A stretch of 64,000 bases of DNA from Nostoc sp. PCC 7107 (lineage in GTDB: Bacteria; Cyanobacteriota; Cyanobacteriia; Cyanobacteriales; Nostocaceae). The translations under genes and the position numbers were made by a program. Below, one piece after another: positions 1 through 64,000 of the stretch. The first letter of the stretch is position 1, and each line of letters begins with the position of its first letter. The DNA lies in NCBI RefSeq assembly GCF_000316625.1, contig NC_019676.1:5970501-6034500 (forward strand). Direction: 5' to 3'. The notes beneath the pieces were generated by a model that was not told where the DNA came from, did no database searches, and saw only the letters and a program-made list of their open reading frames with translations.

Positions 1-242
1 GCGATCGCCTAAGTGACGTTGTAGAATCCATTGGACTAAGTCGTGCCACATTCAACAAAATCCGCCAAAATTTATTTTGGGCTTTTGCATACAATACCTT
101 GGGCATTCCTCTAGCTGCTGGTGTTTTGTTACCTAGTATGGGTTTTGTCCTCAGCCCATCTAACGCCGCTGCACTTATGGCCTTTAGCTCAGTTAGTGTT
201 GTCACTAACTCTATATTCTTGCGAAAACTAGCTCACCGTTGA
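1..242 (+). CDS. Heavy-metal (copper-type) P-type ATPase, C-terminal end only
   Basis: The window opens inside a gene; frame 3 runs open from base 3 to a TGA at 240-242 and gives the last 79 residues. The stretch RATFNKIRQNLFWAFAYN, followed by two hydrophobic segments and a short basic tail (LRKLAHR), is the standard C-terminus of P1B-type ATPases of the CopA/PacS/CtaA group, which pump copper or similar ions across the plasma or thylakoid membrane. The last two membrane helices are visible, and the second contains the family pattern MAFSSVSVVTNS. The catalytic DKTG, the CPC motif and the N-terminal metal-binding region lie outside the window, so the metal cannot be stated. Confidence 0.88.
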   Translation, partial: DRLSDVVESIGLSRATFNKIRQNLFWAFAYNTLGIPLAAGVLLPSMGFVLSPSNAAALMAFSSVSVVTNSIFLRKLAHR

Positions 243-336
243 TCAATACTGCTGTTGAATGTAAAAATGCAAACTAAATGTCGGTTTTTCCCAACTCAGG
301 TTAAACTAAATCGATAGTTAGATGTTACACATCTCC

Positions 337-364
337 AAGAGTAGAACACTCCTGTTCTACTCTT
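337..364 (+). terminator. Hairpin downstream of the P-type ATPase
   Basis: A perfect 12-bp stem (AAGAGTAGAACA / TGTTCTACTCTT) with a CTCC loop lies about 95 bases after the ATPase stop. The following bases are pyrimidine-rich rather than a clean T-run, so it is a probable but not typical intrinsic terminator. Confidence 0.55.
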
Positions 365-424
365 CTCAGTCAGAATAGCTTTCAAGTTTGTCAGAGTTAT
401 TACCACAGACTGTAGTACGTGAGA

Positions 425-925
425 ATGGTAGGAAACAATAATAGACCAACACTAATCAATCAAAATTTCGCTGATAGTCATAACGATATATCAATGGCAC
501 CAGAAACTAATGAAAGCCATCTACTGATTCTGGAAGATGATCAGGGTCGCAAAGAATTTTCTCTAGAAAATTCCGTTTACTCTATTGGTAGAGACCGGGA
601 TTGCAACATTCGTTTAGTCTCTCAATTTGTCTCTCGCCGTCATGCTACTTTAGTACGATTGCCAAGAGGGCAAAACACTTATAGCTATTACTATCGGATT
701 GTCGATGGTGATGCTAAAGGTAAACCCAGTGCTAATGGATTGATGATTAACGGACGCAAAATCCCGGCTCACGATTTAAAAAACGAAGACGAAATCGTTT
801 TTGGCCCCCAGGTACGCGCCATCTATTATCTCTTGAGAAATACTCAGCGCTCAGGACAAACAGATTCTAGCGAGTATGATATTACCCTCATTAATCCCGG
901 CATGACAGAAGACATGGAAGATTAA
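425..925 (+). CDS. FHA-domain protein
   Basis: A 166-residue soluble protein with one forkhead-associated (FHA) domain at about residues 45-130. The phosphothreonine-binding core is visible as YSIGRDRDCNIRL, then VSRRHATL, then a later NGLMINGRKI turn. FHA domains bind phosphothreonine peptides, so this is likely an adaptor in Ser/Thr kinase signalling; no partner gene is adjacent. The N-terminal 40 residues are polar and probably disordered. An in-frame GTG lies two codons upstream of the ATG chosen; no clear Shine-Dalgarno sequence separates them. The C-terminus is acidic (EDMED). Confidence 0.85.
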   Translation: MVGNNNRPTLINQNFADSHNDISMAPETNESHLLILEDDQGRKEFSLENSVYSIGRDRDCNIRLVSQFVSRRHATLVRLPRGQNTYSYYYRIVDGDAKGKPSANGLMINGRKIPAHDLKNEDEIVFGPQVRAIYYLLRNTQRSGQTDSSEYDITLINPGMTEDMED

Positions 926-928
926 AAA

Positions 929-965
929 CCAGCTAATTTTCAGATAGATGTTGACTATTAGCTGG
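929..965. terminator. Inverted repeat between convergent genes
   Basis: CCAGCTAA and TTAGCTGG form an 8-bp stem across a 21-base loop, lying between the FHA gene and the convergent gene at 1030-1377. It is a possible shared transcription end; no long T-run follows. Confidence 0.35.
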
Positions 966-1029
966 CTCACTTTCCAATACCCAAATTTGCCGGATATAGC
1001 TTTACCCAAAGCCAGCCTCGTAAACGATA

Positions 1030-1377
1030 TCAACCGGCAAGACTTTCAATTAGATGCCAATGGCGACTGTGTTCAATCTCCTGCTTGACAAATTCAAACA
1101 TTTGTCGGCAGTGATTATTCAGTTGGAGTGGCAATTCCTCGTTTTTAATGACTACACTCATCCGGGATTCTGTTTCAGTAGCGCTTGATCTGTCAATGAA
1201 TACTTCGACCTTGACCAATTTGGAGAACGAAACATTACCAGGAATCTCACGAGCCAAAATATAATCGGCGTTGTAATACTGAATTTCCAAATCGCAGCCT
1301 TGAAGAAGATCTAAAAGTAACGGCTGAAGATGGTCAATAGAAAGAGAAATAGTAAATGAACAGGTATAGCGAGCCAT
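1030..1377 (-). CDS. Conserved-type hypothetical protein, 115 aa
   Basis: I do not recognise a named family. The start chosen is the ATG giving MARYTCSFTISLS; the longer open frame upstream reads like non-coding sequence. The protein has no signal peptide or membrane segment. It alternates beta-like stretches (TCSFTISLSI, LVKVEVFID, RMSVVIKN) with helix-like ones (LQPLLLDLLQGC, CRQMFEFVKQEIEH), which suggests a small alpha/beta fold. It stands alone, convergent with the FHA gene. Confidence 0.6.
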   Translation of the reverse strand: MARYTCSFTISLSIDHLQPLLLDLLQGCDLEIQYYNADYILAREIPGNVSFSKLVKVEVFIDRSSATETESRMSVVIKNEELPLQLNNHCRQMFEFVKQEIEHSRHWHLIESLAG

Positions 1378-1571
1378 AATAGCCCCAAGTATTGCAACAC
1401 TCCGTCCATCGTATAATACCGAAGCCGTCAAACGGTAATTCGTTACAGATTGATTACATCAACGTACTGGGAGATGAGCTAAAGCTACGTGCTTTTCGCT
1501 AATCCCTACGAGAAACACAAGTTGAAAAATTGATAAAAAACTTTAAAATAAGGCTTTGGTGGAGGTGCATT

Positions 1572-2492
1572 ATGAAAGTAGCAATTACTGGCGCAACAGG
1601 ATTAGTCGGTAGTCGTTTGGTAGAACGACTCCAAAAAGAAGGTCATCAAGTATTGGTGTTAACACGTAACACTAACTTTGCTCACAAGGTTTTTCCCCCC
1701 GCAAATTTCCCGAATGTAGAGATTGTTACTTATACTCCAACTACATTTGGTGCTTGGCAAGATGCAATTGTCGGTTGCGAAGCTGTTGTTAATCTCGCTG
1801 GTGAACCCATTGGTGAGGGACGCTGGACACCAGAACGCAAGCAAGAAATCCTCAATAGTCGTCAGCTAGGTACTCAGAAAATAGTTGAAGCTATAACCAA
1901 CGCAAACCCTAAGCCCCAGGTATTAGTCAATACTTCGGCTATTGGTTACTATGGCACAAGTGAAACTGCAACCTTTGATGAAACCAGTGTCTCTGGGAAT
2001 GATTTTCTGGCTCAAGTCTGTCAAGCTTGGGAAGCAGAAGCCACAAAAGTTAAAGATGCTGGGGTGCGACTCGTAATTTTGCGGTTTGGCATTGTTCTTG
2101 GTAATGGTGGAGCCTTAGCCAAAATGATTCCACCTTTTCAACTCTTTGCTGGGGGGCCAATTGGCAGTGGTCGCCAATGGTTTTCTTGGATTCATCTTGA
2201 CGATTTAGTTAACTTAATTTTGCAAGCTTTAAACCAGTCAAATATGGAAGGGGCATATAATGCCACTGCTCCAAATCCAGTCAGAATGAATGATCTTAGC
2301 CAAACTCTAGGCGAAGTATTGCATCGTCCTTCTTGGCTACCTGTTCCAGCTTTTGCCATTGAAGCCCTTCTCGGAGATGGAGCTATTGTGGTGTTAGAAG
2401 GTCAACAAGTTTTGCCTAAACGTACTTTAGAATCCGGCTTTGCTTATCAATATCCGAATTTACAACCAGCTTTGAAGCAGATTTTAAGATAA
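1572..2492 (+). CDS. TIGR01777-family epimerase (SDR superfamily)
   Basis: A 306-residue extended-SDR protein. The start is fixed by a strong GGAGGTG ribosome site just before the ATG at 1572. The Rossmann dinucleotide motif GATGLVG is at about residues 7-13, the YYG active-site region at about 127, and the characteristic WFSWIHLDDLVN at about 203. The C-terminal part fits the DUF1731 extension (YQYPNLQPALKQIL). Family members include E. coli YfcH and the cyanobacterial/plant proteins once labelled SulA-like or GC1, which have been linked to cell or plastid division. The substrate is unknown. Length is typical of the family. Confidence 0.88.
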   Translation: MKVAITGATGLVGSRLVERLQKEGHQVLVLTRNTNFAHKVFPPANFPNVEIVTYTPTTFGAWQDAIVGCEAVVNLAGEPIGEGRWTPERKQEILNSRQLGTQKIVEAITNANPKPQVLVNTSAIGYYGTSETATFDETSVSGNDFLAQVCQAWEAEATKVKDAGVRLVILRFGIVLGNGGALAKMIPPFQLFAGGPIGSGRQWFSWIHLDDLVNLILQALNQSNMEGAYNATAPNPVRMNDLSQTLGEVLHRPSWLPVPAFAIEALLGDGAIVVLEGQQVLPKRTLESGFAYQYPNLQPALKQILR

Positions 2493-2543
2493 AAGTCAAT
2501 GGCTAATAGTAGCAAAATTGAACTATTTACCATTGACTAATAA

Positions 2544-2786
2544 TTAATCAGCCTGAAATTTGCGAGATACCCAACTGATAATTCCGCTGAGAATTGCGCC
2601 TCCCATCAGAATGCCAATTGCTGGGTTAAACACTGGCTGCCAAAGCTGATGCCATAAATCAAGACCCAAATTTATCCCCGCAGCATCACCAAAAACTGCG
2701 ATCGCAAACCAAGCAAAGCCAAATAAAACCAAGAATACATCGGCTACCAAAATCAAGTTCAGCCAATTTAACAATTTATCTTTCAT
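2544..2786 (-). CDS. Small two-helix membrane protein, 80 aa
   Basis: The protein has two clear hydrophobic segments (about residues 11-34 and 54-72) joined by a loop with DLWHQLWQP, and a basic C-terminal tail (SRKFQAD). No named family is recognised. It probably sits in the plasma or thylakoid membrane. It is convergent with the epimerase gene and is followed upstream by A/G-rich degenerate repeats (around 2790-2830). Confidence 0.6.
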   Translation of the reverse strand: MKDKLLNWLNLILVADVFLVLFGFAWFAIAVFGDAAGINLGLDLWHQLWQPVFNPAIGILMGGAILSGIISWVSRKFQAD

Positions 2787-2958
2787 ATTGAAGATTAGGG
2801 ATTAGGGATGAGGAACTAGGACTATGGAGTATTGGTGAGATAAGTTTTACTCTAGTCCCTAGTACGACTTAGCGAAAATTAACAGCCCATCACAAATGCT
2901 TAAAAAGCTTGCAGTATAAGTATTTTTACTTTTTACTTTTGTCTTATTCTACTCATCC

Positions 2959-3381
2959 CTATTCTTCAAATAACCACTTCTTGACTTTTAATAAACTATC
3001 CCAATCTGGTTTTCTACTCAGACCATCTTCAATACTATTTTTGATTTCATCGCGCCATTCTGGGTTTACCAAAAATAACTGTTGTACAGCATCAATGTGT
3101 TGACGCAAGCCTTTTTGGCCAGTTTCTAGCATTGCTAGAGCCAGATTAACTCTGGCTTGTGGGTCTTGAGGGCTTAATTTGACTGCTTTTTGTGCGGCTT
3201 TATAAGCTGAGTTGCCTTTGTTATCTAACAGATACAACCATGCTAAACAAATCCAAGCTGCACTAGTTTTGGGAGCGCGATCGCATACCTCCTTAAACAC
3301 AGGGATCAAAGAATCCACTGCTTCACCAGCTTTATAGCGTTCCAAACCTGTATCAAACAGAGATTCAACGGTGTTAGTCAT
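2959..3381 (-). CDS. TPR-repeat protein, 140 aa
   Basis: A soluble helical protein with tetratricopeptide-like repeats: the stretch AWICLAWLYLLDNKGNSAYKA (about 43-63) and the following KLSPQDPQARVNLALAML fit the TPR W-LG-Y-A-F-A-P pattern. TPRs mediate protein-protein contacts; no partner is evident. The start codon lies inside a heptamer repeat array (3373-3431), so the repeat supplies the first codons (MTN). Confidence 0.75.
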   Translation of the reverse strand: MTNTVESLFDTGLERYKAGEAVDSLIPVFKEVCDRAPKTSAAWICLAWLYLLDNKGNSAYKAAQKAVKLSPQDPQARVNLALAMLETGQKGLRQHIDAVQQLFLVNPEWRDEIKNSIEDGLSRKPDWDSLLKVKKWLFEE

Positions 3382-3431
3382 TAGTCATTAGTCATTAGTC
3401 AATGGTCAATGGTCAATGGTCAATGGTCATA
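3373..3431. repeat. Short tandem heptamer array (STRR-like)
   Basis: On the plus strand, units of TTAGTCA repeat and then change into GTCAATG units, giving about eight 7-base units. Arrays like this are known from Nostoc and Anabaena as short tandemly repeated repetitive sequences. A related ACAATTG series follows at about 3445-3465. The array overlaps the start of the TPR gene. Confidence 0.85.
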
Positions 3432-3468
3432 AGTAAATACAAAGGACAATTGACAATTGACAATCTTA

Positions 3469-3825
3469 CTACACACCAAATGACTTACCACAACCACAGG
3501 TTTGGTTAGCGTTGGGATTCGTGAACTGAAAACCGCCGCCAATCATCGCATCGCTATAATCAAGCATTAAGCCATAGAGGTAAAGCAAGCTTTTGCGATC
3601 GCAAATAATTTGGAAGCCATCATAGTCAAAAACTTCATCCTGCGGGGTGATCTTGCTTGTATCCTCAAAGTCCATCATATAAGACATCCCAGAGCATCCG
3701 CCTTGCCGTACGCCTACCCGCAGGCACAAATCTTGACCTTGCCTTTCTTGCAGGAGTTTGACTTGGCGCAAGGCGGTTTCGCTTAACAGAATGCCGCTTT
3801 GTTGAGGCTGCGTTGCTTGTGTCAT
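3469..3825 (-). CDS. Iron-sulfur cluster assembly carrier, IscA/SufA (HesB) family
   Basis: A 118-residue A-type carrier that delivers Fe-S clusters to apoproteins. The three conserved cysteines are present: one in GGCSGMSY (about residue 44) and two in the C-terminal CGCGKSF. The core [22 protein letters not shown] is intact. Length and spacing match the family. No suf or nif genes are adjacent, as is usual for stand-alone cyanobacterial members, so whether it is the SufA or IscA orthologue cannot be settled here. Confidence 0.93.
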
Positions 3826-4142
3826 CTTTTGTTAACTCCTTATAATTAGTAACCTGATAGAAGCTGATGGTTGCTGCTGGGTTAATGGGTAATTTTTGTA
3901 TATATTCTAGCGACATTAAGGACAGAAATTGCCAATTGTAAACACTCCGTCAAAAGCAGCTAAAGCTTTTTATTCTAGAATTGAGAGACTCGGTATATTT
4001 ATAGATTCGGTATTTTCAGAATTTCAGCCTTGTGGCAGCCTGAATCGCAATCCCTCTTCAGGTGCAGCCCGGAAAGTCTCCTCCCAGACTAGCCATCCCC
4101 AACAATTGACATGCAAATTGCTTCCTTTGATTAACTGACTCT
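3826..4142. other. Intergenic region, no supported gene
   Basis: This 317-bp gap lies between two divergent genes and should hold both promoters. An open frame at 3929-4138 has no coding character. Nothing else is clear. Confidence 0.5.
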
Positions 4143-5774
4143 ATGACAAGTTTTAATCGCTCTACCAGTCGTCGGTTGAATAAATTACCTCAAATTCCTT
4201 CTGTGTGGGAGGGCGATCGCCGTCCATTATCATCACCAATCCCACATCCTGATTCATCCGCCAATGGTGATTGCATTCTTTGGGTTGATGGCTCACAAGG
4301 TGTTGTCCGTGGTATGGACGTAGTACCTCCTGAAACAGGCCCGGAAGCAATTGTTCGCACCCTGATGCGGGCAATGGAGCATCCCCACAGTCCCGCGAAA
4401 CCTGCTAGACCTCACAAAATTGTGGTCAGAGACCGAGAAATTCAATTTTACCTGCGCGGCGTGCTACAAGATTTGGATATTGCCATTGACTACGCCCCAG
4501 AATTACCGTTAATTGATGAATTATTTCGCGGTTTTGCGGAAGTTGTTGATAGCCAAATCCCAGATTTACCACCACAGTATGCCCAAGCTTTGCAAGAAAA
4601 AGCATTCGCCCTTTGGCAAGCAGCCCCTTGGGAATTTTTGGAAGAGCAACAAATCTTATCTATCGAAATTAATAAATGGGATGTCGGGACGCTTTACGCC
4701 TCAGTAATGGGGATGTTGGGGATGGAGTATGGCATTTTGTTTTATCGTTCGGAAGAATCACTCCAACGATTTCGGGCAGCAGTTTTACAAAGTGAGGAGT
4801 CGCAAGGACGTTTAGAAGAAGCTTTTCTCAAGCAAGATTGTCTGTTTCTCACTTTTGAAAGTCTAGATGCTGATGATGAAGATGAGGATGAAATTGACAA
4901 TTTAGCAGAGATGCCTTTAGCTGAAATTGCCCCAACATTCGGCAATATTCACCCCTTAGAAGGACTGCGGTCTGTTTTATATGATGAAGAGGCGCTAGTC
5001 GTTTACGTTGCGTTAGAAAGCCTGTGTCGCTTCATTCGTGACCACCGTCGGCAGTTACGTGATGAAACTTTCCCTGAACTCAGTCATCGCTATCGGATTT
5101 ATCTACCAGAATCGGATACTGGCACAAAATCAGTATCTGTGACTGTTGCTTCAATGCCTCAATTGGCAGCTGAATTAGAAGAAATGGCAGGGTTTGGTGT
5201 GTCGGAATCGGAAATGGAAACACCAGATTTACCAATATTTCGGTCTTTACGTGATGACTTAATTCCCGAAGATTCTTTTCTCAGTTTGGGTGTGGTTTCG
5301 TGGGAAATGCTGGAATATCTACGTAAAGGTGTGACTTATCATCCAGCAGGTGAAATTAAGCAGGTGGGCGATGGATTACCTGTAATTTTGATTCAAACTT
5401 CCCGCCCCAAAGCTAAGACTGTAATTGAAAATATAGAAGCGGCTGGTGGATTGCAAGCCATTTGCTTTAATCCTGGAGCCGATCCTTTTGATGGCGATCG
5501 CTACGATTTGGGTTTGTTACAAACTCAAAATAGTGAACTGTTTCTATTCGGTGAATTTTTAGATGACGATCCCATCCATGTTGAAGCTCGTAAAAAATGG
5601 AATCAGCGGTGTAAGAATACCAAAGGTTATTGCGGTTTAATTATTGCCAAAGGGTTAACAGGGTCGGCTCGTGGTAATCCTCAACTGCGAGATATGATGG
5701 CTTTGTTTGAAGCGCGATCGCTTTCTCCAAAAGATTTAGGACTGGGGATGCTGCAACTTATGCCGCAGTTATAA
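4143..5774 (+). CDS. Cyanobacterial conserved protein, DUF6930-like, 543 aa
   Basis: A large soluble acidic protein typical of cyanobacterial genomes. Residues about 80-150 (ARPHKIVVRDREIQFYLRGV onward) match what I recall of the DUF6930 domain, and a related segment appears near residue 400 (GLPVILIQTSRPKAKTVIEN). An acidic low-complexity run (DADDEDEDEID) sits near residue 243. There is no signal peptide, membrane segment or catalytic motif that I can identify, so no function is assigned. It stands alone and is followed by a long gene-poor stretch. Confidence 0.75.
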   Translation: MTSFNRSTSRRLNKLPQIPSVWEGDRRPLSSPIPHPDSSANGDCILWVDGSQGVVRGMDVVPPETGPEAIVRTLMRAMEHPHSPAKPARPHKIVVRDREIQFYLRGVLQDLDIAIDYAPELPLIDELFRGFAEVVDSQIPDLPPQYAQALQEKAFALWQAAPWEFLEEQQILSIEINKWDVGTLYASVMGMLGMEYGILFYRSEESLQRFRAAVLQSEESQGRLEEAFLKQDCLFLTFESLDADDEDEDEIDNLAEMPLAEIAPTFGNIHPLEGLRSVLYDEEALVVYVALESLCRFIRDHRRQLRDETFPELSHRYRIYLPESDTGTKSVSVTVASMPQLAAELEEMAGFGVSESEMETPDLPIFRSLRDDLIPEDSFLSLGVVSWEMLEYLRKGVTYHPAGEIKQVGDGLPVILIQTSRPKAKTVIENIEAAGGLQAICFNPGADPFDGDRYDLGLLQTQNSELFLFGEFLDDDPIHVEARKKWNQRCKNTKGYCGLIIAKGLTGSARGNPQLRDMMALFEARSLSPKDLGLGMLQLMPQL

Positions 5775-6448
5775 TCTGCACAAATACCGGGCAATCACCA
5801 TAATTGCATTGAGACTCTCCCCAAACCGTAGTGTTTGGTATTTCGCTGTGCTTCGTTAAGCTGAACTGGCCTACTCTGGAGAAAAACAGCATCAGATCAG
5901 CTTTTTTGTCAAAAAATCAGGATTTAATTATTTGACAAGTGAAATAGAAGTATACGCGATTCTTGTAACCAAGATTCGTGGTGATGTTTCCATATCTCCG
6001 ATGCGATCGCTTTATTCAGTTAATTACTTTATCTAAAGTTCATGAAGCATAGATATTATTTGGCTTTTTAGTAATCTTTTGACTACGTTATGCTATTCGC
6101 CGCAGAGATATTTTTTCCCTCAGCAATGATGAAATCAAATAAGCTTTGAACTTTATCCTAAAAATTTAAAATTATTATTTTTCTTGATAATTATAAGCAT
6201 CGTGTTTCTAGGAAATTACTTAAAACTTTATTTACCATGAATTTTCTTTGTATTTTTTTTATAAACTTGAGAAAACATCGCAATTAAGTATTCAATGAAG
6301 ATTATTTAAAGCCTAAAAATCACGGTTATAATAGCCTTAACACTAAAAATCAAGCAAATATTACCTTATGTGGTAAGTGCTTACTAAATAATTTTATGAT
6401 TGGAAATTTCAAGGAGGGCAAATTTTAATTTGCTTCGATTTTTAGATA

Positions 6449-6478
6449 TACAAATTTAGAAAATTTTCTAAATTTGTA
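6449..6478. repeat. 30-bp perfect palindrome
   Basis: The arms TACAAATTTAGAAAA and TTTTCTAAATTTGTA are exact reverse complements with no spacer. It could be a protein-binding site or a cruciform/terminator-like structure. It sits in the middle of the gene-poor region, immediately after a smaller inverted repeat. Confidence 0.8.
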
Positions 6479-6746
6479 GTGAAATTTGACTAAATATTTG
6501 GAACAGGAGGCAGATGTTTATTTTAATTGATAAACTCCTGAAATAAAGATGGTGATGTGTGCGAAAAAACAAACATATTTAAACATTTACGAAAATCTTT
6601 AAACGGAATTCGTAAACAACATCAACATCACTGTATTACTACTTTTAGTAGTTACTAATAAAATCTCAAATTCCACTGGCTGAGATAAAGGAGGCTGCTT
6701 ATGTTTGCTTAAACACTAAATATGAATTTGTGGATATCTACACCCA

Positions 6747-6833
6747 ATGAGTACCCAAAAAACAGCCGCTAGATCAAAGGTAAATACTTTTTTAGATGAG
6801 AGCAATCGCCTACAGGTGCGTACTATTGGGTAA
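6747..6833 (+). CDS. Possible small protein, 28 aa
   Basis: The ORF begins MSTQKTAARSKVNTFLDE and ends VRTIG. Composition is polar and basic, unlike random AT-rich translation, but no ribosome site is obvious and no family is recognised. It is a weak candidate listed because the surrounding 1.5 kb has no other product. Confidence 0.2.
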   Translation: MSTQKTAARSKVNTFLDESNRLQVRTIG

Positions 6834-7280
6834 TTACCAGCCAAATATACACACCTAATAATCAATAGACCTATTAAGGTCTCAAGTTATTCAAGAAATT
6901 GTCTCTCAAGAACTGTACGCTGATCTTTAATAAAGCAGAGAAGTTGAAATACTTTATGCGAATAAAAATCTTGGTAATCTCCATTGAGTGATACTTAGGT
7001 GTCGCAAATTAATTTAGAGAATTTAATTGTCTGGTTTTCTTGAAAACATCAGTATTGCAATTGTTACAAGACATGAATGTACACTAAGGACTTTTCCTGC
7101 CACAATAGTAATCCCGTTCTGATTATCTTCTGGGAAAATGATGAATAATTTGACAAAATGGCAATTTTTTGTGTCTATAGCATTGCTTGTTTCTTGACAC
7201 AAACTCTGATAATCTTATTCCTCCTTGTCCGGAGTCTTTTGTTGTTTTGATGGTGTTAATATACAGCAGATAGCATGATA

Positions 7281-7448
7281 ATGACTAATAAAAAATGGGC
7301 CGTTAAACGTATCACTGTGAATTTAGCAACACAGGAAGCAGAGAAACTAGAAAAATATTGTCAGCAGACAGGTAGACCTGCAACAGATGTAATTCGAGAA
7401 CTGATTCGCGGATTACCGACATCTGATGACAACAAAGAAGCAAAATAG
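7281..7448 (+). CDS. Ribbon-helix-helix (CopG/Arc-type) DNA-binding protein, 55 aa
   Basis: A small basic protein whose core follows the RHH pattern: a beta strand (VKRITVNLA), then helix 1 (TQEAEKLEKYCQQTG) and helix 2 (RPATDVIRELIRGL). Such proteins bind DNA as dimers through the strand and act as repressors or antitoxins. No toxin gene follows, so an orphan regulator is more likely than an antitoxin. An alternative in-frame ATG lies two codons upstream at 7275. The tail after the domain is acidic and polar (PTSDDNKEAK). It was found by reading the DNA directly because of its size. Confidence 0.75.
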   Translation: MTNKKWAVKRITVNLATQEAEKLEKYCQQTGRPATDVIRELIRGLPTSDDNKEAK

Positions 7449-7802
7449 ATAGGGAAAATCAGGAATTTTTTCACAGCGTCGTAGATTGTCGCTGGGATAC
7501 CTAAAAAATACCTATCATGCTTTTTTCAGTCCACCTTTACTAAAGTTTGTGTGGGTCAACACAAGCATTTTGCAGGCAGTAAATTTTAGTGATCAGGAAT
7601 CAAATAAAGTAATAAACGCAATTTTATTACTAATGGGTTAAAACTCATCGTGCATCTACATACTGGTGGACTCCTGATAAATCTCTGACAACTAACTTCT
7701 AACTCAGCGAGTGTAAAACCTCGCAAATAGGCTTGATGTTAATAGCAAATTCCGACACCAACCCAGTTACAATTTGTAAAGAAACTGAAGAGGTAGGACG
7801 GA
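7449..7802. other. Upstream region of zds
   Basis: This 354-bp region should hold the promoter of the carotenoid gene. I see no gene. A mild A/T-rich tract and the ribosome site AGGTAGGACGGA directly before the zds ATG are the only features noted. Confidence 0.5.
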
Positions 7803-9242
7803 ATGCGCGTTGCAATCGTAGGTGCGGGATTGGCTGGGCTGGCAACCGCTGTAGATTTAGCTGATGCTGGCTGTGAAGTCCAGATTTTTGAGTCCCGTCC
7901 GTTTGTTGGTGGTAAAGTCGGCAGTTGGGTAGATGGCGATGGCAATCATGTAGAAATGGGGTTGCACGTCTTCTTTGGCTGCTACTACCAATTATTTGAC
8001 TTAATGGAAAAAGTGGGGGCGTTGTCACATTTACACCTCAAAGAACACTCCCATACCTTTATTAATAAAGGGGGACGCACTGGTGCTTTAGATTTTCGCT
8101 TTTTCACAGGTGCGCCTTTTAATGGATTGAAAGCATTTTTTACTACTTCCCAACTATCATTACAAGATAAATTGCAAAATGCGATCGCTCTAGGAACCAG
8201 TCCCATAGTCCGAGGACTGGTAGACTTCGACGGGGCGATGAAAACCATCCGCAAACTAGATAACATTAGCTTTGCCGATTGGTTTCGTCGTCACGGTGGT
8301 AGTGAAGGTAGCATTAAACGGATGTGGAATCCCATTGCTTATGCTTTGGGATTCATTGACTGCGACAATATTTCTGCCCGTTGTATGTTGACTATCTTCC
8401 AGTTTTTCGCTGTGAGAAGTGAAGCCTCTGTACTGCGGATGCTGGAAGGTTCCCCTGATGGGTACTTACACAAACCCATCGTGGATTATTTAGCTGCAAG
8501 AGGAACTAAAATTTATACTCGTCGGCAAGTGCGAGAAATTCAATTTGCCGAAGGTGATGGACAAACCTGCGTTACTGGCATTGTAATAGCTCAGGGCGAT
8601 ACTACAGAAACTATTACAGCTGATGCCTATGTCTGTGCTTGTGACATTCCCGGAATTCAGCGTATTTTGCCATCCGATTGGCGAAAATGGTCACAATTTG
8701 ACAATATTTATAAATTAGATGCAGTCCCCGTTGCCACAGTACAATTGCGGTTCGATGGTTGGGTGACAGAACTGCAAGATGCAGAGAAACGTAAACAACT
8801 CAACCATGCAGTCGGCATAGATAACTTACTCTACACTGCTGACGCAGACTTTTCTTGTTTTGCCGACTTGGCATTAACTAGTCCCAGTGATTACTATCGC
8901 CCAGGACAAGGTTCGTTGCTGCAACTGGTACTCACACCAGGAGATCCGTTTATTAAAGAAAGTAACGAAGCGATCGCCCAACACGTCCTCAAGCAAGTGC
9001 ATGAACTCTTTCCCTCATCACGGGAACTGAACATGACTTGGTATGGAGTCGTGAAACTTGCTCAATCTCTTTATCGAGAAGCGCCAGGAATGGACGCATA
9101 TCGTCCTAACCAAAAAACTCCCATACCAAACTTTTTCTTAGCAGGTAGTTATACTCAGCAAGATTATATCGATAGTATGGAAGGAGCGACAATTTCGGGA
9201 AGAAGGGCAGCAAAAGCGATTTTAGAGAGTATCAAGCAGTAG
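7803..9242 (+). CDS. zds: Zeta-carotene desaturase
   Basis: A 479-residue FAD enzyme that desaturates 9,9'-di-cis-zeta-carotene to prolycopene through neurosporene, using plastoquinone as acceptor, on the cyanobacterial membranes. The N-terminal dinucleotide motif [18 protein letters not shown] is followed by the family's [14 protein letters not shown]. The C-terminus has the second FAD signature ([19 protein letters not shown]). Length matches plant-type CrtQ/ZDS and not the bacterial CrtI desaturase. It is followed 24 bp later by an SRPBCC protein, a pairing I recall from many cyanobacteria, and the two are probably co-transcribed. Confidence 0.95.
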
Positions 9243-9266
9243 CGAACCCCAGAGGAATTACATAGA

Positions 9267-9710
9267 ATGTCAGATTGGCTAGAACATAGCGTACAGGTAG
9301 AAGTCGAGGCTCCCATAGATTTAGTGTGGAGTCTGTGGTCTGATTTAGAGCAAATGCCCCGCTGGATGAAATGGATTGATTCGGTGAAAATCCCGCCTGA
9401 TGATCCAGAAATATCTATTTGGAAACTCAACACTGGCGGTTTGGAATTTACTTGGAAATCTCAGATTCTCAAAGTTATTCCCAACCAAATTATTCAATGG
9501 CAATCAATTGATGGTTTGCCCAACCAAGGAGCAATTCGTTTTTACGATCGCCACAACAGTAGCATTGTCAAACTATCTGTGTCTTATGCCATCCCTGGCA
9601 TTATTGGCAAAATCATGGACAGCTTATTTTTAGGGCGGGTAGTAGAATCAACTATTCAAGCTGATTTAGAAAGGTTTAGACAATATGCCTTGAAAGTTAA
9701 AGCTAACTAA
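9267..9710 (+). CDS. SRPBCC (START/Bet v1-like) family protein
   Basis: A 147-residue protein of the polyketide cyclase/dehydrase type. It opens with SVQVEVEAPIDLVWSLWSDLEQMPRWMKWI, the usual first strand and helix of a Bet v1-like hydrophobic ligand pocket. Its position just downstream of zds suggests a role with carotenoids or other lipids, but that is inference. Members of this family carry or modify hydrophobic ligands; no catalytic residue is evident. Confidence 0.85.
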   Translation: MSDWLEHSVQVEVEAPIDLVWSLWSDLEQMPRWMKWIDSVKIPPDDPEISIWKLNTGGLEFTWKSQILKVIPNQIIQWQSIDGLPNQGAIRFYDRHNSSIVKLSVSYAIPGIIGKIMDSLFLGRVVESTIQADLERFRQYALKVKAN

Positions 9711-9808
9711 ATTTCCTGCAACTTACTTGATACAAAGGGAGGGCAAAATCAGGATTTGTGAGCCTTTCCTTAAATACTTAATACAAGTGTATTGTGAATA
9801 AATTTAAA

Positions 9809-10027
9809 TTAGGCAACATTAAACACGTTTGGTCGTGGAAGTGGATCACCCACAGTTTCATAAGCAATAATCAAAGATTCCAGTGCTTCAATGCCATTGG
9901 CAACAGCTGACTCGTAAGTATCCCCATGAGTGCGCCAACCTTGTCCAGGGAAATCAGGAAATCCTACCAAGAAGCAATCATCTTCTTGTGACCACTGAAT
10001 CACCATTTGGTACTTGAGTTTACTCAT
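9809..10027 (-). CDS. hicB: HicB-family antitoxin
   Basis: A 72-residue partial RNase H-like fold protein of the HicB type: KYQMVIQWSQEDDCFLVGFPDFPG, then the GWRTHGDTYESAVANGIEALE region. In hicAB systems the antitoxin neutralises the mRNA-cleaving HicA toxin. Here the start overlaps the end of hicA by 8 bases, the usual arrangement. Because hicA is disrupted, this is now probably an orphan antitoxin. No C-terminal DNA-binding domain is present. Confidence 0.88.
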   Translation of the reverse strand: MSKLKYQMVIQWSQEDDCFLVGFPDFPGQGWRTHGDTYESAVANGIEALESLIIAYETVGDPLPRPNVFNVA

Positions 10028-10329
10028 CTTGTTTACTGCTCTCTACTGCCTCAATTGCCTGTTTGACTTCCTTTTCTTGGTAGCGTTTAGCATCTGCTCC
10101 ATCTTTACTAGGACTTACGCACAGGCTACGGAAAATCGAACCACAGAGACGCAGAGGTCACGGAGAAATGAGAGTTTGAGAGGTGTTTTGCGTAAGTCCT
10201 ATTTACCTGAAACTGTGATTTTTCCAGCATACAAAGGATGTATCCAGTTAGTATGACTGCCTTTGCCGGGTAGTTCTGTAAAACCAACTTGGCGAAGCAT
10301 TTGCTTCAGCTCTCGAATTTTTTCGGCAT
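10020..10329 (-). pseudogene. hicA: hicA toxin gene, broken by a MITE insertion and a frameshift
   Basis: The reading frame RELKQMLRQVGFTELPGKGS, then HTNWIHPLYAGKITVSGK, ends at a TAG supplied by a 93-bp insertion (10109-10201). After the insertion the same frame resumes as DGADAKRYQEKEVKQAIEAV. Removing the insertion and one copy of the TTTAC duplication restores SGK-DGADAK, the family's normal sequence. The only suitable ATG (10329, MPKK) is out of frame by one base at a run of six A; seven A would give an exact 71-codon gene. HicA is a small dsRBD-like mRNA interferase, with the active-site His in GSHTNW. The toxin should be inactive. Confidence 0.88.
10109..10201. mobile_element. MITE, 93 bp, inserted in hicA
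   Basis: The terminal inverted repeats TAGGACTTACGC and GCGTAAGTCCTA bound a 93-bp non-coding element. A 5-bp direct repeat, TTTAC, flanks it at 10104-10108 and 10202-10206, as expected for a target-site duplication. A diverged copy is at 22962-23055 and an end fragment at 31039-31051. It encodes nothing and would need a transposase supplied elsewhere. Confidence 0.9.
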
Positions 10330-10390
10330 AGTTTTTAATGCCAATTAATTTACTAATGCCACTCTATCCAAATCTTGAAAAATTCAAAAA

Positions 10391-10630
10391 CTACCAAGTT
10401 GGGTCACTAAACAAATGTATCTTCAACTCCTCATCGGTTGGCGGTACTGAGGAAATGCAAGCACGGATGACATCACCATCTTCCAGTTCTACCGTACAGG
10501 CGTGACACGAACCCATGAGACAGCCAGTGGGAATAATCACTCCAGCGCGTTCGGCTACATCTAAGAGTGCTTCTCCCACTTCGGCATTGATGATGACATC
10601 ATCTGGTAAAAATCGCACGCTAACACTCAT
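10391..10630 (-). CDS. 2Fe-2S ferredoxin, plant type
   Basis: A 79-residue ferredoxin. The cluster ligands are visible in TGCLMGSCHACTVE (Cys-x4-Cys-x2-Cys), with the fourth Cys in VIRACISSVP. It is shorter than photosynthetic PetF (about 97-99 residues) and resembles the small [2Fe-2S] proteins that serve specific reductases or dioxygenases. It lies 15 bp downstream of cobQ on the same strand, so the two may share a transcript; whether it feeds electrons to cobalamin synthesis is speculation. Confidence 0.9.
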   Translation of the reverse strand: MSVSVRFLPDDVIINAEVGEALLDVAERAGVIIPTGCLMGSCHACTVELEDGDVIRACISSVPPTDEELKIHLFSDPTW

Positions 10631-10645
10631 GAAATTTTCGGCTAA

Positions 10646-12121
10646 CTATGACAAAAAGGGTGTTAAGTCTAAATGGCGTTCTACTTCCGTAGCCAGCGAG
10701 TCTAAGATTTGCTCTCGCTGTTCTCGGTAGTTGGCTACACCTGTGGGCAAGGATTTTAAACCGCGCTGTTGACGCAGGCGATTTAACCAAGCACGTCGCC
10801 AAGGGCCGTTATCAAATAGTCCGTGCAGATAAGTACCCCAAACTGATTGACAACTATCCACCAACCCTAGATTAACATCATCAAATAAGGCTTGAAATGC
10901 TTGACTATCTGGTGGCTGTTCGATGCGCGATCGCCCTTGGTGAATTTCAAACCCATTGACTGGTAAGCCTGCTTGGGGATAATTTGAGCTAACTTGACGC
11001 TGACGAGCAATTTTTTGTCCTGTAATGACGGTTCTAATGGGCAATAAATTTAGACCCTGAAATCTGCCGGCTTGTCCTTCTATACCTTCAGGGTCAGCAA
11101 TAATTTGTCCTAACATTTGATAGCCGCCACAAATCCCTAAAACTGTCCCACCAGAAGCGGCATAATTTTGGATTGCTTCTGCCATACCGCTTTTCTGCAA
11201 TAAAATTAAGTCGGCAATGGTGGTTTTTGTCCCAGGAAGAATTACCGCATCTGGGTGTCCCAAGTCTTGTTTTGGGCTGAGATATCTCACAGAAACTGTC
11301 GGTTCTGATTCTAAGGGGTCAAAGTCGGTAAAGTTGGCAATTCTGGGTAAGCGGATGACAACTATATTTAAGTCAGCTTGAGTTTTATATGATTTTCGAT
11401 CTAGTAAATCGAGGGAGTCTTCAGCGGGAAATATTTCTTGAAAGTAAGGTAAAACGCCAATCACAGGTTTTTTGGTGCGTTCTTCTAGCCATTTTATCCC
11501 TGAATCTAAAAGCGATCGCTGTCCACGGAATTTGTTAATGACAATACCTTTAATTAAATCCCGTTCATCTGGGTCAAGTAATTCTAAAGTCCCGACTACA
11601 TGGGCAAAAGCACCACCACGGTCAATATCTACTACCAAAATTGTAGGTGCATTTAAATACTTGGCTATCCGCATATTTGTCAGGTCGCGGTGCTTAAGGT
11701 TAATTTCTGCTGGACTCCCTGCACCTTCGCAAACCAATATGTCAAATTCGGTGGATAGATGTTGAAGAGATTCTTCTATGGCTCGCCAACCAAGGTCAAA
11801 AAATTGTTCGTAGTAATCTGCTGCTTTAACTCGTCCTACAGGTCTACCTTTAACAATTACCTGGGAAGTCATATCACCTTGGGGTTTCAGTAAAATGGGA
11901 TTCATTTCTACCCAAGGAACCACCCCAGAAGCCCACGCTTGTACCGCCTGTGCATAACCAATTTCGCCCCCATTGGCAGTGACATAAGCATTTAAAGCCA
12001 TATTTTGACCTTTAAAGGGAGCCACTCGCCAACCACGCCGTGACAACAAACGGCAAATAGCAGTAGTTAAGAGTGATTTCCCTGCGTGGGATGTTGTCCC
12101 CACTACCATAATTGCTTTCAT
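10646..12121 (-). CDS. cobQ: Cobyric acid synthase
   Basis: A 491-residue glutamine-dependent amidotransferase that amidates four side chains of adenosylcobyrinic acid a,c-diamide in cobalamin synthesis. The N-terminal nucleotide-binding domain begins MVVGTTSHAGKSLL. The C-terminal class I-like glutaminase domain has the nucleophile Cys in LGICGGYQMLG and the catalytic His in GTYLHGLFDN. The length is that of the family. Pseudocobalamin synthesis is usual in cyanobacteria. No other cob genes are adjacent. Confidence 0.96.
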   Translation of the reverse strand: MKAIMVVGTTSHAGKSLLTTAICRLLSRRGWRVAPFKGQNMALNAYVTANGGEIGYAQAVQAWASGVVPWVEMNPILLKPQGDMTSQVIVKGRPVGRVKAADYYEQFFDLGWRAIEESLQHLSTEFDILVCEGAGSPAEINLKHRDLTNMRIAKYLNAPTILVVDIDRGGAFAHVVGTLELLDPDERDLIKGIVINKFRGQRSLLDSGIKWLEERTKKPVIGVLPYFQEIFPAEDSLDLLDRKSYKTQADLNIVVIRLPRIANFTDFDPLESEPTVSVRYLSPKQDLGHPDAVILPGTKTTIADLILLQKSGMAEAIQNYAASGGTVLGICGGYQMLGQIIADPEGIEGQAGRFQGLNLLPIRTVITGQKIARQRQVSSNYPQAGLPVNGFEIHQGRSRIEQPPDSQAFQALFDDVNLGLVDSCQSVWGTYLHGLFDNGPWRRAWLNRLRQQRGLKSLPTGVANYREQREQILDSLATEVERHLDLTPFLS

Positions 12122-12394
12122 ACTTAATGTCGGTTTTTTATAATAGGGTGGAATAGGTTATGAACGGGTGATATTGCCATCCGTTCATCAACAGTTATAC
12201 GTTAAGAAGCTAACAGAACTACAGGTAGGAAAAATATTCACACCCAAGTTAATGGCCCAGATTACTTACATAACTCTCATCAAAATCTGCAAAAATTGGT
12301 CAGATGTTGATGAAGAATTTATATTGGGTTTGATGCTTCCGTAGATATATTGTTCCCTTTTGTAACCTAAATATTAACTTTAAGATTTTCAATT

Positions 12395-12799
12395 CTAAAA
12401 AGGTAGTCTCAACCAACGGATGCCTGCATTGTACAGGTAATCTTGCCAGGAAGGGGTAGTCCAATTTTTTCCCTGATATTTTTCTACTAGTTGATAACCT
12501 AAAGGCGTGAGGCGAAAACTATCGGTAATTCCCTGGCCATCAACTTCGCGCCGCAGTACACCGACTTGGATTAACCAGTCCAAAGCGTTATAACAACTCA
12601 GTTCTGATAAGGGACGCTGAGTATAACCTTGCTGGACACCATTTTCTAGGGCGATCGCATTTAATGGTACACTCTGGTTACGCATGGCTGTGAATAAACC
12701 AACAGTGAAAGGACAACAAATTAGCGATCGCTCGGCTCTTTCTACTGTGGTACGTGAGTAAGAGAAGATTTTCGAGTTTGGGGAATCAATAATAGCCAT
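12395..12799 (-). CDS. Conserved cyanobacterial protein (Npun_F0494-like), 134 aa
   Basis: A soluble protein with a helix-rich layout that fits a winged-helix DNA-binding fold (YNALDWLIQVGVLRREVD, then FRLTPLGYQLVEKYQG). I recall it as the cyanobacterial family named after Npun_F0494, but I cannot confirm this. It ends in an aromatic tail (GIRWLRLPF). It is divergent from the peroxiredoxin gene with a shared 180-bp upstream region. Confidence 0.6.
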   Translation of the reverse strand: MAIIDSPNSKIFSYSRTTVERAERSLICCPFTVGLFTAMRNQSVPLNAIALENGVQQGYTQRPLSELSCYNALDWLIQVGVLRREVDGQGITDSFRLTPLGYQLVEKYQGKNWTTPSWQDYLYNAGIRWLRLPF

Positions 12800-12978
12800 T
12801 TAAGTATGTTTTGGTGATTGGACAAAAATTTAAGTATTTTAGATTACTAGTTATTTACTGTGAGAAAAATTATCTAGATATTGGTATTTACACTGTTTTT
12901 TCAGTAATACATTTAATTATTGTAAATTATTGTAAAATTTCAAAGTCATCAACAAACACCAAACAGGAAAGGTTCATT

Positions 12979-13416
12979 ATGCCTCTAGCAGTTGGTACAA
13001 ATGCACCTGCATTTACCGTCAAAGATACGAATGGGAACACCATCTCATTATCTGATTTTGCTGGTAAGACAGTTGTTTTGTATTTTTATCCCAAAGATGA
13101 CACTCCAGGCTGCACCAAACAAGCGTGTAGCTTCCGCGATGCTCAAGAGCAATATCAAGGTAAAGATGTGGTTGTTTTGGGTGTGAGTGCCGATGATGAA
13201 GTGTCTCATCAAGCTTTTACCCAAAAATTCAATCTCAACTTTCCCCTGCTGGCAGATACCGATAAGTCTCTCATTCAAGCTTACGATGTTGATGGTGGTG
13301 GTTATGCCAAGCGTGTCACCTACATCATCGACCCCAGTGGCAAAATTATTCATGTTGATGCCAACGTGAATACATCTAACCACGCCAGCGATATTTTAGC
13401 GGCACTGGGGCTGTAA
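12979..13416 (+). CDS. prxQ: Peroxiredoxin, PrxQ/BCP type
   Basis: A 145-residue thiol peroxidase that reduces H2O2 and organic peroxides. The peroxidatic Cys is in PKDDTPGCTKQACSFRD, with the resolving Cys five residues later, the arrangement of PrxQ. The start is the ATG at 12979, preceded by AGGAAAGG; the open frame extends further upstream but lacks coding character. In cyanobacteria this enzyme is normally reduced by thioredoxin. It stands alone. Confidence 0.92.
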   Translation: MPLAVGTNAPAFTVKDTNGNTISLSDFAGKTVVLYFYPKDDTPGCTKQACSFRDAQEQYQGKDVVVLGVSADDEVSHQAFTQKFNLNFPLLADTDKSLIQAYDVDGGGYAKRVTYIIDPSGKIIHVDANVNTSNHASDILAALGL

Positions 13417-13439
13417 TTGCTCAATCCAAAATCTGTCTT

Positions 13440-13482
13440 GGAAAGTTTGCTCAACGGGGGGAACCCCCGCACGCAACTTTCC
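13440..13482. repeat. Double-hairpin REP-like repeat
   Basis: The outer arms GGAAAGTTTGC and GCAACTTTCC enclose an inner CGGGGG-GAAC-CCCCG hairpin. A second unit with the same design but different inner sequence is at 40031-40068, so this is a dispersed family and not a simple terminator, though it may end the peroxiredoxin transcript. Confidence 0.75.
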
Positions 13483-13502
13483 GCAAAATCTAAAATTTAT
13501 TG

Positions 13503-13584
13503 ACCTCACCTTTTGTCTTTATTTCCTTGTACTGACTACAAACCTAGCTTCAGTCAAGAATTTACAGACAAGGTGAGGTTTTTG
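13503..13584 (+). terminator. Possible terminator with a long loop
   Basis: ACCTCACCT at 13503 pairs with AGGTGAGGT at 13571-13579, with further matches inside (GTCT/AGAC), followed directly by five T. The loop is about 59 bases, longer than usual. It would end transcripts coming from the peroxiredoxin gene. Confidence 0.4.
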
Positions 13585-13592
13585 AATATGAT

Positions 13593-14003
13593 TCAGTTTC
13601 CTGGGGGGACAATTTGTACTGGAGAAGTCACATTGGGAGATGTGATGGCTGGTAAACCAGGAACTGCTTGTCCAGAAGTAGTATTTGTTGGTTGATTGGG
13701 ATTTTGTTTGAGTGCAGCCCGCTTTCGGTTTAATTCGGCCACCGCTGAATTTAATTCGTCATCTTTTTGTTGAGTATTCCAGTTGAGATTACCAAGTTGA
13801 GCGCGATGAATTAGGTCAAGAGGATTTAGTCCACCTGAGTTAGTCGAAAATGGATTGGTATTATCTAGGGAATTATCACCAGGATTGGCATCAATTGTAT
13901 TAAGTTGAGCCAAACTCGGTTGTGATAAGAGAAAAGAGGCAAAGCCAATGCCGGCTAAGGTAGCCACACAGCAGCTTTTAACTGATAAAAATGATTTTTG
14001 CAT
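13593..14003 (-). CDS. Secreted Asn/Pro-rich protein, 136 aa
   Basis: The start chosen gives MQKSFLSVKSCCVATLAGIG, followed by FASFLLSQPSLAQ, a clear signal peptide with a likely cut after SLAQ near residue 33. The mature part is rich in Asn, Pro and Ser, with one charged helix (QQKDDELNSAVAELNRKRAA) and a proline-rich end. No family is recognised. It follows the ABC permease gene by 43 bp on the same strand, so it may belong to that operon. Confidence 0.65.
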   Translation of the reverse strand: MQKSFLSVKSCCVATLAGIGFASFLLSQPSLAQLNTIDANPGDNSLDNTNPFSTNSGGLNPLDLIHRAQLGNLNWNTQQKDDELNSAVAELNRKRAALKQNPNQPTNTTSGQAVPGLPAITSPNVTSPVQIVPPGN

Positions 14004-14046
14004 GAGATTCTTCTCTAATACGCTCCAACGACACCATGCTTTTATC

Positions 14047-14925
14047 TTAAGCAAGAGTCCGCCGTAATTGGGGTTGAATGCTGAATAAGGCAACAACGGC
14101 AAAGCCAAACAAAATTAATAAAGCACCACCAAAAGTAACATCACCCCAAGGTGCTTGCATGACTATACTACCCAATCCCCAATTGTTGTGGAGATAGAGA
14201 TAGCGGATAGGTTCAATTGCATAGCTAAGTGGGTTCAGTGTAGCCACAACTTGTAACCACTTGGGCATGAAAGATAAAGGCGCTAAAGCTGTGCTGGCAA
14301 ACAGTAAAGGCAGGTTGGTAACAAAAATCACTGCAATTAATTCAATGTGTCCAGGTAGAGCAAAAGCTAAACCCAGAGAAATAGCAGTTACGCCCAACGC
14401 TAAGAGAAAGACAATGAGGGCGATCGCACTCAAACCCACTGCATCCGGTAGCCCTGCCCCCAGAAAGGCTGCTGCACCAACAATTACAGCCGCTTGGAGT
14501 AAACTTTGGCTAATAATAAAGATGGCGGAAGCAAAGACAATCGAAAACCTCGATGCTAGGGGTGCGACTAATAAACGGTTCAAAAAGCCAAATTCGCGGT
14601 CAAACATCACAGGTAATCCGGCGTTTAATGCGCCAGCAAATGCGGTAAAAACAATTACGCCAGCAGCTAAAAATTGACCGTAATTTGTCGTATTGCCAAA
14701 TAAACCCTTGGGTGCGTTCTGGAATAAAGCGCCGAATAGCACCAGCCACATGACAGGCTGAATAATTCCCGCCAATAAAGTTGAGGGACGGCGTTGTAAT
14801 TGAATAAACAAGCGACGAGTTAAAGCCAGGGTTTCTTGGGTCAAGTCACCCAAAAAATTAGGTGCAGCATCAGCAGGTGAGGCTAGTTGCTGCCAGTTGA
14901 CATCAGATTTAGGAGTTACACTCAT
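14047..14925 (-). CDS. ABC-2 type transporter permease (DrrB-like)
   Basis: A 292-residue integral membrane protein with six hydrophobic segments after a cytosolic start containing RRLFIQLQRRPSTLLAGIIQP, the usual coupling region. The ABC-2 signature FMPKWLQVVATLNPLSYAIE is near residue 220. It pairs with the ATPase upstream (15018-16037) as an exporter of the daunorubicin-resistance type. The substrate is unknown; cyanobacterial members are mostly uncharacterised. Confidence 0.9.
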   Translation of the reverse strand: MSVTPKSDVNWQQLASPADAAPNFLGDLTQETLALTRRLFIQLQRRPSTLLAGIIQPVMWLVLFGALFQNAPKGLFGNTTNYGQFLAAGVIVFTAFAGALNAGLPVMFDREFGFLNRLLVAPLASRFSIVFASAIFIISQSLLQAAVIVGAAAFLGAGLPDAVGLSAIALIVFLLALGVTAISLGLAFALPGHIELIAVIFVTNLPLLFASTALAPLSFMPKWLQVVATLNPLSYAIEPIRYLYLHNNWGLGSIVMQAPWGDVTFGGALLILFGFAVVALFSIQPQLRRTLA

Positions 14926-14928
14926 GGG

Positions 14929-15012
14929 AAGTATGAAGTATGAAGTGTGAAGTATGAAATGTAAAGTGCGAAATGTGAAGTGTGAATTTTATTTTCATAC
15001 TTCACACTTCAG
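14929..15012. repeat. Heptamer repeat array in the ABC operon
   Basis: Degenerate GAAGTAT/GAAGTGT units (consensus about TGAAGTR) run for some 60 bases and then meet the reverse-complement units (CATACTTCACACTTCA), so the array can also fold into a hairpin. It separates the ATPase and permease genes. Confidence 0.75.
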
Positions 15013-15017
15013 AATTT

Positions 15018-16037
15018 CTATCTCATATTTTGCTTCTTTTCTGCTTTGGGATCACGGTTAGCCACTGCGGCCAGTTCTGCATCCATTAAGGTGCGTCCAG
15101 TGGCTGCGAGGTACACATCATCTAAGCTAGGGCGAGATTGAGCGATGCCGAATATTGGTAAGCTTGCATGATTGAGGGTTTGCTGAATGGTAATTAGGGC
15201 ATCATTTTGGGGTGTGACTACTAAATTCAGAGAATTACCTTGAGCGCTGTTAATGATGATTTCTTGGACAAAAGGTAAAGCTTGTAAGAGGTCTTTGGCT
15301 TTTTCGGCTTCCTCAAGGGGAGAAAATTCCCGAATGCGTAAGGTAATGCGATCGCCTCCTACTCTATCTTTTAATTGTGAGGGTGTACCTGTGGCAATGA
15401 CAATCCCACGGTCAATAATAGCGACGCGATCTGCTAGTGCGTCAATCTCTTCTAAATAATGGCTGGTAATTAATACTGTTGTTCCTGATACCCGCAACTT
15501 CCGCAGGAAATCCCACACAACAAAACGGCTTTCGATGTCTAGTCCTACGGATGGTTCGTCCAACACCAATACATCCGGTGCATGGAGTAACCCAGCCGCT
15601 AAATCAAGGCGTTTGCGTAAACCACCAGAATAAGTTCCTGTCTTTTTATCAGCGTATTCTTGCAAACTCAGTAAATCTAAAACCGTCTGAATTCGCTGTT
15701 TTGCTACCGCGCCAGGGAGGTGATAAAGCGCCGCTTGTAATTGCAGCAGTTCTCGTCCAGTCAACACTTTATCTATAGCAACTTCCTGCGCTACATAACC
15801 GAGTTTTTGCCTTGCTACTCTGGGGTTATCCAACACAGAAATTCCAGATACTTCAATTTTGCCAGCATCTGGAGTGGTGAGGGTACACAAAGCACGCAGA
15901 GTAGTAGTTTTACCTGCACCGTTGGGGCCGAGTAAACCAAAGATTTCTCCTGACTCGACTTCAAAAGAAACATCTTTGACGGCTTCAACAGTACCGTAGC
16001 GCTTTTGCAGATTTTGAATTAAAACGGCGGGAGCCAT
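15018..16037 (-). CDS. ABC transporter ATP-binding protein (DrrA family)
   Basis: A 339-residue ATPase. Walker A is GLLGPNGAGKTT (about 34-45), the signature is YSGGLRKRLDLA, Walker B is VLVLDEPSVGLD and the switch His is in ITSHYLEE. The extra C-terminal domain of about 100 residues and the overall layout match the daunorubicin-resistance DrrA group. The ATG at 16037 is preferred over an upstream TTG because a GGGA ribosome site lies nine bases before it. The gene is upstream of the permease on the same strand; together they make an exporter. Confidence 0.92.
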   Translation of the reverse strand: MAPAVLIQNLQKRYGTVEAVKDVSFEVESGEIFGLLGPNGAGKTTTLRALCTLTTPDAGKIEVSGISVLDNPRVARQKLGYVAQEVAIDKVLTGRELLQLQAALYHLPGAVAKQRIQTVLDLLSLQEYADKKTGTYSGGLRKRLDLAAGLLHAPDVLVLDEPSVGLDIESRFVVWDFLRKLRVSGTTVLITSHYLEEIDALADRVAIIDRGIVIATGTPSQLKDRVGGDRITLRIREFSPLEEAEKAKDLLQALPFVQEIIINSAQGNSLNLVVTPQNDALITIQQTLNHASLPIFGIAQSRPSLDDVYLAATGRTLMDAELAAVANRDPKAEKKQNMR

Positions 16038-16176
16038 GACAGCCAATCCCTAACTATACAATTCGCAACAAAGTCTATATATCTATTGTAGTTGAGTAGT
16101 GTTAGGTGAAGCGATCGCTGGGATACGACTCGTTTATTTTATGGATTGGGGACTTCTAAGGAATAAAATCACCACA

Positions 16177-16650
16177 ATGTATAGAATTTTAATATTTGGC
16201 AATTCTGGTTCTGGAAAAAGCACTCTTGCAAATAAGCTTGCTAAAGACCTCATGATTCCAATTCTTGATCTCGATACTATTGTTTGGCAACCAAACCAAA
16301 TTGCCATACGCCGCCCTCAAGCAGATTCAGAAAAGGCTCTACGAAACTTCATAAAAAATAATATTTCTTGGGTAATTGAAGGCTGCTACAGTACGCTAAT
16401 CAAAATTGCGATCCAATTCTCAACTGAAATCTATTTCCTAAATCCCGGTATTAGTAAGTGTCTGGAAAATAACCTTAATCGACCCTGGGAGCCGCACAAA
16501 TTCAAATCAATCGAGGAACAGGCGCAAACATTCGAGTTTCTCCAAAATTGGATTCAACAATATGAAGAACGTGACGATGAATTCAGTTATTCATCCCATC
16601 GCTCAATATTTAATCAATATAATGGCAAAAAACATGAAATTATCACATAA
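16177..16650 (+). CDS. Small P-loop NTPase (adenylate/shikimate kinase-like)
   Basis: A 157-residue protein with Walker A GNSGSGKST at about residues 7-15, then LDLDTIVWQPN and a SWVIEGCYS strand. This pattern is typical of the FlaR/AAA_17-like nucleotide kinase relatives that sit alone in bacterial genomes. The ATG at 16177 is chosen because the Walker A then starts at its usual distance; the frame is open further upstream. The substrate is unknown. Confidence 0.75.
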   Translation: MYRILIFGNSGSGKSTLANKLAKDLMIPILDLDTIVWQPNQIAIRRPQADSEKALRNFIKNNISWVIEGCYSTLIKIAIQFSTEIYFLNPGISKCLENNLNRPWEPHKFKSIEEQAQTFEFLQNWIQQYEERDDEFSYSSHRSIFNQYNGKKHEIIT

Positions 16651-16735
16651 CCCAATCGTCCCAAATTACCTGGTGATGAATATTCGACAATTGAGTTAAA
16701 ACGTTCAATTGCTTACTGCGGCTAGATATCATAAG

Positions 16736-16766
16736 AAAAACCCTCATAGCGTTTATGAGGGTTTTT
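16736..16766. terminator. Bidirectional intrinsic terminator
   Basis: AAAAACCCTCATA and TATGAGGGTTTTT form a perfect 13-bp stem with a GCGTT loop, ending in A/T runs on both sides. It lies just past the end of rpsU on the minus strand and past the kinase-like gene on the plus strand, and can serve both. Confidence 0.9.
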
Positions 16767-16787
16767 GTTTATATCTATAATTACTTT

Positions 16788-16976
16788 TTAAGTGCGGAAA
16801 CGTCTCTTACCCTGCTTTTGCAAGGCAAGTTTTTTACGCTTAGATTTTTCAATAGGCGTTTCAAAGTGACGGTGCTTCCTCATATCTTGAAAAATTCCCG
16901 CCTTGGAAACTTCTCGTTTAAATCGGCGTAAGGCTGACTCCAGGTGTTCATTTTCACCCACTATAATTTGGGTCAT
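16788..16976 (-). CDS. rpsU: 30S ribosomal protein S21
   Basis: A 62-residue basic protein with the S21 signature [19 protein letters not shown] and a Lys/Arg-rich tail ([17 protein letters not shown]). It lies downstream of an RRM-protein gene on the same strand; the rbp-rpsU arrangement has been described in Anabaena. A strong terminator follows. Confidence 0.96.
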
Positions 16977-17194
16977 TATCTCTCCTCATTAAATTAAATT
17001 CATCAATGGACTGAGCAGGCACTAACAGTGTAAAAAAAAGATAAATTTTTTGCCTGACCGAAAAATTCGTTCTTCAAATTTCTGGTTTTATAGCAATTAC
17101 CAATCAAATGCGGTATATCTTCTCTAGCCTAAGTGCCTCTAGTCTCTAACATCAAAAAAAATGTCACCCTATAAAATGGGCAACACTATCAAGC

Positions 17195-17503
17195 TTAGTA
17201 GCGATTACGTCCACCACCGCCACCGTATCCTCCGCGACCGCCACCAGAAGAACCTCTGTCTTCTTTGGGCTTGGCTTTATTAACTTTGAGTCCACGACCC
17301 ATCCATTCAGCACCATCAAGAGCTTCGATCGCAGCGGCTTCTTCAGCTTCTGTTCCCATTTCCACAAAAGCAAAGCCGCGCAGACGGCCTGTTTCCCGGT
17401 CTGTAGGTACTTGTACCCGCTTTACCGTGCCATATTCAGAAAAAACGCCTGTAATATCATTCTCTGTAACATCGTAAGAGAGGTTGCCTACATAAATTGA
17501 CAT
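17195..17503 (-). CDS. RNA-binding protein with RRM and Gly-rich tail (Rbp family)
   Basis: A 102-residue protein: one RRM at residues 1-80 with RNP2 (IYVGNL) and RNP1 (RGFAFVEM), then a short glycine-rich tail (GGGRGGYGGGGGRNRY). This is the cyanobacterial Rbp type, several of which are induced by cold in Anabaena. The gene ends about 220 bp before rpsU. The 5' leader is long, as in cold-regulated family members. Which rbp paralogue this is cannot be decided here. Confidence 0.93.
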   Translation of the reverse strand: MSIYVGNLSYDVTENDITGVFSEYGTVKRVQVPTDRETGRLRGFAFVEMGTEAEEAAAIEALDGAEWMGRGLKVNKAKPKEDRGSSGGGRGGYGGGGGRNRY

Positions 17504-17841
17504 TGACTGTCTCCAAAATTTTTAGTGTGTAGAGATGTAAATTTCGGAGAAAACTCTGTAAATACTAAAAGGTAAAATCCTGTCAATACTAAAAACAAAA
17601 ATACTCACCGAATTAACTCTCATTTTCTAAGATGACATATAAGGGAATTTTCTGCATCCCGTAAATAGAAGCATTATTTGAAACTAGTGTGACATATTCT
17701 AGTATCGGCGAAAGCCCAGGGAGCGCTAATTCTCTTCACAGGCGCTCACTCCAACAAAAAACCTCGGCTTTAAGTACCGAGGAAATTAGGAGAAGTCCAA
17801 ATGGCGATGAGTAAAGATAACCTAACTGAAGTTCAAAAATC
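17504..17841. other. Leader/promoter region of the Rbp gene and terminator of the next gene
   Basis: This 338-bp region holds an inverted repeat (GAGCGC near 17721 with GCGCTC near 17742) and, at its right end, an intrinsic terminator for the minus-strand Psb34-like gene. The rest is AT-rich, consistent with a long 5' leader for the Rbp gene. Confidence 0.5.
17754..17782 (-). terminator. Intrinsic terminator of the Psb34-like gene
   Basis: On the minus strand CCTCGG pairs with CCGAGG, followed by six or more T. It starts 60 bases after the stop codon at 17842. Confidence 0.8.
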
Positions 17842-18012
17842 TTAGCTAACGCCCAAGGCAAGCAAAACTAGAGCAGTAACTAGTAGGGTAGCAACGGCAC
17901 CTTGTAATTTGTAACGATTTTGCCTCTCTTGGTTGGGATATTCAGCGTAGTAAATTTGGGGTTCAGTTGCGTAGTTATTCAGAAGACCGCTTTCGTTAAT
18001 GGTGGTATACAT
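17842..18012 (-). CDS. psb34: Psb34 / ssl1498-family light-harvesting-like protein
   Basis: A 56-residue single-helix protein read directly from the DNA. The N-terminal half contains LLNNYATEPQIYYAEYP, the hallmark of the family named after Synechocystis ssl1498, and the C-terminal half is one membrane helix (AVATLLVTALVLLALGV). Psb34 binds CP47-containing photosystem II assembly intermediates and is related to the Hlips. It has its own terminator. The family assignment is from the N-terminal motif and overall layout. Confidence 0.8.
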   Translation of the reverse strand: MYTTINESGLLNNYATEPQIYYAEYPNQERQNRYKLQGAVATLLVTALVLLALGVS

Positions 18013-18310
18013 AATTTTTTTTGTGATTTGTTACTTTATATAAATAATTCTAACTTTATTGTTACAAATATTCAATAGCACTTGACAATAAATAACAAAT
18101 ACTATCTATAAGATAGGCTTATCAAGGATGACTGGAGCGTCAGTCCTAATATCTGAAAAGGATTAAAGTTATAGACTCGACTCTGTTAAAATGCAGAACT
18201 GCGGCATTCGCTCTCAGTCTTTGCGTACTGCCCATCCCACCCTTCAAATGTGCGTCCGCCTAAGACTGATGCCGCCAGCGGCGACAGGCCGATGTTATTT
18301 ACGGAGTTCT
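18013..18310. other. Long leader of the DEAD-box helicase gene
   Basis: This 298-bp region lies between divergent genes. A hairpin-like element around 18127-18150 (GGATGAC / GTCAGTCC with a bulge) and a GC-richer stretch at 18190-18300 precede the helicase ATG. Long structured leaders are common in cold-induced helicase genes; here this is inference. Confidence 0.4.
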
Positions 18311-19621
18311 ATGTCTTTTTCTCATCTCGGCTTGTCTAATGAAATCATCCGTGCTGTCACCGAGCTAGGATACACCAAACCCACGCCTATTCAGATGCAG
18401 GCGATTCCTGCCGTTTTGTCAGGGCGTGATTTGTTAGCTGGGGCGCAAACGGGGACTGGAAAAACTGCCAGCTTCACTCTGCCGCTGCTGCAAAAATTGT
18501 CGTCTGAAAAGAGCCTTAAAAGCACATCTTATGAATGTTTCCCAATTCGGGCGCTAATTCTCACTCCGACTCGTGAATTAGCCGCCCAAGTAGAGCTAAA
18601 TGTGCGTGAGTATAGCAAGTACCTGAAGTTGAACACGATGGCGATGTTTGGCGGGGTCAGCATTAATCCACAAAAAAAGCTGTTGAGAGGTCGAGTGGAT
18701 ATTCTGGTCGCTACGCCAGGGCGACTGCTAGACCATGTACAGCAGCGGACGGTGAACCTGTCAAATGTTGAGTTTTTAGTCCTGGATGAAGCAGACCGGA
18801 TGTTGGATATGGGTTTTATCCGTGATATCCGTCGCATTCTCTCGCTTTTACCAAAACAGAGACAAAACTTATTATTCTTCGCTACCTTCTCGGACAAAAT
18901 CAAGGAACTAGCTACCGGGTTGCTAGATAACCCAGAGATGATCGAGGTAGCACGCCGTAACGTTACTGCCGACACTGTGACACAAAAAGTCTACAAGGTA
19001 GATCGCGATCGCAAGTGCCAATTACTTGTTCAGCTGATTCGGCAAAATAACTGGTATCAAGTGCTAGTGTTCACGCGGACAAAGTATGGTGCTGACCGTC
19101 TGGTGAAGCAGTTGACCCAAGAACGTATTCAAGCACTGGCTATTCACGGTAATAAAAGTCAATCGGCACGTACCCACGCTTTGGCTAAATTCAAAAACGA
19201 CAGTTTACAGGTATTGGTCGCAACAGACATTGCTGCACGTGGTCTCGACATCAGCGAACTCCCTCATGTGGTCAATTTCGATTTACCCAATGTTCCAGAA
19301 GATTATGTTCATCGCATTGGTCGCACTGGTCGCGCGGGTGCATCAGGTAAAGCTGTATCGCTGGTGTGTGCCGATGAATATGATCTGTTGGCAGATATCG
19401 AAACGCTAATTAAACAACGATTGCCTTTTGAAGTGGTTACTGGTTTTGGTGCTAATTCACAAATCAAGCCCGAACCAATTACCGATGAACGCAAGCATAG
19501 ACCCAAAGGCAAAAAGCGTCCCGATCGCTCTAGTACTAAACCCACATCACAAAAATCGCCTCGGCAAACGGTGAAAGGTGCTAAAAAATCTGATGATCGT
19601 CCTGACACATCACACCGTTAG
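18311..19621 (+). CDS. DEAD-box RNA helicase (RhlE/Crh type)
   Basis: A 436-residue ATP-dependent RNA helicase. Visible motifs: Q motif (TPIQMQAIP), I (AQTGTGKT, about 45-52), Ia (PTRELAAQ), Ib (TPGRLLD), II (DEADRMLD) and VI ([10 protein letters not shown]). Motif III, normally SAT, reads FAT (Phe at residue 190), which is unusual. The C-terminus after about 375 is a basic tail rich in Lys, Arg, Pro and Ser that may bind RNA. The start at 18311 gives the standard MSFSHLGLS opening of RhlE-type proteins; the frame is open upstream but reads like leader. Cyanobacterial relatives include the cold-induced CrhC and the redox/cold-regulated CrhR; orthology to either is not shown. Confidence 0.93.
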
Positions 19622-19627
19622 GCTAAA

Positions 19628-20029
19628 TTATTTTAGTTTTGATCCCCGAACTATCAGCCGCAACCACAGCCATCCTAAGCCACTCCCAATAAAATAATAG
19701 GGAAAATCAACCCAGGTGAAGGCAGTACCAATTAACATTCTGCCCCACCAAAATGAACGTACCCAAATCAGAAATGGTGGATGCCACAATTGCATAAACT
19801 CTATTAAGGAAGTAATAACCAATACCCATAAAGGGATTTGCCAAACAGAAGCGCGAGTGGTTGTAAATAGAAAGGCGAACAAACACCAAAATATCTGGTA
19901 AAAAATCCCGCCTACTTCTTGGTTTAACCACGAAACAGAATAGCGATAGTGGCTGTAGAAAAGTCCAATGGGGAGAATAATAGTCAGAGAAAAAATTGTT
20001 CGCCAGCGCAGGCTTTTAAAGAGTGGCAT
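19628..20029 (-). CDS. DUF2809 family membrane protein
   Basis: A 133-residue protein with four hydrophobic segments. The motif EFMQLWHPPFLIWVRS followed by a GTAFTWVDFPYYFIG segment matches DUF2809. Function is unknown. Convergent with the helicase gene, separated by only six bases. Confidence 0.8.
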   Translation of the reverse strand: MPLFKSLRWRTIFSLTIILPIGLFYSHYRYSVSWLNQEVGGIFYQIFWCLFAFLFTTTRASVWQIPLWVLVITSLIEFMQLWHPPFLIWVRSFWWGRMLIGTAFTWVDFPYYFIGSGLGWLWLRLIVRGSKLK

Positions 20030-20064
20030 TATGTGGCGTTTCCAATCAAATATTCCTCCCCATA

Positions 20065-21078
20065 CTATTCCCCGTAGTTATTGCCTGTCACCTTACCTCG
20101 AAAAACAATATATTGATAAAGGTTGTAAAACAACATCACCGGAATCAAAAAGCCGATAAAAATAATCATGATTACTAAGGAACTCGGATCGGCTGATGCT
20201 TCATAGATAGTAATTCTTGTGGGGATGATGTAGGGAAAAACAATCAAACCTAGGCCAATAAAGGACAATACAAATAACAGAATTGTCCAGACAAAAGGCG
20301 CTCGTTCTTCTTTGCGGTTGAGACTCTGCCAAAGTTGCCAAATTAACCAGACACCCAGAAGTGGAATAAGAGTAAAAATATAAACTAAAGGCTGTTGAAA
20401 TAAGCGAGACCTGGCACTTTCATAGATTATGGGTGTGCTAATTGTAATGGCGATCGCACCCACTAATGTTGTCAAAGCGGCAATTTTCGCAGTTTTGTAG
20501 TGGGTTTCCTGTAAATCTCCTGTGGTTTTCCACACGAGATATGTTGACCCAATCAACACATATCCTTGAATTAAAGTTAATGCTACTAGCAAAGATGGCA
20601 AACTTAACCAATCCCAGGTGCTACCAATAAAATGTCCTGTCTCATCAACATTAATACCTTTGAGTACGGCACCAAGGGCGAATCCTTGTCCAAGTGCAGC
20701 GATAAAACTTCCTGTCCCAAAAGCAAAATTCCAAAATAACTTGCGTCTGGATAATTCTCGAAATTCAAACGCTACACCGCGAAAAATAAACCCAAACACC
20801 ATAACAAAAATTGGAATATACAAAGCATTTAAAATTGTGCCGTAAGCCAAAGGAAAAGCCCCAAATAATCCGCCTCCCATTAACACCAACCAAGTTTCAT
20901 TCGCATCCCAAATGTTGCTTAAGCTAGTCATTAAAATTCCTCGACGTTCATCATCGGAGGATGTAAGAGATAAGATACCTACTCCCAAATCAAAGCCGTC
21001 TAACATGACATAAAGGAATAAAAATAGAGCTAAAATTACAAACCAAACTTGCGGTAGAAAATACTTGAGCGTCTCCAT
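20065..21078 (-). CDS. cydB: Cytochrome bd-type quinol oxidase, subunit II
   Basis: A 337-residue polytopic membrane protein. The N-terminus has YVMLDGFDLGVGIL and then WDANETWLVLMGGGLFGAFP, both hallmarks of CydB. With CydA it forms the cyanide-insensitive (bd-like) terminal quinol oxidase that oxidises plastoquinol and reduces oxygen to water. It follows cydA on the same strand after a 265-bp gap filled with palindromes. No CydX-like small ORF was seen next to it. Confidence 0.96.
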   Translation of the reverse strand: METLKYFLPQVWFVILALFLFLYVMLDGFDLGVGILSLTSSDDERRGILMTSLSNIWDANETWLVLMGGGLFGAFPLAYGTILNALYIPIFVMVFGFIFRGVAFEFRELSRRKLFWNFAFGTGSFIAALGQGFALGAVLKGINVDETGHFIGSTWDWLSLPSLLVALTLIQGYVLIGSTYLVWKTTGDLQETHYKTAKIAALTTLVGAIAITISTPIIYESARSRLFQQPLVYIFTLIPLLGVWLIWQLWQSLNRKEERAPFVWTILLFVLSFIGLGLIVFPYIIPTRITIYEASADPSSLVIMIIFIGFLIPVMLFYNLYQYIVFRGKVTGNNYGE

Positions 21079-21183
21079 AAAATATCCTATTTAAATAGTT
21101 TTACCAGGGGATAGTTAACAGATAAAAGGTAACAGAATAACCCAACAAAATTTTTAGAATGTTGGGTTTAACTTATTCATCCG

Positions 21184-21288
21184 CCTTGAACTTAAGTTCA
21201 AGGCTAATAGCTGAAGTCTACTCAAGTAGACTAAAAAATCTTGGCTATGTTTAGTACTTTTGCTATGAGTAAGGAACTTGAGTTCCTT
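21184..21288. repeat. Cluster of three palindromes between cydA and cydB
   Basis: A perfect 20-bp palindrome (CCTTGAACTTAAGTTCAAGG, 21184-21203) is followed by AGTCTACT-CA-AGTAGACT (21215-21232) and AAGGAACT-TG-AGTTCCTT (21271-21288). All three share an ACTTAAGT/ACTCAAGT-like centre. They could be a dispersed palindromic repeat or processing sites within the cydAB transcript. Confidence 0.7.
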
Positions 21289-21343
21289 GCTAGACTTCGT
21301 TACACCCCCCATTTCAGACTTCAGACTTCACACTTCAGACTTT

Positions 21344-22789
21344 TTATTGTTGTGCTTCAACAGGACGTTCATCTGCTACAAACTCCCCTGGTGTAGTATC
21401 GACAGCGGCTTTAGTAATTTCTGCACCGGGAATCGGTAATTCAAGATTTGGCCCTCTGCGAATGATGCGACTACCAAAATACATCGCGGCGATAAATAAC
21501 AAGCTGTAAACGACTGCAAAAGCCGTGAGGGAAGTTAAAACGTTACTTGCAGGAAGACGGGATGCTGCATCAACTGTCCGAATTTGTCCGTAAAGCGTCC
21601 AAGGTTGTCGTCCCACGCAACGCACAATCCAGCCTGATTCGACAGCGATGTATCCTAAAGGTGCAGCAAATACCCAAGCTAACATCAGCCAACGTTGCTG
21701 AGTAATATTTTTGGCTGATAATTTCCCACGTAACCACTGCAAAGTACTCAACAGCATTAATCCAGCAAAGAAAAATCCAATGGCGATCATCACACGGAAG
21801 GCGTAGTAAATCAAACCTACCAAATGTGGTCTATCTTCTGGTTTCCACTCTTTTAAGCCGCGTACTGGTTCAGAAAGATTCTGCTTGAATTCCAGAATGT
21901 AACCCAAGGCATTGGGAATGGTAATTTCCCAATCATTTTTTTGGGCTTTTTCGTTGGGTATGGCCAACAGACTCCAATCTGCGGGTTGTCCTGCGGGTGT
22001 GCTTGACCACTGCGCTTCCATTGCGGCGAGTTTTGTGGGTTGATAGTGATAAACTTGTTCGCCGCTTAAATGACCGATATATATTTGTAATGGAGTAACT
22101 GCGATCGCAGCTGCTAAAACTATCTTTAAAGACTTGGCAAAAAACTCTGGATGGCGTTTTTGCAAAATATACCAAGCACTAATTCCGCCAATGACAAATA
22201 GCGAAGTCTCCAGTGTGGCAAAAAACATGTGCAGCACACTGTTAGCCATGAAAGGATTGAACATCGCCTGAAAATAATCATGGACAACAAACTTGCCATT
22301 CACCATCTCCCCACCGGCTGGTGTTTGCATCCAAGAATTTGCTGTCAAAATCCACAAAGTCGAAAGGTTCGCACCCACAGCCACCAAAATTGTCGAGAGA
22401 TAGTGAATCGCAGGATTGACGCGCTCCCAACCAAATAACATAATTCCTAAAAAAGCTGCTTCTAGCATGAACGCCCAAGAAGCTTCAAAACCAATCACAC
22501 TACCAAAAAAATTCCCCACAGCTTCCGAGAAAGGAGCCCAGTTAGTCCCAAACTGAAATTCCATTGGAATACCCGTAGCTACCCCAATTCCAAAGTTGAG
22601 GACGTAAAACTTCGACCAAAAACGCGCATGAAGGTAATAATCAGGATTGCGAGTTTTTAGCCAGAGTCCCTCAACAATCACCAAATAAATGCCCATTCCT
22701 GTAGTCAGTACAGGCCAAAGTATATGAAATATCGCTGTCAGCGCAAACTGCATCCGTGATAGCACCACTGAATCGGATAAAAACTCCAC
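21344..22789 (-). CDS. cydA: Cytochrome bd-type quinol oxidase, subunit I
   Basis: A 481-residue polytopic protein that carries the haems and the quinol site. The N-terminus SRMQFALTAIFHILWPVL holds the first haem-ligand His, and GIPMEFQFGTNWAPFSEAVG holds the conserved region around the second helix pair. A further conserved segment is WIVRCVGRQPWTLYGQIRT. The Q-loop region (about 250-330) is short, as in the cyanide-insensitive oxidase group. It is upstream of cydB on the same strand. Confidence 0.96.
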   Translation of the reverse strand: MEFLSDSVVLSRMQFALTAIFHILWPVLTTGMGIYLVIVEGLWLKTRNPDYYLHARFWSKFYVLNFGIGVATGIPMEFQFGTNWAPFSEAVGNFFGSVIGFEASWAFMLEAAFLGIMLFGWERVNPAIHYLSTILVAVGANLSTLWILTANSWMQTPAGGEMVNGKFVVHDYFQAMFNPFMANSVLHMFFATLETSLFVIGGISAWYILQKRHPEFFAKSLKIVLAAAIAVTPLQIYIGHLSGEQVYHYQPTKLAAMEAQWSSTPAGQPADWSLLAIPNEKAQKNDWEITIPNALGYILEFKQNLSEPVRGLKEWKPEDRPHLVGLIYYAFRVMIAIGFFFAGLMLLSTLQWLRGKLSAKNITQQRWLMLAWVFAAPLGYIAVESGWIVRCVGRQPWTLYGQIRTVDAASRLPASNVLTSLTAFAVVYSLLFIAAMYFGSRIIRRGPNLELPIPGAEITKAAVDTTPGEFVADERPVEAQQ

Positions 22790-23090
22790 GAATTTTCTCC
22801 ACTAGCAAACCACAGTCTTTAGGATAAACGTTTGACTCTTCGTCACAATATTTCAAAAGGTTACATTTAGATTAATATTTTCCTAAATTGCCTAAATAAC
22901 ACATTCTTTGATGCTCATCTGCAATAAATATGTAGAATTGAAAAAAGTCGTGTCTATTTATCAGGGCTTACGCATAAACTATGGAAAATCCAACTACTCC
23001 AGACGCAGAGTTCACAGAGGAATGAGAGTTTGAGAGGTTTTTTATGTAAGTCTTAATTTAGAAAACTACTCAACTCTTATTAAATCTAAT
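22790..23090. other. Intergenic region between cydA and the AAA ATPase
   Basis: About 300 bp between divergent genes. It should contain the cydA promoter and holds a diverged MITE copy (22962-23055) directly upstream of the ATPase gene. Confidence 0.5.
22962..23055. mobile_element. Diverged second copy of the 93-bp MITE
   Basis: Ends CAGGGCTTACGC and ATGTAAGTCTTA match the terminal repeats of the hicA-inserted element imperfectly. The interior shares GGAAAATC, GACGCAGAG, and GAATGAGAGTTTGAGAGG-like blocks in the same order. It lies 35 bases upstream of the AAA ATPase start and may affect its expression. The flanking duplication is not clear. Confidence 0.8.
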
Positions 23091-24413
23091 ATGAATCAAC
23101 CACTACTGAAGTTTATTGTCACTAAAAACTATAAGAATTTGTCATTAGAAGATGCGATTAATCTGGAAAATTTAAACATATTTATAGGTTCAAATGGTTC
23201 AGGGAAAAGTAATTATATCAGTTGCTTAAAACTTTTAAGAGATAGCCTAACAGAAATTACTGACGAAAGTCGTCGCGTTAGTAGCTTTAAAGATGCGGTT
23301 TTACAAATTGGTGGTGATAGAATCTTAGATGCAAATGTTAAAAACTCGGATCAAGTAAAATTTATATACTGTTTTTATTTTCCTGAAAATCTTCCAAATC
23401 AAAATAATATATGCTTTAATAATATATTATTTAATTTAGAGCTTGATGTAAGTAGAAATAGAAATGGCTTCGGAGGATTCTTTCTCTCTAAAGAAGATTT
23501 ATACGGTGTTGAAAAAATAGGTAAATCAGCATCTAATCCATTTTATTATTATCAAGCTCTGTTTGACATATTTGGTAGAAATTCTATATCAATCTCTAAT
23601 AAAATAGACCAATCCGATAATATCACATTGACGGATTCAAATAATATAAGAGAGAATTCTTTACTCTTTTCTTCTATTCTCAAGCTGCTGGAATATAGTA
23701 AACATCCTGTTTATTCTACACCTGTTTACAAAGTTAGAAAGGACTTGATAGAGTTTGTTTCAAAATGGCAATTTTATAACGCCAATAATATGGACATAAA
23801 TCTCATCAGAATGTCAGAGCCAAAACTGGGAGGAAGTGACATTTATTTATCAAAAACTGGAGATAACTTACCGTTAGTAATAGATAACTTATTTCAACGA
23901 GATATAGATTTTGAAGAAAGTCTCAACCTAGCTTTGAAATCAATTTTACCTAAAAGCCGTCGTCTGCGTCCTATACGTTCTGGAAGACTATCTCTAACTT
24001 TAGAATGGTACTTTGAAGATATCAAAGAACCTTTTTATATAAATGAATTATCTGATGGCACGGTGAGAATGTTATGTTGGGCTACTATCTTACATTCCCC
24101 AGTTCTACCGTCGTTACTAGTAATTGATGAACCAGAATTAGGACTGCACGTATCATGGATGCCAGTTTTAGCTGAGTGGATTAAAAAAGCTGCTACAAAA
24201 ACTCAAGTAATTATCACCACACACAGTCCTGACCTTTTAGACCATTTTACAGATTTTTTAGAAAATGTTTTCTGTTTTTATTCAAAAGATAAAACCCATT
24301 TCTCTATCAAAACTCTCTCAAAAGAAATACTTAACGAAAAATTAGAAGAGGGATGGCAATTAGGTGATTTGTATCGTATCGGCGACCCCAGCGTTGGAGG
24401 ATGGCCGTGGTAG
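23091..24413 (+). CDS. AAA family ATPase (OLD/SMC-like, DUF2813-type)
   Basis: A 440-residue ABC/SMC-like ATPase. Walker A is GSNGSGKSN at about 33-41. Walker B and the D-loop are in LLVIDEPELGLHVSW at about 340-355, preceded by an ABC-like signature (NELSDGTVRML), and the switch His is in ITTHSPDLLDHF. This layout is that of OLD-family-like ATPases found in phage-defence modules. It lacks a fused nuclease; the next gene, overlapping by 13 bases, encodes a TOPRIM-like protein. The gene is AT-rich compared with its neighbours, which suggests acquisition. Its target is unknown. Confidence 0.85.
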   Translation: MNQPLLKFIVTKNYKNLSLEDAINLENLNIFIGSNGSGKSNYISCLKLLRDSLTEITDESRRVSSFKDAVLQIGGDRILDANVKNSDQVKFIYCFYFPENLPNQNNICFNNILFNLELDVSRNRNGFGGFFLSKEDLYGVEKIGKSASNPFYYYQALFDIFGRNSISISNKIDQSDNITLTDSNNIRENSLLFSSILKLLEYSKHPVYSTPVYKVRKDLIEFVSKWQFYNANNMDINLIRMSEPKLGGSDIYLSKTGDNLPLVIDNLFQRDIDFEESLNLALKSILPKSRRLRPIRSGRLSLTLEWYFEDIKEPFYINELSDGTVRMLCWATILHSPVLPSLLVIDEPELGLHVSWMPVLAEWIKKAATKTQVIITTHSPDLLDHFTDFLENVFCFYSKDKTHFSIKTLSKEILNEKLEEGWQLGDLYRIGDPSVGGWPW

Positions 24414-25126
24414 TATGGGTTTTTGCTGGTGGTGGGGAAGCTGAGGTTAGAGGCTTGATTCCTTTTTTAGAAAGAACTTTTCCCGGTTGTAAATTTGAAA
24501 GAAAAACGCCAGTATATCAAAAGCCTGGCCCTAAACCTAATAAAGTCAATAGTTATGGCAGAACTGGTAAAAGTTTGATTGAGCAAATTAAGCGAGAGTT
24601 ACCTACTGCTTTAAAGTACACACCAAATGAGTGTACTTTAATATTAGTTTTTGATGATTTAGATTGTCGCAATCCCAATGAGCAAAAAGAAAATATCTTA
24701 GCAGAAATATCAATAATCCCCGACTGTAACAATATAAATAAGTTTGTTGGGTTTGCATCTCCTGAATTGGAAGCTTGTATTCTTGCAGATTGGAACAATT
24801 CAGTAGCAAAACATCCCGATTTTAAAGGTAGACATGAGCGTATGCGTTGGTGGTTGAGTAAACAAAAAAATATTCCTTTTGATAATCCAGAATCATTTAG
24901 TGAGTACGACCCTAAAAGAGGTTGTTGTCAAGAAAAATTATCACAAGCACTAGTTGATTCAAGTGTTCTTGATGAGTTTGATAGTAGTTCAACACGCTTT
25001 TCTAAAGGATTACATACACCTGAGTTATTAAGCTATATCAATTCCAATGAAGTTCAAAAAAGATGCCCTTTATTTCGTGAACTCTATAACTACTTAAATA
25101 ATTTGTGTAACTCTGCATCAAGTTGA
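24401..25126 (+). CDS. TOPRIM-like protein (DUF4276-like), partner of the AAA ATPase
   Basis: A 241-residue soluble protein. The acidic residues of a TOPRIM fold can be traced: Glu13 in FAGGGEAEVRGLIPFL, the DxD in LVFDDLDC (Asp86 and Asp88), and Glu122 in SPELEACILADW. The latter motif is like that of DUF4276 and RloB-type proteins that sit beside AAA ATPases. A nuclease that needs metal is the likely activity. The start overlaps the ATPase gene by 13 bases, implying coupled translation. There are nine cysteines, more than usual for its neighbours. Assignment to DUF4276 is by motif only. Confidence 0.7.
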   Translation: MAVVVWVFAGGGEAEVRGLIPFLERTFPGCKFERKTPVYQKPGPKPNKVNSYGRTGKSLIEQIKRELPTALKYTPNECTLILVFDDLDCRNPNEQKENILAEISIIPDCNNINKFVGFASPELEACILADWNNSVAKHPDFKGRHERMRWWLSKQKNIPFDNPESFSEYDPKRGCCQEKLSQALVDSSVLDEFDSSSTRFSKGLHTPELLSYINSNEVQKRCPLFRELYNYLNNLCNSASS

Positions 25127-25158
25127 ATTTGCAGCTTATTAGTGGTAGATTACACCAT

Positions 25159-25190
25159 CTAATCCCTCTTCATCAATAAGGAGGGATTAG
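25159..25190 (+). terminator. Terminator of the ATPase/TOPRIM operon
   Basis: CTAATCCCTC and GAGGGATTAG form a perfect 10-bp stem with a 12-base loop, 33 bases after the stop codon. A T-rich stretch (GTTTTTAG) follows a few bases later. Confidence 0.65.
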
Positions 25191-25293
25191 GGTAAGTTTT
25201 TAGAAAAATCAAACCTAAAATTATCACTGTGTTGTCAGTTGCAATTTTGGCAAAATGTCAAAAAATATCCGGCTAATACACAGTTATTTGAGA

Positions 25294-26385
25294 TTAATTT
25301 ACCAAATCAGGAAACACTTCTTGCACCGCCGGATGTACAAGGCGATGATTCTGCACATTTACACCCTTGGCTAAAGATGGGTTAACATCCAGGGCTTTGA
25401 TGCCTAAATTTGCTAACTGCACAACGAATGGTAATGTGCTGTTGTTAAGTGCTTGGGCTGATGTCCAAGGTACTGCGCCTGGCATGTTGGGAACGCCATA
25501 ATGCACTACGCCTTCTTCAATGTATACAGGGTTGGTATGGGAGGTGGCATGTAAGGTTTCCACACAACCGCCTTGGTCAACAGCAACATCAACAATTACT
25601 GAACCAGGCTGCATTTTTTGTACCAATTCGCGGGGTACCAAAATTGGCGCTCTGCGTCCCAAAACTAAAACAGCACCGATAAGTAAGTCAGCTTCTTTAA
25701 CAGCAGTTTCTATGTGGGCAGAGTTACTATAAAGTAATTCAACTCTAGAACCGAACAAAGTTTCTAAATAAGATAAACGCTCAACATTTACATCTAAAAT
25801 CTGCACAGTTGCACCCATACCCACAGCAATTTTCGCTGCTTCCGTGCCGACTACACCACCACCTAAAATCACAACTTTACCCGGTTTAACACCAGGAACA
25901 CCGCCTAAAAGTACTCCTCTACCACCTTGCTGACGTTCTAGGAATCTCGCGCCAAACTGCACTGATAGCCGACCTGCTATGACACTCATAGGTGTGAGTA
26001 GGGGTAGTCTGTTAGGGCCTGGTTGTTCTACAGTTTCGTAGGCGATCGCACAAGTGCCACAATCAATTAAATGTTCGGTTAATTTGCGATCGGCTGCCAA
26101 ATGCAAATATGTAAACAATATTTGCCCTTTTTGCAAAAATTTATATTCGCTGGATAACGGCTCTTTGACTTTAACTACTAATTCTCGATTCCAAGCTGTT
26201 TCTGCTGATGAGACAATTTCTGCACCAGCGCTGATGTAATCTGCATCCGTAAAACCAGCACCATTACCTGCTTGTGTCTGGACAAAAATTTTATGCCCGT
26301 TTTCGTGTAGCACTCGCACACTAGATGGACTTAAACCGACTCGAAACTCTTGGTCTTTCGTTTCTTTGGGAACGCCAATTTCCAT
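25294..26385 (-). CDS. ald: Alanine dehydrogenase
   Basis: A 363-residue NAD-dependent enzyme that interconverts alanine and pyruvate plus ammonia. The N-terminus [18 protein letters not shown] is the family signature. The catalytic region has VVKVKEPL and [10 protein letters not shown] (active-site Lys and His), and the nucleotide-binding domain has [20 protein letters not shown]. Length matches the family. In diazotrophic Nostoc it is tied to nitrogen exchange in heterocysts. It stands alone. Confidence 0.96.
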
Positions 26386-26695
26386 ATAACGCCTCTGATG
26401 AATTTTTGGTTTAATTTAGCCTGCCAGTCTCGGACTGACACTTCCGTATTAGATATAGCTATCTACAACCTTAGTTTTCCCTTTCACGGTAACAAAGCTG
26501 AAAACTCTTACCCTTGACTATTGTCATAGTTGACTACAATATATAAAGAATAATTACAAATTGTTAAACGAGCCTTCGCACAGCTAAATTTGAGAAGCTG
26601 CTAGAGCTTTCAAGTTCTCTTGCTCAAATCTTACAAAAGTGCTGATTTAACGTTTTACATTCAAGTCCCGTTTGCCGAACAGAGGTTTTTTGAAC
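26386..26695. other. Divergent promoter region of ald and hli
   Basis: About 310 bp with no gene. It includes a TTGACT at 26530 followed by an AT-rich tract and an HLR1-like sequence at about 26553-26569. Confidence 0.45.
26553..26569 (+). promoter_or_regulatory. Possible HLR1-like (RpaB) site upstream of hli
   Basis: ATTACAAATTGTTAAAC resembles the HLR1 direct repeat (TTACAWW-N2-KTTACAWW), with a good first half-site and a poor second. HLR1 elements bind the RpaB regulator at high-light genes. The match is partial and the distance to the ATG is about 125 bases, so this is tentative. Confidence 0.25.
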
Positions 26696-26866
26696 ATGAC
26701 ACAAACACAACCAACAGTTACCCCTAAACTAGAAGATCCCAAATTTGGTTTTAATGAATATGCCGAACGTCTGAATGGTCGGGCGGCGATGATTGGCTTT
26801 GGCTTAATGGTGGTAATTGAATACGTTACCAATCAAGGTGTGCTATCTTGGCTCGGTCTTAAGTAG
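26696..26866 (+). CDS. hli: High-light-inducible (Hlip/SCP) chlorophyll-binding protein
   Basis: A 56-residue one-helix protein. The chlorophyll a/b-binding motif is FNEYAERLNGRAAMIGFGLM, with the Glu and Asn/Arg ligand positions, and the helix continues to VIEYVTNQG. The ATG at 26696 is chosen because it begins the family-typical N-terminus. These proteins protect photosystem II assembly intermediates and quench excess energy. The copy stands alone. Confidence 0.94.
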   Translation: MTQTQPTVTPKLEDPKFGFNEYAERLNGRAAMIGFGLMVVIEYVTNQGVLSWLGLK

Positions 26867-27146
26867 TGCTATCACCAAGCAAAAGCTTTCTAGTTGTAAG
26901 CTAGTAAGTAGACAGGTTTAACCAGCTGGCATGTTCAGCTGGTTAAAACTTTATCAAGAGAACTATCTCTTAGATTTTCTGTCTATAACTTCGTAGGGTG
27001 GCAAATATGCCAGAAAGCTAATTGTTACACTTCCTCACCTACTGATCAAAATTATAATATTTAGATGTGTTTTTGATAAAAGACATCTGGCGGTGAGGTA
27101 TTCTCGGTAAACTGACACAAAGGTGATTTGGATAAACCAAGCTGTG

Positions 27147-27440
27147 ATGAATGCTGCATTACCTCGTTTTTTGAAATCAGCCTACAGAAAAGAGCCAATT
27201 ATCAGTATCTTGATAACGATAGGCATTGTAGATGCTGTGATTGGTGGATTTGATGATAGTTGGTCATTGTTAGCCGTTGGGTTAGGAACAGCAGGTATCA
27301 GTCTCGCCTTTAAGTTGTGGCGAATGCAGCAGCATCGCCCCATACCAGAGGAACCTGTGGTGCAACATTACTTACCCTCGCGCTCATCTAGTCCGACGCT
27401 ACCTATACTAACTGTGGTGAAGAAAAAACCACCTCGTTAA
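27147..27440 (+). CDS. Small membrane protein, 97 aa, unknown
   Basis: It has two hydrophobic segments (about residues 20-35 and 41-55), then a proline- and basic-rich C-terminus (HYLPSRSSSPTLPIL, ending KKKPPR). The ATG at 27147 is chosen; a GTG eight codons upstream is possible. No family is recognised. It lies between hli and a WD40 gene on the same strand. Confidence 0.55.
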   Translation: MNAALPRFLKSAYRKEPIISILITIGIVDAVIGGFDDSWSLLAVGLGTAGISLAFKLWRMQQHRPIPEEPVVQHYLPSRSSSPTLPILTVVKKKPPR

Positions 27441-27517
27441 GAAGTGCTGAGTCGGAAATGTTGAGTCACAATTGTGAAATAAATTGACTTAACTTTTTAA
27501 GCAGTGAGGAAAAATTT

Positions 27518-28588
27518 GTGAGGAGTGAGGGAAAAATAGGGAGTGGCTCTCGGCTACGCCCATATATTGTTTTGGCATTTATGGCAGCATTAACTCTGCC
27601 AGTAACTATTTGGCAAAGTTTTGATACTTATACTGCACGTGCGGCGATCGCCCAAATACCAGATTCCCAAGCTCCTACTAATTTTGTCAATCCTCAGCTA
27701 ATTTATAGCTTAGTGGGACATGCCGGAACTGTTAAATCTCTAGCATTTAGTCCAGATGGCAAAATTCTCGCCAGTGGTGGCGCAGAAAATGATGGTGCAA
27801 TTCGCTTGTGGAACCCTTTAACTGGTAAAAGGTTGGCGAATAGTAAAGCACACAAAACCTCTGTAGAATCTTTGGTGATTGCGCCAGATGGTCAAACTCT
27901 AGTTAGTTGTAGTACTGACAACACAATTAATCTTTGGAATCTGAAAAATAATAAATTCCGTCGTTCTTTTGTCGGACACACCAGCAATGTCTTGTCTTTA
28001 GCCGTATCGCCTGATAGTAAAGTCCTGGTAAGTGGTGCTTTAGACGGAATTCGGGTGTGGGATTTGTTACAACAACGCCCGTTGACAACACTAATCAAAG
28101 TTAGTGACTCAATTTATACAGTGGCAATCAGCCCTGATGGACAGACTGTCGCTAGTGGCGATAATAAAGGTCAAATCAAGCTTTGGGACTTGCAGACAGG
28201 AAAATTAATTAGAGCATTTTCGGCACATTCCCAAGCTGTGAACTCTGTAGCTTTTACACCAGATGGCACAACCTTAATTAGTGCCAGCCGCGATCGCACC
28301 ATTAAACTCTGGAATATTCAATCAAAGAGCTTAGTCCGTATCCTCAAAGGACATAATAATTGGATCAATGCGATCGCCATCAACCCCAATGGCCAAATCC
28401 TAGCCAGTGCCGGTAGAGATGGCATTAAACTGTGGGATTTAACTACAGGCGAGTTATTAAATACACTTTATGGACATAGTGATTGGGTGAGTGCGATCGC
28501 TTTTAGTCCTGATGGCAGACTGTTAGCCAGCGGCGGTTTTGACGGCAGAGTCAACATTTGGGGAACCATCCGACCAAAACGTCAGTAA
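27518..28588 (+). CDS. WD40-repeat protein, membrane-anchored or exported
   Basis: A 356-residue protein starting at a GTG. A hydrophobic segment at about residues 17-32 (YIVLAFMAALTLPVTI) precedes seven WD40 repeats (about 66-350), each with a GH-like start, SPDG turn and LWD/LWN end. Seven repeats make one complete propeller, a protein-binding platform. The N-terminus may be an uncleaved anchor or signal peptide. No enzyme domain is fused, unlike many large cyanobacterial WD40 proteins. Confidence 0.88.
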   Translation: MRSEGKIGSGSRLRPYIVLAFMAALTLPVTIWQSFDTYTARAAIAQIPDSQAPTNFVNPQLIYSLVGHAGTVKSLAFSPDGKILASGGAENDGAIRLWNPLTGKRLANSKAHKTSVESLVIAPDGQTLVSCSTDNTINLWNLKNNKFRRSFVGHTSNVLSLAVSPDSKVLVSGALDGIRVWDLLQQRPLTTLIKVSDSIYTVAISPDGQTVASGDNKGQIKLWDLQTGKLIRAFSAHSQAVNSVAFTPDGTTLISASRDRTIKLWNIQSKSLVRILKGHNNWINAIAINPNGQILASAGRDGIKLWDLTTGELLNTLYGHSDWVSAIAFSPDGRLLASGGFDGRVNIWGTIRPKRQ

Positions 28589-28695
28589 ATTGCATCAATC
28601 TTATTTGTAACAAAATCTGTAACAGCAATGGTATTTGAGCTTTTACTCGACTAGATTGGTGAAAAATCTCCGGGTAATCCCTGAATGTAGGGGTA

Positions 28696-29550
28696 ATGTT
28701 GCTGAAAGATATACGGGACTATCAAATTCTATTTCTGGGTTCATTTCTAGCCTTGGGAATTGGCACAAGGGACTGGACACTGCGACCAGAAATAATTGCT
28801 GTGGCGATCTCATCTTGTTTATCAACGCAGTGGATCTTGTCACTGGTAAATCATCAAGAACCAAAGCTAAATCTGCGTAGTGCGTTGATTACTGCCCTTG
28901 GACTCAGCTTACTATTGCGGGTTGACCATTGGGCAACAATGGCATTAGCCGCAGTCAGTGCGATCGCTAGTAAATTTTTCTTGAAAGTTGGCGATAAACA
29001 TTTCTTCAATCCTGCCAATTTTGGCATTATCACAGTCTTAACTCTCACCTCCGATGCGTGGGTATCACCAGGACAGTGGGGCGAAGAATGGTGGTATGGG
29101 CTATTATTTGCCGGGACTGGCGGCCTGATTCTGCAAAGAGTTGGTCGCTGGGATACCACGGCAGCTTTTTTAGGTTCCTACTCTCTACTAGAAGCTCTAC
29201 GCAACCTTTATCTAGGTTGGACTTGGGATGTGTATTGGCATCGCTTAATGAGTGGTTCCTTACTGCTGTTTGCCTTATTTATGGTGACAGATCCGCGCTC
29301 CATTCCCAACGCCAAAATCGGGCGTGTTATTTGGGCTATCTGCATCGCCAGCTTAACTTTCATCCTGCGAAATAATTTCTTCATCTCCACAGCCGTATTT
29401 TGGTCATTGTTTGCCCTTGCACCATTGACCATTGTGATTGATTGGCTGTGGTCATCTCCCAGATTTTCTTGGTTGGAGCAGATGAAACAAGGGAAGGAAC
29501 AACAAATGACCAATGACAAAGAACAAATAACTATTGACTCAGCACTTTAA
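28696..29550 (+). CDS. RnfD/NqrB-like membrane protein
   Basis: A 284-residue polytopic protein with about nine hydrophobic segments. The signature HFFNPANFGI (about 100) is that of the NQR2/RnfD family of flavin-linked membrane subunits. No other rnf or nqr genes are present, so it acts outside a full complex. It is followed 14 bp later by a DUF2330 gene, and this pairing suggests a shared function. The last residues (QMTNDKEQITIDSAL) come from heptamer-repeat-like DNA. The covalent FMN threonine motif was not identified with confidence. Confidence 0.82.
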   Translation: MLLKDIRDYQILFLGSFLALGIGTRDWTLRPEIIAVAISSCLSTQWILSLVNHQEPKLNLRSALITALGLSLLLRVDHWATMALAAVSAIASKFFLKVGDKHFFNPANFGIITVLTLTSDAWVSPGQWGEEWWYGLLFAGTGGLILQRVGRWDTTAAFLGSYSLLEALRNLYLGWTWDVYWHRLMSGSLLLFALFMVTDPRSIPNAKIGRVIWAICIASLTFILRNNFFISTAVFWSLFALAPLTIVIDWLWSSPRFSWLEQMKQGKEQQMTNDKEQITIDSAL

Positions 29551-29564
29551 AAAAGAGGTATAAA

Positions 29565-30944
29565 ATGAAGCGATTTCGACTGATAATTTCATCATTAATC
29601 ACAGTATTAGCTGTGCTGTGTTTTGCCCCGACAGCCTGGGCATTTTGTGGATTTTATGTCGCCAAAGCCGATAGTAAATTATACAACCAAGCATCTCAAG
29701 TAATTTTGGCGCGGGATGGCGATCGCACCGTGTTAACTATGGCTAATGACTTTCAAGGCGAAGTCAAAGATTTTGCAATGGTTGTACCTGTGCCAACAGT
29801 CTTAAAAAAAGAGCAAGTCCGCATTGCTCCACCCAAGATTGTCGAACGTTTAGATGCTTTTAGTGCGCCGCGCTTAGTAGAATACTTTGACTCTGATCCT
29901 TGTACTGAATACGACAGGGTACTTAACGAAGCCGTACCCGCGCCAGCAGCTAGAGCTAGAGCCGGAGCAGCCAGAGGTAGTGCGAATGATTTAGGCGTAA
30001 CAGTCGAAGCACGTTTTAACGTCGGCGAATACGACATTGTGATTTTGAGTGCTAAAGAATCCGGCGGACTAGAAACTTGGCTCAATCGCAACGGTTACAA
30101 AATTCCCAGGGGTGCGAAACAGCTACTTAAACCATACATTCGCTCCGGGATGAAATTCTTTGTGGCGAAAGTCAACCTCGATAAATTTGAGCAATCTGGC
30201 TATCAGTTCCTCCGTCCCCTACAAATTTCTTACCAATCACCCAAGTTCATGCTGCCCATTCGTTTGGGCATGATTAATGCCAACGCAGCCCAGGATTTAA
30301 TTGTCTATGTCCTATCACCCAAAGGGCAAGCAGAAATCACTAACTACCGCACCGTGAAAGTTCCCTCTGATGCCAATATTCCTGTGTTTGTTAAAAATGA
30401 ATTTAGTGATTTCTACAAGTCCATGTTCCAAACGGCATATCTCAAAGAAGACAGAAAGGTAGCTTTTTTAGAATACGCTTGGGATATGAGTAGTTGCGAT
30501 CCTTGTTCAGCCGAACCCCTTAATCAAGAAGAACTCAAGCAAGCAGGTGTATTTTGGTTAGATAATAATGCCAATGATGACGTAACAGCGCCACCAAACT
30601 TCCGCCGTCGTCCGTCGTTTTCTAGTAGCAACGTATTCATAACCCGATTGCACGTCCGCTACACCCGCGACAAATTCCCAGAAGACCCAATGTTTCAAGC
30701 CACCTCTAATCAAGAATCTTTTCAAGGAAGATACATTTTACAGCATCCCTTTACAGGCGACCTCAAATGTCAAGCTGGTAGAGAATACAAGCGGTCTTTA
30801 CCCAAGCGGTTTGAACAAGAAGCCCAAACTTTGGCAAAGCTTACCAATTGGAATATCCAAGATATTCGCCGCAGAATGAAGTTGAGTCTGGGTGATTTGA
30901 ATTATTCTTGGTGGGAAAATTTCTTATCCTGGCTGGGAATGTAG
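29565..30944 (+). CDS. DUF2330 domain protein, exported
   Basis: A 459-residue protein. It has a signal peptide (about 1-26, ending PTAWAF) followed by CGFYVAKADSKLYNQASQV, the start of DUF2330. It continues with DGDRTVLTMANDFQGEVKDF and PVPTVLKKEQVRI, also typical of the family. An Ala/Arg-rich linker is near residue 125-140, and a WDMSSCDPCSAEPL segment carries paired cysteines. The second half is aromatic near the end (WWENFLSWLGM). It is very likely in an operon with the RnfD-like gene. Function is unknown. Confidence 0.88.
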   Translation: MKRFRLIISSLITVLAVLCFAPTAWAFCGFYVAKADSKLYNQASQVILARDGDRTVLTMANDFQGEVKDFAMVVPVPTVLKKEQVRIAPPKIVERLDAFSAPRLVEYFDSDPCTEYDRVLNEAVPAPAARARAGAARGSANDLGVTVEARFNVGEYDIVILSAKESGGLETWLNRNGYKIPRGAKQLLKPYIRSGMKFFVAKVNLDKFEQSGYQFLRPLQISYQSPKFMLPIRLGMINANAAQDLIVYVLSPKGQAEITNYRTVKVPSDANIPVFVKNEFSDFYKSMFQTAYLKEDRKVAFLEYAWDMSSCDPCSAEPLNQEELKQAGVFWLDNNANDDVTAPPNFRRRPSFSSSNVFITRLHVRYTRDKFPEDPMFQATSNQESFQGRYILQHPFTGDLKCQAGREYKRSLPKRFEQEAQTLAKLTNWNIQDIRRRMKLSLGDLNYSWWENFLSWLGM

Positions 30945-31038
30945 TTGAGCAAAGCTGGTTATACGGGTGTAAGGTTTTTGAACACTACACCCTCACACCC
31001 CTAAACCTCTGACTAAAACTATTAATTGGTCGTTGCAC

Positions 31039-31051
31039 TGCGTAAGTCCTA
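31039..31051. repeat. Terminal fragment of the MITE family
   Basis: TGCGTAAGTCCTA matches the right end of the element at 10109-10201. It overlaps the stop codon of the neighbouring minus-strand gene. Only this end remains, so it is a remnant or a chance match of 13 bases. Confidence 0.5.
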
Positions 31052-31417
31052 TTGTTGTAGGTAAACACTAGCAGCATGGAGAGCAAGACCCAATCCCCAA
31101 CCTAGTAGGGGGTAAATTGCCCAGAAGTAACCAGGACTAACTACCAAATTCAACACAATTAAAAAGAGATTAACCACAAGAAAGCTAATCAAATGAGGCT
31201 TGATTTTTTGTAGGCGGTGAGAGTTAGATGTTTGCCGCCTTTTCATGATTTCTTTCTCCTGTTGCCATTGTTGTTGTGCTGTTTGCAGGCTGACAAATGA
31301 AATACCAAGCTCTGCGGCCATTTCTTGTAACTGCTGTTCGGAAAAATCTTCTTGTTGTTTATCAGCCATTGCTCGCTGAAGAATCTGCTGCACATCTTCT
31401 GGGCGAAAGGAAGTCAT
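31049..31417 (-). CDS. 2TM-domain protein, 122 aa
   Basis: The N-terminal half is helical and Gln-rich (MTSFRPEDVQQILQRAMAD, and QQQWQQEKEI). The C-terminal half has a 2TM domain: two helices (HLISFLVVNLFLIVLNLVV and FWAIYPLLGWGLGLALHA) after a basic region. 2TM domains occur alone or fused to sensors; no function is known. The stop codon lies inside a MITE end fragment, so the natural C-terminus may have been altered. Confidence 0.78.
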   Translation of the reverse strand: MTSFRPEDVQQILQRAMADKQQEDFSEQQLQEMAAELGISFVSLQTAQQQWQQEKEIMKRRQTSNSHRLQKIKPHLISFLVVNLFLIVLNLVVSPGYFWAIYPLLGWGLGLALHAASVYLQQ

Positions 31418-31558
31418 AGATTTATGCTCCTAGATTCCATTAGGGATGATGACAGAGTTACCAAGAATTTCTTTTTGGCGTTCCATCTCTCGCCATCATT
31501 GTGCAAATTAAAGTAGAGTTTTGTGCTTTCAGAACTTTTTCAGAATATTTCACAGGAA

Positions 31559-32047
31559 TTAATTGATGACTTTTTGCACTCTGGCCCTAGCTGTATCAGT
31601 CAGCTTGGTGATAGGAACGGGTTTGGTGGCTGCGGCTAAACCAAAAACTGGCATATTGCCATAAATTGCTTCGTGATGTCCTGGTTCGATGATGTAAGTT
31701 TCGTGCCAAATCCCGACACTGCCATCATTACCAACGGCTTTGTTAAAACGCTGCCAAGCAGGTAAATGCAGATCAGACGGATTACGGGCAAAGTGTTCTA
31801 AATCTTCTAGCGATCGCCAGTATGATACCATCACAGCCGATAACGGAGACAAATTAAAAAACTGTTCTCCACCCAAAAAGCCTTTTTCGGGATGCTCACG
31901 TAAGGTTTTCAGCATAGGAGCCATTGCTTGAGCCACAGGTAGCCACTGGGAAAAAGACCAAAATTGGTTAACACGCATCCCAATCAAGAAAACTACAAAT
32001 GGTGAGTCTACTTCAGCCGTGAAGCGTCCTGGCATTACTTTTGTCAT
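31559..32047 (-). CDS. DUF4188 family protein (monooxygenase-like)
   Basis: A 162-residue protein with VMVSYWRSLEDLEHFAR, LPAWQRFNKAVG and VGIWHETYII, the conserved blocks of DUF4188, a relative of the dimeric alpha/beta-barrel monooxygenases. The ATG at 32047 is fixed by an upstream GGAGAA. It is divergent from a PadR regulator, with a large inverted repeat between them, and is therefore likely the regulator's target. The substrate is unknown; PadR/DUF4188 pairs may respond to phenolics or other small molecules. Confidence 0.88.
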   Translation of the reverse strand: MTKVMPGRFTAEVDSPFVVFLIGMRVNQFWSFSQWLPVAQAMAPMLKTLREHPEKGFLGGEQFFNLSPLSAVMVSYWRSLEDLEHFARNPSDLHLPAWQRFNKAVGNDGSVGIWHETYIIEPGHHEAIYGNMPVFGLAAATKPVPITKLTDTARARVQKVIN

Positions 32048-32090
32048 GACTAGATTCTCCTTATCTTGTTTATATTCAATTATTATATTA

Positions 32091-32136
32091 TTCACAAAGT
32101 TGAATATAGCTTACATGATATATTCAACTTTGTGAA
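32091..32136. promoter_or_regulatory. Probable PadR operator, 18-bp inverted repeat
   Basis: TTCACAAAGTTGAATATA at 32091-32108 and its exact reverse complement at 32119-32136 are separated by ten bases. The repeat lies 17 bases upstream of the padR ATG and 44 bases upstream of the divergent DUF4188 ATG, so a bound dimer would block both promoters. Confidence 0.8.
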
Positions 32137-32153
32137 TATGTCAACAAAAAACT

Positions 32154-32726
32154 ATGGCTTTAGCCCATGCAATTTTGTCAGTATTGATAAATAGCCCTTG
32201 TAGTGGTTATGACTTAGCTAAAAGGTTTGATCAATCTGTAGAAGGTTCCGTTGGTTTTTTTTGGGAAGCCAGCTTTCAGCAGATTTATCGAGAATTAAAT
32301 CGCCTCGAAGAAAAAGGCTGGCTGCAAGCGGAAAAAGTCTTGCAAGAAAACCGCCCAGATAAAAAAATTTATTCCGTTACAGACTCAGGCAAACAGCAGT
32401 TATGTGATTGGATTGTGGAAGCTGAAACTGCAACCCCATTAAAAAATGATCTACTTGTCAAGCTATATGCTGGATATTTAGTCAAGCGTGAAACTATCGT
32501 GTCAAAACTAGAAACTCATCGCCGTGAGCATCACCAAAGACTCGCTGTTTACCAAGAAATTGAGAAAAAGTTCTTTCTCAAACCCCAAGAGTTACCCGAT
32601 GATTGGAAATTTAAATATGTCACCCTCAGATGCGGAATTCAGTCTGAAAACGCCTGGTTAGCTTGGTGTGACGAAATGATTACTTTTTTAAGCAGTCCTG
32701 CTGACACAATTGATTTGAAGTACTAA
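32154..32726 (+). CDS. PadR-family transcriptional regulator
   Basis: A 190-residue regulator. The PadR winged helix is at residues 1-85 (HAILSVLINSPCSGYDLAKR, then FWEASFQQIYRELNRLEEKG with the wing PDKKIYSVTDSGKQQL). A C-terminal helical dimerisation part (Vir_act_alpha_C type) follows. It probably represses itself and the divergent DUF4188 gene through the inverted repeat at 32091-32136. A hairpin at 32737-32757 may end the transcript. Confidence 0.92.
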   Translation: MALAHAILSVLINSPCSGYDLAKRFDQSVEGSVGFFWEASFQQIYRELNRLEEKGWLQAEKVLQENRPDKKIYSVTDSGKQQLCDWIVEAETATPLKNDLLVKLYAGYLVKRETIVSKLETHRREHHQRLAVYQEIEKKFFLKPQELPDDWKFKYVTLRCGIQSENAWLAWCDEMITFLSSPADTIDLKY

Positions 32727-32736
32727 ATAAATCTTG

Positions 32737-32757
32737 AATCTTCTAGTCAAGAAGATT
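32737..32757 (+). terminator. Hairpin after padR
   Basis: AATCTTCT and AGAAGATT form a perfect 8-bp stem with a five-base loop, 11 bases after the stop. There is no T-run. Confidence 0.4.
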
Positions 32758-32846
32758 GTCTATCCATAACATAAGGTTAATATTTGGAGTGTCATTGTAA
32801 GCAATACTTAGAATATTCTTGCTATTTTTTTGTCAAAATTGCCATC

Positions 32847-33494
32847 ATGGAACTCGATGAAGAGTTACGCAACTTAGTTACTCAAGCCTGCGGCTATCCT
32901 CCAGGAAATCCGCAGCGTCAAAAGCTGCTGACCAAAATCATTCGGTTAATTTCAGGCAGACTTTGGCGAGAAAGTACTCCCTATTATCAAGATGCTTTGC
33001 AACAAACTTGGTTGTATTTCTGTCGGAATATTTGCGATGGTTTAACTGGTCAGACCTATGACCCGACTTATGGTACTGTGGTCACTTGGTTAAATGCTTA
33101 TCTCAAACGCAGACTCCAAGATTTTTACCTCAACCATCATCGAGAACAAGCCTTAACGCTTCCTCTACAAGTACGGCAGTCTTGGTCAAGTGGAAATACA
33201 GAAACTATTGATTTTACAGACAATCTTCAGGCGACACCCCAAGTCCCGCCAATTCTCGAAAATGTCGAAACATGGGCAAAGGCTGATGCAGATGGAGAAT
33301 TACGCAGTATTCATATCAAAGGTCGCCCAGATGTGACTTGTCAGGTCTTGATTCTCAAACGCTTACCGCCCGAAGTTAGTTGGAAAGAACTATCAGAGGA
33401 ATTTGAATTACCTATTCCTACCTTAAGTAGCTTTTATCAGCGTCAATGTCTGCCACGCTTGCGAAAATTCGCGGAATCAGAAGGTATTTTATGA
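32847..33494 (+). CDS. Sigma-70-like protein (divergent, cyanobacterial)
   Basis: A 215-residue protein. A region-2-like helix bundle (YQDALQQTWLYFCRNICDGL, then TVVTWLNAYLKRRLQDF) and a region-4-like end (VSWKELSEEFELPIPTLSSF, then RQCLPRLRKFAE) suggest a small sigma factor or sigma-derived regulator. The ATG at 32847 is preferred; the frame is open upstream. Promoter recognition and any anti-sigma partner are unknown. The similarity is by pattern and not strong. Confidence 0.55.
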   Translation: MELDEELRNLVTQACGYPPGNPQRQKLLTKIIRLISGRLWRESTPYYQDALQQTWLYFCRNICDGLTGQTYDPTYGTVVTWLNAYLKRRLQDFYLNHHREQALTLPLQVRQSWSSGNTETIDFTDNLQATPQVPPILENVETWAKADADGELRSIHIKGRPDVTCQVLILKRLPPEVSWKELSEEFELPIPTLSSFYQRQCLPRLRKFAESEGIL

Positions 33495-34076
33495 AGGTAT
33501 AAGGTTGTAGGTGAGTTTAGACTTGTTACCGTTAGTGTTAGTGACCTGAGCAGCGTCAGCTTTCTTGTGATACCACAGGTGTTCCCTATATGTACTTGGC
33601 TTAGTCTATTAGATATTACTTTGCAAGTATTTACTTCATCTTTATGAATCGCTAAAAATATAGTATAAATAGTATCAGGCATTATTTGAGATTTTTCCAT
33701 TTATCTGTAAAAAAATTAAATTTATTACCGTAAGATTACTTAATTAAATGAATTATATGTCACTTAAAAACATTAAGACTTGAGATAGAATTATCGGTTG
33801 TGGGTCAGATCATTTTGATTGGTTGGCATTTTGCAACTCCCTTGATATGTAGATTCCCGCACACCTTGAATTTGATTGATTCATCAAAGTTTCCCGATCG
33901 CACAAAATTTAATTGAATATTCCCCCAACTCCCCTGAACAACATGAGTTGACCAAGGTTGTGCAAATTTCCAGGTCTAAGATTGGTTTGGCTCCTGGGAT
34001 TTGGCATAGTGAACAAAATATGCTGTTAGTGCCAGTAACGTTTCCCCTAGGTTCAGCAAGTATAGAGTGAAACCAG
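33495..34076. other. Intergenic region upstream of the TamB gene
   Basis: About 580 bp. An open frame at 33876-34070 is AT-poor enough to stay open but has no recognisable domain or ribosome site. I see no RNA gene. The region probably holds the promoter for the TamB gene. Confidence 0.45.
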
Positions 34077-37000
34077 ATGACTAACTCTCGCCATCAAGAA
34101 AATCAATTTAAATACCGCACCCGTGTGCGGATGTGGTTGTTGATTTTAAGTCGTGGCTGCATTCCCTTGTTAGGAATCGTGTTAGTAGGAATTATTTTGG
34201 GCATTTGGCGGTTACAAAGTTTTGTCCAAAAAGAGTTAGCGCCGTTAGCAGAACAAAGTCTGACCAATACCATTAACCGTCCGGTGAAATTGGGGAAAGT
34301 TACCAATTTTTCACTGACAGGGGTCAATTTTGGGGCTTCGGAAATTCCCGCCACACCTACAGACCCAGATAAAGCATCTGTGGCGGCTGTAGAAGTAGGT
34401 TTTAATCTGTGGCAATTAGTTTTTCATCGTCAACTCAAGCTGGATGTCACCTTAGTTAATGCTGATGTCTACATTGAACAAGACAAGCAAGGACGTTGGG
34501 TTAGCACTACCATTGCGCCACCAGGTAAAAGCGGATTAATTAAAACTGACTTAGATAATCTGCGGCTACGCAATGGCAAGGTAATACTACTAGCTCATCA
34601 AAGTGTTGGCAGAGTCACATCACCTGTAACATTTGCCCAACTTAACGGTTCTGCCCAACTAGTAGAAAATAACCAACTGGTAAAGTTTGATGTGGCGGGA
34701 CTGGCAGAAACTGGTGGGAATGTCGCCATTAAAGGACAGGCGCTGACAAAAACTCTCGTTGCTGATCTTCAGTTGCAAGGAAAAGATTTACTCGCCGCTA
34801 ATGTGACTAACTTGGTGAAGTTACCGCTGAACTTACAAACAGGTAGAGTCAATGGAGACTTGCAAATTAAACTAGCGCCAGAGCAAACTCCTTTGTTATA
34901 TGGCAGTGCAGATTTACAAAAAGTCACACTGCAAATTCCCCGCGTACCTCAACTGTTAAGCAATACAGAAGGGGATATTTACTTCAAAGGTACAGAAATA
35001 CGGCTCGATAATCTCAATACCGACTATGGCAAAATTCCCTTAGTTGCTAACGGCATTATTGATAGTCAAGTAGGCTATCAGTTAACCGGGCGGATTAAAA
35101 CAGTGAGTATTGCCAATGCTCAAACCACACTCAAGTTGAAACTACCTGTACCTGTAGCTGGGCAACTCAAAGCTGACTTACAAATCACAGGCAAAGCCAC
35201 CAACCCCATTCTTTCGGGTGCTGTAGCCACAATTAACACTGCCCGGATTGATAAAGTTAATTTTAAAAGTATTACGAGTAAGTTTGAATTTTCGCCGAAT
35301 GCAGCCTTGTTAACTTTGAGAGATATTCAAGGTGAGACTACTGTTGGTGGAGAAATCATCGGGGGAGGTAAAATCGCTCTGGGGAAAACGCCCCAACTGA
35401 ATTTGAATTTTACCGCCAAGAATATTGGTGGAGATGCGATCGCCAAAATCTATAGTTCTAGCCAGACTTTTCAAATTGGTAAAGTCGCCGCCATAGCCAA
35501 AGTCACAGGTACTCCCAACAACGCTAGAACTTTTGTACAGTGGCAAATACCCCAAGCCACATACCCTGGTAGAGGTGAAGCTATTATCACCAGCGATCGC
35601 ACCGTCTATTTCCAAAATGTTGCCCTGAGAGTTGGTCGTGGTGTAGTCCGGGCTGTGGGCAGATATGCTAATGAACGTTGGCAAGCAGATGTTACAGGTG
35701 ATGGCGTACAGTTAGAATCTTTTGTTAACAAAAATCAACTGCAAAATATTTCCTTAGATGGGGCAGAATTTAACGGGCGGTTGATTTTAGCGGGTACTAG
35801 CGGGCCATTCCAAATTGCCTCAATTCGCACTCAAGGCGCAGCCGTGCAGATTGCGGGTGGGGCGATCGCTATTGCCAGTGTCCAACTCCAAAACCAAAAC
35901 TTTGCCGCGCAATTAGTTGCCAATAATATCAACTTAGGACGTATTCTCAAACAAGCTCCCCCGGCTTTGCAAGGGCGCTTGGCTGGGACATTCCAAATCG
36001 CGGGGAATCGAGATAACCTCAGCTTGAAAACTATTAGTGGTACTGGTAAAGCTAATCTCAGTGTTGCAGGTGGTACAGTTACAGCTACAAACATTCAACT
36101 GGCCAATGGAATTTATCAAGCGCAGTTGGTCGCCAATAATCTGGCGTTGCAGCAACTTACACCCAATACACAACAACTGCGCGGTAGATTAGCTGGTCAG
36201 TTTAATGTAGCTGGTTCGGTGGAATCCTTCAAGCCGCAAAATATTCAAGCCAGCGGTCAAGCTAAGTTAACTGTTGGCGGCGGGACAATTACCGCCGCAA
36301 ATATCAAAGTTAATGATGGTCGTTATCAAGCGCAACTCCAAGCTAACAATGTGCCAGTGCAACGCTTGACCAAAGTCCCGCCGCAATTTCAAGGAGATTT
36401 AACAGGTCAATTAAATGTTGCTGGTTCGGTGACATCCTTTCAACCGCAAACTATTCAAGCCAGTGGTCAAGGAAAGTTGAATATTGCTGGGGGGACAATT
36501 ACCGCCGCCAATATTCAAGTAAATAACGGTCGTTATCAAACGCAAATCCAAGCGAATAATGTACCGTTGCAAAAATTGGTCGCCGTCCCGCCACAATTTC
36601 AAGGTGCATTAACAGGTCAATTAAACGTTGCTGGTTCTGTTACATCCTTCCAACCCCAAACAATCCAAGCTAGTGGTCAAGGAAAGTTGAATATTGCTGG
36701 GGGGACAATTACCGCCACAAATATTCAAGTGAATAACGGTCGTTATCAAGCAGTAGTTGATGCAGCTGGTGTGCAATTAACGAAGTTGAATCAGCAATTG
36801 CGGGGTCAATTGGGCGGAAGATTACAAGTAGCTGGGGCGTTGGGTTCTGCCACATTGGCGAATGTGAATGCTTCTGGTAACGTGCAGTTATCCCAAGGTT
36901 TGCCGGGTTTAGAACGACCATTAACAGCGGCGATCGCATGGAATGGTGAGAAACTAGCAATTAATCAACTCACCGCCCCTGGTTTAAATGTGACTGGTGA

Positions 37001-39929
37001 CATCGCCGCCAACGCCAACAAAGCCGGAATACCAGAAATTACCGCCCTAAATTTGAATGTCCAAGCCCAAGACTATAATTTGCAACAGTTACCGATTAAT
37101 TTGCCTAATCAGGTAGCTGTGAAAGGCAAAGTAGATTTTAACGGTAGAGTTACAGGGAAGTTACCATTACCCAACGTCAACGGCAAAATTGCCTTACGCG
37201 ACTTGGTAGTCCAGAACATCGCTTTTGAGCCATTGTTAACAGGTAGTATTGATTCAGTCCAAGGACGCGGGTTGAATTTAGATTTAATTGGCAACCGCGA
37301 TCGCATTGCCCTAAATTTAGATGGCAATAATCGCCCCCAATCCTTCTTAGTACAGTGGCAAGATGCTGTAGCTAAAGGTCAATTTCAAGGCAATAATATC
37401 GCCCTGAATGTGCAGAATTTCCCCTTACAAATCTTAAATGTTTCTGTACCACCAGCCCTACGTTTAGGCACTGGGAAGGTAGCTGGGTTAATTAGTGGAG
37501 ATTTGCAAGTAAATCCCCAAACATTTGTTGCCGATGGCAATTTAGCGATCGCCCAACCGAAAATCGGACGCATCCAAGGCGACCAGTTAACCGCACAATT
37601 CAACTATGCCAATGGCAAAGCTACTCTCACTAGTAGCAAATTTATCAAAGGTAGCAGTATTTATGCTTTTGCGGGTAGTTTCGGGCAAACTCCCAGAGGG
37701 CCACAACTCCAAGGCAAACTCAACGTTAGCCAAGGTAAAATCCAAGATGTCTTAGCCGCAGCGCAGATATTTGAAATCCAAGACTTTCAACGAGGCATAT
37801 CAGAACCAGCTTATGGTACAGCCGCTGATTTAACTACCTACTCACGGGGTTTACCCAATCAACCTTTATTCGATCAACTGCGACGCTTGTACGAAATTGA
37901 TGCAGAATTAGCCCAACAGCAACAACAACGGCGTGATTCTAATTACTTACCAGAACTAGCAGACTTACAGGGAACATTTAACGGGGAAGTGGCTTTAGAT
38001 ACCGCAACAGCCAACGGACTATCAGTGCAGTTTGATATTAACGGACAGAACTTTACCTGGGGGAAAGAAGGCGAAAGCGATCGCTTCTACAATGCTAAAC
38101 AGATTATTGCCCAAGGTAGCTTTGAAAATGGTGTGTTGCAGTTTCGCCCGCTACGTGTGGAGTTAGACAGTGGTCTCTTAGCTTTTACCGGAAACATCGG
38201 CGGTAAAGACCAATCAGGTCAGTTGCGCGTTACTAATTTTCCCATCGCTTTAATTAATAACTTTGTCAAACTCCCAGTTGATATCACAGGTAATCTCAAC
38301 GCCTCAGCAGCTTTAGCAGGCGGTATTTCCAATCCCCAAGCCCAAGGCGAATTAGAAATTACCAATGGAACCCTCAATCAAAAGCCTGTAGAATCAGCTA
38401 CCGCCAGCTTTAGTTATATCAATGGCCGTTTAAACTTTGGCAGTAATGTTTCTGTGGCTGGGCCAGAACCAGTTAACATTACTGGCAGCATACCCTATCA
38501 GTTACCCTTCGCTACTACTGCACCCGCCAGTAATGAAATTAGCTTAGATGTGAAAGTCAGGAATGAAGGATTGGCACTGTTAAATCTTCTAACTGATCAG
38601 ATAGCCTTTGAAAAAGGTGAAGGGGAAATTGACCTAAAAGTAAGTGGAACTAGACAGCGCCCAGAGTTAACAGGAATTGCCGCTGTCAAAGATGCCACTT
38701 TTGTAGCCCAAGCTTTACCCGGTAAAATCAGACGGGTAACAGGTAAGATTAATTTCAATTTTGACCGCATTGTAGTAGAAAGTCTGCAAGGTAGATTTAG
38801 TCGAGGTCAAGTAGTTGCGGCTGGTGAACTTCCTGTATTTAATAATGAGGAACCGTCAAATAATCCCCTCACTGTCAATCTTGAGCAATTAAATTTAAAT
38901 CTCAAAGGATTATATAAAGGCGGCGCTAGTGGCAATTTACAAATTATTGGTTCAGCCTTAAACCCACTGATTGGCGGTCAAATTCGTTTATATGATGGTC
39001 AGGTTTTATTAGCAGAATCAACCAACACTAATCAATCTGCAACTAGCGATGCAGTCAAAGCCAACAAGCAAGATAAAACTGAGGCGAGAAATAATCCCAA
39101 TACAGCCAGATTAAATAATCTGCAATTAACATTAGGTAACAACATCCAAATTACCCGTCCCCCGATTCTCAGTTTTCTAGCTACAGGTAATCTGACAGTC
39201 AATGGTGCTTTAAGCGCTCCCATACCCGATGGTACAATCCGGCTACAAAAGGGTGGAGTGAATTTATTCACCACTCAGTTTAACTTGGCTCGCGGCTATA
39301 AAAATACAGCGACATTTAGGGCTGACCAACCGCGTGATCCTATCTTAGATGTGCAGTTATTTGCTAAGGTACTTGATGCAGTTCAAATTTCCGAGTTCTC
39401 TAGAAGCAGTAGCACAGGTGGATTAGGTTCTTTAGAAAGTGTGCGAGTTGAAGCGAGAGTCCAAGGGCCTGCTAGTAAACTCAACGAAAATCTCGAACTC
39501 ACCAGCAGTCCTTCACGCAGTCAAAACGAAATTGTTGCGTTGTTGGGTGGGGGATTTGTCGATACTCAAGGGCGTGCTGATAGCACATTAGGCTTAATTA
39601 ATATTGCTGGTTCAGCTGTATTTAATAACTTTCAGACAACGTTTAATCAAATTGCTAATGCTTTTGGCTTAAGTGAGTTTCGCATATTTCCAACTGTGAT
39701 TTCTGACAATCCCGAAGCTGGTAGAAACAGTTCTACATTAGAATTAGCCGCAGAAGCTGGTGTTGATATTTCCACGAAGTTTTCTATTTCCAGCATTAAA
39801 ATTTTAACTGCCAATGACCCTTTTCAATGGGGGATAAATTACCGTATTAACGATGAACTACGGGTGCGTGCTTCTACTAATTTAGAAGATGACAGTCGGG
39901 CAGTTATTGAATATCAGACACGGTTTTAG
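34077..39929 (+). CDS. TamB-domain translocation/assembly (AsmA-like) protein, 1950 aa
   Basis: One N-terminal membrane helix (about residues 21-43) anchors a very long beta-rich periplasmic protein. The C-terminal 350 residues are the TamB/DUF490 domain (QISEFSRSSSTGGLGSLESV, SPSRSQNEIVALLGGGF, ending RAVIEYQTRF). TamB-like proteins form hydrophobic grooves that move phospholipids between membranes and help assemble outer-membrane proteins. Residues about 670-920 contain nearly identical 70-residue repeats. A proline/Gln-rich insertion (ELAQQQQQRRDSN) is near 1285. It stands alone, with no tamA/omp85 gene adjacent. Confidence 0.92.
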   Translation: MTNSRHQENQFKYRTRVRMWLLILSRGCIPLLGIVLVGIILGIWRLQSFVQKELAPLAEQSLTNTINRPVKLGKVTNFSLTGVNFGASEIPATPTDPDKASVAAVEVGFNLWQLVFHRQLKLDVTLVNADVYIEQDKQGRWVSTTIAPPGKSGLIKTDLDNLRLRNGKVILLAHQSVGRVTSPVTFAQLNGSAQLVENNQLVKFDVAGLAETGGNVAIKGQALTKTLVADLQLQGKDLLAANVTNLVKLPLNLQTGRVNGDLQIKLAPEQTPLLYGSADLQKVTLQIPRVPQLLSNTEGDIYFKGTEIRLDNLNTDYGKIPLVANGIIDSQVGYQLTGRIKTVSIANAQTTLKLKLPVPVAGQLKADLQITGKATNPILSGAVATINTARIDKVNFKSITSKFEFSPNAALLTLRDIQGETTVGGEIIGGGKIALGKTPQLNLNFTAKNIGGDAIAKIYSSSQTFQIGKVAAIAKVTGTPNNARTFVQWQIPQATYPGRGEAIITSDRTVYFQNVALRVGRGVVRAVGRYANERWQADVTGDGVQLESFVNKNQLQNISLDGAEFNGRLILAGTSGPFQIASIRTQGAAVQIAGGAIAIASVQLQNQNFAAQLVANNINLGRILKQAPPALQGRLAGTFQIAGNRDNLSLKTISGTGKANLSVAGGTVTATNIQLANGIYQAQLVANNLALQQLTPNTQQLRGRLAGQFNVAGSVESFKPQNIQASGQAKLTVGGGTITAANIKVNDGRYQAQLQANNVPVQRLTKVPPQFQGDLTGQLNVAGSVTSFQPQTIQASGQGKLNIAGGTITAANIQVNNGRYQTQIQANNVPLQKLVAVPPQFQGALTGQLNVAGSVTSFQPQTIQASGQGKLNIAGGTITATNIQVNNGRYQAVVDAAGVQLTKLNQQLRGQLGGRLQVAGALGSATLANVNASGNVQLSQGLPGLERPLTAAIAWNGEKLAINQLTAPGLNVTGDIAANANKAGIPEITALNLNVQAQDYNLQQLPINLPNQVAVKGKVDFNGRVTGKLPLPNVNGKIALRDLVVQNIAFEPLLTGSIDSVQGRGLNLDLIGNRDRIALNLDGNNRPQSFLVQWQDAVAKGQFQGNNIALNVQNFPLQILNVSVPPALRLGTGKVAGLISGDLQVNPQTFVADGNLAIAQPKIGRIQGDQLTAQFNYANGKATLTSSKFIKGSSIYAFAGSFGQTPRGPQLQGKLNVSQGKIQDVLAAAQIFEIQDFQRGISEPAYGTAADLTTYSRGLPNQPLFDQLRRLYEIDAELAQQQQQRRDSNYLPELADLQGTFNGEVALDTATANGLSVQFDINGQNFTWGKEGESDRFYNAKQIIAQGSFENGVLQFRPLRVELDSGLLAFTGNIGGKDQSGQLRVTNFPIALINNFVKLPVDITGNLNASAALAGGISNPQAQGELEITNGTLNQKPVESATASFSYINGRLNFGSNVSVAGPEPVNITGSIPYQLPFATTAPASNEISLDVKVRNEGLALLNLLTDQIAFEKGEGEIDLKVSGTRQRPELTGIAAVKDATFVAQALPGKIRRVTGKINFNFDRIVVESLQGRFSRGQVVAAGELPVFNNEEPSNNPLTVNLEQLNLNLKGLYKGGASGNLQIIGSALNPLIGGQIRLYDGQVLLAESTNTNQSATSDAVKANKQDKTEARNNPNTARLNNLQLTLGNNIQITRPPILSFLATGNLTVNGALSAPIPDGTIRLQKGGVNLFTTQFNLARGYKNTATFRADQPRDPILDVQLFAKVLDAVQISEFSRSSSTGGLGSLESVRVEARVQGPASKLNENLELTSSPSRSQNEIVALLGGGFVDTQGRADSTLGLINIAGSAVFNNFQTTFNQIANAFGLSEFRIFPTVISDNPEAGRNSSTLELAAEAGVDISTKFSISSIKILTANDPFQWGINYRINDELRVRASTNLEDDSRAVIEYQTRF
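36015..36774 (+). repeat. Tandem 210-bp repeats inside the TamB gene
   Basis: Four consecutive units align on the anchor around TCCTTCAAGCCGCAAAAT-like sequence at 36225, 36435 and 36645, exactly 210 bp (70 codons) apart; the first unit (about 36015) is more diverged. The last two units are nearly identical at the DNA level (for example the shared SGQGKLNIAGGTITA coding stretch). This points to recent duplication or gene conversion. Confidence 0.85.
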
Positions 39930-39967
39930 ATAAAAATAGCGGATATTTTGCCCCACTATCCATAACT

Positions 39968-40123
39968 ACATAGCATTTCCTCATCTGCTGAAATACTAAA
40001 TACATTGCTAATAAAATTAGGCAACTCCACCGAAGTTTGCTTGGAGGGAAACCCTCCTGGCAACTTCTCTCTGCGTTCAAAAACATTAGTTTTGTAACTC
40101 ACTTAACCGGAAATCGCTATAAG
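39968..40123 (+). repeat. Dispersed repeat, copy 1 (interrupted)
   Basis: The sequence from ACATAGCATTTCC through CTAATAAAATTAGGCAAC, and from CTGCGTTCAAAAACAT to CACTTAACCGGAAATCGCTA, matches 59231-59344 in reverse complement. Copy 1 is longer by about 42 bases because of an inserted hairpin unit (about 40027-40068) flanked by GGCAAC on both sides. Confidence 0.85.
40031..40068. repeat. REP-like double hairpin nested in the dispersed repeat
   Basis: GAAGTTTGC and GGCAACTTC outer arms enclose GGAGGG-AAA-CCCTCC. It shares the design of the unit at 13440-13482 and is missing from the other copy of the surrounding repeat at 59231-59344, so it arrived by insertion. Confidence 0.75.
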
Positions 40124-40365
40124 ACAGGCAATTTTCTCAATTTATATCAGTGAAAGGTAATAGTTAAAAGGATTACAAGCTTTGTAGATGCTATGTTTCA
40201 TTTAAAAGTTCATAATATTTTTTTATCGATTTAACAAACAAGAATATTTGCTCCTATTGAGTTGTTAGCTCTAATATTTATGACATAAGTGGCTAAGGTA
40301 CCTAGCTAAAACAACACAATCCATTCTCCAGATGTTGGAGATTTACATTACCTTACGCAACAATC

Positions 40366-41037
40366 ATGAATTGGCTAACTAGTACGATAATTATTGGCAT
40401 CTCTGCTGCTTTTGCCACTACTTTTGATGACAATTTATATTTGACAGCTTTTTTTGGTAAAGTTAATCGTCATTTTCGTCCACAAAATATTATTATTGGT
40501 GAATTTTTAGGGTTTACTGTACTAGTATTTGCTAGTCTTCCTGGTTTTTTAGGTGGTTTAATTTTACCCACAGCTTGGATTGGCTTGCTAGGTTTTTTAC
40601 CTATAGCCATTGGGATTAATCATCTATTAACGCGAGAACAAGCGGAAGAAGCAGTACAAACTGTATCGGTTGATTTTTCGGCTTCTACAACCAAGCGCCC
40701 AAAAAAATCCCTATGGGCGACTTTACGCGACCGTCAAACTTACCGTGTTTCTGCTGTCACCATTGCAAATGGCGGGAATAACATTGGAATTTATGTACCA
40801 CTGTTTGCTAGTAGTAATCTCCCAAGTTTGGGCGTAATTCTCTGTGTTTGCTATCTAACTGTGGGAATATGGTGTTTTCTATCTTACAATTTAACGCGTA
40901 ATCCTCTGTTAGCTCCTATGCTGACTCGCTATGGTCGCAAAGTCTTTCCGTTAGTATTAATCTACTTGGGATGTTCGATTCTCATTAAGAGCGAATCATA
41001 TCAGCTTTTCTCAGCGATCGCTATGTTTTCTCACTAA
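40366..41037 (+). CDS. CadD-family cadmium resistance transporter-like protein
   Basis: A 223-residue membrane protein with six hydrophobic segments. The signature ANGGNNIGIYVPLFAS and the start FATTFDDNLYLTAFF match the CadD family (a branch of the LysE superfamily). A basic, Lys-rich cytosolic loop (STTKRPKKSLW) splits the protein in two. CadD proteins confer cadmium resistance in staphylococci; the cyanobacterial substrate is not proven. No regulator is adjacent. Confidence 0.85.
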   Translation: MNWLTSTIIIGISAAFATTFDDNLYLTAFFGKVNRHFRPQNIIIGEFLGFTVLVFASLPGFLGGLILPTAWIGLLGFLPIAIGINHLLTREQAEEAVQTVSVDFSASTTKRPKKSLWATLRDRQTYRVSAVTIANGGNNIGIYVPLFASSNLPSLGVILCVCYLTVGIWCFLSYNLTRNPLLAPMLTRYGRKVFPLVLIYLGCSILIKSESYQLFSAIAMFSH

Positions 41038-41084
41038 ATTTAGCAAATATAGCAAAGTGCTGAATCAAAAGCACTTTCACTGCT

Positions 41085-42407
41085 TTATTTATAAATGTTT
41101 TCCCTTAATTGTGAAAAAACATGATAAGCTTCCATCTGTGATTTTCCCTGGGAATTATGCCGATTTTTCTGAACTTTAATCAAGTTATATTCAATATTTT
41201 CAGCGTAGATGGCAAAAGTTATATTAAATATTTCCAGAAAATGAATCACCCATTTACATTCATCTTGGGGTAATTTTTCGTAATAGCGAATTAAATGTGC
41301 AATTCTAATTTCTAGATGGCTGCGGGAATTTTGACAAATTAAGATAATTTTGAGTAATATAATCACCAAGGTTAATGGATGACCTTGAGATAGCAATAAA
41401 GTAAATAGCTGTGAAGGCTCTCGACCATTTTCGGTTGTCAGACAATCAATCAGACGATTACAGCTTCTCAGAAACAAGTTTTTATCTAAAATTTCTTCAT
41501 CACACTCTGGTTTCCAGTTAGATAAATTTTCTGTTAGCTGGCGATTTAAAGTTTTGACAAAAGCTAGGTTTTTAACAGAAAAAAACAAGTACTTACGTAC
41601 ACTTTCTTTAAATTCTTTAAAGGTTTGACCCTGAGTTTGTTTAATAAATATATGGGCTAAATTTTCATAACTAAACGCACCTTTTTTAACGATAATCATT
41701 TTTATTAGACGCAAAACATTATCGCCCAAAATACTAGGATTTACATAGCGTGTATTACTAGAAGCAGCAGACTGAGAACGAGCAATATACATTGCTAATT
41801 CAAACTTAAAGGTGTCTTTCATTTGCTGAGAAAGTTGCTGGGCTGCTTCTTGTTGCTCTTTGGGGTTATTAGCATCAAGAGATTGAGCAACTAATAAATA
41901 AGCTGCATAACGATTAGCCCAATGGACTTTGCTTTTATGATCATGTTTGTTGGCAAATAATTTTAATTCTTGATAATCGTCACTTTTAACAAAATTTTCT
42001 AGCCAGCTTTTATAAATATGCAAACTGGTATAACTACTTTTTTTGCAGCTTATATCATAATTAATCAATAAGTTAATTAATTGTTGAATATATTCATGTT
42101 CTCTTTTAGATGCCCAGTTATTGACGATGATATAGCAGCAGCGTTTGATAGTATTGCGAAATTCCTGTTCGTTATTAGCTAACAGGAGTTTACGAATGAT
42201 GGGTACAGTATTTAAACTTCCTGATTCGAGAAAATCGAAAAATAATCTTTTAAATTCTTGCAATACCTCTTCTGGTGGCTTTTGATTAACAATTTCCATG
42301 AAGAAGCCATATACTTTTTCTTGCCCAAGTTGGAGATTTAATGGCTGAAGATGGGTTTTAATAAAATTTGGCTCTTCTAAATCCGTAAATAAGCTATGAG
42401 TGGTCAT
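41085..42407 (-). CDS. Hypothetical helical protein, 440 aa
   Basis: A long soluble alpha-helical protein, rich in Leu, Lys, Asn and Gln, with no membrane segment, signal peptide or catalytic motif I can identify. The ATG at 42407 is chosen over an upstream TTG. A heavily aromatic and Arg-containing C-terminus (EAYHVFSQLRENIYK) ends it. The layout suggests an all-helical scaffold. No family is recognised, and the neighbours give no clue. Confidence 0.7.
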   Translation of the reverse strand: MTTHSLFTDLEEPNFIKTHLQPLNLQLGQEKVYGFFMEIVNQKPPEEVLQEFKRLFFDFLESGSLNTVPIIRKLLLANNEQEFRNTIKRCCYIIVNNWASKREHEYIQQLINLLINYDISCKKSSYTSLHIYKSWLENFVKSDDYQELKLFANKHDHKSKVHWANRYAAYLLVAQSLDANNPKEQQEAAQQLSQQMKDTFKFELAMYIARSQSAASSNTRYVNPSILGDNVLRLIKMIIVKKGAFSYENLAHIFIKQTQGQTFKEFKESVRKYLFFSVKNLAFVKTLNRQLTENLSNWKPECDEEILDKNLFLRSCNRLIDCLTTENGREPSQLFTLLLSQGHPLTLVIILLKIILICQNSRSHLEIRIAHLIRYYEKLPQDECKWVIHFLEIFNITFAIYAENIEYNLIKVQKNRHNSQGKSQMEAYHVFSQLRENIYK

Positions 42408-42779
42408 GGAAGTTCTCAAGACCAATGAAGTGTATGAATCTATTATTTATTAGATTAACTTTGTCAGCCACCAGTATCAATCAAGTTTTCAAAGATAAAG
42501 TAATTTTTTGAATGAGTTTTGATGAATTTACTTAAATTTTCTTCAAGATTCAATTGAAAAAACTAAATTTTTCGGGGGAATTACGGAAACAAGGCTGAAG
42601 CAGCAAGATGACGAATCAAGGGTAAAGACTGAAATTTTACAAAGAAAAGGTGAAATACCGGAACTGGATATAGGGCTTTTAGGTGTAGGAGAGGGCAGTT
42701 AATTTTATAGCTCGTTTAAATTAAGTGCGATCGCCACCAGCACTCTCATCCAAAAAAGCTGACGATAGCTTTTAAGAGA
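42408..42779. other. Intergenic region, no supported gene
   Basis: This AT-rich stretch of about 370 bp separates the 440-residue protein gene from an accessory block; it marks the left edge of a change in base composition. Confidence 0.4.
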
Positions 42780-43020
42780 GTAACCTTTCTTAAATGAGTT
42801 GCCGTGGGTCTAGGGGTATGGGGTGGCAGCAGACCCAGATTGAAATTATGGCCGCTACCATGCAGCACACCGACATACCCGATCGCCATTGCAGACTCAC
42901 TGCCCACACACTCAAGTACTGACTCTGCACTACCTTGGGCCATCTCTTGCACCGCCGCGATGGGTTCAACACCCGGTCGTGTGGCAGCAAGAGCGCCACA
43001 TAAACCCACGGACAGAGCAT
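42780..43020 (-). pseudogene. Zinc-type alcohol dehydrogenase remnant
   Basis: The minus-strand frame reads LSVGLCGALAATRPG, then AAVQEMAQGSAESVLECVGS, then AMAIGYVGVLHG. This follows the coenzyme domain of zinc-dependent alcohol dehydrogenases (VGLCGVLAARRLG ... GADAVLECVGT ... GGRVGYVGVPHG). Large parts are missing (zinc ligands, most of the Rossmann fold), and pieces are joined by deletions. It lies just downstream of the alpha/beta hydrolase on the same strand and probably once formed part of that operon. Confidence 0.7.
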
Positions 43021-43038
43021 CAGTTGGCAATTGCTCGC

Positions 43039-44130
43039 TTACGGACTGAGATGCTGGTTGAAAAAGGATGCGAGCTTGTCCCACGGGATCAGATTTACCC
43101 GGTCATACAAATCGACATGTCCCGCGTTCGGAACGATGTAGAGATCCTTTGGCTCGGCTGCACGTTTATAGGCATCTTCGCTGAACTCCCTAGAATGCGC
43201 GTTGTCACCCGTGATGAACAGCATAGGACGAGGCGAAATCGTCTCAATGTCATTGAACGGGTAGAAGTTCATGAATTTGATGTTGCTGGTAAGTGTCGGG
43301 TGCGTTGTCCGTTTCGGCGATGAACCTTGGGGGGTGTATTCGCCCCTGGGAGTGCGGTAGAAGTCATAAAATTCAAGCTCAATAGCGGTGGAGTTCTCAT
43401 TCAGTTCATGCACAGTTCCGCTTGTGTATTTGGTCTCCCCGCCCGTGAATTCTGCATAGCGTTGTTCAGCTGCCTCTGCGATCGCTTTCTTTCTCTGTTC
43501 AAGGGTCGTAGAATTTCTCAATCCGTTACGGTTGGCTGTACCCATATCGTACATACTGACCGTTGCAATGGCCTTCAGGCGCGGGTCAAGTTTGGCGGCG
43601 CTGATGGCAAAGCTCCCGCTACCGCAAATCCCAATAACGCCAATCCGCGCCCTGTCAACGAATGGCCTGGTACCCAGAAAATCGACCGCAGCACTGAAAT
43701 CCTCGGCATAAATATCCGGCGAAACAACGTTGCGGGGCTGCCCCTCGCTTTCGCCCCAGAATGACAAATCAAGGGACAAGGTGACGAACCCTTGTTCAGC
43801 CAGTTTTTGGGCATACAGGTTTGCGCTTTGTTCTTTGACTGCACCCATTGGATGTCCAACAATGATTGCGGGATTCTTAGCGTTCTGACTCAAGGCTTTG
43901 GGAATGAAGAGATTCCCGGCAACCTGCATGTTGTATTGATTTTTGAACGTAATCTTTTGCATAGTTACTTTATCGCTCTTATAGAAGTTGTCCGCCCCCT
44001 TGACCACAGCAGACTGTTGTACGGGTGCTTGGGGAATTTTACGCGAGACTTGTGTTTTGTCTAGCGCGAATGCTGCCGTTGTACAGATCGCACTTATCAA
44101 GAGAGTTGGTATTAAAATACGGTATTTCAT
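43039..44130 (-). CDS. Secreted alpha/beta hydrolase (dienelactone-hydrolase-like)
   Basis: A 363-residue protein. A signal peptide (residues about 1-22, ending AAFA) precedes an alpha/beta-hydrolase fold with the oxyanion region VGHPMGAVKE, the nucleophile elbow GVIGICGSGSF (Cys169, not the usual Ser), an acid in LFITGDNAHSREF and the catalytic His in NAGHVDLYD. A Cys nucleophile is normal for dienelactone hydrolase relatives. GC content is higher than its surroundings, indicating transfer. It is in an operon with the cyclophilin-like and cupin genes. Confidence 0.88.
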   Translation of the reverse strand: MKYRILIPTLLISAICTTAAFALDKTQVSRKIPQAPVQQSAVVKGADNFYKSDKVTMQKITFKNQYNMQVAGNLFIPKALSQNAKNPAIIVGHPMGAVKEQSANLYAQKLAEQGFVTLSLDLSFWGESEGQPRNVVSPDIYAEDFSAAVDFLGTRPFVDRARIGVIGICGSGSFAISAAKLDPRLKAIATVSMYDMGTANRNGLRNSTTLEQRKKAIAEAAEQRYAEFTGGETKYTSGTVHELNENSTAIELEFYDFYRTPRGEYTPQGSSPKRTTHPTLTSNIKFMNFYPFNDIETISPRPMLFITGDNAHSREFSEDAYKRAAEPKDLYIVPNAGHVDLYDRVNLIPWDKLASFFNQHLSP

Positions 44131-44210
44131 AATTTCTTCGTAGATGTAGATTTATCTAACGGGTTTACTTCAGTTAAATCGTTGTAAGCCGCTTTCTTGC
44201 TGTATCCGCT

Positions 44211-44738
44211 TTATTGCGATCGCAACTCGATCATTACTTCTACAGAACCCGGCACAGTCAATGCCTCGATGTCACCGTCAATTTTTCCGAGGATGACGAG
44301 TCCGTTTGAGTAGCCAAAATCGTTGTAATACATCGCCAAATTTCCCCAGGGAGCGTAATACGCGATATCTCCAACCGCAGGATCGCTGCCCGGAGGTGCA
44401 TCTTCTGTCGATAATCGTCTTGGCAAATCACTAACTTTTTCGGTGTTTGCGTAGTCTTTCAACGTCAGCGTTAATGGCAGCAGGGAAATAAAATCCTGAG
44501 TAGTTTTGCTATCAATCAACGTCGCTGTCACAACTTCGTTTCTGATCCTGATGTTGATCTTCATGCTGTTTGCCTGCTCGGTTGATAGTTTAGTCGGTGT
44601 CTCTGACGGGGCATTGTTAGTCATCCTGGTATCGGCACGACAGGCTGAAGAACTCAGGGACATTGCTAAAGCGAGGAGCAAAATTAGCATTCGCTTCTGA
44701 CCGTTTTTCCCTCTAGCAGGAAGGTATTTCAAAAGCAT
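44211..44738 (-). CDS. Cyclophilin-like fold lipoprotein
   Basis: A 175-residue protein. The N-terminal LLLALAMSLSSSAC is a lipobox ending in Cys33, so the mature protein is likely lipid-anchored. The rest follows the cyclophilin-like (Cyclophil_like) domain: KINIRIRNEVVTATLIDS, RLSTEDAPPGSDPAVGDIAYY and WGNLAMYYNDFGYSNGLVIL. A GGGGAG ribosome site precedes the start, which overlaps the end of the cupin gene. Function is unknown; such proteins often sit next to AraC regulators, dehydrogenases and cupins. Confidence 0.85.
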   Translation of the reverse strand: MLLKYLPARGKNGQKRMLILLLALAMSLSSSACRADTRMTNNAPSETPTKLSTEQANSMKINIRIRNEVVTATLIDSKTTQDFISLLPLTLTLKDYANTEKVSDLPRRLSTEDAPPGSDPAVGDIAYYAPWGNLAMYYNDFGYSNGLVILGKIDGDIEALTVPGSVEVMIELRSQ

Positions 44739-45238
44739 CAGGATCTCCCCTCATACTGCTCGTCGCTGACCTGTTCCATCCAGTCCACAGGGCTGCCGTT
44801 GAGCGCCTCGTGAATGGCAGTATGAGTCATGGCTGTAGTGGCTGTAGCTCCGTGCCAGTGTTTTACACCGGGTGGAATCCATACGACATCACCAGATCTA
44901 ATTTCCTGAATTTGACCGCCCCACTGCTGAACACAGCCAATTCCATCCGTGACAATGAGGGTTTGCCCCAGAGGATGCGTGTGTCATGCGGTTCGGGCAC
45001 CTGGCTCGAAGGTGACACTTGCGCCAGATGTGCGTGATGGATCGTGTGCTGGAAAAAGAGGATTGATGCGGACAGAACCCGTGAAATAGTCGGCAGATCC
45101 TTCAGTGGAAGGCTGCAAACCGTTCCGCGTAATCTCCACTTTCTGTAAGCGATCGCCAGATGAGACTTGTGTATGCCCTGCCTGGGCAAAACCCAAAGCC
45201 AATAAGGAAAATGCCATAGGCATCGTGAGACGTTTCAT
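44738..45238 (-). pseudogene. Cupin-domain protein with an in-frame TGA
   Basis: The frame reads from MKRLTMPMAFSLLALGFAQA (signal peptide) to FEPGARTA, then a TGA at 44984-44986, and continues in the same frame as [20 protein letters not shown] and [20 protein letters not shown] to a second stop at 44738. The TGA sits where family members have Trp (GARTAWHTHPLGQ), so a TGG to TGA change is the only lesion. The intact protein would be 166 residues with the cupin metal-binding His residues all after the stop. It is the first gene of the minus-strand operon. Confidence 0.85.
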
Positions 45239-45604
45239 TTCTGTTCCTCCATTCTTGTGCTTAGTCAGGCAACGCTTTCCTACAGTGAGCGATGCCTACA
45301 GTGGATTGGGTGGGATGATGCTTCTTGTGCAATTCTGAGAAGCACTTGACCAAACAAACCTGAGTTTTCTCTTGGATAAAAGTCCAGACGCTTACCAAAA
45401 GCCAGAATCACTTTTCATTGCTTTAACTTCATTCTATGAATCCTGAAAGGCAAGCAATAGAACGATAGTCTAAGATAGTTGTACAATCCTGCAAACTTAC
45501 ACTCGTTTCAGATCAAGTCACGCTAGATTTTTATAAAGGGCTGGTATACCAAACCCTTGTCGAAGCTTGATGTATCCAAAAGTTTGTTTAAATCGGTATT
45601 AGAA
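45239..45604. other. Divergent regulatory region between the cupin operon and araC gene
   Basis: A gap of about 365 bp. Two direct copies of CCTACAGTG at 45279-45287 and 45295-45303 are 16 bp apart, a spacing compatible with an AraC-type activator site near the cupin start. No gene is seen. Confidence 0.4.
45279..45303. promoter_or_regulatory. Possible AraC-type operator (direct repeats)
   Basis: CCTACAGTG occurs twice, start to start 16 bp, about 40-65 bases upstream of the cupin ATG. Binding by the neighbouring AraC protein is inferred, not shown. Confidence 0.3.
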
Positions 45605-46588
45605 ATGAACGTTGTAAGAACGAGTGAAAAGTCCGGTAGAGCCTTGATGAATGACCTTCAGACTCTTCGCGAGGCAGACCGAGCGCAAGCCAACCGAGAG
45701 GAACTAACGGAGCGAATTGCTCAAGCGATTCGTACTGATGGAGCGATCAAGCCACTTTCTGGATTGCACTTCAACCGTTACTCTTCCCCTTCGGAATGCT
45801 TTCATAATGTCTCTATTCCTGCCTTTTGTGTGATTGCTCAGGGCAGCAAAGAAGTCCTTCTAGGCAGCGATCGCTATCAGTATGACCCAATGCATTATTT
45901 GCTGGGGACGGTCGAACTGCCGATTGCTAGCCGAATTCTAGAAGCAACCCAGGAAAAACCTTACCTGGGTCTTCGTCTCGATCTCGACCCTACCCTGGTT
46001 GGTTCAGTCATGGTTGAGGCAGGCTATCCTTCAGCCCAAAGGGGTGCTAGTGTCAAAGCGATCGATGTTAGTCCATTGAATACAGACCTGTTAGATGCTG
46101 TGGTGCGGCTTGTCAGACTGCTCGATTCCCCGGTTGAAGCACATGTGCTTGTACCCTTGATCAAGCGGGAGATTATCTACCGACTCCTGATGGGAGAGCA
46201 AGGTACTCGGCTGCGTCAGATTGCTGTTTTGGGTGGCTACACGCACTACATCGCTCTTGCCGTCGATCGACTACGGAAAGACTTCAACCAGCCGATCAAG
46301 ATTGAAGACATCGCCCGAGAGTTAGGTATGAGTGTGTCAGGCTTTCACCACCACTTCAAATCGGTCACGGCAATGAGTCCCTTGCAGTTCCAGAAACAAC
46401 TGCGACTTCAGGAGGCTCGCCGTCTGATGTTGGGCGAAAACCTTGATGCTACCAGTGCTGCCTACCGGGTGGGGTATGACGATGCTTCGTACTTCAACCG
46501 GGAGTACAAGCGGCTCTTTGGTGCGCCACCGATGCGCGATGTGGAACGGTTGCGAGAAGTTGTTAGGGAGACTGCTAGTTCAATATGA
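45605..46588 (+). CDS. AraC-family transcriptional regulator
   Basis: A regulator with an N-terminal AraC_N ligand domain (HFNRYSSPSECFHNVSIPAF, VIAQGSKEVLLGSDRYQYDP) and a C-terminal double helix-turn-helix (IEDIARELGMSVSGFHHHF and AAYRVGYDDASYFNREYKR). Three starts are possible: TTG 45557, ATG 45605 and ATG 45647; the last would begin MNDLQTLREADR, the usual family opening. It is divergent from the cupin-lipoprotein-hydrolase operon, which it likely activates. Codon use and GC content match that operon and not the surrounding genes. Confidence 0.9.
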   Translation: MNVVRTSEKSGRALMNDLQTLREADRAQANREELTERIAQAIRTDGAIKPLSGLHFNRYSSPSECFHNVSIPAFCVIAQGSKEVLLGSDRYQYDPMHYLLGTVELPIASRILEATQEKPYLGLRLDLDPTLVGSVMVEAGYPSAQRGASVKAIDVSPLNTDLLDAVVRLVRLLDSPVEAHVLVPLIKREIIYRLLMGEQGTRLRQIAVLGGYTHYIALAVDRLRKDFNQPIKIEDIARELGMSVSGFHHHFKSVTAMSPLQFQKQLRLQEARRLMLGENLDATSAAYRVGYDDASYFNREYKRLFGAPPMRDVERLREVVRETASSI

Positions 46589-46795
46589 ATGATCTTAAGT
46601 AGGTCGATGTTAAAAATTGTCGTTATGACAAGGCAGGAGGGAAGAGAGTTTTAGATAACTTTACTTTTTGTTACATAGTTCGGTTTATTTGCACAGTTCT
46701 GACTTGAAAATACTTTGCGCTGAAATTAAGCAGAAAAAATGACGGTACAGACTGTGTTTGACAATCCGAACTCAAGTAAAGACAGGTTATTTCAA

Positions 46796-47274
46796 TCAGG
46801 CAAGCGTTGGCGACGCAGTTTCTAGCTGAGTCAGTGAAACTTCATATCCTAGTTTTTGCAAACGTTTAACTAAACGTTTTTTTGTCGCCTCTGGCTTTTG
46901 TTTATCGAAATAATCACCTCCTAAATCTTGATAAGTCTCCTGACGCAAAATTAAGTAGTAGGCGATTTTTCAAATCGAATGTGCAACAGCGATTATCGCA
47001 CTTTTCCATCCAGGGCTTGTATGAGTTGCTCGCGTTTGTCTTTTAAACGCTTGGATGCCAGTTCAGCCATCAGTTGTGGGTTAGTTTCTCCCTTGACAAT
47101 AGCATCCAGTATCATTCTTGCTGATACTCCCATGACATCTGATACCACTGCCGCTAGTTTGATATTCGCCCCTTCTAACACCTTTTGGACTCGATTGACT
47201 AACGTTGCTCGCTCACGAATGAAATTTGTCCGATGGCGAATCAAGTCACGCAAATCCCTTTGCTCTATCGGTTA
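46796..47274 (-). pseudogene. IS110-family transposase remnant
   Basis: One minus-strand piece (about 46993-47274) reads EQRDLRDLIRHRTNFIRERA and VNRVQKVLEGANIKLAAVVS, typical of the central part of IS110 transposases. After a stop, another frame continues AIIAVAHSI, a TGA, then YYLILRQETYQDLGGDYFDK and KKRLVKRLQKLGYEVSL to the normal end at 46796. The DEDD catalytic start and most of the C-terminal Ser domain are missing, so the element has lost activity through internal deletion, frameshift and stop. IS110 elements leave no inverted repeats; none is visible. Confidence 0.85.
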
Positions 47275-47338
47275 AATTAAGTAAATTAAGGGCGATCGCC
47301 ATCCTGCCATTAATTTTAAAATTGTATGTATACAGTTA

Positions 47339-47365
47339 AGCCTGCTTAGGGATACCAAGCAGGCT
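47339..47365. terminator. Hairpin beyond the 3' end of tRNA-Leu
   Basis: AGCCTGCTT and AAGCAGGCT form a perfect 9-bp stem with a nine-base loop, about 20 bases after the tRNA 3' end on the minus strand. The T-rich tract lies on the plus-strand side, so direction is uncertain. Confidence 0.45.
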
Positions 47366-47386
47366 GTGTTTAACTTTATTTTTTAG

Positions 47387-47754
47387 TGGGGGTGGAGGGA
47401 CTTGAACCCTCACGACCGTTTAAGGTCAACGGATTTTCATTCTCTTGCAGCTTTCACTACTACCTTCCGGTTTTGAGAATTGGACTCTCTCTTTACCCTC
47501 GCCTTGACGTTAGGGTAGCTCCCGTCGAGTCTCTGCACCTTCCCTTTAATTTTGGATTTTGGATTTTGAATTTTGGACTGAAGTGCAATCTAAAATCTAA
47601 AATTTAAAATCTAAAATTTTTGGGCTTGGCTCAGGATTGCCTTGTCTGAAACCAGATTTAGGTTTCCCTGAGTTTGAGAGCTTCCACTTGAAGAATTTCT
47701 TCCTCAAGGCTCAGTTTTCTAAGTCCGTAGCGTCTGCCATTCCGCCACACCCCC
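47387..47754 (-). tRNA. trnL: tRNA-Leu(UAA), split by a group I intron
   Basis: The 5' exon is 47721-47754 (GGGGGTGTGGCGGAATGGCA onward to CGGACTT) and the 3' exon is 47387-47437 (AAAATCCGTTGACCTTAAAC to CACCCCCA). Joined, they give an 85-base class II tRNA with a 7-bp acceptor stem, an anticodon stem ACGGA/TCCGT and loop CT-TAA-AA, so the anticodon is UAA. The 3' CCA is not encoded (CTA follows). The intron splits U34 from A35, the position found throughout cyanobacteria and plastids. Confidence 0.96.
47438..47720 (-). ncRNA. Group I intron in tRNA-Leu(UAA), 283 nt
   Basis: A self-splicing intron (subgroup IC3) that ends in G. The conserved core blocks are visible: P (CTCAGGGAAACCTAA), Q (AATCCTGAGCCAAGCC), R (GTGCAGAGACTCGACGG) and S (AAGAGAGAGTCC). 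Between Q and R a stem (P6b) is made of degenerate heptamers, TTTTAGA-type on one side and CCAAAAT-type on the other (about 47548-47620). Such heptamer-built P6b stems vary in length among Nostoc strains. It carries no endonuclease ORF. Confidence 0.93.
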
Positions 47755-48101
47755 AAGTTTACTTAGGAGGCACTTGTTTTTTGGAGGCAGCAAACACCTC
47801 CTCATCTATTCCACCACTAATGTGCATTTTGTGCAACTAGATTTCAGAAATTTGTCTATTTTGAGCGATCGCCAATTTTTTTAGCAATCTTTTACTTCTG
47901 ACAATTATCTTTAATCTTGGTGTGACAAGTACACTGATTAGATACTGGCTTTGCTATTGTAGCACCATCCTGAGTTTTGTCCAGGTAAAACTGCGGAATT
48001 TTTGCACAGTATGATTAATCGGACTTTCCTCAAGCTACGGGTTCAGCCTATGATGAGAAACAGATGCACCGAATGGCCTTGTCTACAAAGAGAAAAAACC
48101 T
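47755..48101. other. Upstream region of ndhL
   Basis: About 350 bp between divergent trnL and ndhL. The leading part should be the trnL promoter. No gene is seen. Confidence 0.45.
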
Positions 48102-48314
48102 ATGATCGTCGCCCTGCTGTATCTGATTTTGGCTGGAGCCTATTTATTAGTCATCCCTGTGGCTGTGATGTTTTACCTTAAGCAGCGGTGGTATGTGGCT
48201 ACCTCTATTGAGCGTACTATTATGTACTTTTTGGTTTTCTTCTTCTTTCCCGGTTTATTGGTTCTGTCGCCGTTTGTGAATCTGCGACCACAACCGCGCA
48301 AAATAGAAGTCTAA
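48102..48314 (+). CDS. ndhL: NDH-1 complex subunit L
   Basis: A 70-residue membrane protein with two helices ([20 protein letters not shown] and [19 protein letters not shown]), the conserved [13 protein letters not shown] loop and a Pro/Arg C-terminus. NdhL (formerly IctA) is an oxygenic-photosynthesis-specific subunit of the thylakoid NDH-1 complex needed for cyclic electron flow and CO2 uptake. It is followed 24 bp later by a DUF3007 gene and then trpA, an order I recall from many cyanobacteria. Confidence 0.95.
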
Positions 48315-48338
48315 CGAGATTGGTAGGTCATAACTCTC

Positions 48339-48653
48339 ATGCGACGCATCGACGCTCTTGTAATTGGTTTAAGTATTTTTATTGCTGGTGGCTTGGCTTA
48401 TGTGGGATTACAGCTAGTTGGCGTAGATAGTCAACAAGCTGGGATATGGAGCCAGGCTGTCCTAGTGGTAATTGGCTTGATTGGTTGGGTAAGCACCTAT
48501 GTTTACCGCGCTGTGAATAACAATATGACCTACCATCAACAACGGGAAGATTATGAACAAGCGTTTTTCCAAAAGCGCCTGGATGAACTTACGCCGGAAG
48601 AACTAGCGAAAATTCAAGCTGAAATTGAACAAGAAAAGCAATCTCAGGTGTAA
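48339..48653 (+). CDS. DUF3007 family protein
   Basis: A 104-residue protein with two hydrophobic helices (residues about 6-28 and 35-55) and a charged helical tail (HQQREDYEQAFFQKRLDELT, PEELAKIQAEIEQEK). It matches DUF3007, a family found in cyanobacteria and plastids. Its position next to ndhL suggests a thylakoid role, but no function is known. Confidence 0.88.
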   Translation: MRRIDALVIGLSIFIAGGLAYVGLQLVGVDSQQAGIWSQAVLVVIGLIGWVSTYVYRAVNNNMTYHQQREDYEQAFFQKRLDELTPEELAKIQAEIEQEKQSQV

Positions 48654-48704
48654 AGTGATCATTTTATGAGTCAATAGTCAATAGTCATGGAAGAAGGGAA
48701 CAGG

Positions 48705-48818
48705 TGAGTCAGCGCGGTCTTCTCCCAAAGGGAGAGGCTAACGCCCGCCGTAGGATGCCCAAAGGGCTGTAGGGGGTTTCCCCCATGAGCGACTGACGAA
48801 CCCCGAAGGGGAAACAGG
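48705..48818. repeat. Multi-hairpin dispersed repeat upstream of trpA
   Basis: Four hairpins follow one another: CTCCCAAAGGGAG, GCCCAAAGGGC, GGGGGTTTCCCCC and CCCCGAAGGGG. This compact GC-rich unit is unlike its AT-rich surroundings and is of a type common between Nostoc genes. Heptamer-like units (GTCAATA) lie on its left, and TGACTTTTGATTTTTGACTAATGAC runs into the trpA start on its right. Confidence 0.75.
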
Positions 48819-48945
48819 GAACAGGAAAATACTTTCTGTTCTCAATTCTAGGAGTAAGAGATATCAACTTTTATAAGGATGACCTGTTTTCTAGTTTCTT
48901 GTAAATTCTTTTGACTACTGACCCTTGACTTTTGATTTTTGACTA

Positions 48946-49755
48946 ATGACCGCCATTTCCGATCGCTTTGAAACCTTAAAACGGAATCAAGAGTGCGCTC
49001 TGATTCCGTTTATTACTGCTGGTGATCCAGATTTAGCCACCACCGCCTCTGCTTTGCAAATTCTCGATCGCAGTGGTGCTGACATCATTGAACTGGGTGT
49101 TCCCTATTCTGATCCTTTAGCCGATGGGCCAGTCATTCAGGCGGCTGCTACTCGCGCTTTACAAAAGGGAACGAAGTTAGAAGCAGTTCTAGAAATGCTG
49201 CAAGGAATTACCCCCAGTTTGCAAGCGCCAATTATTTTGTTTACTTATTACAACCCAATTCTCCACCGCGGAATTGAAAAGTTTCTCCAGCAAATAGCCG
49301 CAGCGGGTGTCGCCGGGTTGGTAGTACCGGATTTACCCCTAGAAGAAGCCGCTGGGTTGCTCAAACCTGCTGGTGAGATGGGGATTGATTTAACTTTATT
49401 GGTAGCACCTACTAGCTCTAGGGATAGAATTGAAGCGATCGCTCGTGCTTCCCAAGGATTTATCTATTTAGTTAGTGTGACTGGTGTGACGGGGATGCGA
49501 TCGCAAATGGAAGTGCGAGTATCAGATTTACTCCAGCAAATTCGTAATGTTACTGATAAGCCCATTGGGGTGGGTTTTGGAATTTCTCAAATTGAGCAAG
49601 CTCGTCAAGTCAAAGATTGGGGCGCAGATGCGGCAATTGTTGGTAGTGCTTTTGTCAAACGTTTGGCAGAAGGTACTCCAGAAGAAGGACTTCAGGCGAT
49701 CGGTCAATTTTGCCAAAGTCTCAAATCTGCACTAGGAAAGGGGGGTAGGGAATGA
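48946..49755 (+). CDS. trpA: Tryptophan synthase alpha subunit
   Basis: A 269-residue TIM-barrel enzyme that cleaves indole-3-glycerol phosphate to indole and glyceraldehyde 3-phosphate. Catalytic Glu and Asp are in [12 protein letters not shown] / [19 protein letters not shown], with the conserved FTYYNPIL and [10 protein letters not shown] and the phosphate loop GFGISQIEQ. trpB is not adjacent, as usual in cyanobacteria. The start ATG lies in the trailing unit of a heptamer-like repeat. Confidence 0.97.
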
Positions 49756-50034
49756 AGCATAATTATTGACCATTGACTCTTGACCCATCACTTTCTTGCC
49801 ACCTCAGAAAAAGTAGATTAAGAATGTATAACAGTGCAGTTTTTTTACCCTGGTTTAGTAGACAATTTGACATTTATGGTCTTGAATATTAACAGCAGAT
49901 TGCAGGCTGTAAAAAACTAGCTGATACTGCCGCTTATACTTTAAGTGTTTAGGTGAAGTTGAGTAAGTAAAAGATTATGAGTGTGAGAGTGTGTCAGTCA
50001 CAAATGATTACGTCGCAGTTAAGGGGCAAAGGCG
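49756..50034. other. Intergenic region, no supported gene
   Basis: About 280 bp of AT-rich sequence with no clear features beyond an AAGGGGCAAAGG ribosome site for the next gene. Confidence 0.4.
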
Positions 50035-50676
50035 ATGAGTGAGAGTATGGCATTTATCGGTGGAGTCGCTGTAGCTGGGCTGGCGGCTCTTGTTTTGCTC
50101 AAGGGAACAAATAATCCCTTACAACCTAACTTCTCTGTCACCCCCCAAATACCCACTGTAGTTGCACCCCAGCTACAGCCACCCGTGCAATATCCTTCCA
50201 CCTACGGACAACCTTATCCAACTACTCAGCCCCCCACTGCACCCAACCCTGAGCTAAGGGCAGAATTTGAGCAGTTAAAAGCTGAATTGAATCGTTTAAA
50301 AACCGATAATGAACAGCTAAGAGGGGCAAACCAACGACTATTTGATAATCAGAATGCTCAACAGTTGCTATTAGCACAGCAAAATAGCCAAAAAGTTGCT
50401 TCTGAAGTGTTACAACCTCAAAATGCTTGGTGGACATCCCCCATTGTTTGGGCTGTGGGAGGCGCGACGCTGACTGTTGGTGGTGGTATTGTCGTTGCTG
50501 GGGTCTTGGCTTTATTTGGGCCTCGTAACCGTCCGACTCGGACTGTACAGGTAATTCATCCTTATCAAGGTGGTTCTACAGCACCTTTGGTTCCTGTGCG
50601 TCGGGCTGAGTTTCTCCCGCCTTCTCGTCAAGAAGCTAGACGCGTTGAAGCACCAGAATACGACGAAATGCACTAG
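50035..50676 (+). CDS. Membrane protein with coiled coil, 213 aa, unknown
   Basis: An N-terminal helix (AFIGGVAVAGLAALVLL) is followed by a Pro/Gln/Tyr-rich linker (about 30-75) and a coiled coil (ELRAEFEQLKAELNRLKTDN, EQLRGANQRLFDNQNAQ). A second helix follows (PIVWAVGGATLTVGGGIVVA), then a basic tail with an acidic end (EAPEYDEMH). The start follows a strong AAGGGGCAAAGG. No family is recognised. The layout suggests a scaffold or membrane tether. Confidence 0.7.
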   Translation: MSESMAFIGGVAVAGLAALVLLKGTNNPLQPNFSVTPQIPTVVAPQLQPPVQYPSTYGQPYPTTQPPTAPNPELRAEFEQLKAELNRLKTDNEQLRGANQRLFDNQNAQQLLLAQQNSQKVASEVLQPQNAWWTSPIVWAVGGATLTVGGGIVVAGVLALFGPRNRPTRTVQVIHPYQGGSTAPLVPVRRAEFLPPSRQEARRVEAPEYDEMH

Positions 50677-50786
50677 TCAGGAAATACTTGTTAATTAGAT
50701 CAAGCATAAGGTGAAATCTTCGCCTTGATGCTTAATTTTTATCTTAATGTTCTAGTTAGAATAGTCTGTTTAAAATATATATCTCC

Positions 50787-51242
50787 ATGTCTGATTATTC
50801 AGTCAAAACCGCGGCTCAAGAAACGTTTATTCCGACAATGCGTGAATTAGCGCGAGCCTATCAATCATTTTCCGCCTATTCAGAAGCTCATATACGACAA
50901 TTTGACCTCACACCAGCACAATTTGATGTCATTGCAACTCTTGGTAATACATCTGGTCTGTGTATGGGAGAAATTGGTGAGAAAACTTTAATCACCAAGG
51001 GAACCCTGACAGGCGTGATAGACCGCTTAGAGAAAAAAAACTTAGTCCAGCGAGAAGTACCCGCAGACAACCGCCGTAGCGTGATTGTGAAACTTACCGA
51101 TGAAGGGGAAGTCTTGTTTGAGGTGATATTTCCCGCCCATATCGCTTATCTCAAAGAACGCTTTGAGCGGATAGAAAAGTCTGAATTAGAACTATTGCGA
51201 GTGTTACTCAGTCGCTTGAATTTGGCTTTTCAGTCTATTTGA
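50787..51242 (+). CDS. MarR-family transcriptional regulator
   Basis: A 151-residue winged-helix regulator: LTPAQFDVIATLGNTSGLCM, the recognition helix ITKGTLTGVIDRLEKK, and the wing PADNRRSVIVKLTDEG. MarR proteins bind DNA as dimers and release it on binding phenolic or oxidant signals. An inverted repeat at 51249-51281 just downstream, ahead of a dioxygenase pseudogene and a GST-type gene, is the likely operator. Together they resemble an aromatic or quinone response unit. Confidence 0.9.
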   Translation: MSDYSVKTAAQETFIPTMRELARAYQSFSAYSEAHIRQFDLTPAQFDVIATLGNTSGLCMGEIGEKTLITKGTLTGVIDRLEKKNLVQREVPADNRRSVIVKLTDEGEVLFEVIFPAHIAYLKERFERIEKSELELLRVLLSRLNLAFQSI

Positions 51243-51248
51243 CCGAAT

Positions 51249-51281
51249 AATTTCTAACTAGAATTAAACTAATTAGAAATT
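51249..51281. promoter_or_regulatory. Possible MarR operator
   Basis: AATTTCTAA at 51249-51257 and TTAGAAATT at 51273-51281 are exact reverse complements separated by 15 bases, directly upstream of the dioxygenase pseudogene. A MarR dimer site is a reasonable guess. Confidence 0.45.
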
Positions 51282-51294
51282 ATTAATCTAATTT

Positions 51295-51647
51295 ATGACT
51301 CATTTACCAACAGTATTTATTTCTCATGGCGCACCAGATTTACTAGTAAAATCTGGTGCGATACAAAATTTTCTGCGCCAGTTTCCACAGTTAATTCCTC
51401 AGCCAAACGCCAGTCAGAATGTCAAGCCACCACTATAGGTAACAAAATTTGATGAATGGTTGGCATGGGCGATCGCGCAAAATGATGTTAAAAACTTGCT
51501 ACACTATCGCCAACTCGCTCCTTATCCTTTAGAAACCGATCCCACAGACGACAATTACTACCGTTATTTGTGGCTGTGGGCGCAAATGATGTTCATAGCA
51601 GCTATACTTACGGCGTGTTTAGTATGGCAGCTGATGCTTTTGATTAG
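51295..51647 (+). pseudogene. DODA-type extradiol ring-opening dioxygenase, degraded
   Basis: The start MTHLPTVFISHGAPDLLVKS is the typical N-terminus with the metal-binding His in SHGAP. After about 47 codons there is a TAG, then the same frame continues FDEWLAWAIAQNDVKNLLHY, RQLAPYPLETDPTDD, and finally in another frame TYGVFSMAADAFD to the end. Family members are about 260 residues; here roughly residues 40-200 are deleted and the end is frame-shifted. The gene would have opened catecholic rings such as DOPA. Confidence 0.88.
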
Positions 51648-51676
51648 ATGACAAATTAATTAATATAGGAAAAAAT

Positions 51677-52645
51677 ATGGCATTAGGTAGATTAGTTAAC
51701 GGCCAGTGGACAACCGTCTGGACAGAACGCAACGAAAACGGTGAGTTTCAGAGAATGCCAACGCAGTTTCATCATAAGATTACAGCAGATGGAGCCAGTG
51801 GATTCAGGGCAGAAGCAGGCCGATATCATCTATATGTTTCTTTGGGTTGTCCTTGGGCGCATCGCACTGTTTTATTACGCGCTTTAAAAGGATTAGAAAA
51901 AGTTATTGGTCTTTCTATTGTTGACCCCGTAATTAGTGACCAAGGTTGGAAGTTTTCTGATAAACCAGGATGTATTCGAGATAAAGTCAACCAAGCGGAT
52001 TATCTTTGGCAAGTTTACACCAAAGCAAACCCAACTTATACTGGGCGAGTCACCGTCCCGGTACTGTGGGATAAACAGACACAAACTATTATCAATAATG
52101 AATCTCGCCAAATTATTCACCTATTAAATACAGAGTTTAATTTCTTCGCTGAGAAGATGGTAGATTTTTATCCCAAATCGTTGCAAACTTTAATTGATAA
52201 AACTATTGATGCGATTTATCAACCTATAAATAATGGTGTGTATCGTACTGGTTTTGCAACATCACAAACTGCTTATGAACAAGCACTCAAAGAATTATTT
52301 CTTGCACTAGAATATTGGGAAAAAGTTTTAGGTAAACAACCATATCTCTGCGGTGAAGAAATTACTTTAGCAGATTGGTGTTTATTTACCACTCTATTCC
52401 GATTTGACCTAGTATATTATGGTTTATTTAAGTGTAATATCAAGCGATTAATTGAGCATCCTAATCTGTGGAATTATTGCCGAGAGTTATATCAATTTCC
52501 TGGTGTCAAACAATGGTGTAATATCAGTCATATTAAACAACTTTATTATGTAGGTTTACCAGAATTGAATCCTAATGGAATTGTGCCACTAGGCCCCATT
52601 ATTAATTTTGATTTACCTTATAATCGCTGCAATCGCCAAAACTAG
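51677..52645 (+). CDS. Glutathionyl-hydroquinone reductase-like GST (Xi class)
   Basis: A 322-residue protein. The motif SLGCPWAHRTVLLRALKGL places a catalytic Cys at about residue 58 (GCPWAHR), diagnostic of the ECM4/YqjG/PcpF group, which reduces glutathionyl-hydroquinones. The C-terminal helical domain includes LGKQPYLCGEEITLADWCLF. An AGGAAAAAAT site precedes the ATG. It follows the MarR gene and the dioxygenase remnant, which suggests aromatic or quinone detoxification. Confidence 0.9.
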   Translation: MALGRLVNGQWTTVWTERNENGEFQRMPTQFHHKITADGASGFRAEAGRYHLYVSLGCPWAHRTVLLRALKGLEKVIGLSIVDPVISDQGWKFSDKPGCIRDKVNQADYLWQVYTKANPTYTGRVTVPVLWDKQTQTIINNESRQIIHLLNTEFNFFAEKMVDFYPKSLQTLIDKTIDAIYQPINNGVYRTGFATSQTAYEQALKELFLALEYWEKVLGKQPYLCGEEITLADWCLFTTLFRFDLVYYGLFKCNIKRLIEHPNLWNYCRELYQFPGVKQWCNISHIKQLYYVGLPELNPNGIVPLGPIINFDLPYNRCNRQN

Positions 52646-52701
52646 ATAATCTTTTTTATGTATCAAAATTTGAGTACTCAACGGCAAATACCTGCCCAAT
52701 T

Positions 52702-53166
52702 GTGAAAAAATATATGACGAATGAAGATGTAACATTTTTTCGTTTATTTGGTTCTATATTCGCTGGTGTTGGCAGCATTTTTTTGATTACTGGTATCCTA
52801 ATTGGCATAAATACGCGATCTTTTGTTGGCAAGTCTATCGCCGCATCAGGAACTGTAATTGATTTGGAGAGACATACATCTAGAGACAGTAACGGACGTT
52901 CTTCTACTGCTTATTATCCAGTCATAAGCTTTACTGCAAATTCTGGTAAGCCAATAGAATTTGAAGCCAATAGTGTTAGCAACCCTCCAGCATATACTAA
53001 AGGTCAAAAAGTAGAAATTCTCTACAACCCTCAAGAACCAGAATCTGCTGTAATTAGCTCTTGGTTCGCTTTATGGTTTTTACCTGCTATGTTTACTGGT
53101 ATGGGTTCACTTTTTGTAGTAATTGGGGGAATTCCATTAGTCAACTCGTTCTTGCCTAGAAAATAA
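52702..53166 (+). CDS. DUF3592 domain protein
   Basis: A 154-residue protein with a hydrophobic helix near each end (SIFAGVGSIFLITGILIGI and FALWFLPAMFTGMGSLFVVI) around a beta-rich extracytoplasmic part (SSTAYYPVISFTANSGKPIE, GQKVEILYNPQEPESAVI). These blocks are those of DUF3592. The frame starts at a GTG; an ATG four codons later is possible. Function is unknown. Confidence 0.85.
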   Translation: MKKYMTNEDVTFFRLFGSIFAGVGSIFLITGILIGINTRSFVGKSIAASGTVIDLERHTSRDSNGRSSTAYYPVISFTANSGKPIEFEANSVSNPPAYTKGQKVEILYNPQEPESAVISSWFALWFLPAMFTGMGSLFVVIGGIPLVNSFLPRK

Positions 53167-53200
53167 TGCGGTGCGCGATCGCATTTAATATTTGTAATTA

Positions 53201-53728
53201 TTAATTTACTTTTCTTTTTATATCGTAAGTAACTTGTACCAACCCTGAATTATAAGTTTTCACATCTTTCAATTCAAGTTTTGTTTCTAAACTTGAGTCC
53301 TTAGTAATTAACGGTATACCATTGCCTAAAATAATTGGGTGAATTGATAAAATCATTTCGTCAATTAAACCATGTTTTAAGAAAAACTTGATTGTCTGTG
53401 CGCCTCCAACTAGCCAAATAACGCCTCCACTTGATTGACGCAAATTTGTCATAAAATTTTGCCAATCACCATTCACAAATGTAGCGTTATTTTCTGCTTG
53501 ACCTTGAAGAGTTTTGGAAAGTACAAAAACTTCCTGGCTGCTATATGGATATTCATCAAAACCTAATACTTGCTGATAAGTCTTGTTACCCATAATTAAT
53601 GTATCAACATCAGCAATAAACTCAGTGTAACCATAGTCTTGATCTGTAAATAGCCAATCTATTTCTCCTGATTCTCTAGCAATATATCCATCAATGCTAG
53701 AAGCAATAAACAAACTAATCTTTCGCAT
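53201..53728 (-). CDS. Dihydrofolate reductase-family protein (RibD C-terminal-like)
   Basis: A 175-residue protein. ISLFIASSIDGYIARESGEI is the typical start, followed by DTLIMGNKTYQQVLGF and GGVIWLVGGAQTIKFFLKHG and the end-strand IHPIILGNGIPL. This group (like YyaP/YwjB) is related to the reductase domain of RibD and DHFR and binds NADPH. The substrate is unknown. It is divergent from menH. Confidence 0.9.
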   Translation of the reverse strand: MRKISLFIASSIDGYIARESGEIDWLFTDQDYGYTEFIADVDTLIMGNKTYQQVLGFDEYPYSSQEVFVLSKTLQGQAENNATFVNGDWQNFMTNLRQSSGGVIWLVGGAQTIKFFLKHGLIDEMILSIHPIILGNGIPLITKDSSLETKLELKDVKTYNSGLVQVTYDIKRKVN

Positions 53729-53824
53729 AAACTCGCTATAAGTTGAGAAGCTCTTGATTAGATATCATACATTAGCTTATTCTGACTTTACAGAAAATTA
53801 TCATTTAGTTTTGAAAACTAAAAT

Positions 53825-54646
53825 ATGTCAGAAAATTATCATTTTTACTATAATCTAATTCAATATAAAAACAAACCATATATTCTTTTTCTACATGGTT
53901 TTCTTGGTCAGTTAGATGAATTTGATGAAGTTATAAAACTCCTAGGTACAGAATTTTCTTATCTCACCCTTGACCTTCCTGGACATGGAAAAACTCAAGT
54001 TTTAGGTGACGATAAATACTATACAATTGAACAAACTGCTCAAGCAGTAATTAACTTATTAGATAAATTAAATATTCCTCAATGCTTTTTAGTGGGTTAT
54101 TCAATGGGTGGAAGATTAGCTTTATATCTCACATTGCATTTTCCTGAACGTTTTTACAAGGTTGTATTAGAATCAGCTTCTCCAGGGTTGGCTACAGAAC
54201 AAGAACGATTAGAACGGATAACAAAAGATGAACAAATAGCAAGAAAGCTATCAAGATGTGTTTCTAAAAATGAATTTCGAGAGTTTTTATTGAATTGGTA
54301 CAATCAGCCAATTTTTGGTGATATCAAAAATCATCCCGAATTTGCCAGGATGTTAGATAATAGGTTACAAAATCAACCGCTTGAGTTAGCTAAATCACTA
54401 AGATGTATGGGAACTGGAAGTCAGGCTTCTTTATGGAAAAAACTGCAAGATAATACAGTACCTTTGCTTTTTCTAGTAGGTGAAAATGATGATAAATTTT
54501 TAATTATAAATACAGATATGGCTGAAATAAATACACTGGCTTATGTAAAAATAGTTAGTAATTCTGCTCACAATATTCACTTAGAAAGTACTAACGACTT
54601 TGTGCATAATATTCAAGACTTTTTCACTGTTTCACCAAAAACTTGA
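53825..54646 (+). CDS. menH: 2-succinyl-6-hydroxy-2,4-cyclohexadiene-1-carboxylate synthase
   Basis: A 273-residue alpha/beta hydrolase-fold lyase of the menaquinone/phylloquinone pathway that eliminates pyruvate from SEPHCHC. The oxyanion motif is FLHGFLGQLDEFD, the nucleophile elbow is GYSMGGRLAL (Ser about 95), the family-specific ESASPGLATEQERLER follows, and the His is in NSAHNIHLE. In cyanobacteria the product leads to phylloquinone of photosystem I. The gene is AT-rich but otherwise normal; no other men genes are adjacent. Confidence 0.88.
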   Translation: MSENYHFYYNLIQYKNKPYILFLHGFLGQLDEFDEVIKLLGTEFSYLTLDLPGHGKTQVLGDDKYYTIEQTAQAVINLLDKLNIPQCFLVGYSMGGRLALYLTLHFPERFYKVVLESASPGLATEQERLERITKDEQIARKLSRCVSKNEFREFLLNWYNQPIFGDIKNHPEFARMLDNRLQNQPLELAKSLRCMGTGSQASLWKKLQDNTVPLLFLVGENDDKFLIINTDMAEINTLAYVKIVSNSAHNIHLESTNDFVHNIQDFFTVSPKT

Positions 54647-54686
54647 AAATTCGGATGATTACAATGGTTATTGATGTATTTACTTT

Positions 54687-55394
54687 CTACTTCTTCTGAG
54701 GTGTAAGCACTGGATTTGGTATTACAGAAGATACTGGTTGATTGGTTGCGGTTAACTCTTCCTTTAACATTTTTTGATAAATCTGAGGTAAAGAACTACT
54801 GATAGAATTAGTTTCTATTCCATACCCTAAACTTGTCCAAGTGGGAGATAAACGCCGTAACACTTCAATGATTTTGCCTTGACGCAGCAGTTTAGGAATA
54901 TCCACTCCCCAAACTTGGGTATCGTTCAACCAACGATAAACTACCGTATCTTGAAATTCAGGCTCAAAACTATAAGCAGTCCAAAACACCATCCTCATAG
55001 GATTGGGGTGATAACGTGGTGCAATATTATGCCAAGTAGTATTTATAATTTGATATCTCCCCGCAGCTGTGGAACAATTACCTGTGTTTGGCCCGGTAAC
55101 AATGGTGACGCAGATTTCTGGGTGGCGACTGAGGTCTGTTACTTGTTGTCCGCCATATAGCAGAGAGTAAGGACGGTTCCCATTAGCTTCGCTGGCGGAA
55201 ATGGTTCGCATTAAGGCGCGAATATAAGGGTCGCCGCCTTTCATGACTAGGGGTGGTTGATTATCATTAAAGACGGGATCGGAAGGCGATCGCAAATCTC
55301 CAAAGAGATACCACTGCAATAAGCATACAAAAGCCAGCAGCGCTGCGATCGGGCCGATTAATTTTTCAACGCCTTTAAGTTCAAAACGTTTCAG
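54687..55394 (-). CDS. Lysozyme-like muramidase, membrane-anchored, possible CTG start
   Basis: The conserved part matches phage-lambda-type muramidases (COG4678/GH104-like): RALMRTISASEANGNRPYSL with the catalytic-type Glu, and STAAGRYQIINTTWHNIAPR. The frame stays open upstream to 55394 as LKRFELKGVEKLIGPIAALL plus a membrane helix. There it meets a CTG preceded by AAGGAG at the right distance, but no ATG, GTG or TTG earlier than 55319. A CTG start, or a mutated ATG, would give 235 residues with an N-terminal anchor. A TTG at 55319 would lose the helix. Confidence 0.75.
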   Translation of the reverse strand: MKRFELKGVEKLIGPIAALLAFVCLLQWYLFGDLRSPSDPVFNDNQPPLVMKGGDPYIRALMRTISASEANGNRPYSLLYGGQQVTDLSRHPEICVTIVTGPNTGNCSTAAGRYQIINTTWHNIAPRYHPNPMRMVFWTAYSFEPEFQDTVVYRWLNDTQVWGVDIPKLLRQGKIIEVLRRLSPTWTSLGYGIETNSISSSLPQIYQKMLKEELTATNQPVSSVIPNPVLTPQKK

Positions 55395-55404
55395 ATTTTG
55401 ACTC

Positions 55405-55480
55405 CTTCGTTTTTGTTAATGGTCAATGGTCAATAGTGAATAGTCAATGGTAATTTCCCTTGACTATTCACTACAGACTC
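55405..55480. repeat. Heptamer-type repeat region
   Basis: Units of GTCAATG, GTCAATA, GTGAATA and their complements (TTGACTATTCACTA) lie between the muramidase and the next gene. The two halves can fold into a hairpin. Confidence 0.65.
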
Positions 55481-55485
55481 TAGAC

Positions 55486-56142
55486 TCAGCATTGCTGAAA
55501 TAATTCCCCAAAGGTTTTTGCACTAGCTTCTGGTTTAGCAATAATCTCCACAATTTTATTGCGGGCGGCTGGCTCAAAGAGTGCTTCGACAGAAACTTGA
55601 GCAACTTTTTGCCGAGGAATACTCCCATCAAATAATGTATCTGCACTCTGCATAACTATCGCGTCAGAGTTATCTTCATTTTTTAACCCACCTGGTCGCA
55701 CAATAGTATAGGTGAGACCACTTTTTTGAATATATTCCTCGGCTTGTTTTTTCCAAACTAAAATCAGCCAGAACAGATTCAAAGGATGGAATAGCTGTGA
55801 TGTACACAACGAAGAAACTAAAACAAAATGCTCAATTCCTCTAGCTTTAGCAGCCTCCACTAAATTTTTAGTCCCTTCAAAATCTACTTTATATGGCCCA
55901 GTCGGATCAAAACTTGGTTTCGCCCCTGTTGCACACAGCAATACAGTGCTATCTCCTAATGCTGTAGCGAGGTTTTCGGGTTGCAAGACATCACCTGCAA
56001 CCAATTCCACATCGGGAGGCAAAATTGCTCTAGCTCTTTCTACATCTCTCACCAAAGCACGCACAGGAATGTTACGCGCTACCAACTCTTGGACAATTCG
56101 GCGGCCTGTCTCACCTGTGGCCCCTGCTACAAATGCTTTCAT
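55486..56142 (-). CDS. NAD(P)-binding atypical SDR (Tic62/YwnB-like)
   Basis: A 218-residue protein with the Rossmann motif AFVAGATGETGRRIVQEL at the start and then VRALVRDVERARAILPPDVE. The central ENLATALGDSTVLLCATGAK and the IVRPGGLKNEDNSD segment are the hallmarks of atypical SDRs such as plant Tic62 and At2g37660. They lack the classical YxxxK, consistent with no obvious Tyr-Lys pair here. The likely role is NADPH sensing or an unknown redox step. Confidence 0.88.
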   Translation of the reverse strand: MKAFVAGATGETGRRIVQELVARNIPVRALVRDVERARAILPPDVELVAGDVLQPENLATALGDSTVLLCATGAKPSFDPTGPYKVDFEGTKNLVEAAKARGIEHFVLVSSLCTSQLFHPLNLFWLILVWKKQAEEYIQKSGLTYTIVRPGGLKNEDNSDAIVMQSADTLFDGSIPRQKVAQVSVEALFEPAARNKIVEIIAKPEASAKTFGELFQQC

Positions 56143-56316
56143 AACAAACGCTATCCTAAAAAACTAGTATGTGATTTATCCGTATTTTAGTGATTTCATA
56201 AAGTTCATGACAGAATCTTGAAATTTCAGCCAAAATAAGATCTTGCGTAGGAAATCACCCAAGTAAGCTGGGAATTATAAATATAGCCAAACGCCAACTC
56301 AGAGGGGAATGCTTTG

Positions 56317-56997
56317 ATGCTTTCAACAAACGGCGAATATCAGTCCTTAGATATAAAAGAAACTGTTTTACCTGTAGAATCCAACTTAGTAGAAACTGAT
56401 CATGTAGTTACAGATGCAACTTTAGCGACACAAACCCAGTTTTGCGGTTGCTACAGCGATTATATGGCGATGTATGCCCCAATACATCAAGTTGCGGAAT
56501 ATCTCAATGCTCATTCGTCGTGGTTTACACGTTGCGCTGAACCAATGAAGGTGCAGCCATTAGGAGAAAATGGCTATGCTTTGACTATTGGTCGTTTTGG
56601 CTCGTTTGGTTATGAAGTTGAGCCAAAAATTGGTTTAGAACTTTTACCACCGGAAGAAGGCATATATCGCATTCGGACTATCCCTATTCCTGATTATCAA
56701 GCACCGGGTTATGACGTAGATTATAAAGCATCAATGCAACTCAAAGATTATCCTAGTGATGATGCGGCGATGTCTGCTGGGGTAACGCGAGTTGAATGGG
56801 ATTTAGATTTAAAAGTTTATCTTCACTTTCCCAGGTTTATTCAACGATTACCCAAGTCTCTGATTCAATCTACAGGCGATCGCTTACTTAATCAAATTGT
56901 CCGCCAAGTTTCTCGCCGCTTAACCCGCAAAGTTCAAGAAGATTTTCATCAGTCGATAGGCATACCTTTTCCTGCTAATTCTCAAAAGAAGCGGTAA
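56317..56997 (+). CDS. DUF1997 family protein
   Basis: A 226-residue protein. The block VQPLGENGYALTIGRFGSFG, the EVEPKIGLELLPPEEGIYRI segment and the final RLLNQIVRQVSRRLTRKVQE are those of DUF1997, a family shared by cyanobacteria and plants. It resembles an SRPBCC-like beta-rich fold. The ATG at 56317 follows a weak TTG. Function is unknown. Confidence 0.88.
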   Translation: MLSTNGEYQSLDIKETVLPVESNLVETDHVVTDATLATQTQFCGCYSDYMAMYAPIHQVAEYLNAHSSWFTRCAEPMKVQPLGENGYALTIGRFGSFGYEVEPKIGLELLPPEEGIYRIRTIPIPDYQAPGYDVDYKASMQLKDYPSDDAAMSAGVTRVEWDLDLKVYLHFPRFIQRLPKSLIQSTGDRLLNQIVRQVSRRLTRKVQEDFHQSIGIPFPANSQKKR

Positions 56998-57052
56998 GTC
57001 AAAAGTCAATAGACATCTCAGAAAATTAATTCTGCGTTTCCCGAAATCCTTG

Positions 57053-57080
57053 GTAGGGGCGAATGGCCGTTCGCCCTTAC
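57053..57080. repeat. Inverted-repeat unit (GTAGGGGCGAA type)
   Basis: GTAGGGGCGAA and TTCGCCCTTAC flank TGGCCG. A related unit, GTAGGGGCGCAGG..CTTCGCCTAC, lies at about 59203-59231. This is a dispersed hairpin family. Confidence 0.65.
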
Positions 57081-57167
57081 ATCATTTCTTAGGACAGTGT
57101 TGATTACTCAAAGCCTCATAATTACTGGTTTTATACTCAGCACTCAGTACTCAGCACCTTGCTATAA

Positions 57168-57638
57168 CTAAGCATTACTCAGAATTCTTTGCACAATTTG
57201 TACGCCAGTAATCGCCTGCCAAGTAAAAAGACCTAAAATCACGAAATTCAATAAAATGTGAGTGACTCTTGCCCAATTGGCTCCTTTTTGCATAAAAGGA
57301 GATAGGGCAGCCGAAAAAGCGATTAAACTAGTCATGCCTAAACCTGCAAGCAAGTGCGGCCCTACAAATAACTTGCCGTTATTAATATAGGTAACAGCCA
57401 TCCCTCCAACTGCGCCTGCTACCATCAACGCTAAGAGAATTGACCCCATTTGGTAGTGTTTGACGTTAAATTTACCTTTAATCAGTTCTTTCTTTTCTTC
57501 CCCTTGAGCGTTTCTAGTACGCTGTACTTGCAATCCTAAATAAGCAGCATAAAGTGAAATCGCTAAAAGTACCCACATCATTAGCGGGTGGAAAAAGTTA
57601 AGCCAGTATTTCACAGAGGGAGATATTTCAGGAGTCAT
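57168..57638 (-). CDS. DUF4079 family membrane protein
   Basis: A 156-residue protein with four hydrophobic helices and histidines near membrane boundaries: FFHPLMMWVLLAISLYAAYL, NVKHYQMGSILLALMVAGAV, KLFVGPHLLAGLGMTSLI, and VTHILLNFVILGLFTWQAI. The pattern is that of DUF4079, a cytochrome b561-like family, so haem binding is possible but unproven. The ATG at 57638 gives MTPEISPSVKYW, the family's usual start. Confidence 0.85.
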   Translation of the reverse strand: MTPEISPSVKYWLNFFHPLMMWVLLAISLYAAYLGLQVQRTRNAQGEEKKELIKGKFNVKHYQMGSILLALMVAGAVGGMAVTYINNGKLFVGPHLLAGLGMTSLIAFSAALSPFMQKGANWARVTHILLNFVILGLFTWQAITGVQIVQRILSNA

Positions 57639-57885
57639 TGTGTTCTCGCCCAATTCTTAAATCTTAATAAAAATTAGCATAAGTCTCAGGGTAATTAGTA
57701 ATTAATTAGGCGTGATAGACTGCATACACACTTTGGGTCGATCAATCCTGCTGCAACACAACTTTACAAATACTAATATTTTTACTCAGGACTTTCTTAA
57801 TACAGACCTATTGCAAAAGTACTTAAAGAATTTCAAACTAAATCTGGGGACTAGATGATGAAACTGCCCAGGCAGGATTTAATTA

Positions 57886-59163
57886 ATGACTGAAAACAAC
57901 GATGTCTTGCTGCTGAAGGCTACGAAAAATGGGGATATCAAGCGGCTGAGTGAAATTCTCGCTGCTGGTGTAAAGGTGGATGGGTGCGATCGCGATGGAA
58001 CTACGGCATTAATGTATGCTGCTAATTTAGGCTACACAGAAATTGTGCGATCACTTTTAGATGCGGGGGCAAATCTCAACTTGCCAAGAAAACGCTATGG
58101 GTTAACGGCGTTGATGTTGGCTGCGAGTAATAACCAGGTAGATATTGTGCAGCTTTTAGTGTCGAGGGGTGCTGATGTTGATGCTATCAACGAAGATGGC
58201 AGCACCGCATTAATGGCCGCTGCACTCAAAGGTTATGTAGAGATAGTGCGGATATTACTTGCGGCTGGTGCGAAAGTAAATATTGCCGATAAAGATGATG
58301 ACACTGCTTTGAAATTGGCAGTCAAACAAGGACACCTAGAAGTTGTGCAACTCATAGCACAAAATGGTGCAGATGTAAATCTTCAAGATGAAGATGGTGA
58401 AACACTGTTGATGATTGCGGCGGACTTGGGCAATTTAGAGATTGTCCAAGCATTGTTAGCCGCAGGCGCAGACGCTAACTTACAAAACAGTGATGGGGGT
58501 GCAGCATTATCGGCTGCTGCGGCATCTGGTAATAGTGCGATCGCATCTGCTTTACTAGATAAAGGTGCAGAAATTAATCTGCAAGACAAAGACGGTGAAA
58601 CAGCATTACATATTGCCGTTGTCGAAGGCCATCTTGACGTAGTGAAAGTTTTACTCAGTCGCGGTGCAAATGTTCAAATCAGAAATAATTTAGGCGATAC
58701 TCCCACACTCGTTGCAGTCTTACAAGGACACAGCGAAATTCTCGAAGCACTGCTGCATTCTAGTGCCAATTCCTATGGAGAATTAGAAATTCCTTTAATG
58801 GCTGCTGTATCGTTGGGACACACCAAAACAGTCCAAGTATTATTAGACTACGGCGCTAATCCTAATACTCTGGGAAATGACAGTCAGACTGCTTTGTTAA
58901 AGGCGGCTAAAGGCAATCAGATAGAAATTATTCAACTGTTAATTGCTAAAGGCGCAGATGTCAATTTTCAAGATATAGCCGGAGCAACAGCATTAATGTG
59001 GGTGGCCTCTGGCGGATACACTAAGACTGTGCAGATATTACTCCAAGCTGGCGCAAACCCCAATTTAAAAAATCGTGGTGCTTATACAGCTTTGATGCTG
59101 GCAGAATTTAACGGCTATCAAGATATAGTCAAACTTTTGCAAACAGCCGGCGCACAAGAGTAA
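57886..59163 (+). CDS. Ankyrin-repeat protein, 13 repeats
   Basis: A 425-residue protein made almost entirely of ankyrin repeats of 32-33 residues, about 13 in a row. Typical units are GTTALMYAANLGYTEIVRSL and GSTALMAAALKGYVEIVRIL, each ending with a GADVN-like turn. No other domain, signal peptide or membrane helix is present, so it is a cytosolic binding scaffold. The repeats are diverged from one another, unlike those in the TamB gene. Confidence 0.93.
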   Translation: MTENNDVLLLKATKNGDIKRLSEILAAGVKVDGCDRDGTTALMYAANLGYTEIVRSLLDAGANLNLPRKRYGLTALMLAASNNQVDIVQLLVSRGADVDAINEDGSTALMAAALKGYVEIVRILLAAGAKVNIADKDDDTALKLAVKQGHLEVVQLIAQNGADVNLQDEDGETLLMIAADLGNLEIVQALLAAGADANLQNSDGGAALSAAAASGNSAIASALLDKGAEINLQDKDGETALHIAVVEGHLDVVKVLLSRGANVQIRNNLGDTPTLVAVLQGHSEILEALLHSSANSYGELEIPLMAAVSLGHTKTVQVLLDYGANPNTLGNDSQTALLKAAKGNQIEIIQLLIAKGADVNFQDIAGATALMWVASGGYTKTVQILLQAGANPNLKNRGAYTALMLAEFNGYQDIVKLLQTAGAQE

Positions 59164-59514
59164 TACCAATTCACCAAAATCTTGATACATATACAAGAAT
59201 TTGTAGGGGCGCAGGCTTTGTCTTCGCCTACTTATAGCCATTTCCGGTTAAGTGAGGTACGGAACTGATGTTTTTGAACGCAGAGGGTTGCCTAATTTTA
59301 TTAGCAATGTATTTAGTACTTCAGCATATTAGGAAATGCTATGTATTTTTTCAAAAATCAAATCAGACGGCTATTGTTACTTCGTGATTGTAGTCTGACG
59401 CACCTTTATGTTTTTTTCATTTGTGCAAGGTGAACAGAAAAAGATATGACAAGTTTGATACTTTTTTGTTAAGAATAGTTACAGCACCCGTAACACTAGG
59501 AAATATTTCTTCTT
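59164..59514. other. Intergenic region with dispersed repeats
   Basis: About 350 bp. It holds a GTAGGGGCG-type hairpin unit (59203-59231) and the second copy of the dispersed repeat (59231-59344); the remainder should be the promoter of the NDH-2 gene. Confidence 0.6.
59231..59344 (-). repeat. Dispersed repeat, copy 2 (uninterrupted)
   Basis: The reverse complement of this 114-bp stretch matches 39968-40123 over nearly its full length, including GCTGAA, ACTAAATACATTGCTAAT and CTGCGTTCAAAAACAT. It lacks the nested hairpin unit, and so shows the ancestral form. Confidence 0.85.
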
Positions 59515-60876
59515 ATGGTAGACCCCCTTGAGAATAACCCACCTCATCAAGTAGTAATCATTGGTGGTGGCTTTGGTGGACTGTATGCAGCAAAATCACT
59601 GGCTAAGGCGAAAGTCAACGTTACACTGATTGACAAACGGAATTTTCACCTCTTCCAGCCATTGCTGTACCAAGTTGCTACAGGTACACTATCACCCGCC
59701 GATATTTCCTCACCTTTGCGTTCGGTACTAAGCAAAAGCAAAAATACAACAGTGTTATTGGGAGAAGTCAATAATATTGATCCCCAAGCACAGCAAGTTT
59801 TTTTGGGAGATCAAGCGATACCATACGATACATTAATAGTGGCTACAGGTGCCAAGCATTCCTATTTTGGTAAAGATAGCTGGGAAGATTTTGCTCCTGG
59901 GTTAAAAACTGTAGAAGATGCGATAGAAATGCGTCGCCGGATTTTCTCGGCGTTTGAAGCAGCCGAAAAAGAAACTGATCCCGAAAAACGCCAGGCTTGG
60001 TTAACTTTTGTAATTGTGGGTGGTGGCCCGACAGGGGTAGAATTAGCAGGTGCGATCGCTGAACTCGCCTATCAAACCCTTAAAGAAGACTTCCGTAACA
60101 TCGACACTTCAGAAGCCAGAGTTTTACTTTTAGAAGGACTAGATCGGATTTTGCCACCTTTTGCACCAGAATTATCTCAGCAAGCCGAAGCATCCTTACA
60201 ACAATTGGGTGTCAGCGTTAAGACAAAAACTTTAGTCACCAACATTGAAAACGATGTTGTCACCCTCAAACAAGGTGATGAAGTTAAAGAAATTGCTGCA
60301 AAAACGGTATTATGGGCAGCAGGTGTGAAAGCTTCACCGATGGGCAAAGTCTTAGCAGAATCTACTGGTGCAGAATGCGATCGCGCCGGAAGAGTAATTG
60401 TTGAACCCGACTTAAGCATTAAAGGCTATCCCAATATTCATGTGGTTGGCGACTTAGCAAACTTCTCTCATCAAAACGGCAAACCTCTCGCTGGTGTTGC
60501 ACCAGTAGCTATGCAAGAGGGAGAATACGTTGCTAAATTAATTCAACAAAAACTCAAAGGTAATACCTTACCTGCATTTAATTATAGCGATCGCGGTAGT
60601 TTAGCCATGATTGGGCAAAATTTAGCCGTTGTTGATTTAGGCTTTGTCAAACTCAAAGGCTTCTTTGCTTGGCTATTTTGGCTAGTGATTCATATCTACT
60701 TCTTAATCGAGTTTGATAACAAACTAGTAGTGATGATTCAGTGGGTATGGAACTATGTCACCCGCAAACGTGGCGCAAGATTAATTACTGGGCAACAATC
60801 GCTGCTACAAATAGATAATGAAGTTTCTACTAGCTATTACAAAGCAACGCCACCTAGAGAAATAGTTAACGTCTAA
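59515..60876 (+). CDS. Type 2 NADH dehydrogenase (NDH-2)
   Basis: A 453-residue FAD protein. Both dinucleotide motifs are present: VVIIGGGFGGLYAAKSLA (FAD) at about 12-29, and VIVGGGPTGVELAGAIAELA (NADH) at about 166. The intervening FHLFQPLLYQVATG and the later VAPVAMQEGEYVAKLI are typical. A C-terminal amphipathic/hydrophobic region (FFAWLFWLVIHIYFLIEF) ties it to the membrane. It passes electrons from NADH to plastoquinone without pumping protons. Which cyanobacterial Ndb type it is was not determined. Confidence 0.93.
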   Translation: MVDPLENNPPHQVVIIGGGFGGLYAAKSLAKAKVNVTLIDKRNFHLFQPLLYQVATGTLSPADISSPLRSVLSKSKNTTVLLGEVNNIDPQAQQVFLGDQAIPYDTLIVATGAKHSYFGKDSWEDFAPGLKTVEDAIEMRRRIFSAFEAAEKETDPEKRQAWLTFVIVGGGPTGVELAGAIAELAYQTLKEDFRNIDTSEARVLLLEGLDRILPPFAPELSQQAEASLQQLGVSVKTKTLVTNIENDVVTLKQGDEVKEIAAKTVLWAAGVKASPMGKVLAESTGAECDRAGRVIVEPDLSIKGYPNIHVVGDLANFSHQNGKPLAGVAPVAMQEGEYVAKLIQQKLKGNTLPAFNYSDRGSLAMIGQNLAVVDLGFVKLKGFFAWLFWLVIHIYFLIEFDNKLVVMIQWVWNYVTRKRGARLITGQQSLLQIDNEVSTSYYKATPPREIVNV

Positions 60877-60932
60877 AAAGGCAAAAGCAAAGAATCGTTT
60901 AACACCTTTCAAGCCTTGTTAATTAAGCAAAA

Positions 60933-60964
60933 AATTGGGGAGTAGAAAAATTTATTCCCCAATT
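60933..60964. terminator. Bidirectional terminator between convergent genes
   Basis: AATTGGGGA and TCCCCAATT form a perfect 9-bp stem with a 14-base AT-rich loop, preceded by an A-run and lying between NDH-2 and the DUF309 gene. Confidence 0.65.
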
Positions 60965-60994
60965 CCTCATTCCTAACCACCTGAAAAAACTTGA

Positions 60995-61387
60995 CTAATC
61001 TTGAGATAGTAAAATTCTGGGTATAGGCAAAACTTGACTTTGAAGCAATTCATCTGCGGATATATTGTTTACGCCTGTTTGCTGTAATATCGTCAATAAT
61101 GCTGCACTTTGACTTAATAACTCATCTACATTAATACCGCCATAAGTATCTGGATAACGGCGTAGGCGATTACTTCCTTCTCCGAGTAAAATAGCCGCAC
61201 CCCGCAGATTATTATTTCTGAGATGATATAAGGCTACAGCAATTTGGAGAATCCCCTGATAAAGAGTTTTTTCAGGTTCGCTGGCTTCGATCCACAAAGC
61301 CTCTAAAGTGTCATGACAGGCGTAAAACTGCCCAGAGTTGAACTGTTCTACACCTTGCCAAAACTCTTGGGGCATAGTTTCGCTCAT
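60995..61387 (-). CDS. DUF309 family protein
   Basis: A 130-residue helical protein with EFWQGVEQFNSGQFYACHDTLEALW and LYQGILQIAVALYHLRNNNLRGA, the two conserved blocks of DUF309 (the first includes the H-D-E cluster). Function is unknown. The start overlaps the end of ftrC by four bases (ATGA), so the two are translationally coupled. Confidence 0.92.
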   Translation of the reverse strand: MSETMPQEFWQGVEQFNSGQFYACHDTLEALWIEASEPEKTLYQGILQIAVALYHLRNNNLRGAAILLGEGSNRLRRYPDTYGGINVDELLSQSAALLTILQQTGVNNISADELLQSQVLPIPRILLSQD

Positions 61388-61749
61388 GCCATAGTATCTC
61401 TTACTTCTTTAATAGTTTCGAGAGATATTTCTTGCTGTTCACCAGCAAACTCATTATCTGGTGTGAGAAATAGCATACAGTGACATTCTTTGCGTTCTCT
61501 CATCGGTACGCAAGGACAGTTCCAATATGTAGCTTTGACTTCAGCTTCTTTGTCTTCGTAGTGGCGACAGGGACACAAAGGCGCACCTAGATCGTCTTTA
61601 TGTTTGGCTAACCCTTCAATTACCACTGCTGTAACCGAAGGTTCACTACAGAAGTACGTTCCAGTACGCTTGGCGTATTGTTCGGAAAAATGCCGCATTG
61701 CCTCTAGGCTTTTATCGCTGGAATTTGCGTTAACCTCTGATGTGATCAT
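61384..61749 (-). CDS. ftrC: Ferredoxin-thioredoxin reductase, catalytic (beta) subunit
   Basis: A 121-residue subunit. The Cys pattern is FCSEPSVTAV, then PLCPCRHYEDK, then WNCPCVPMRERKECHCMLF: the ligands of the [4Fe-4S] cluster plus the redox-active disulfide that reduces thioredoxin. It transfers electrons from ferredoxin to thioredoxin in light regulation. The ATG at 61749 gives the usual length; a longer frame upstream is not coding. It is followed by the overlapping DUF309 gene. The variable subunit gene (ftrV) is not here. Confidence 0.95.
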   Translation of the reverse strand: MITSEVNANSSDKSLEAMRHFSEQYAKRTGTYFCSEPSVTAVVIEGLAKHKDDLGAPLCPCRHYEDKEAEVKATYWNCPCVPMRERKECHCMLFLTPDNEFAGEQQEISLETIKEVRDTMA

Positions 61750-61914
61750 GTGGATCGGTCGCTCATAATTTAAATATTTCTTTGCATTGTACCTCAGCCT
61801 CAAGGTGCTGTTACTGGGGATATCTCCCCAACCTGAGCAGATTTAATGATGATGCCGGACAAAAACCTAAATATATCAGCATTCATTGAAATATTGAATA
61901 CATAGAATACTCAT

Positions 61915-63081
61915 TTACAATGCTTGTACAGGTTTTTGTAGCTGAGTTTGCAATGCCTGTTCGCTCTGCACAACAACACCAGGGCGATCACGATTAACTA
62001 CCACTGATGCTTGATCTGAGGAATTACTATTTTGCCACAAAATCCAGCGACTACCTTGGGGTAAAGAAGATAGTGTCAGAGAATTTTGAGTTAACCAAAT
62101 TAACGGATTGTTTGGCGCTTCTTGATTGCTGATATCTTCTGAAAATGTTGTTGCGGCTAAGGTTTCTAAAACAGTAGTATTGCCTTTCACTAAACCTGTC
62201 GATGCTGTCCAGAGTTTAACAGGCATCCCCATGCGTTGTGTGTAAAAATACAAACTTGCTGCGGCAATTACGGCTTGTTCAAAATCGTCTTCTTGCCATT
62301 TACCCGCACTATCTAAAGCAATAACTATTTCTTCTCCACCTGTGACAACTTCTAACTCTCGGACACGTAACTCACCATAACGGGCGCTTGTTCGCCAGTG
62401 GATGAGTCTGGTGGGGTCGCCAATACGGTAGGGACGCAGCGATCGCACTAATCCTGATGTTGCAGTCTGCAAAGGTCGATTGATCGAATCGCCTTTTTTG
62501 CTTTCTTCTAGCCCCATTTCATCCACTAACGGACAAGTAGTTAAAGGTAATACAGTCGGGTAAACAATGGCCGTCGCCTCACAATTTCGCTGACGACGAC
62601 ACCAAAATAAACCTAAAGGTGCGCCAGTCGCTAATTCAACATTGTGCCAGCGATAAATACCTCGGCGCTGGGTAGGATGGTAATAAACCCAACGGTAACT
62701 ATTTTTACTCGGAATAATTTCAATCGCCTGTTTAATTGGCTTACCCAAAACAAAAGGCAAAATATCCTCGACTTGCAGCAAACTGACAGATTGTGGTGTG
62801 GAATTATGGATTTCTAATTCTACAGTCAGGTCATCCCCAGCGGAGACAGGTTGAATCGAATGGCGGGTGATAGTTAAACCAACAAGCGATCGCGGTGGTA
62901 AAACTGCTGCTACTGCTAACAGCGCCACACTCACACCGCTAATGGCGTACAGCCAACCCGCCATCGTATTCACAGCCGCGCCAAAAAAACAAATGGCAAT
63001 TCCCGCAAGCACCCAACCGCCGTATGTCGGCGTACTTGCGCGATTTTCTAACCAATTGGTGATATGTTTGATAATTTTCAT
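61915..63081 (-). CDS. DUF58 family protein
   Basis: A 388-residue protein. Two N-terminal hydrophobic helices (about 18-61) are followed by a beta-rich part and the DUF58 core: PYRIGDPTRLIHWRTSARYG then ELRVRELEVVTGGEEIVIAL, part of a von Willebrand-A-like fold. DUF58 proteins often accompany MoxR AAA ATPases; none is adjacent. The role is unknown; membrane-linked assembly is likely. Confidence 0.92.
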   Translation of the reverse strand: MKIIKHITNWLENRASTPTYGGWVLAGIAICFFGAAVNTMAGWLYAISGVSVALLAVAAVLPPRSLVGLTITRHSIQPVSAGDDLTVELEIHNSTPQSVSLLQVEDILPFVLGKPIKQAIEIIPSKNSYRWVYYHPTQRRGIYRWHNVELATGAPLGLFWCRRQRNCEATAIVYPTVLPLTTCPLVDEMGLEESKKGDSINRPLQTATSGLVRSLRPYRIGDPTRLIHWRTSARYGELRVRELEVVTGGEEIVIALDSAGKWQEDDFEQAVIAAASLYFYTQRMGMPVKLWTASTGLVKGNTTVLETLAATTFSEDISNQEAPNNPLIWLTQNSLTLSSLPQGSRWILWQNSNSSDQASVVVNRDRPGVVVQSEQALQTQLQKPVQAL

Positions 63082-63192
63082 GTTTCTTTTTTAACCCAAC
63101 ATCACCGAAAGTTCACAGGTGTATGGTGCTGAGGTTATTTCAGTAGCAGAACGAGCATAATAATTAGCAAGCATCACCTTTATGATTTAAAA

Positions 63193-64000
63193 ATGACTAA
63201 CAATTGGAGTCACATAGAAGAAAGCAATGCAATTATTCGCCGAGGCGGTATTTACTTCGGTAGAGGAGTGCGAGGTACAGAACAGTTTGTTTATGAACTT
63301 GTATCCAATGTCCTTGATGCTTACCTGGCACATCAAGCAACCTTTGTGAATGTAACTTTAGATGGAGCAACTATCTCAGTTGTAGATGACGGCCCAGGAC
63401 TCCCATTTGATGAACCCAGTGATATCGAAGGTGTTAGTCTGGCTACTAAGTTTCTCACCTCTATCCATCGGACACGCTCATATAATGAACACGTTCCCCA
63501 TGTTCACATGGCTAGACTTGGTGTTGGGCTGGCTCCAATTAATGCTACTAGTATTCAACTAACTGTACAAAGTTGGCGTTCTGGAATGCTGTGGGAACAG
63601 TCTTTTAATAAAGGAATTGCCCAAGGTTCTGCCAAGATTATTGAACAAGGTAATGGTCGAGGAACAAAAATTGAAGTAACACCTGATCCTGAACTTTTTA
63701 GGCAAACGCAACCCAGAGTCGGGATAATTCGTAGGGCTTTGTTTGACACGGCTCATTTATTTGCTGGGTTAAGGATTGGATTAAATGAAGAGCGTTTCTA
63801 TGCACCGCAAGGGCTAAAAATGCTGGGATATATATTTTTGACTCGGCAAACAGACGCTAACAATGAGCCATTTCATGTAACTTTGCATCATGAAAATATT
63901 TTGATTGAAGCAGCTGCTTTTGGTGATCGCTTCTCGCCAACCCAAACATTTTCATGGGTAAATGGAGCCAGAACCCCAGATGACGGTAGCCATGTAGAAG
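63193..64000 (+). CDS. GyrB-like GHKL ATPase protein, incomplete
   Basis: The frame is open from the ATG at 63193 to the window end, 269 codons. A Bergerat ATP-binding fold is visible: RRGGIYFGRGVRGTEQFVYE, the N-box ELVSNVLDAYL, the G1 box VVDDGPGLPF and RLGVGLAPIN. Further along SWVNGARTPDDGSHVE matches the GyrB transducer start. The opening is shorter and more diverged than in true GyrB, and the sequence between boxes differs (LTSIHRTRSYNEH). A GyrB-related ATPase of unknown role is likely. The rest, including any TOPRIM domain, lies outside. Confidence 0.75.
   Translation, partial: MTNNWSHIEESNAIIRRGGIYFGRGVRGTEQFVYELVSNVLDAYLAHQATFVNVTLDGATISVVDDGPGLPFDEPSDIEGVSLATKFLTSIHRTRSYNEHVPHVHMARLGVGLAPINATSIQLTVQSWRSGMLWEQSFNKGIAQGSAKIIEQGNGRGTKIEVTPDPELFRQTQPRVGIIRRALFDTAHLFAGLRIGLNEERFYAPQGLKMLGYIFLTRQTDANNEPFHVTLHHENILIEAAAFGDRFSPTQTFSWVNGARTPDDGSHVE

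Follow-up and report, generated by a model that had tools for sequence, protein, structure and literature searches.

Split AAA/TOPRIM pairs are increasingly recognised as important effectors, both in phage defence and in toxin–antitoxin systems. In the PARIS system, the ATPase AriA is described as sequestering AriB, a tRNase, and the AriB substitution E26A as abolishing activity (PMC12409363). AAA-neutralised TOPRIM_OLD toxins have been reported as validated in E. coli (PMC10440598), and TOPRIM-linked OLD-ABC dyads in BREX loci are described in PMC12839542 and credited there to Krishnan et al. 2020. Mutants of BpOLD with one metal site are said still to nick DNA (PMC6755086). Several Hma-embedded candidates, HEC-06 among these, are presented as antiviral in PMC12988326, and HEC-01 goes unnamed in the available portion of that text. 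Our search of the open-licence literature found no paper naming DUF4276, none containing both HEC-01 and PADLOC, and none on AAA ATPase/TOPRIM abortive infection in cyanobacteria.

Judged by its sequence, the two-gene locus analysed here belongs to no new kind of system but to a divergent branch of the PADLOC candidate HEC-01 dyads. The surprising part is that a residue held to be invariant in TOPRIM domains appears to have been lost across an entire family, spread over several phyla, in which the site is otherwise kept.

The gene pair and its junction

Both open reading frames lay where the first-pass annotation had placed them. Gene A (23091..24413, + strand) encoded an ABC-type (SMC/OLD) ATPase of 440 aa with the Walker A motif GSNGSGKSN that had been read in it and a conserved C-terminal tail, GDLYRxGDPxxGGWPW. 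Gene B (24407..25126, + strand) encoded a DUF4276-like, TOPRIM-like partner. The AT-richness of the pair was borne out, with 33.0% GC versus 41.4% for the 64-kb window (the whole stretch of DNA that was analysed); GC was as low in 4 of 310 equal-sized sliding stretches, which overlap one another and some of which may cover the pair itself. The terminator attributed to the pair was also recovered, as a hairpin terminator-like site (25158..25201, + strand) with a 13-pair stem and a T-rich tail; it lies between B and ald, which are convergent, and no second copy of this hairpin was found in the genome. The number of terminator-like sites in the scan is by itself no evidence, since 2 were observed and shuffles gave 1.1. 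Just upstream of the pair, as had been noted, lay a dispersed, MITE-like repeat whose inverted ends are imperfect (about 22962..23055). A 136-base probe was searched against the own genome, and scoring of 40 of the 69 candidates gave at least 40 matches, the window copy included, with the others at 79-95% identity. The MITE also adjoined an eroded copy of the pair in a sister strain (G008); it is a bystander with no part in the function of the pair.

The two genes had been described as overlapping by 13 bases, which corresponds to a start of B at ATG 24401 and a protein of 241 aa. The probable ribosome-binding site of B, GGAGG (24396..24400, + strand), lies inside Gly-Gly codons of A; ATG 24401 directly abuts it with zero spacing, and GTG 24407 follows 6 bases after it. 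Among the 62 loci with an intact A, codon 3 of B was a legal start in every case (GTG 40, TTG 12, ATG 10, CTG 0), and codon 1 was CTG in 11. The motif before codon 1, 6 bases 5' of codon 3, was GGAGG in 43 of these loci, GGGGG in 18 and AGAGGG in one. In the body of A, CCC accounted for 257 of 1318 proline codons; at that rate an unconstrained codon 3 should be CTG in about 12 loci. The loci are related, and hence no exact probability is claimed. Because codon 3 was always a legal start, codon 1 was sometimes CTG, and GGAGG is suitably spaced, B probably starts at GTG 24407 rather than ATG 24401, giving a protein of 239 aa and an overlap of 7 bases. The tail of A was GGWPW in 61 of the 62 loci, and the coding junction was nearly identical across phyla. 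Through this overlap, B is probably translationally coupled to A.

Relation to AAA + DUF4276 dyads

Gene A is an SMC/OLD-type ABC ATPase. It matched the HEC-01A model PDLC04177 at 1.4e-45 over residues 20-438, as well as the AbiLi model at 7.7e-22 and the AriA-like ATPase. The window copy has an ATPase of the HEC-01A kind placed first and adjacent to its partner. The window B itself scored below the Pfam cut-off for DUF4276 (0.0035 and 18 bits against a cut-off of 30.2 bits), and the partner is recognised as DUF4276 through its family: 43 of 44 rows of the B family matched the profile at E<=0.01 (best 2e-12), and several members exceeded the Pfam cut-off, their match beginning at profile position 33 or later. 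The best HEC-01B model matched 40 of the 44 rows at E<=0.01, and the RloB profile only one, at 0.0052.

DUF4276 was frequent among cyanobacteria, with a profile match in 65 of 292 genomes, members of the present branch included. For comparison we took 30 canonical DUF4276 loci, none of the present branch. In 28 of them an A-type frame of 366-493 codons stopped no more than about 41 bases ahead of the DUF4276 match; the remaining two had only a 98-codon A-type piece before DUF4276 (L162) or a piece ending about 1.1 kb upstream (L160). The canonical ATPase tails, for example LGELWKKNIIGGRP, resembled the LGDLYRxGDPxxGGWPW of the present branch. Since the canonical loci share both the A-type gene order and similar tails, we read the pair as a divergent branch of the known dyad, and the suggestion that this split, compact version is a distinct type was not upheld. 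PF14103 gave no match in the own genome nor in 14 controls, a result that is not usable as absence. As a separate observation, DUF4276 genes reached up to 9 matches per cyanobacterial genome (G226 and others), so that AAA + DUF4276 dyads may form a large uncharacterised cyanobacterial family.

Fold and acidic site of gene B

B is predicted to fold like an OLD TOPRIM domain with an added helical region. By sequence, it had no match among all PDB chains up to E 10, and Foldseek with B alone returned none at E<=0.001 in PDB or viral models. AriB was absent from the list of structural matches of B, a list that cannot exclude a likeness to AriB.

The position of the invariant TOPRIM Glu, expected after strand 1, falls at codons G10-G12 of B (24428..24436, + strand). 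There the B family had Gly in 43 rows and Ser in one, so the Glu was absent in 44 of 44. The surrounding motif was FAGGGxxE, in place of the EGxTE of canonical DUF4276, and all 29 canonical DUF4276 proteins from cyanobacteria had Glu at this position. G10 of B was paired with the canonical Glu in all three MAFFT modes. In hhalign, B was aligned to canonical DUF4276 groups 2 and 3 only from residue 63 or 80 on, and to groups 1, 4 and the pooled set over about the last 40 residues only. Because hhalign missed the N-terminal region, the register there rests on MAFFT, the canonical sequences and the model. One HMMER alignment, with a non-significant score, placed a one-residue gap beside G10/G11 and E15 opposite the second canonical Glu.

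The rest of the acidic site was strongly conserved, with Glu15, Glu122, Glu124 and Asp130 in 44 of 44 rows and Asp85, Asp86 and Asp88 in 43 of 44 each. The first-pass annotation had traced the TOPRIM acidic positions to Glu13, Asp86/Asp88 and Glu122. The DxD motif (D86/D88) and Glu122 stood up to the comparison; Glu13 did not: no more than 36 of the 44 rows kept it, it is not the TOPRIM glutamate, and the conserved glutamate was Glu15. From the aligned sequences, the B branch appears to have lost the TOPRIM Glu that is held invariant, yet keeps DxD, PExE and a second Glu (E15). The nine cysteines pointed out in B were counted correctly, but only C89 and C176 (44/44) and C222 (43/44) were fixed. 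C78 was kept in 39 of 44 rows, and a putative metal site formed from C78/C89/C176/C222/H205 was considered. C126 (24776-24778) occurred in the window copy alone, with Trp in 43 of 44 rows.

Distribution and history of the branch

The contig scan with B yielded 77 loci, and a relative of A accompanied B in 75 of them. B was also partial in the two loci without a relative of A (L093 and L094). Intact genes were counted in 62 loci for A, 64 for B and 57 for both; the remainder includes contig ends, near misses of the intactness rule and eroded genes. The hosts were Cyanobacteria, Desulfobacterota and other deltaproteobacteria, giant sulfur bacteria, Methylobacter (Gammaproteobacteria), Magnetococcales and Caldilineaceae. 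The pair is an old, widespread and divergent branch, and a real conserved module across several phyla.

Among 386 cyanobacterial genomes, 29 had a B match, in 10 cases as fragments only; one of these ten (G302, 3.9e-4) falls on a canonical DUF4276 gene and is possibly not a member. A match to A at E<=1e-55 was found in 26 of the 386, and 25 of the 26 also matched B; in the sole exception, G226, a contig end cut the locus. Carriage of the pair by mobile elements was considered and rejected, as neither the viral contigs nor the plasmids searched gave a match. HetR (PF03574), a mark of filamentous growth, was present in 24 of the 29 cyanobacterial genomes with a B match versus 55 of the 357 without, and the named cyanobacterial hosts of B matches are presumably filamentous. 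This link is confounded by phylogeny, in that DUF4276-positive genomes were also mostly HetR-positive (46/65).

In a quick tree of 58 rows, the seven Chloroflexota rows formed one group, most cyanobacterial rows fell together, and the window copy had a long end branch (0.35). The dN/dS of the window copy was 0.16-0.26 (seven comparisons with five relatives). Close pairs elsewhere gave 0.12-0.41, apart from a single value of 1.21, for B in a comparison of two loci that are almost the same. Mild relaxation of the window pair is possible, to judge from Cys126 and the long branch. Two further arrangements were observed. Calothrix sp. PCC 7716 had two copies (L024 and L091), one intact and one with B cut to 81 residues, and at G181:C19:48575-49849 pieces of A and B lay in one 438-residue open frame, perhaps a deletion fusion.

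Genomic surroundings

In Nostoc and relatives the pair lay near cydA and ald, which were present at 4 and 5 of the 77 loci, respectively. Of the 11 genomes from the genus, G000 alone had a full B match. The sister strain G008 carried its eroded copy at the same site; in G004 and G006, cydA and ald were about 930 bases apart and the pair was absent; in the remaining seven, the flank examined contained no cydA, some flanks being shortened by contig ends. Because of the eroded copy in G008 and the sites without the pair in G004 and G006, we conclude that the ancestor shared by G000 and G008 had the pair at the cydA/ald site and that the pair is now being lost. Other clades had other sites, such as acpP/fabF and lpxC/fabZ flanks by eye; the recurrent flanking families were mostly housekeeping-like, and the places were stable within clades.

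Neighbours of 42 chosen loci were compared with PADLOC models, taking two genes of 100-900 aa on each side (154 near neighbours, the first 150 scanned) and 103 far neighbours as the control. At E<=1e-15, 68 PADLOC families were matched in the near set versus 6 in the far set, and no family matched more than 2 of the 150 near or 2 of the 103 far neighbours. The near set included an SspB match at 2.8e-92. When ten near proteins picked by eye were rescanned, 22 families fell on one gene of L048 (HEC-06/Orf5), 28 on another gene of that locus (PD-T4-6-like kinase), 5 on an ATPase of L085 (NsnB/AriA-like), 3 on a ClpC-like gene of L023 and none on the other six. The near-set excess is therefore at least largely due to many models matching the same proteins, and a defence-island location of the pair was rejected. 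Since the count is of families rather than of distinct proteins, a weak enrichment of defence genes may still exist. Most neighbours resembled housekeeping genes, and a few near neighbours matched defence models strongly.

The only clear defence-like surroundings traced were those of L048, an Oscillatoriales bin, in which the pair sat between the PD-T4-6-like kinase and the HEC-06/Orf5-type gene (L048:6165-8384 and 10843-12540); the latter directly followed B and matched its model strongly (1.7e-226). A PADLOC scan of 50 other window ORFs matched 11 families with one member each (PDC-M72A at 2.5e-85, ankyrin, HEAT, helicase-like and others).

Proposed function and alternatives

The most likely role of the pair would be that of a PARIS/OLD-like toxin–neutraliser pair. 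We propose, with a little more belief than doubt, a self-contained two-gene AAA ABC-ATPase + DUF4276 (OLD/TOPRIM-like) effector in which A would neutralise B until a trigger arrives. The overlap would couple translation so that A and B are made together. A, as an ATP-driven oligomer, would hold B inactive, probably helped by its conserved C-terminal tail; the models for this proposed step are PARIS AriA/AriB and the AAA/TOPRIM_OLD toxin–antitoxin pairs. Infection by a phage is the probable trigger that would release B. The freed B would then damage nucleic acid, with RNA as the likeliest target, and growth of the infected cell would cease. With the first Glu of its metal site replaced by Gly and E15, D86/D88 and E122/E124 kept, B likely has a weaker or differently organised site, and may be a weaker, nicking or one-metal-like nuclease. 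A role in defence is suggested by the kinship with HEC-01, the patchy distribution and the erosion; the neighbourhood gives little. A bolder and doubtful version is that these are TOPRIM-derived effectors that do without the invariant Glu and use a re-built metal site under ATPase control, acting by abortive infection in mainly filamentous bacteria; the re-built site would comprise E15, DDLDC and PExE, possibly with help from the fixed C89/C176/C222.

The same loss of the first TOPRIM Glu in 44 of 44 rows could instead mean that B is a catalytically dead TOPRIM-like regulator which binds nucleic acid or a ligand, leaving the work, such as DNA gripping or looping, to an SMC/Rad50-like A. The fold of A, closest to SMC/Rad50 heads and PtuA, fits such a role, but A has only 440 aa and its model is without a long coiled coil, and the other acidic positions of B are kept in 43 or 44 of 44 rows, which is unexpected for a dead site; we consider this reading unlikely. 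Distinctly unlikely, in our judgement, is a housekeeping or stress module for DNA or RNA maintenance in large filamentous bacteria, with no part in phage defence. The housekeeping-like flanks with places stable within clades, the lack of matches on the plasmids and viral contigs searched, and the frequency of HetR among B-positive genomes would agree with it; its presence is patchy, however, sister strains have it eroded or missing at the same site, its close kin are candidate defence dyads, and the HetR link is confounded by phylogeny. The two-gene order and the overlap would also suit a selfish pair of the toxin–antitoxin type, maintained through addiction and of no benefit to the host, and AAA/TOPRIM_OLD pairs are described as acting as toxin–antitoxin systems in E. 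coli (PMC10440598). We hold addiction to be very unlikely, as the plasmids searched gave no match and the pair persists in clades under purifying selection and is lost in sister strains.

A deep subfamily that lacks the Glu but keeps the other site residues would be a direct test of which part of the TOPRIM site killing requires. If B is active, the definition of a TOPRIM nuclease widens; an inactive B would mean that ATPases of this kind are able to function beside a partner with no catalytic role.

Comparison with known systems

Like PARIS, the pair is a split ABC ATPase with a TOPRIM-type partner, and A matches the AriA-like ATPase. It differs from PARIS in that B matches no PDB chain by sequence at the threshold used, and in that a counterpart of AriB E26 seems to be absent in B, given the correspondence we infer. 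From the OLD nucleases and Gabija GajA it differs in having the ATPase and TOPRIM-like parts as two genes and in missing the first TOPRIM Glu; in addition, no GajB-like helicase was seen by eye among the recurring flanking families, which places the pair outside Gabija. The AAA/TOPRIM_OLD toxin–antitoxin pairs and AbiL (RloB) likewise have a separate ATPase and OLD-type partner, but the RloB profile was found in a single B row. A resembles MAD3 of MADS and B, very weakly, MAD4; with 66.1 versus 420 bits (MAD3) and 12.5 versus 160 bits (MAD4) at the NCBIfam cut-offs, the pair does not belong to MADS. A mad3 match elsewhere in the window was rejected, the local A3 profile finding only an ABC-transporter-like ORF at 15021-16046. 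The pair differs from HEC-01 (Hma-embedded candidate 1, PADLOC) in a window B below the DUF4276 cut-off, FAGGGxxE for EGxTE, a nearly fixed overlap and the GGWPW tail. It shares with HEC-01 the two kinds of protein, an AAA ATPase and a DUF4276 partner, in the same order, and the canonical A tails also end in GGxP.
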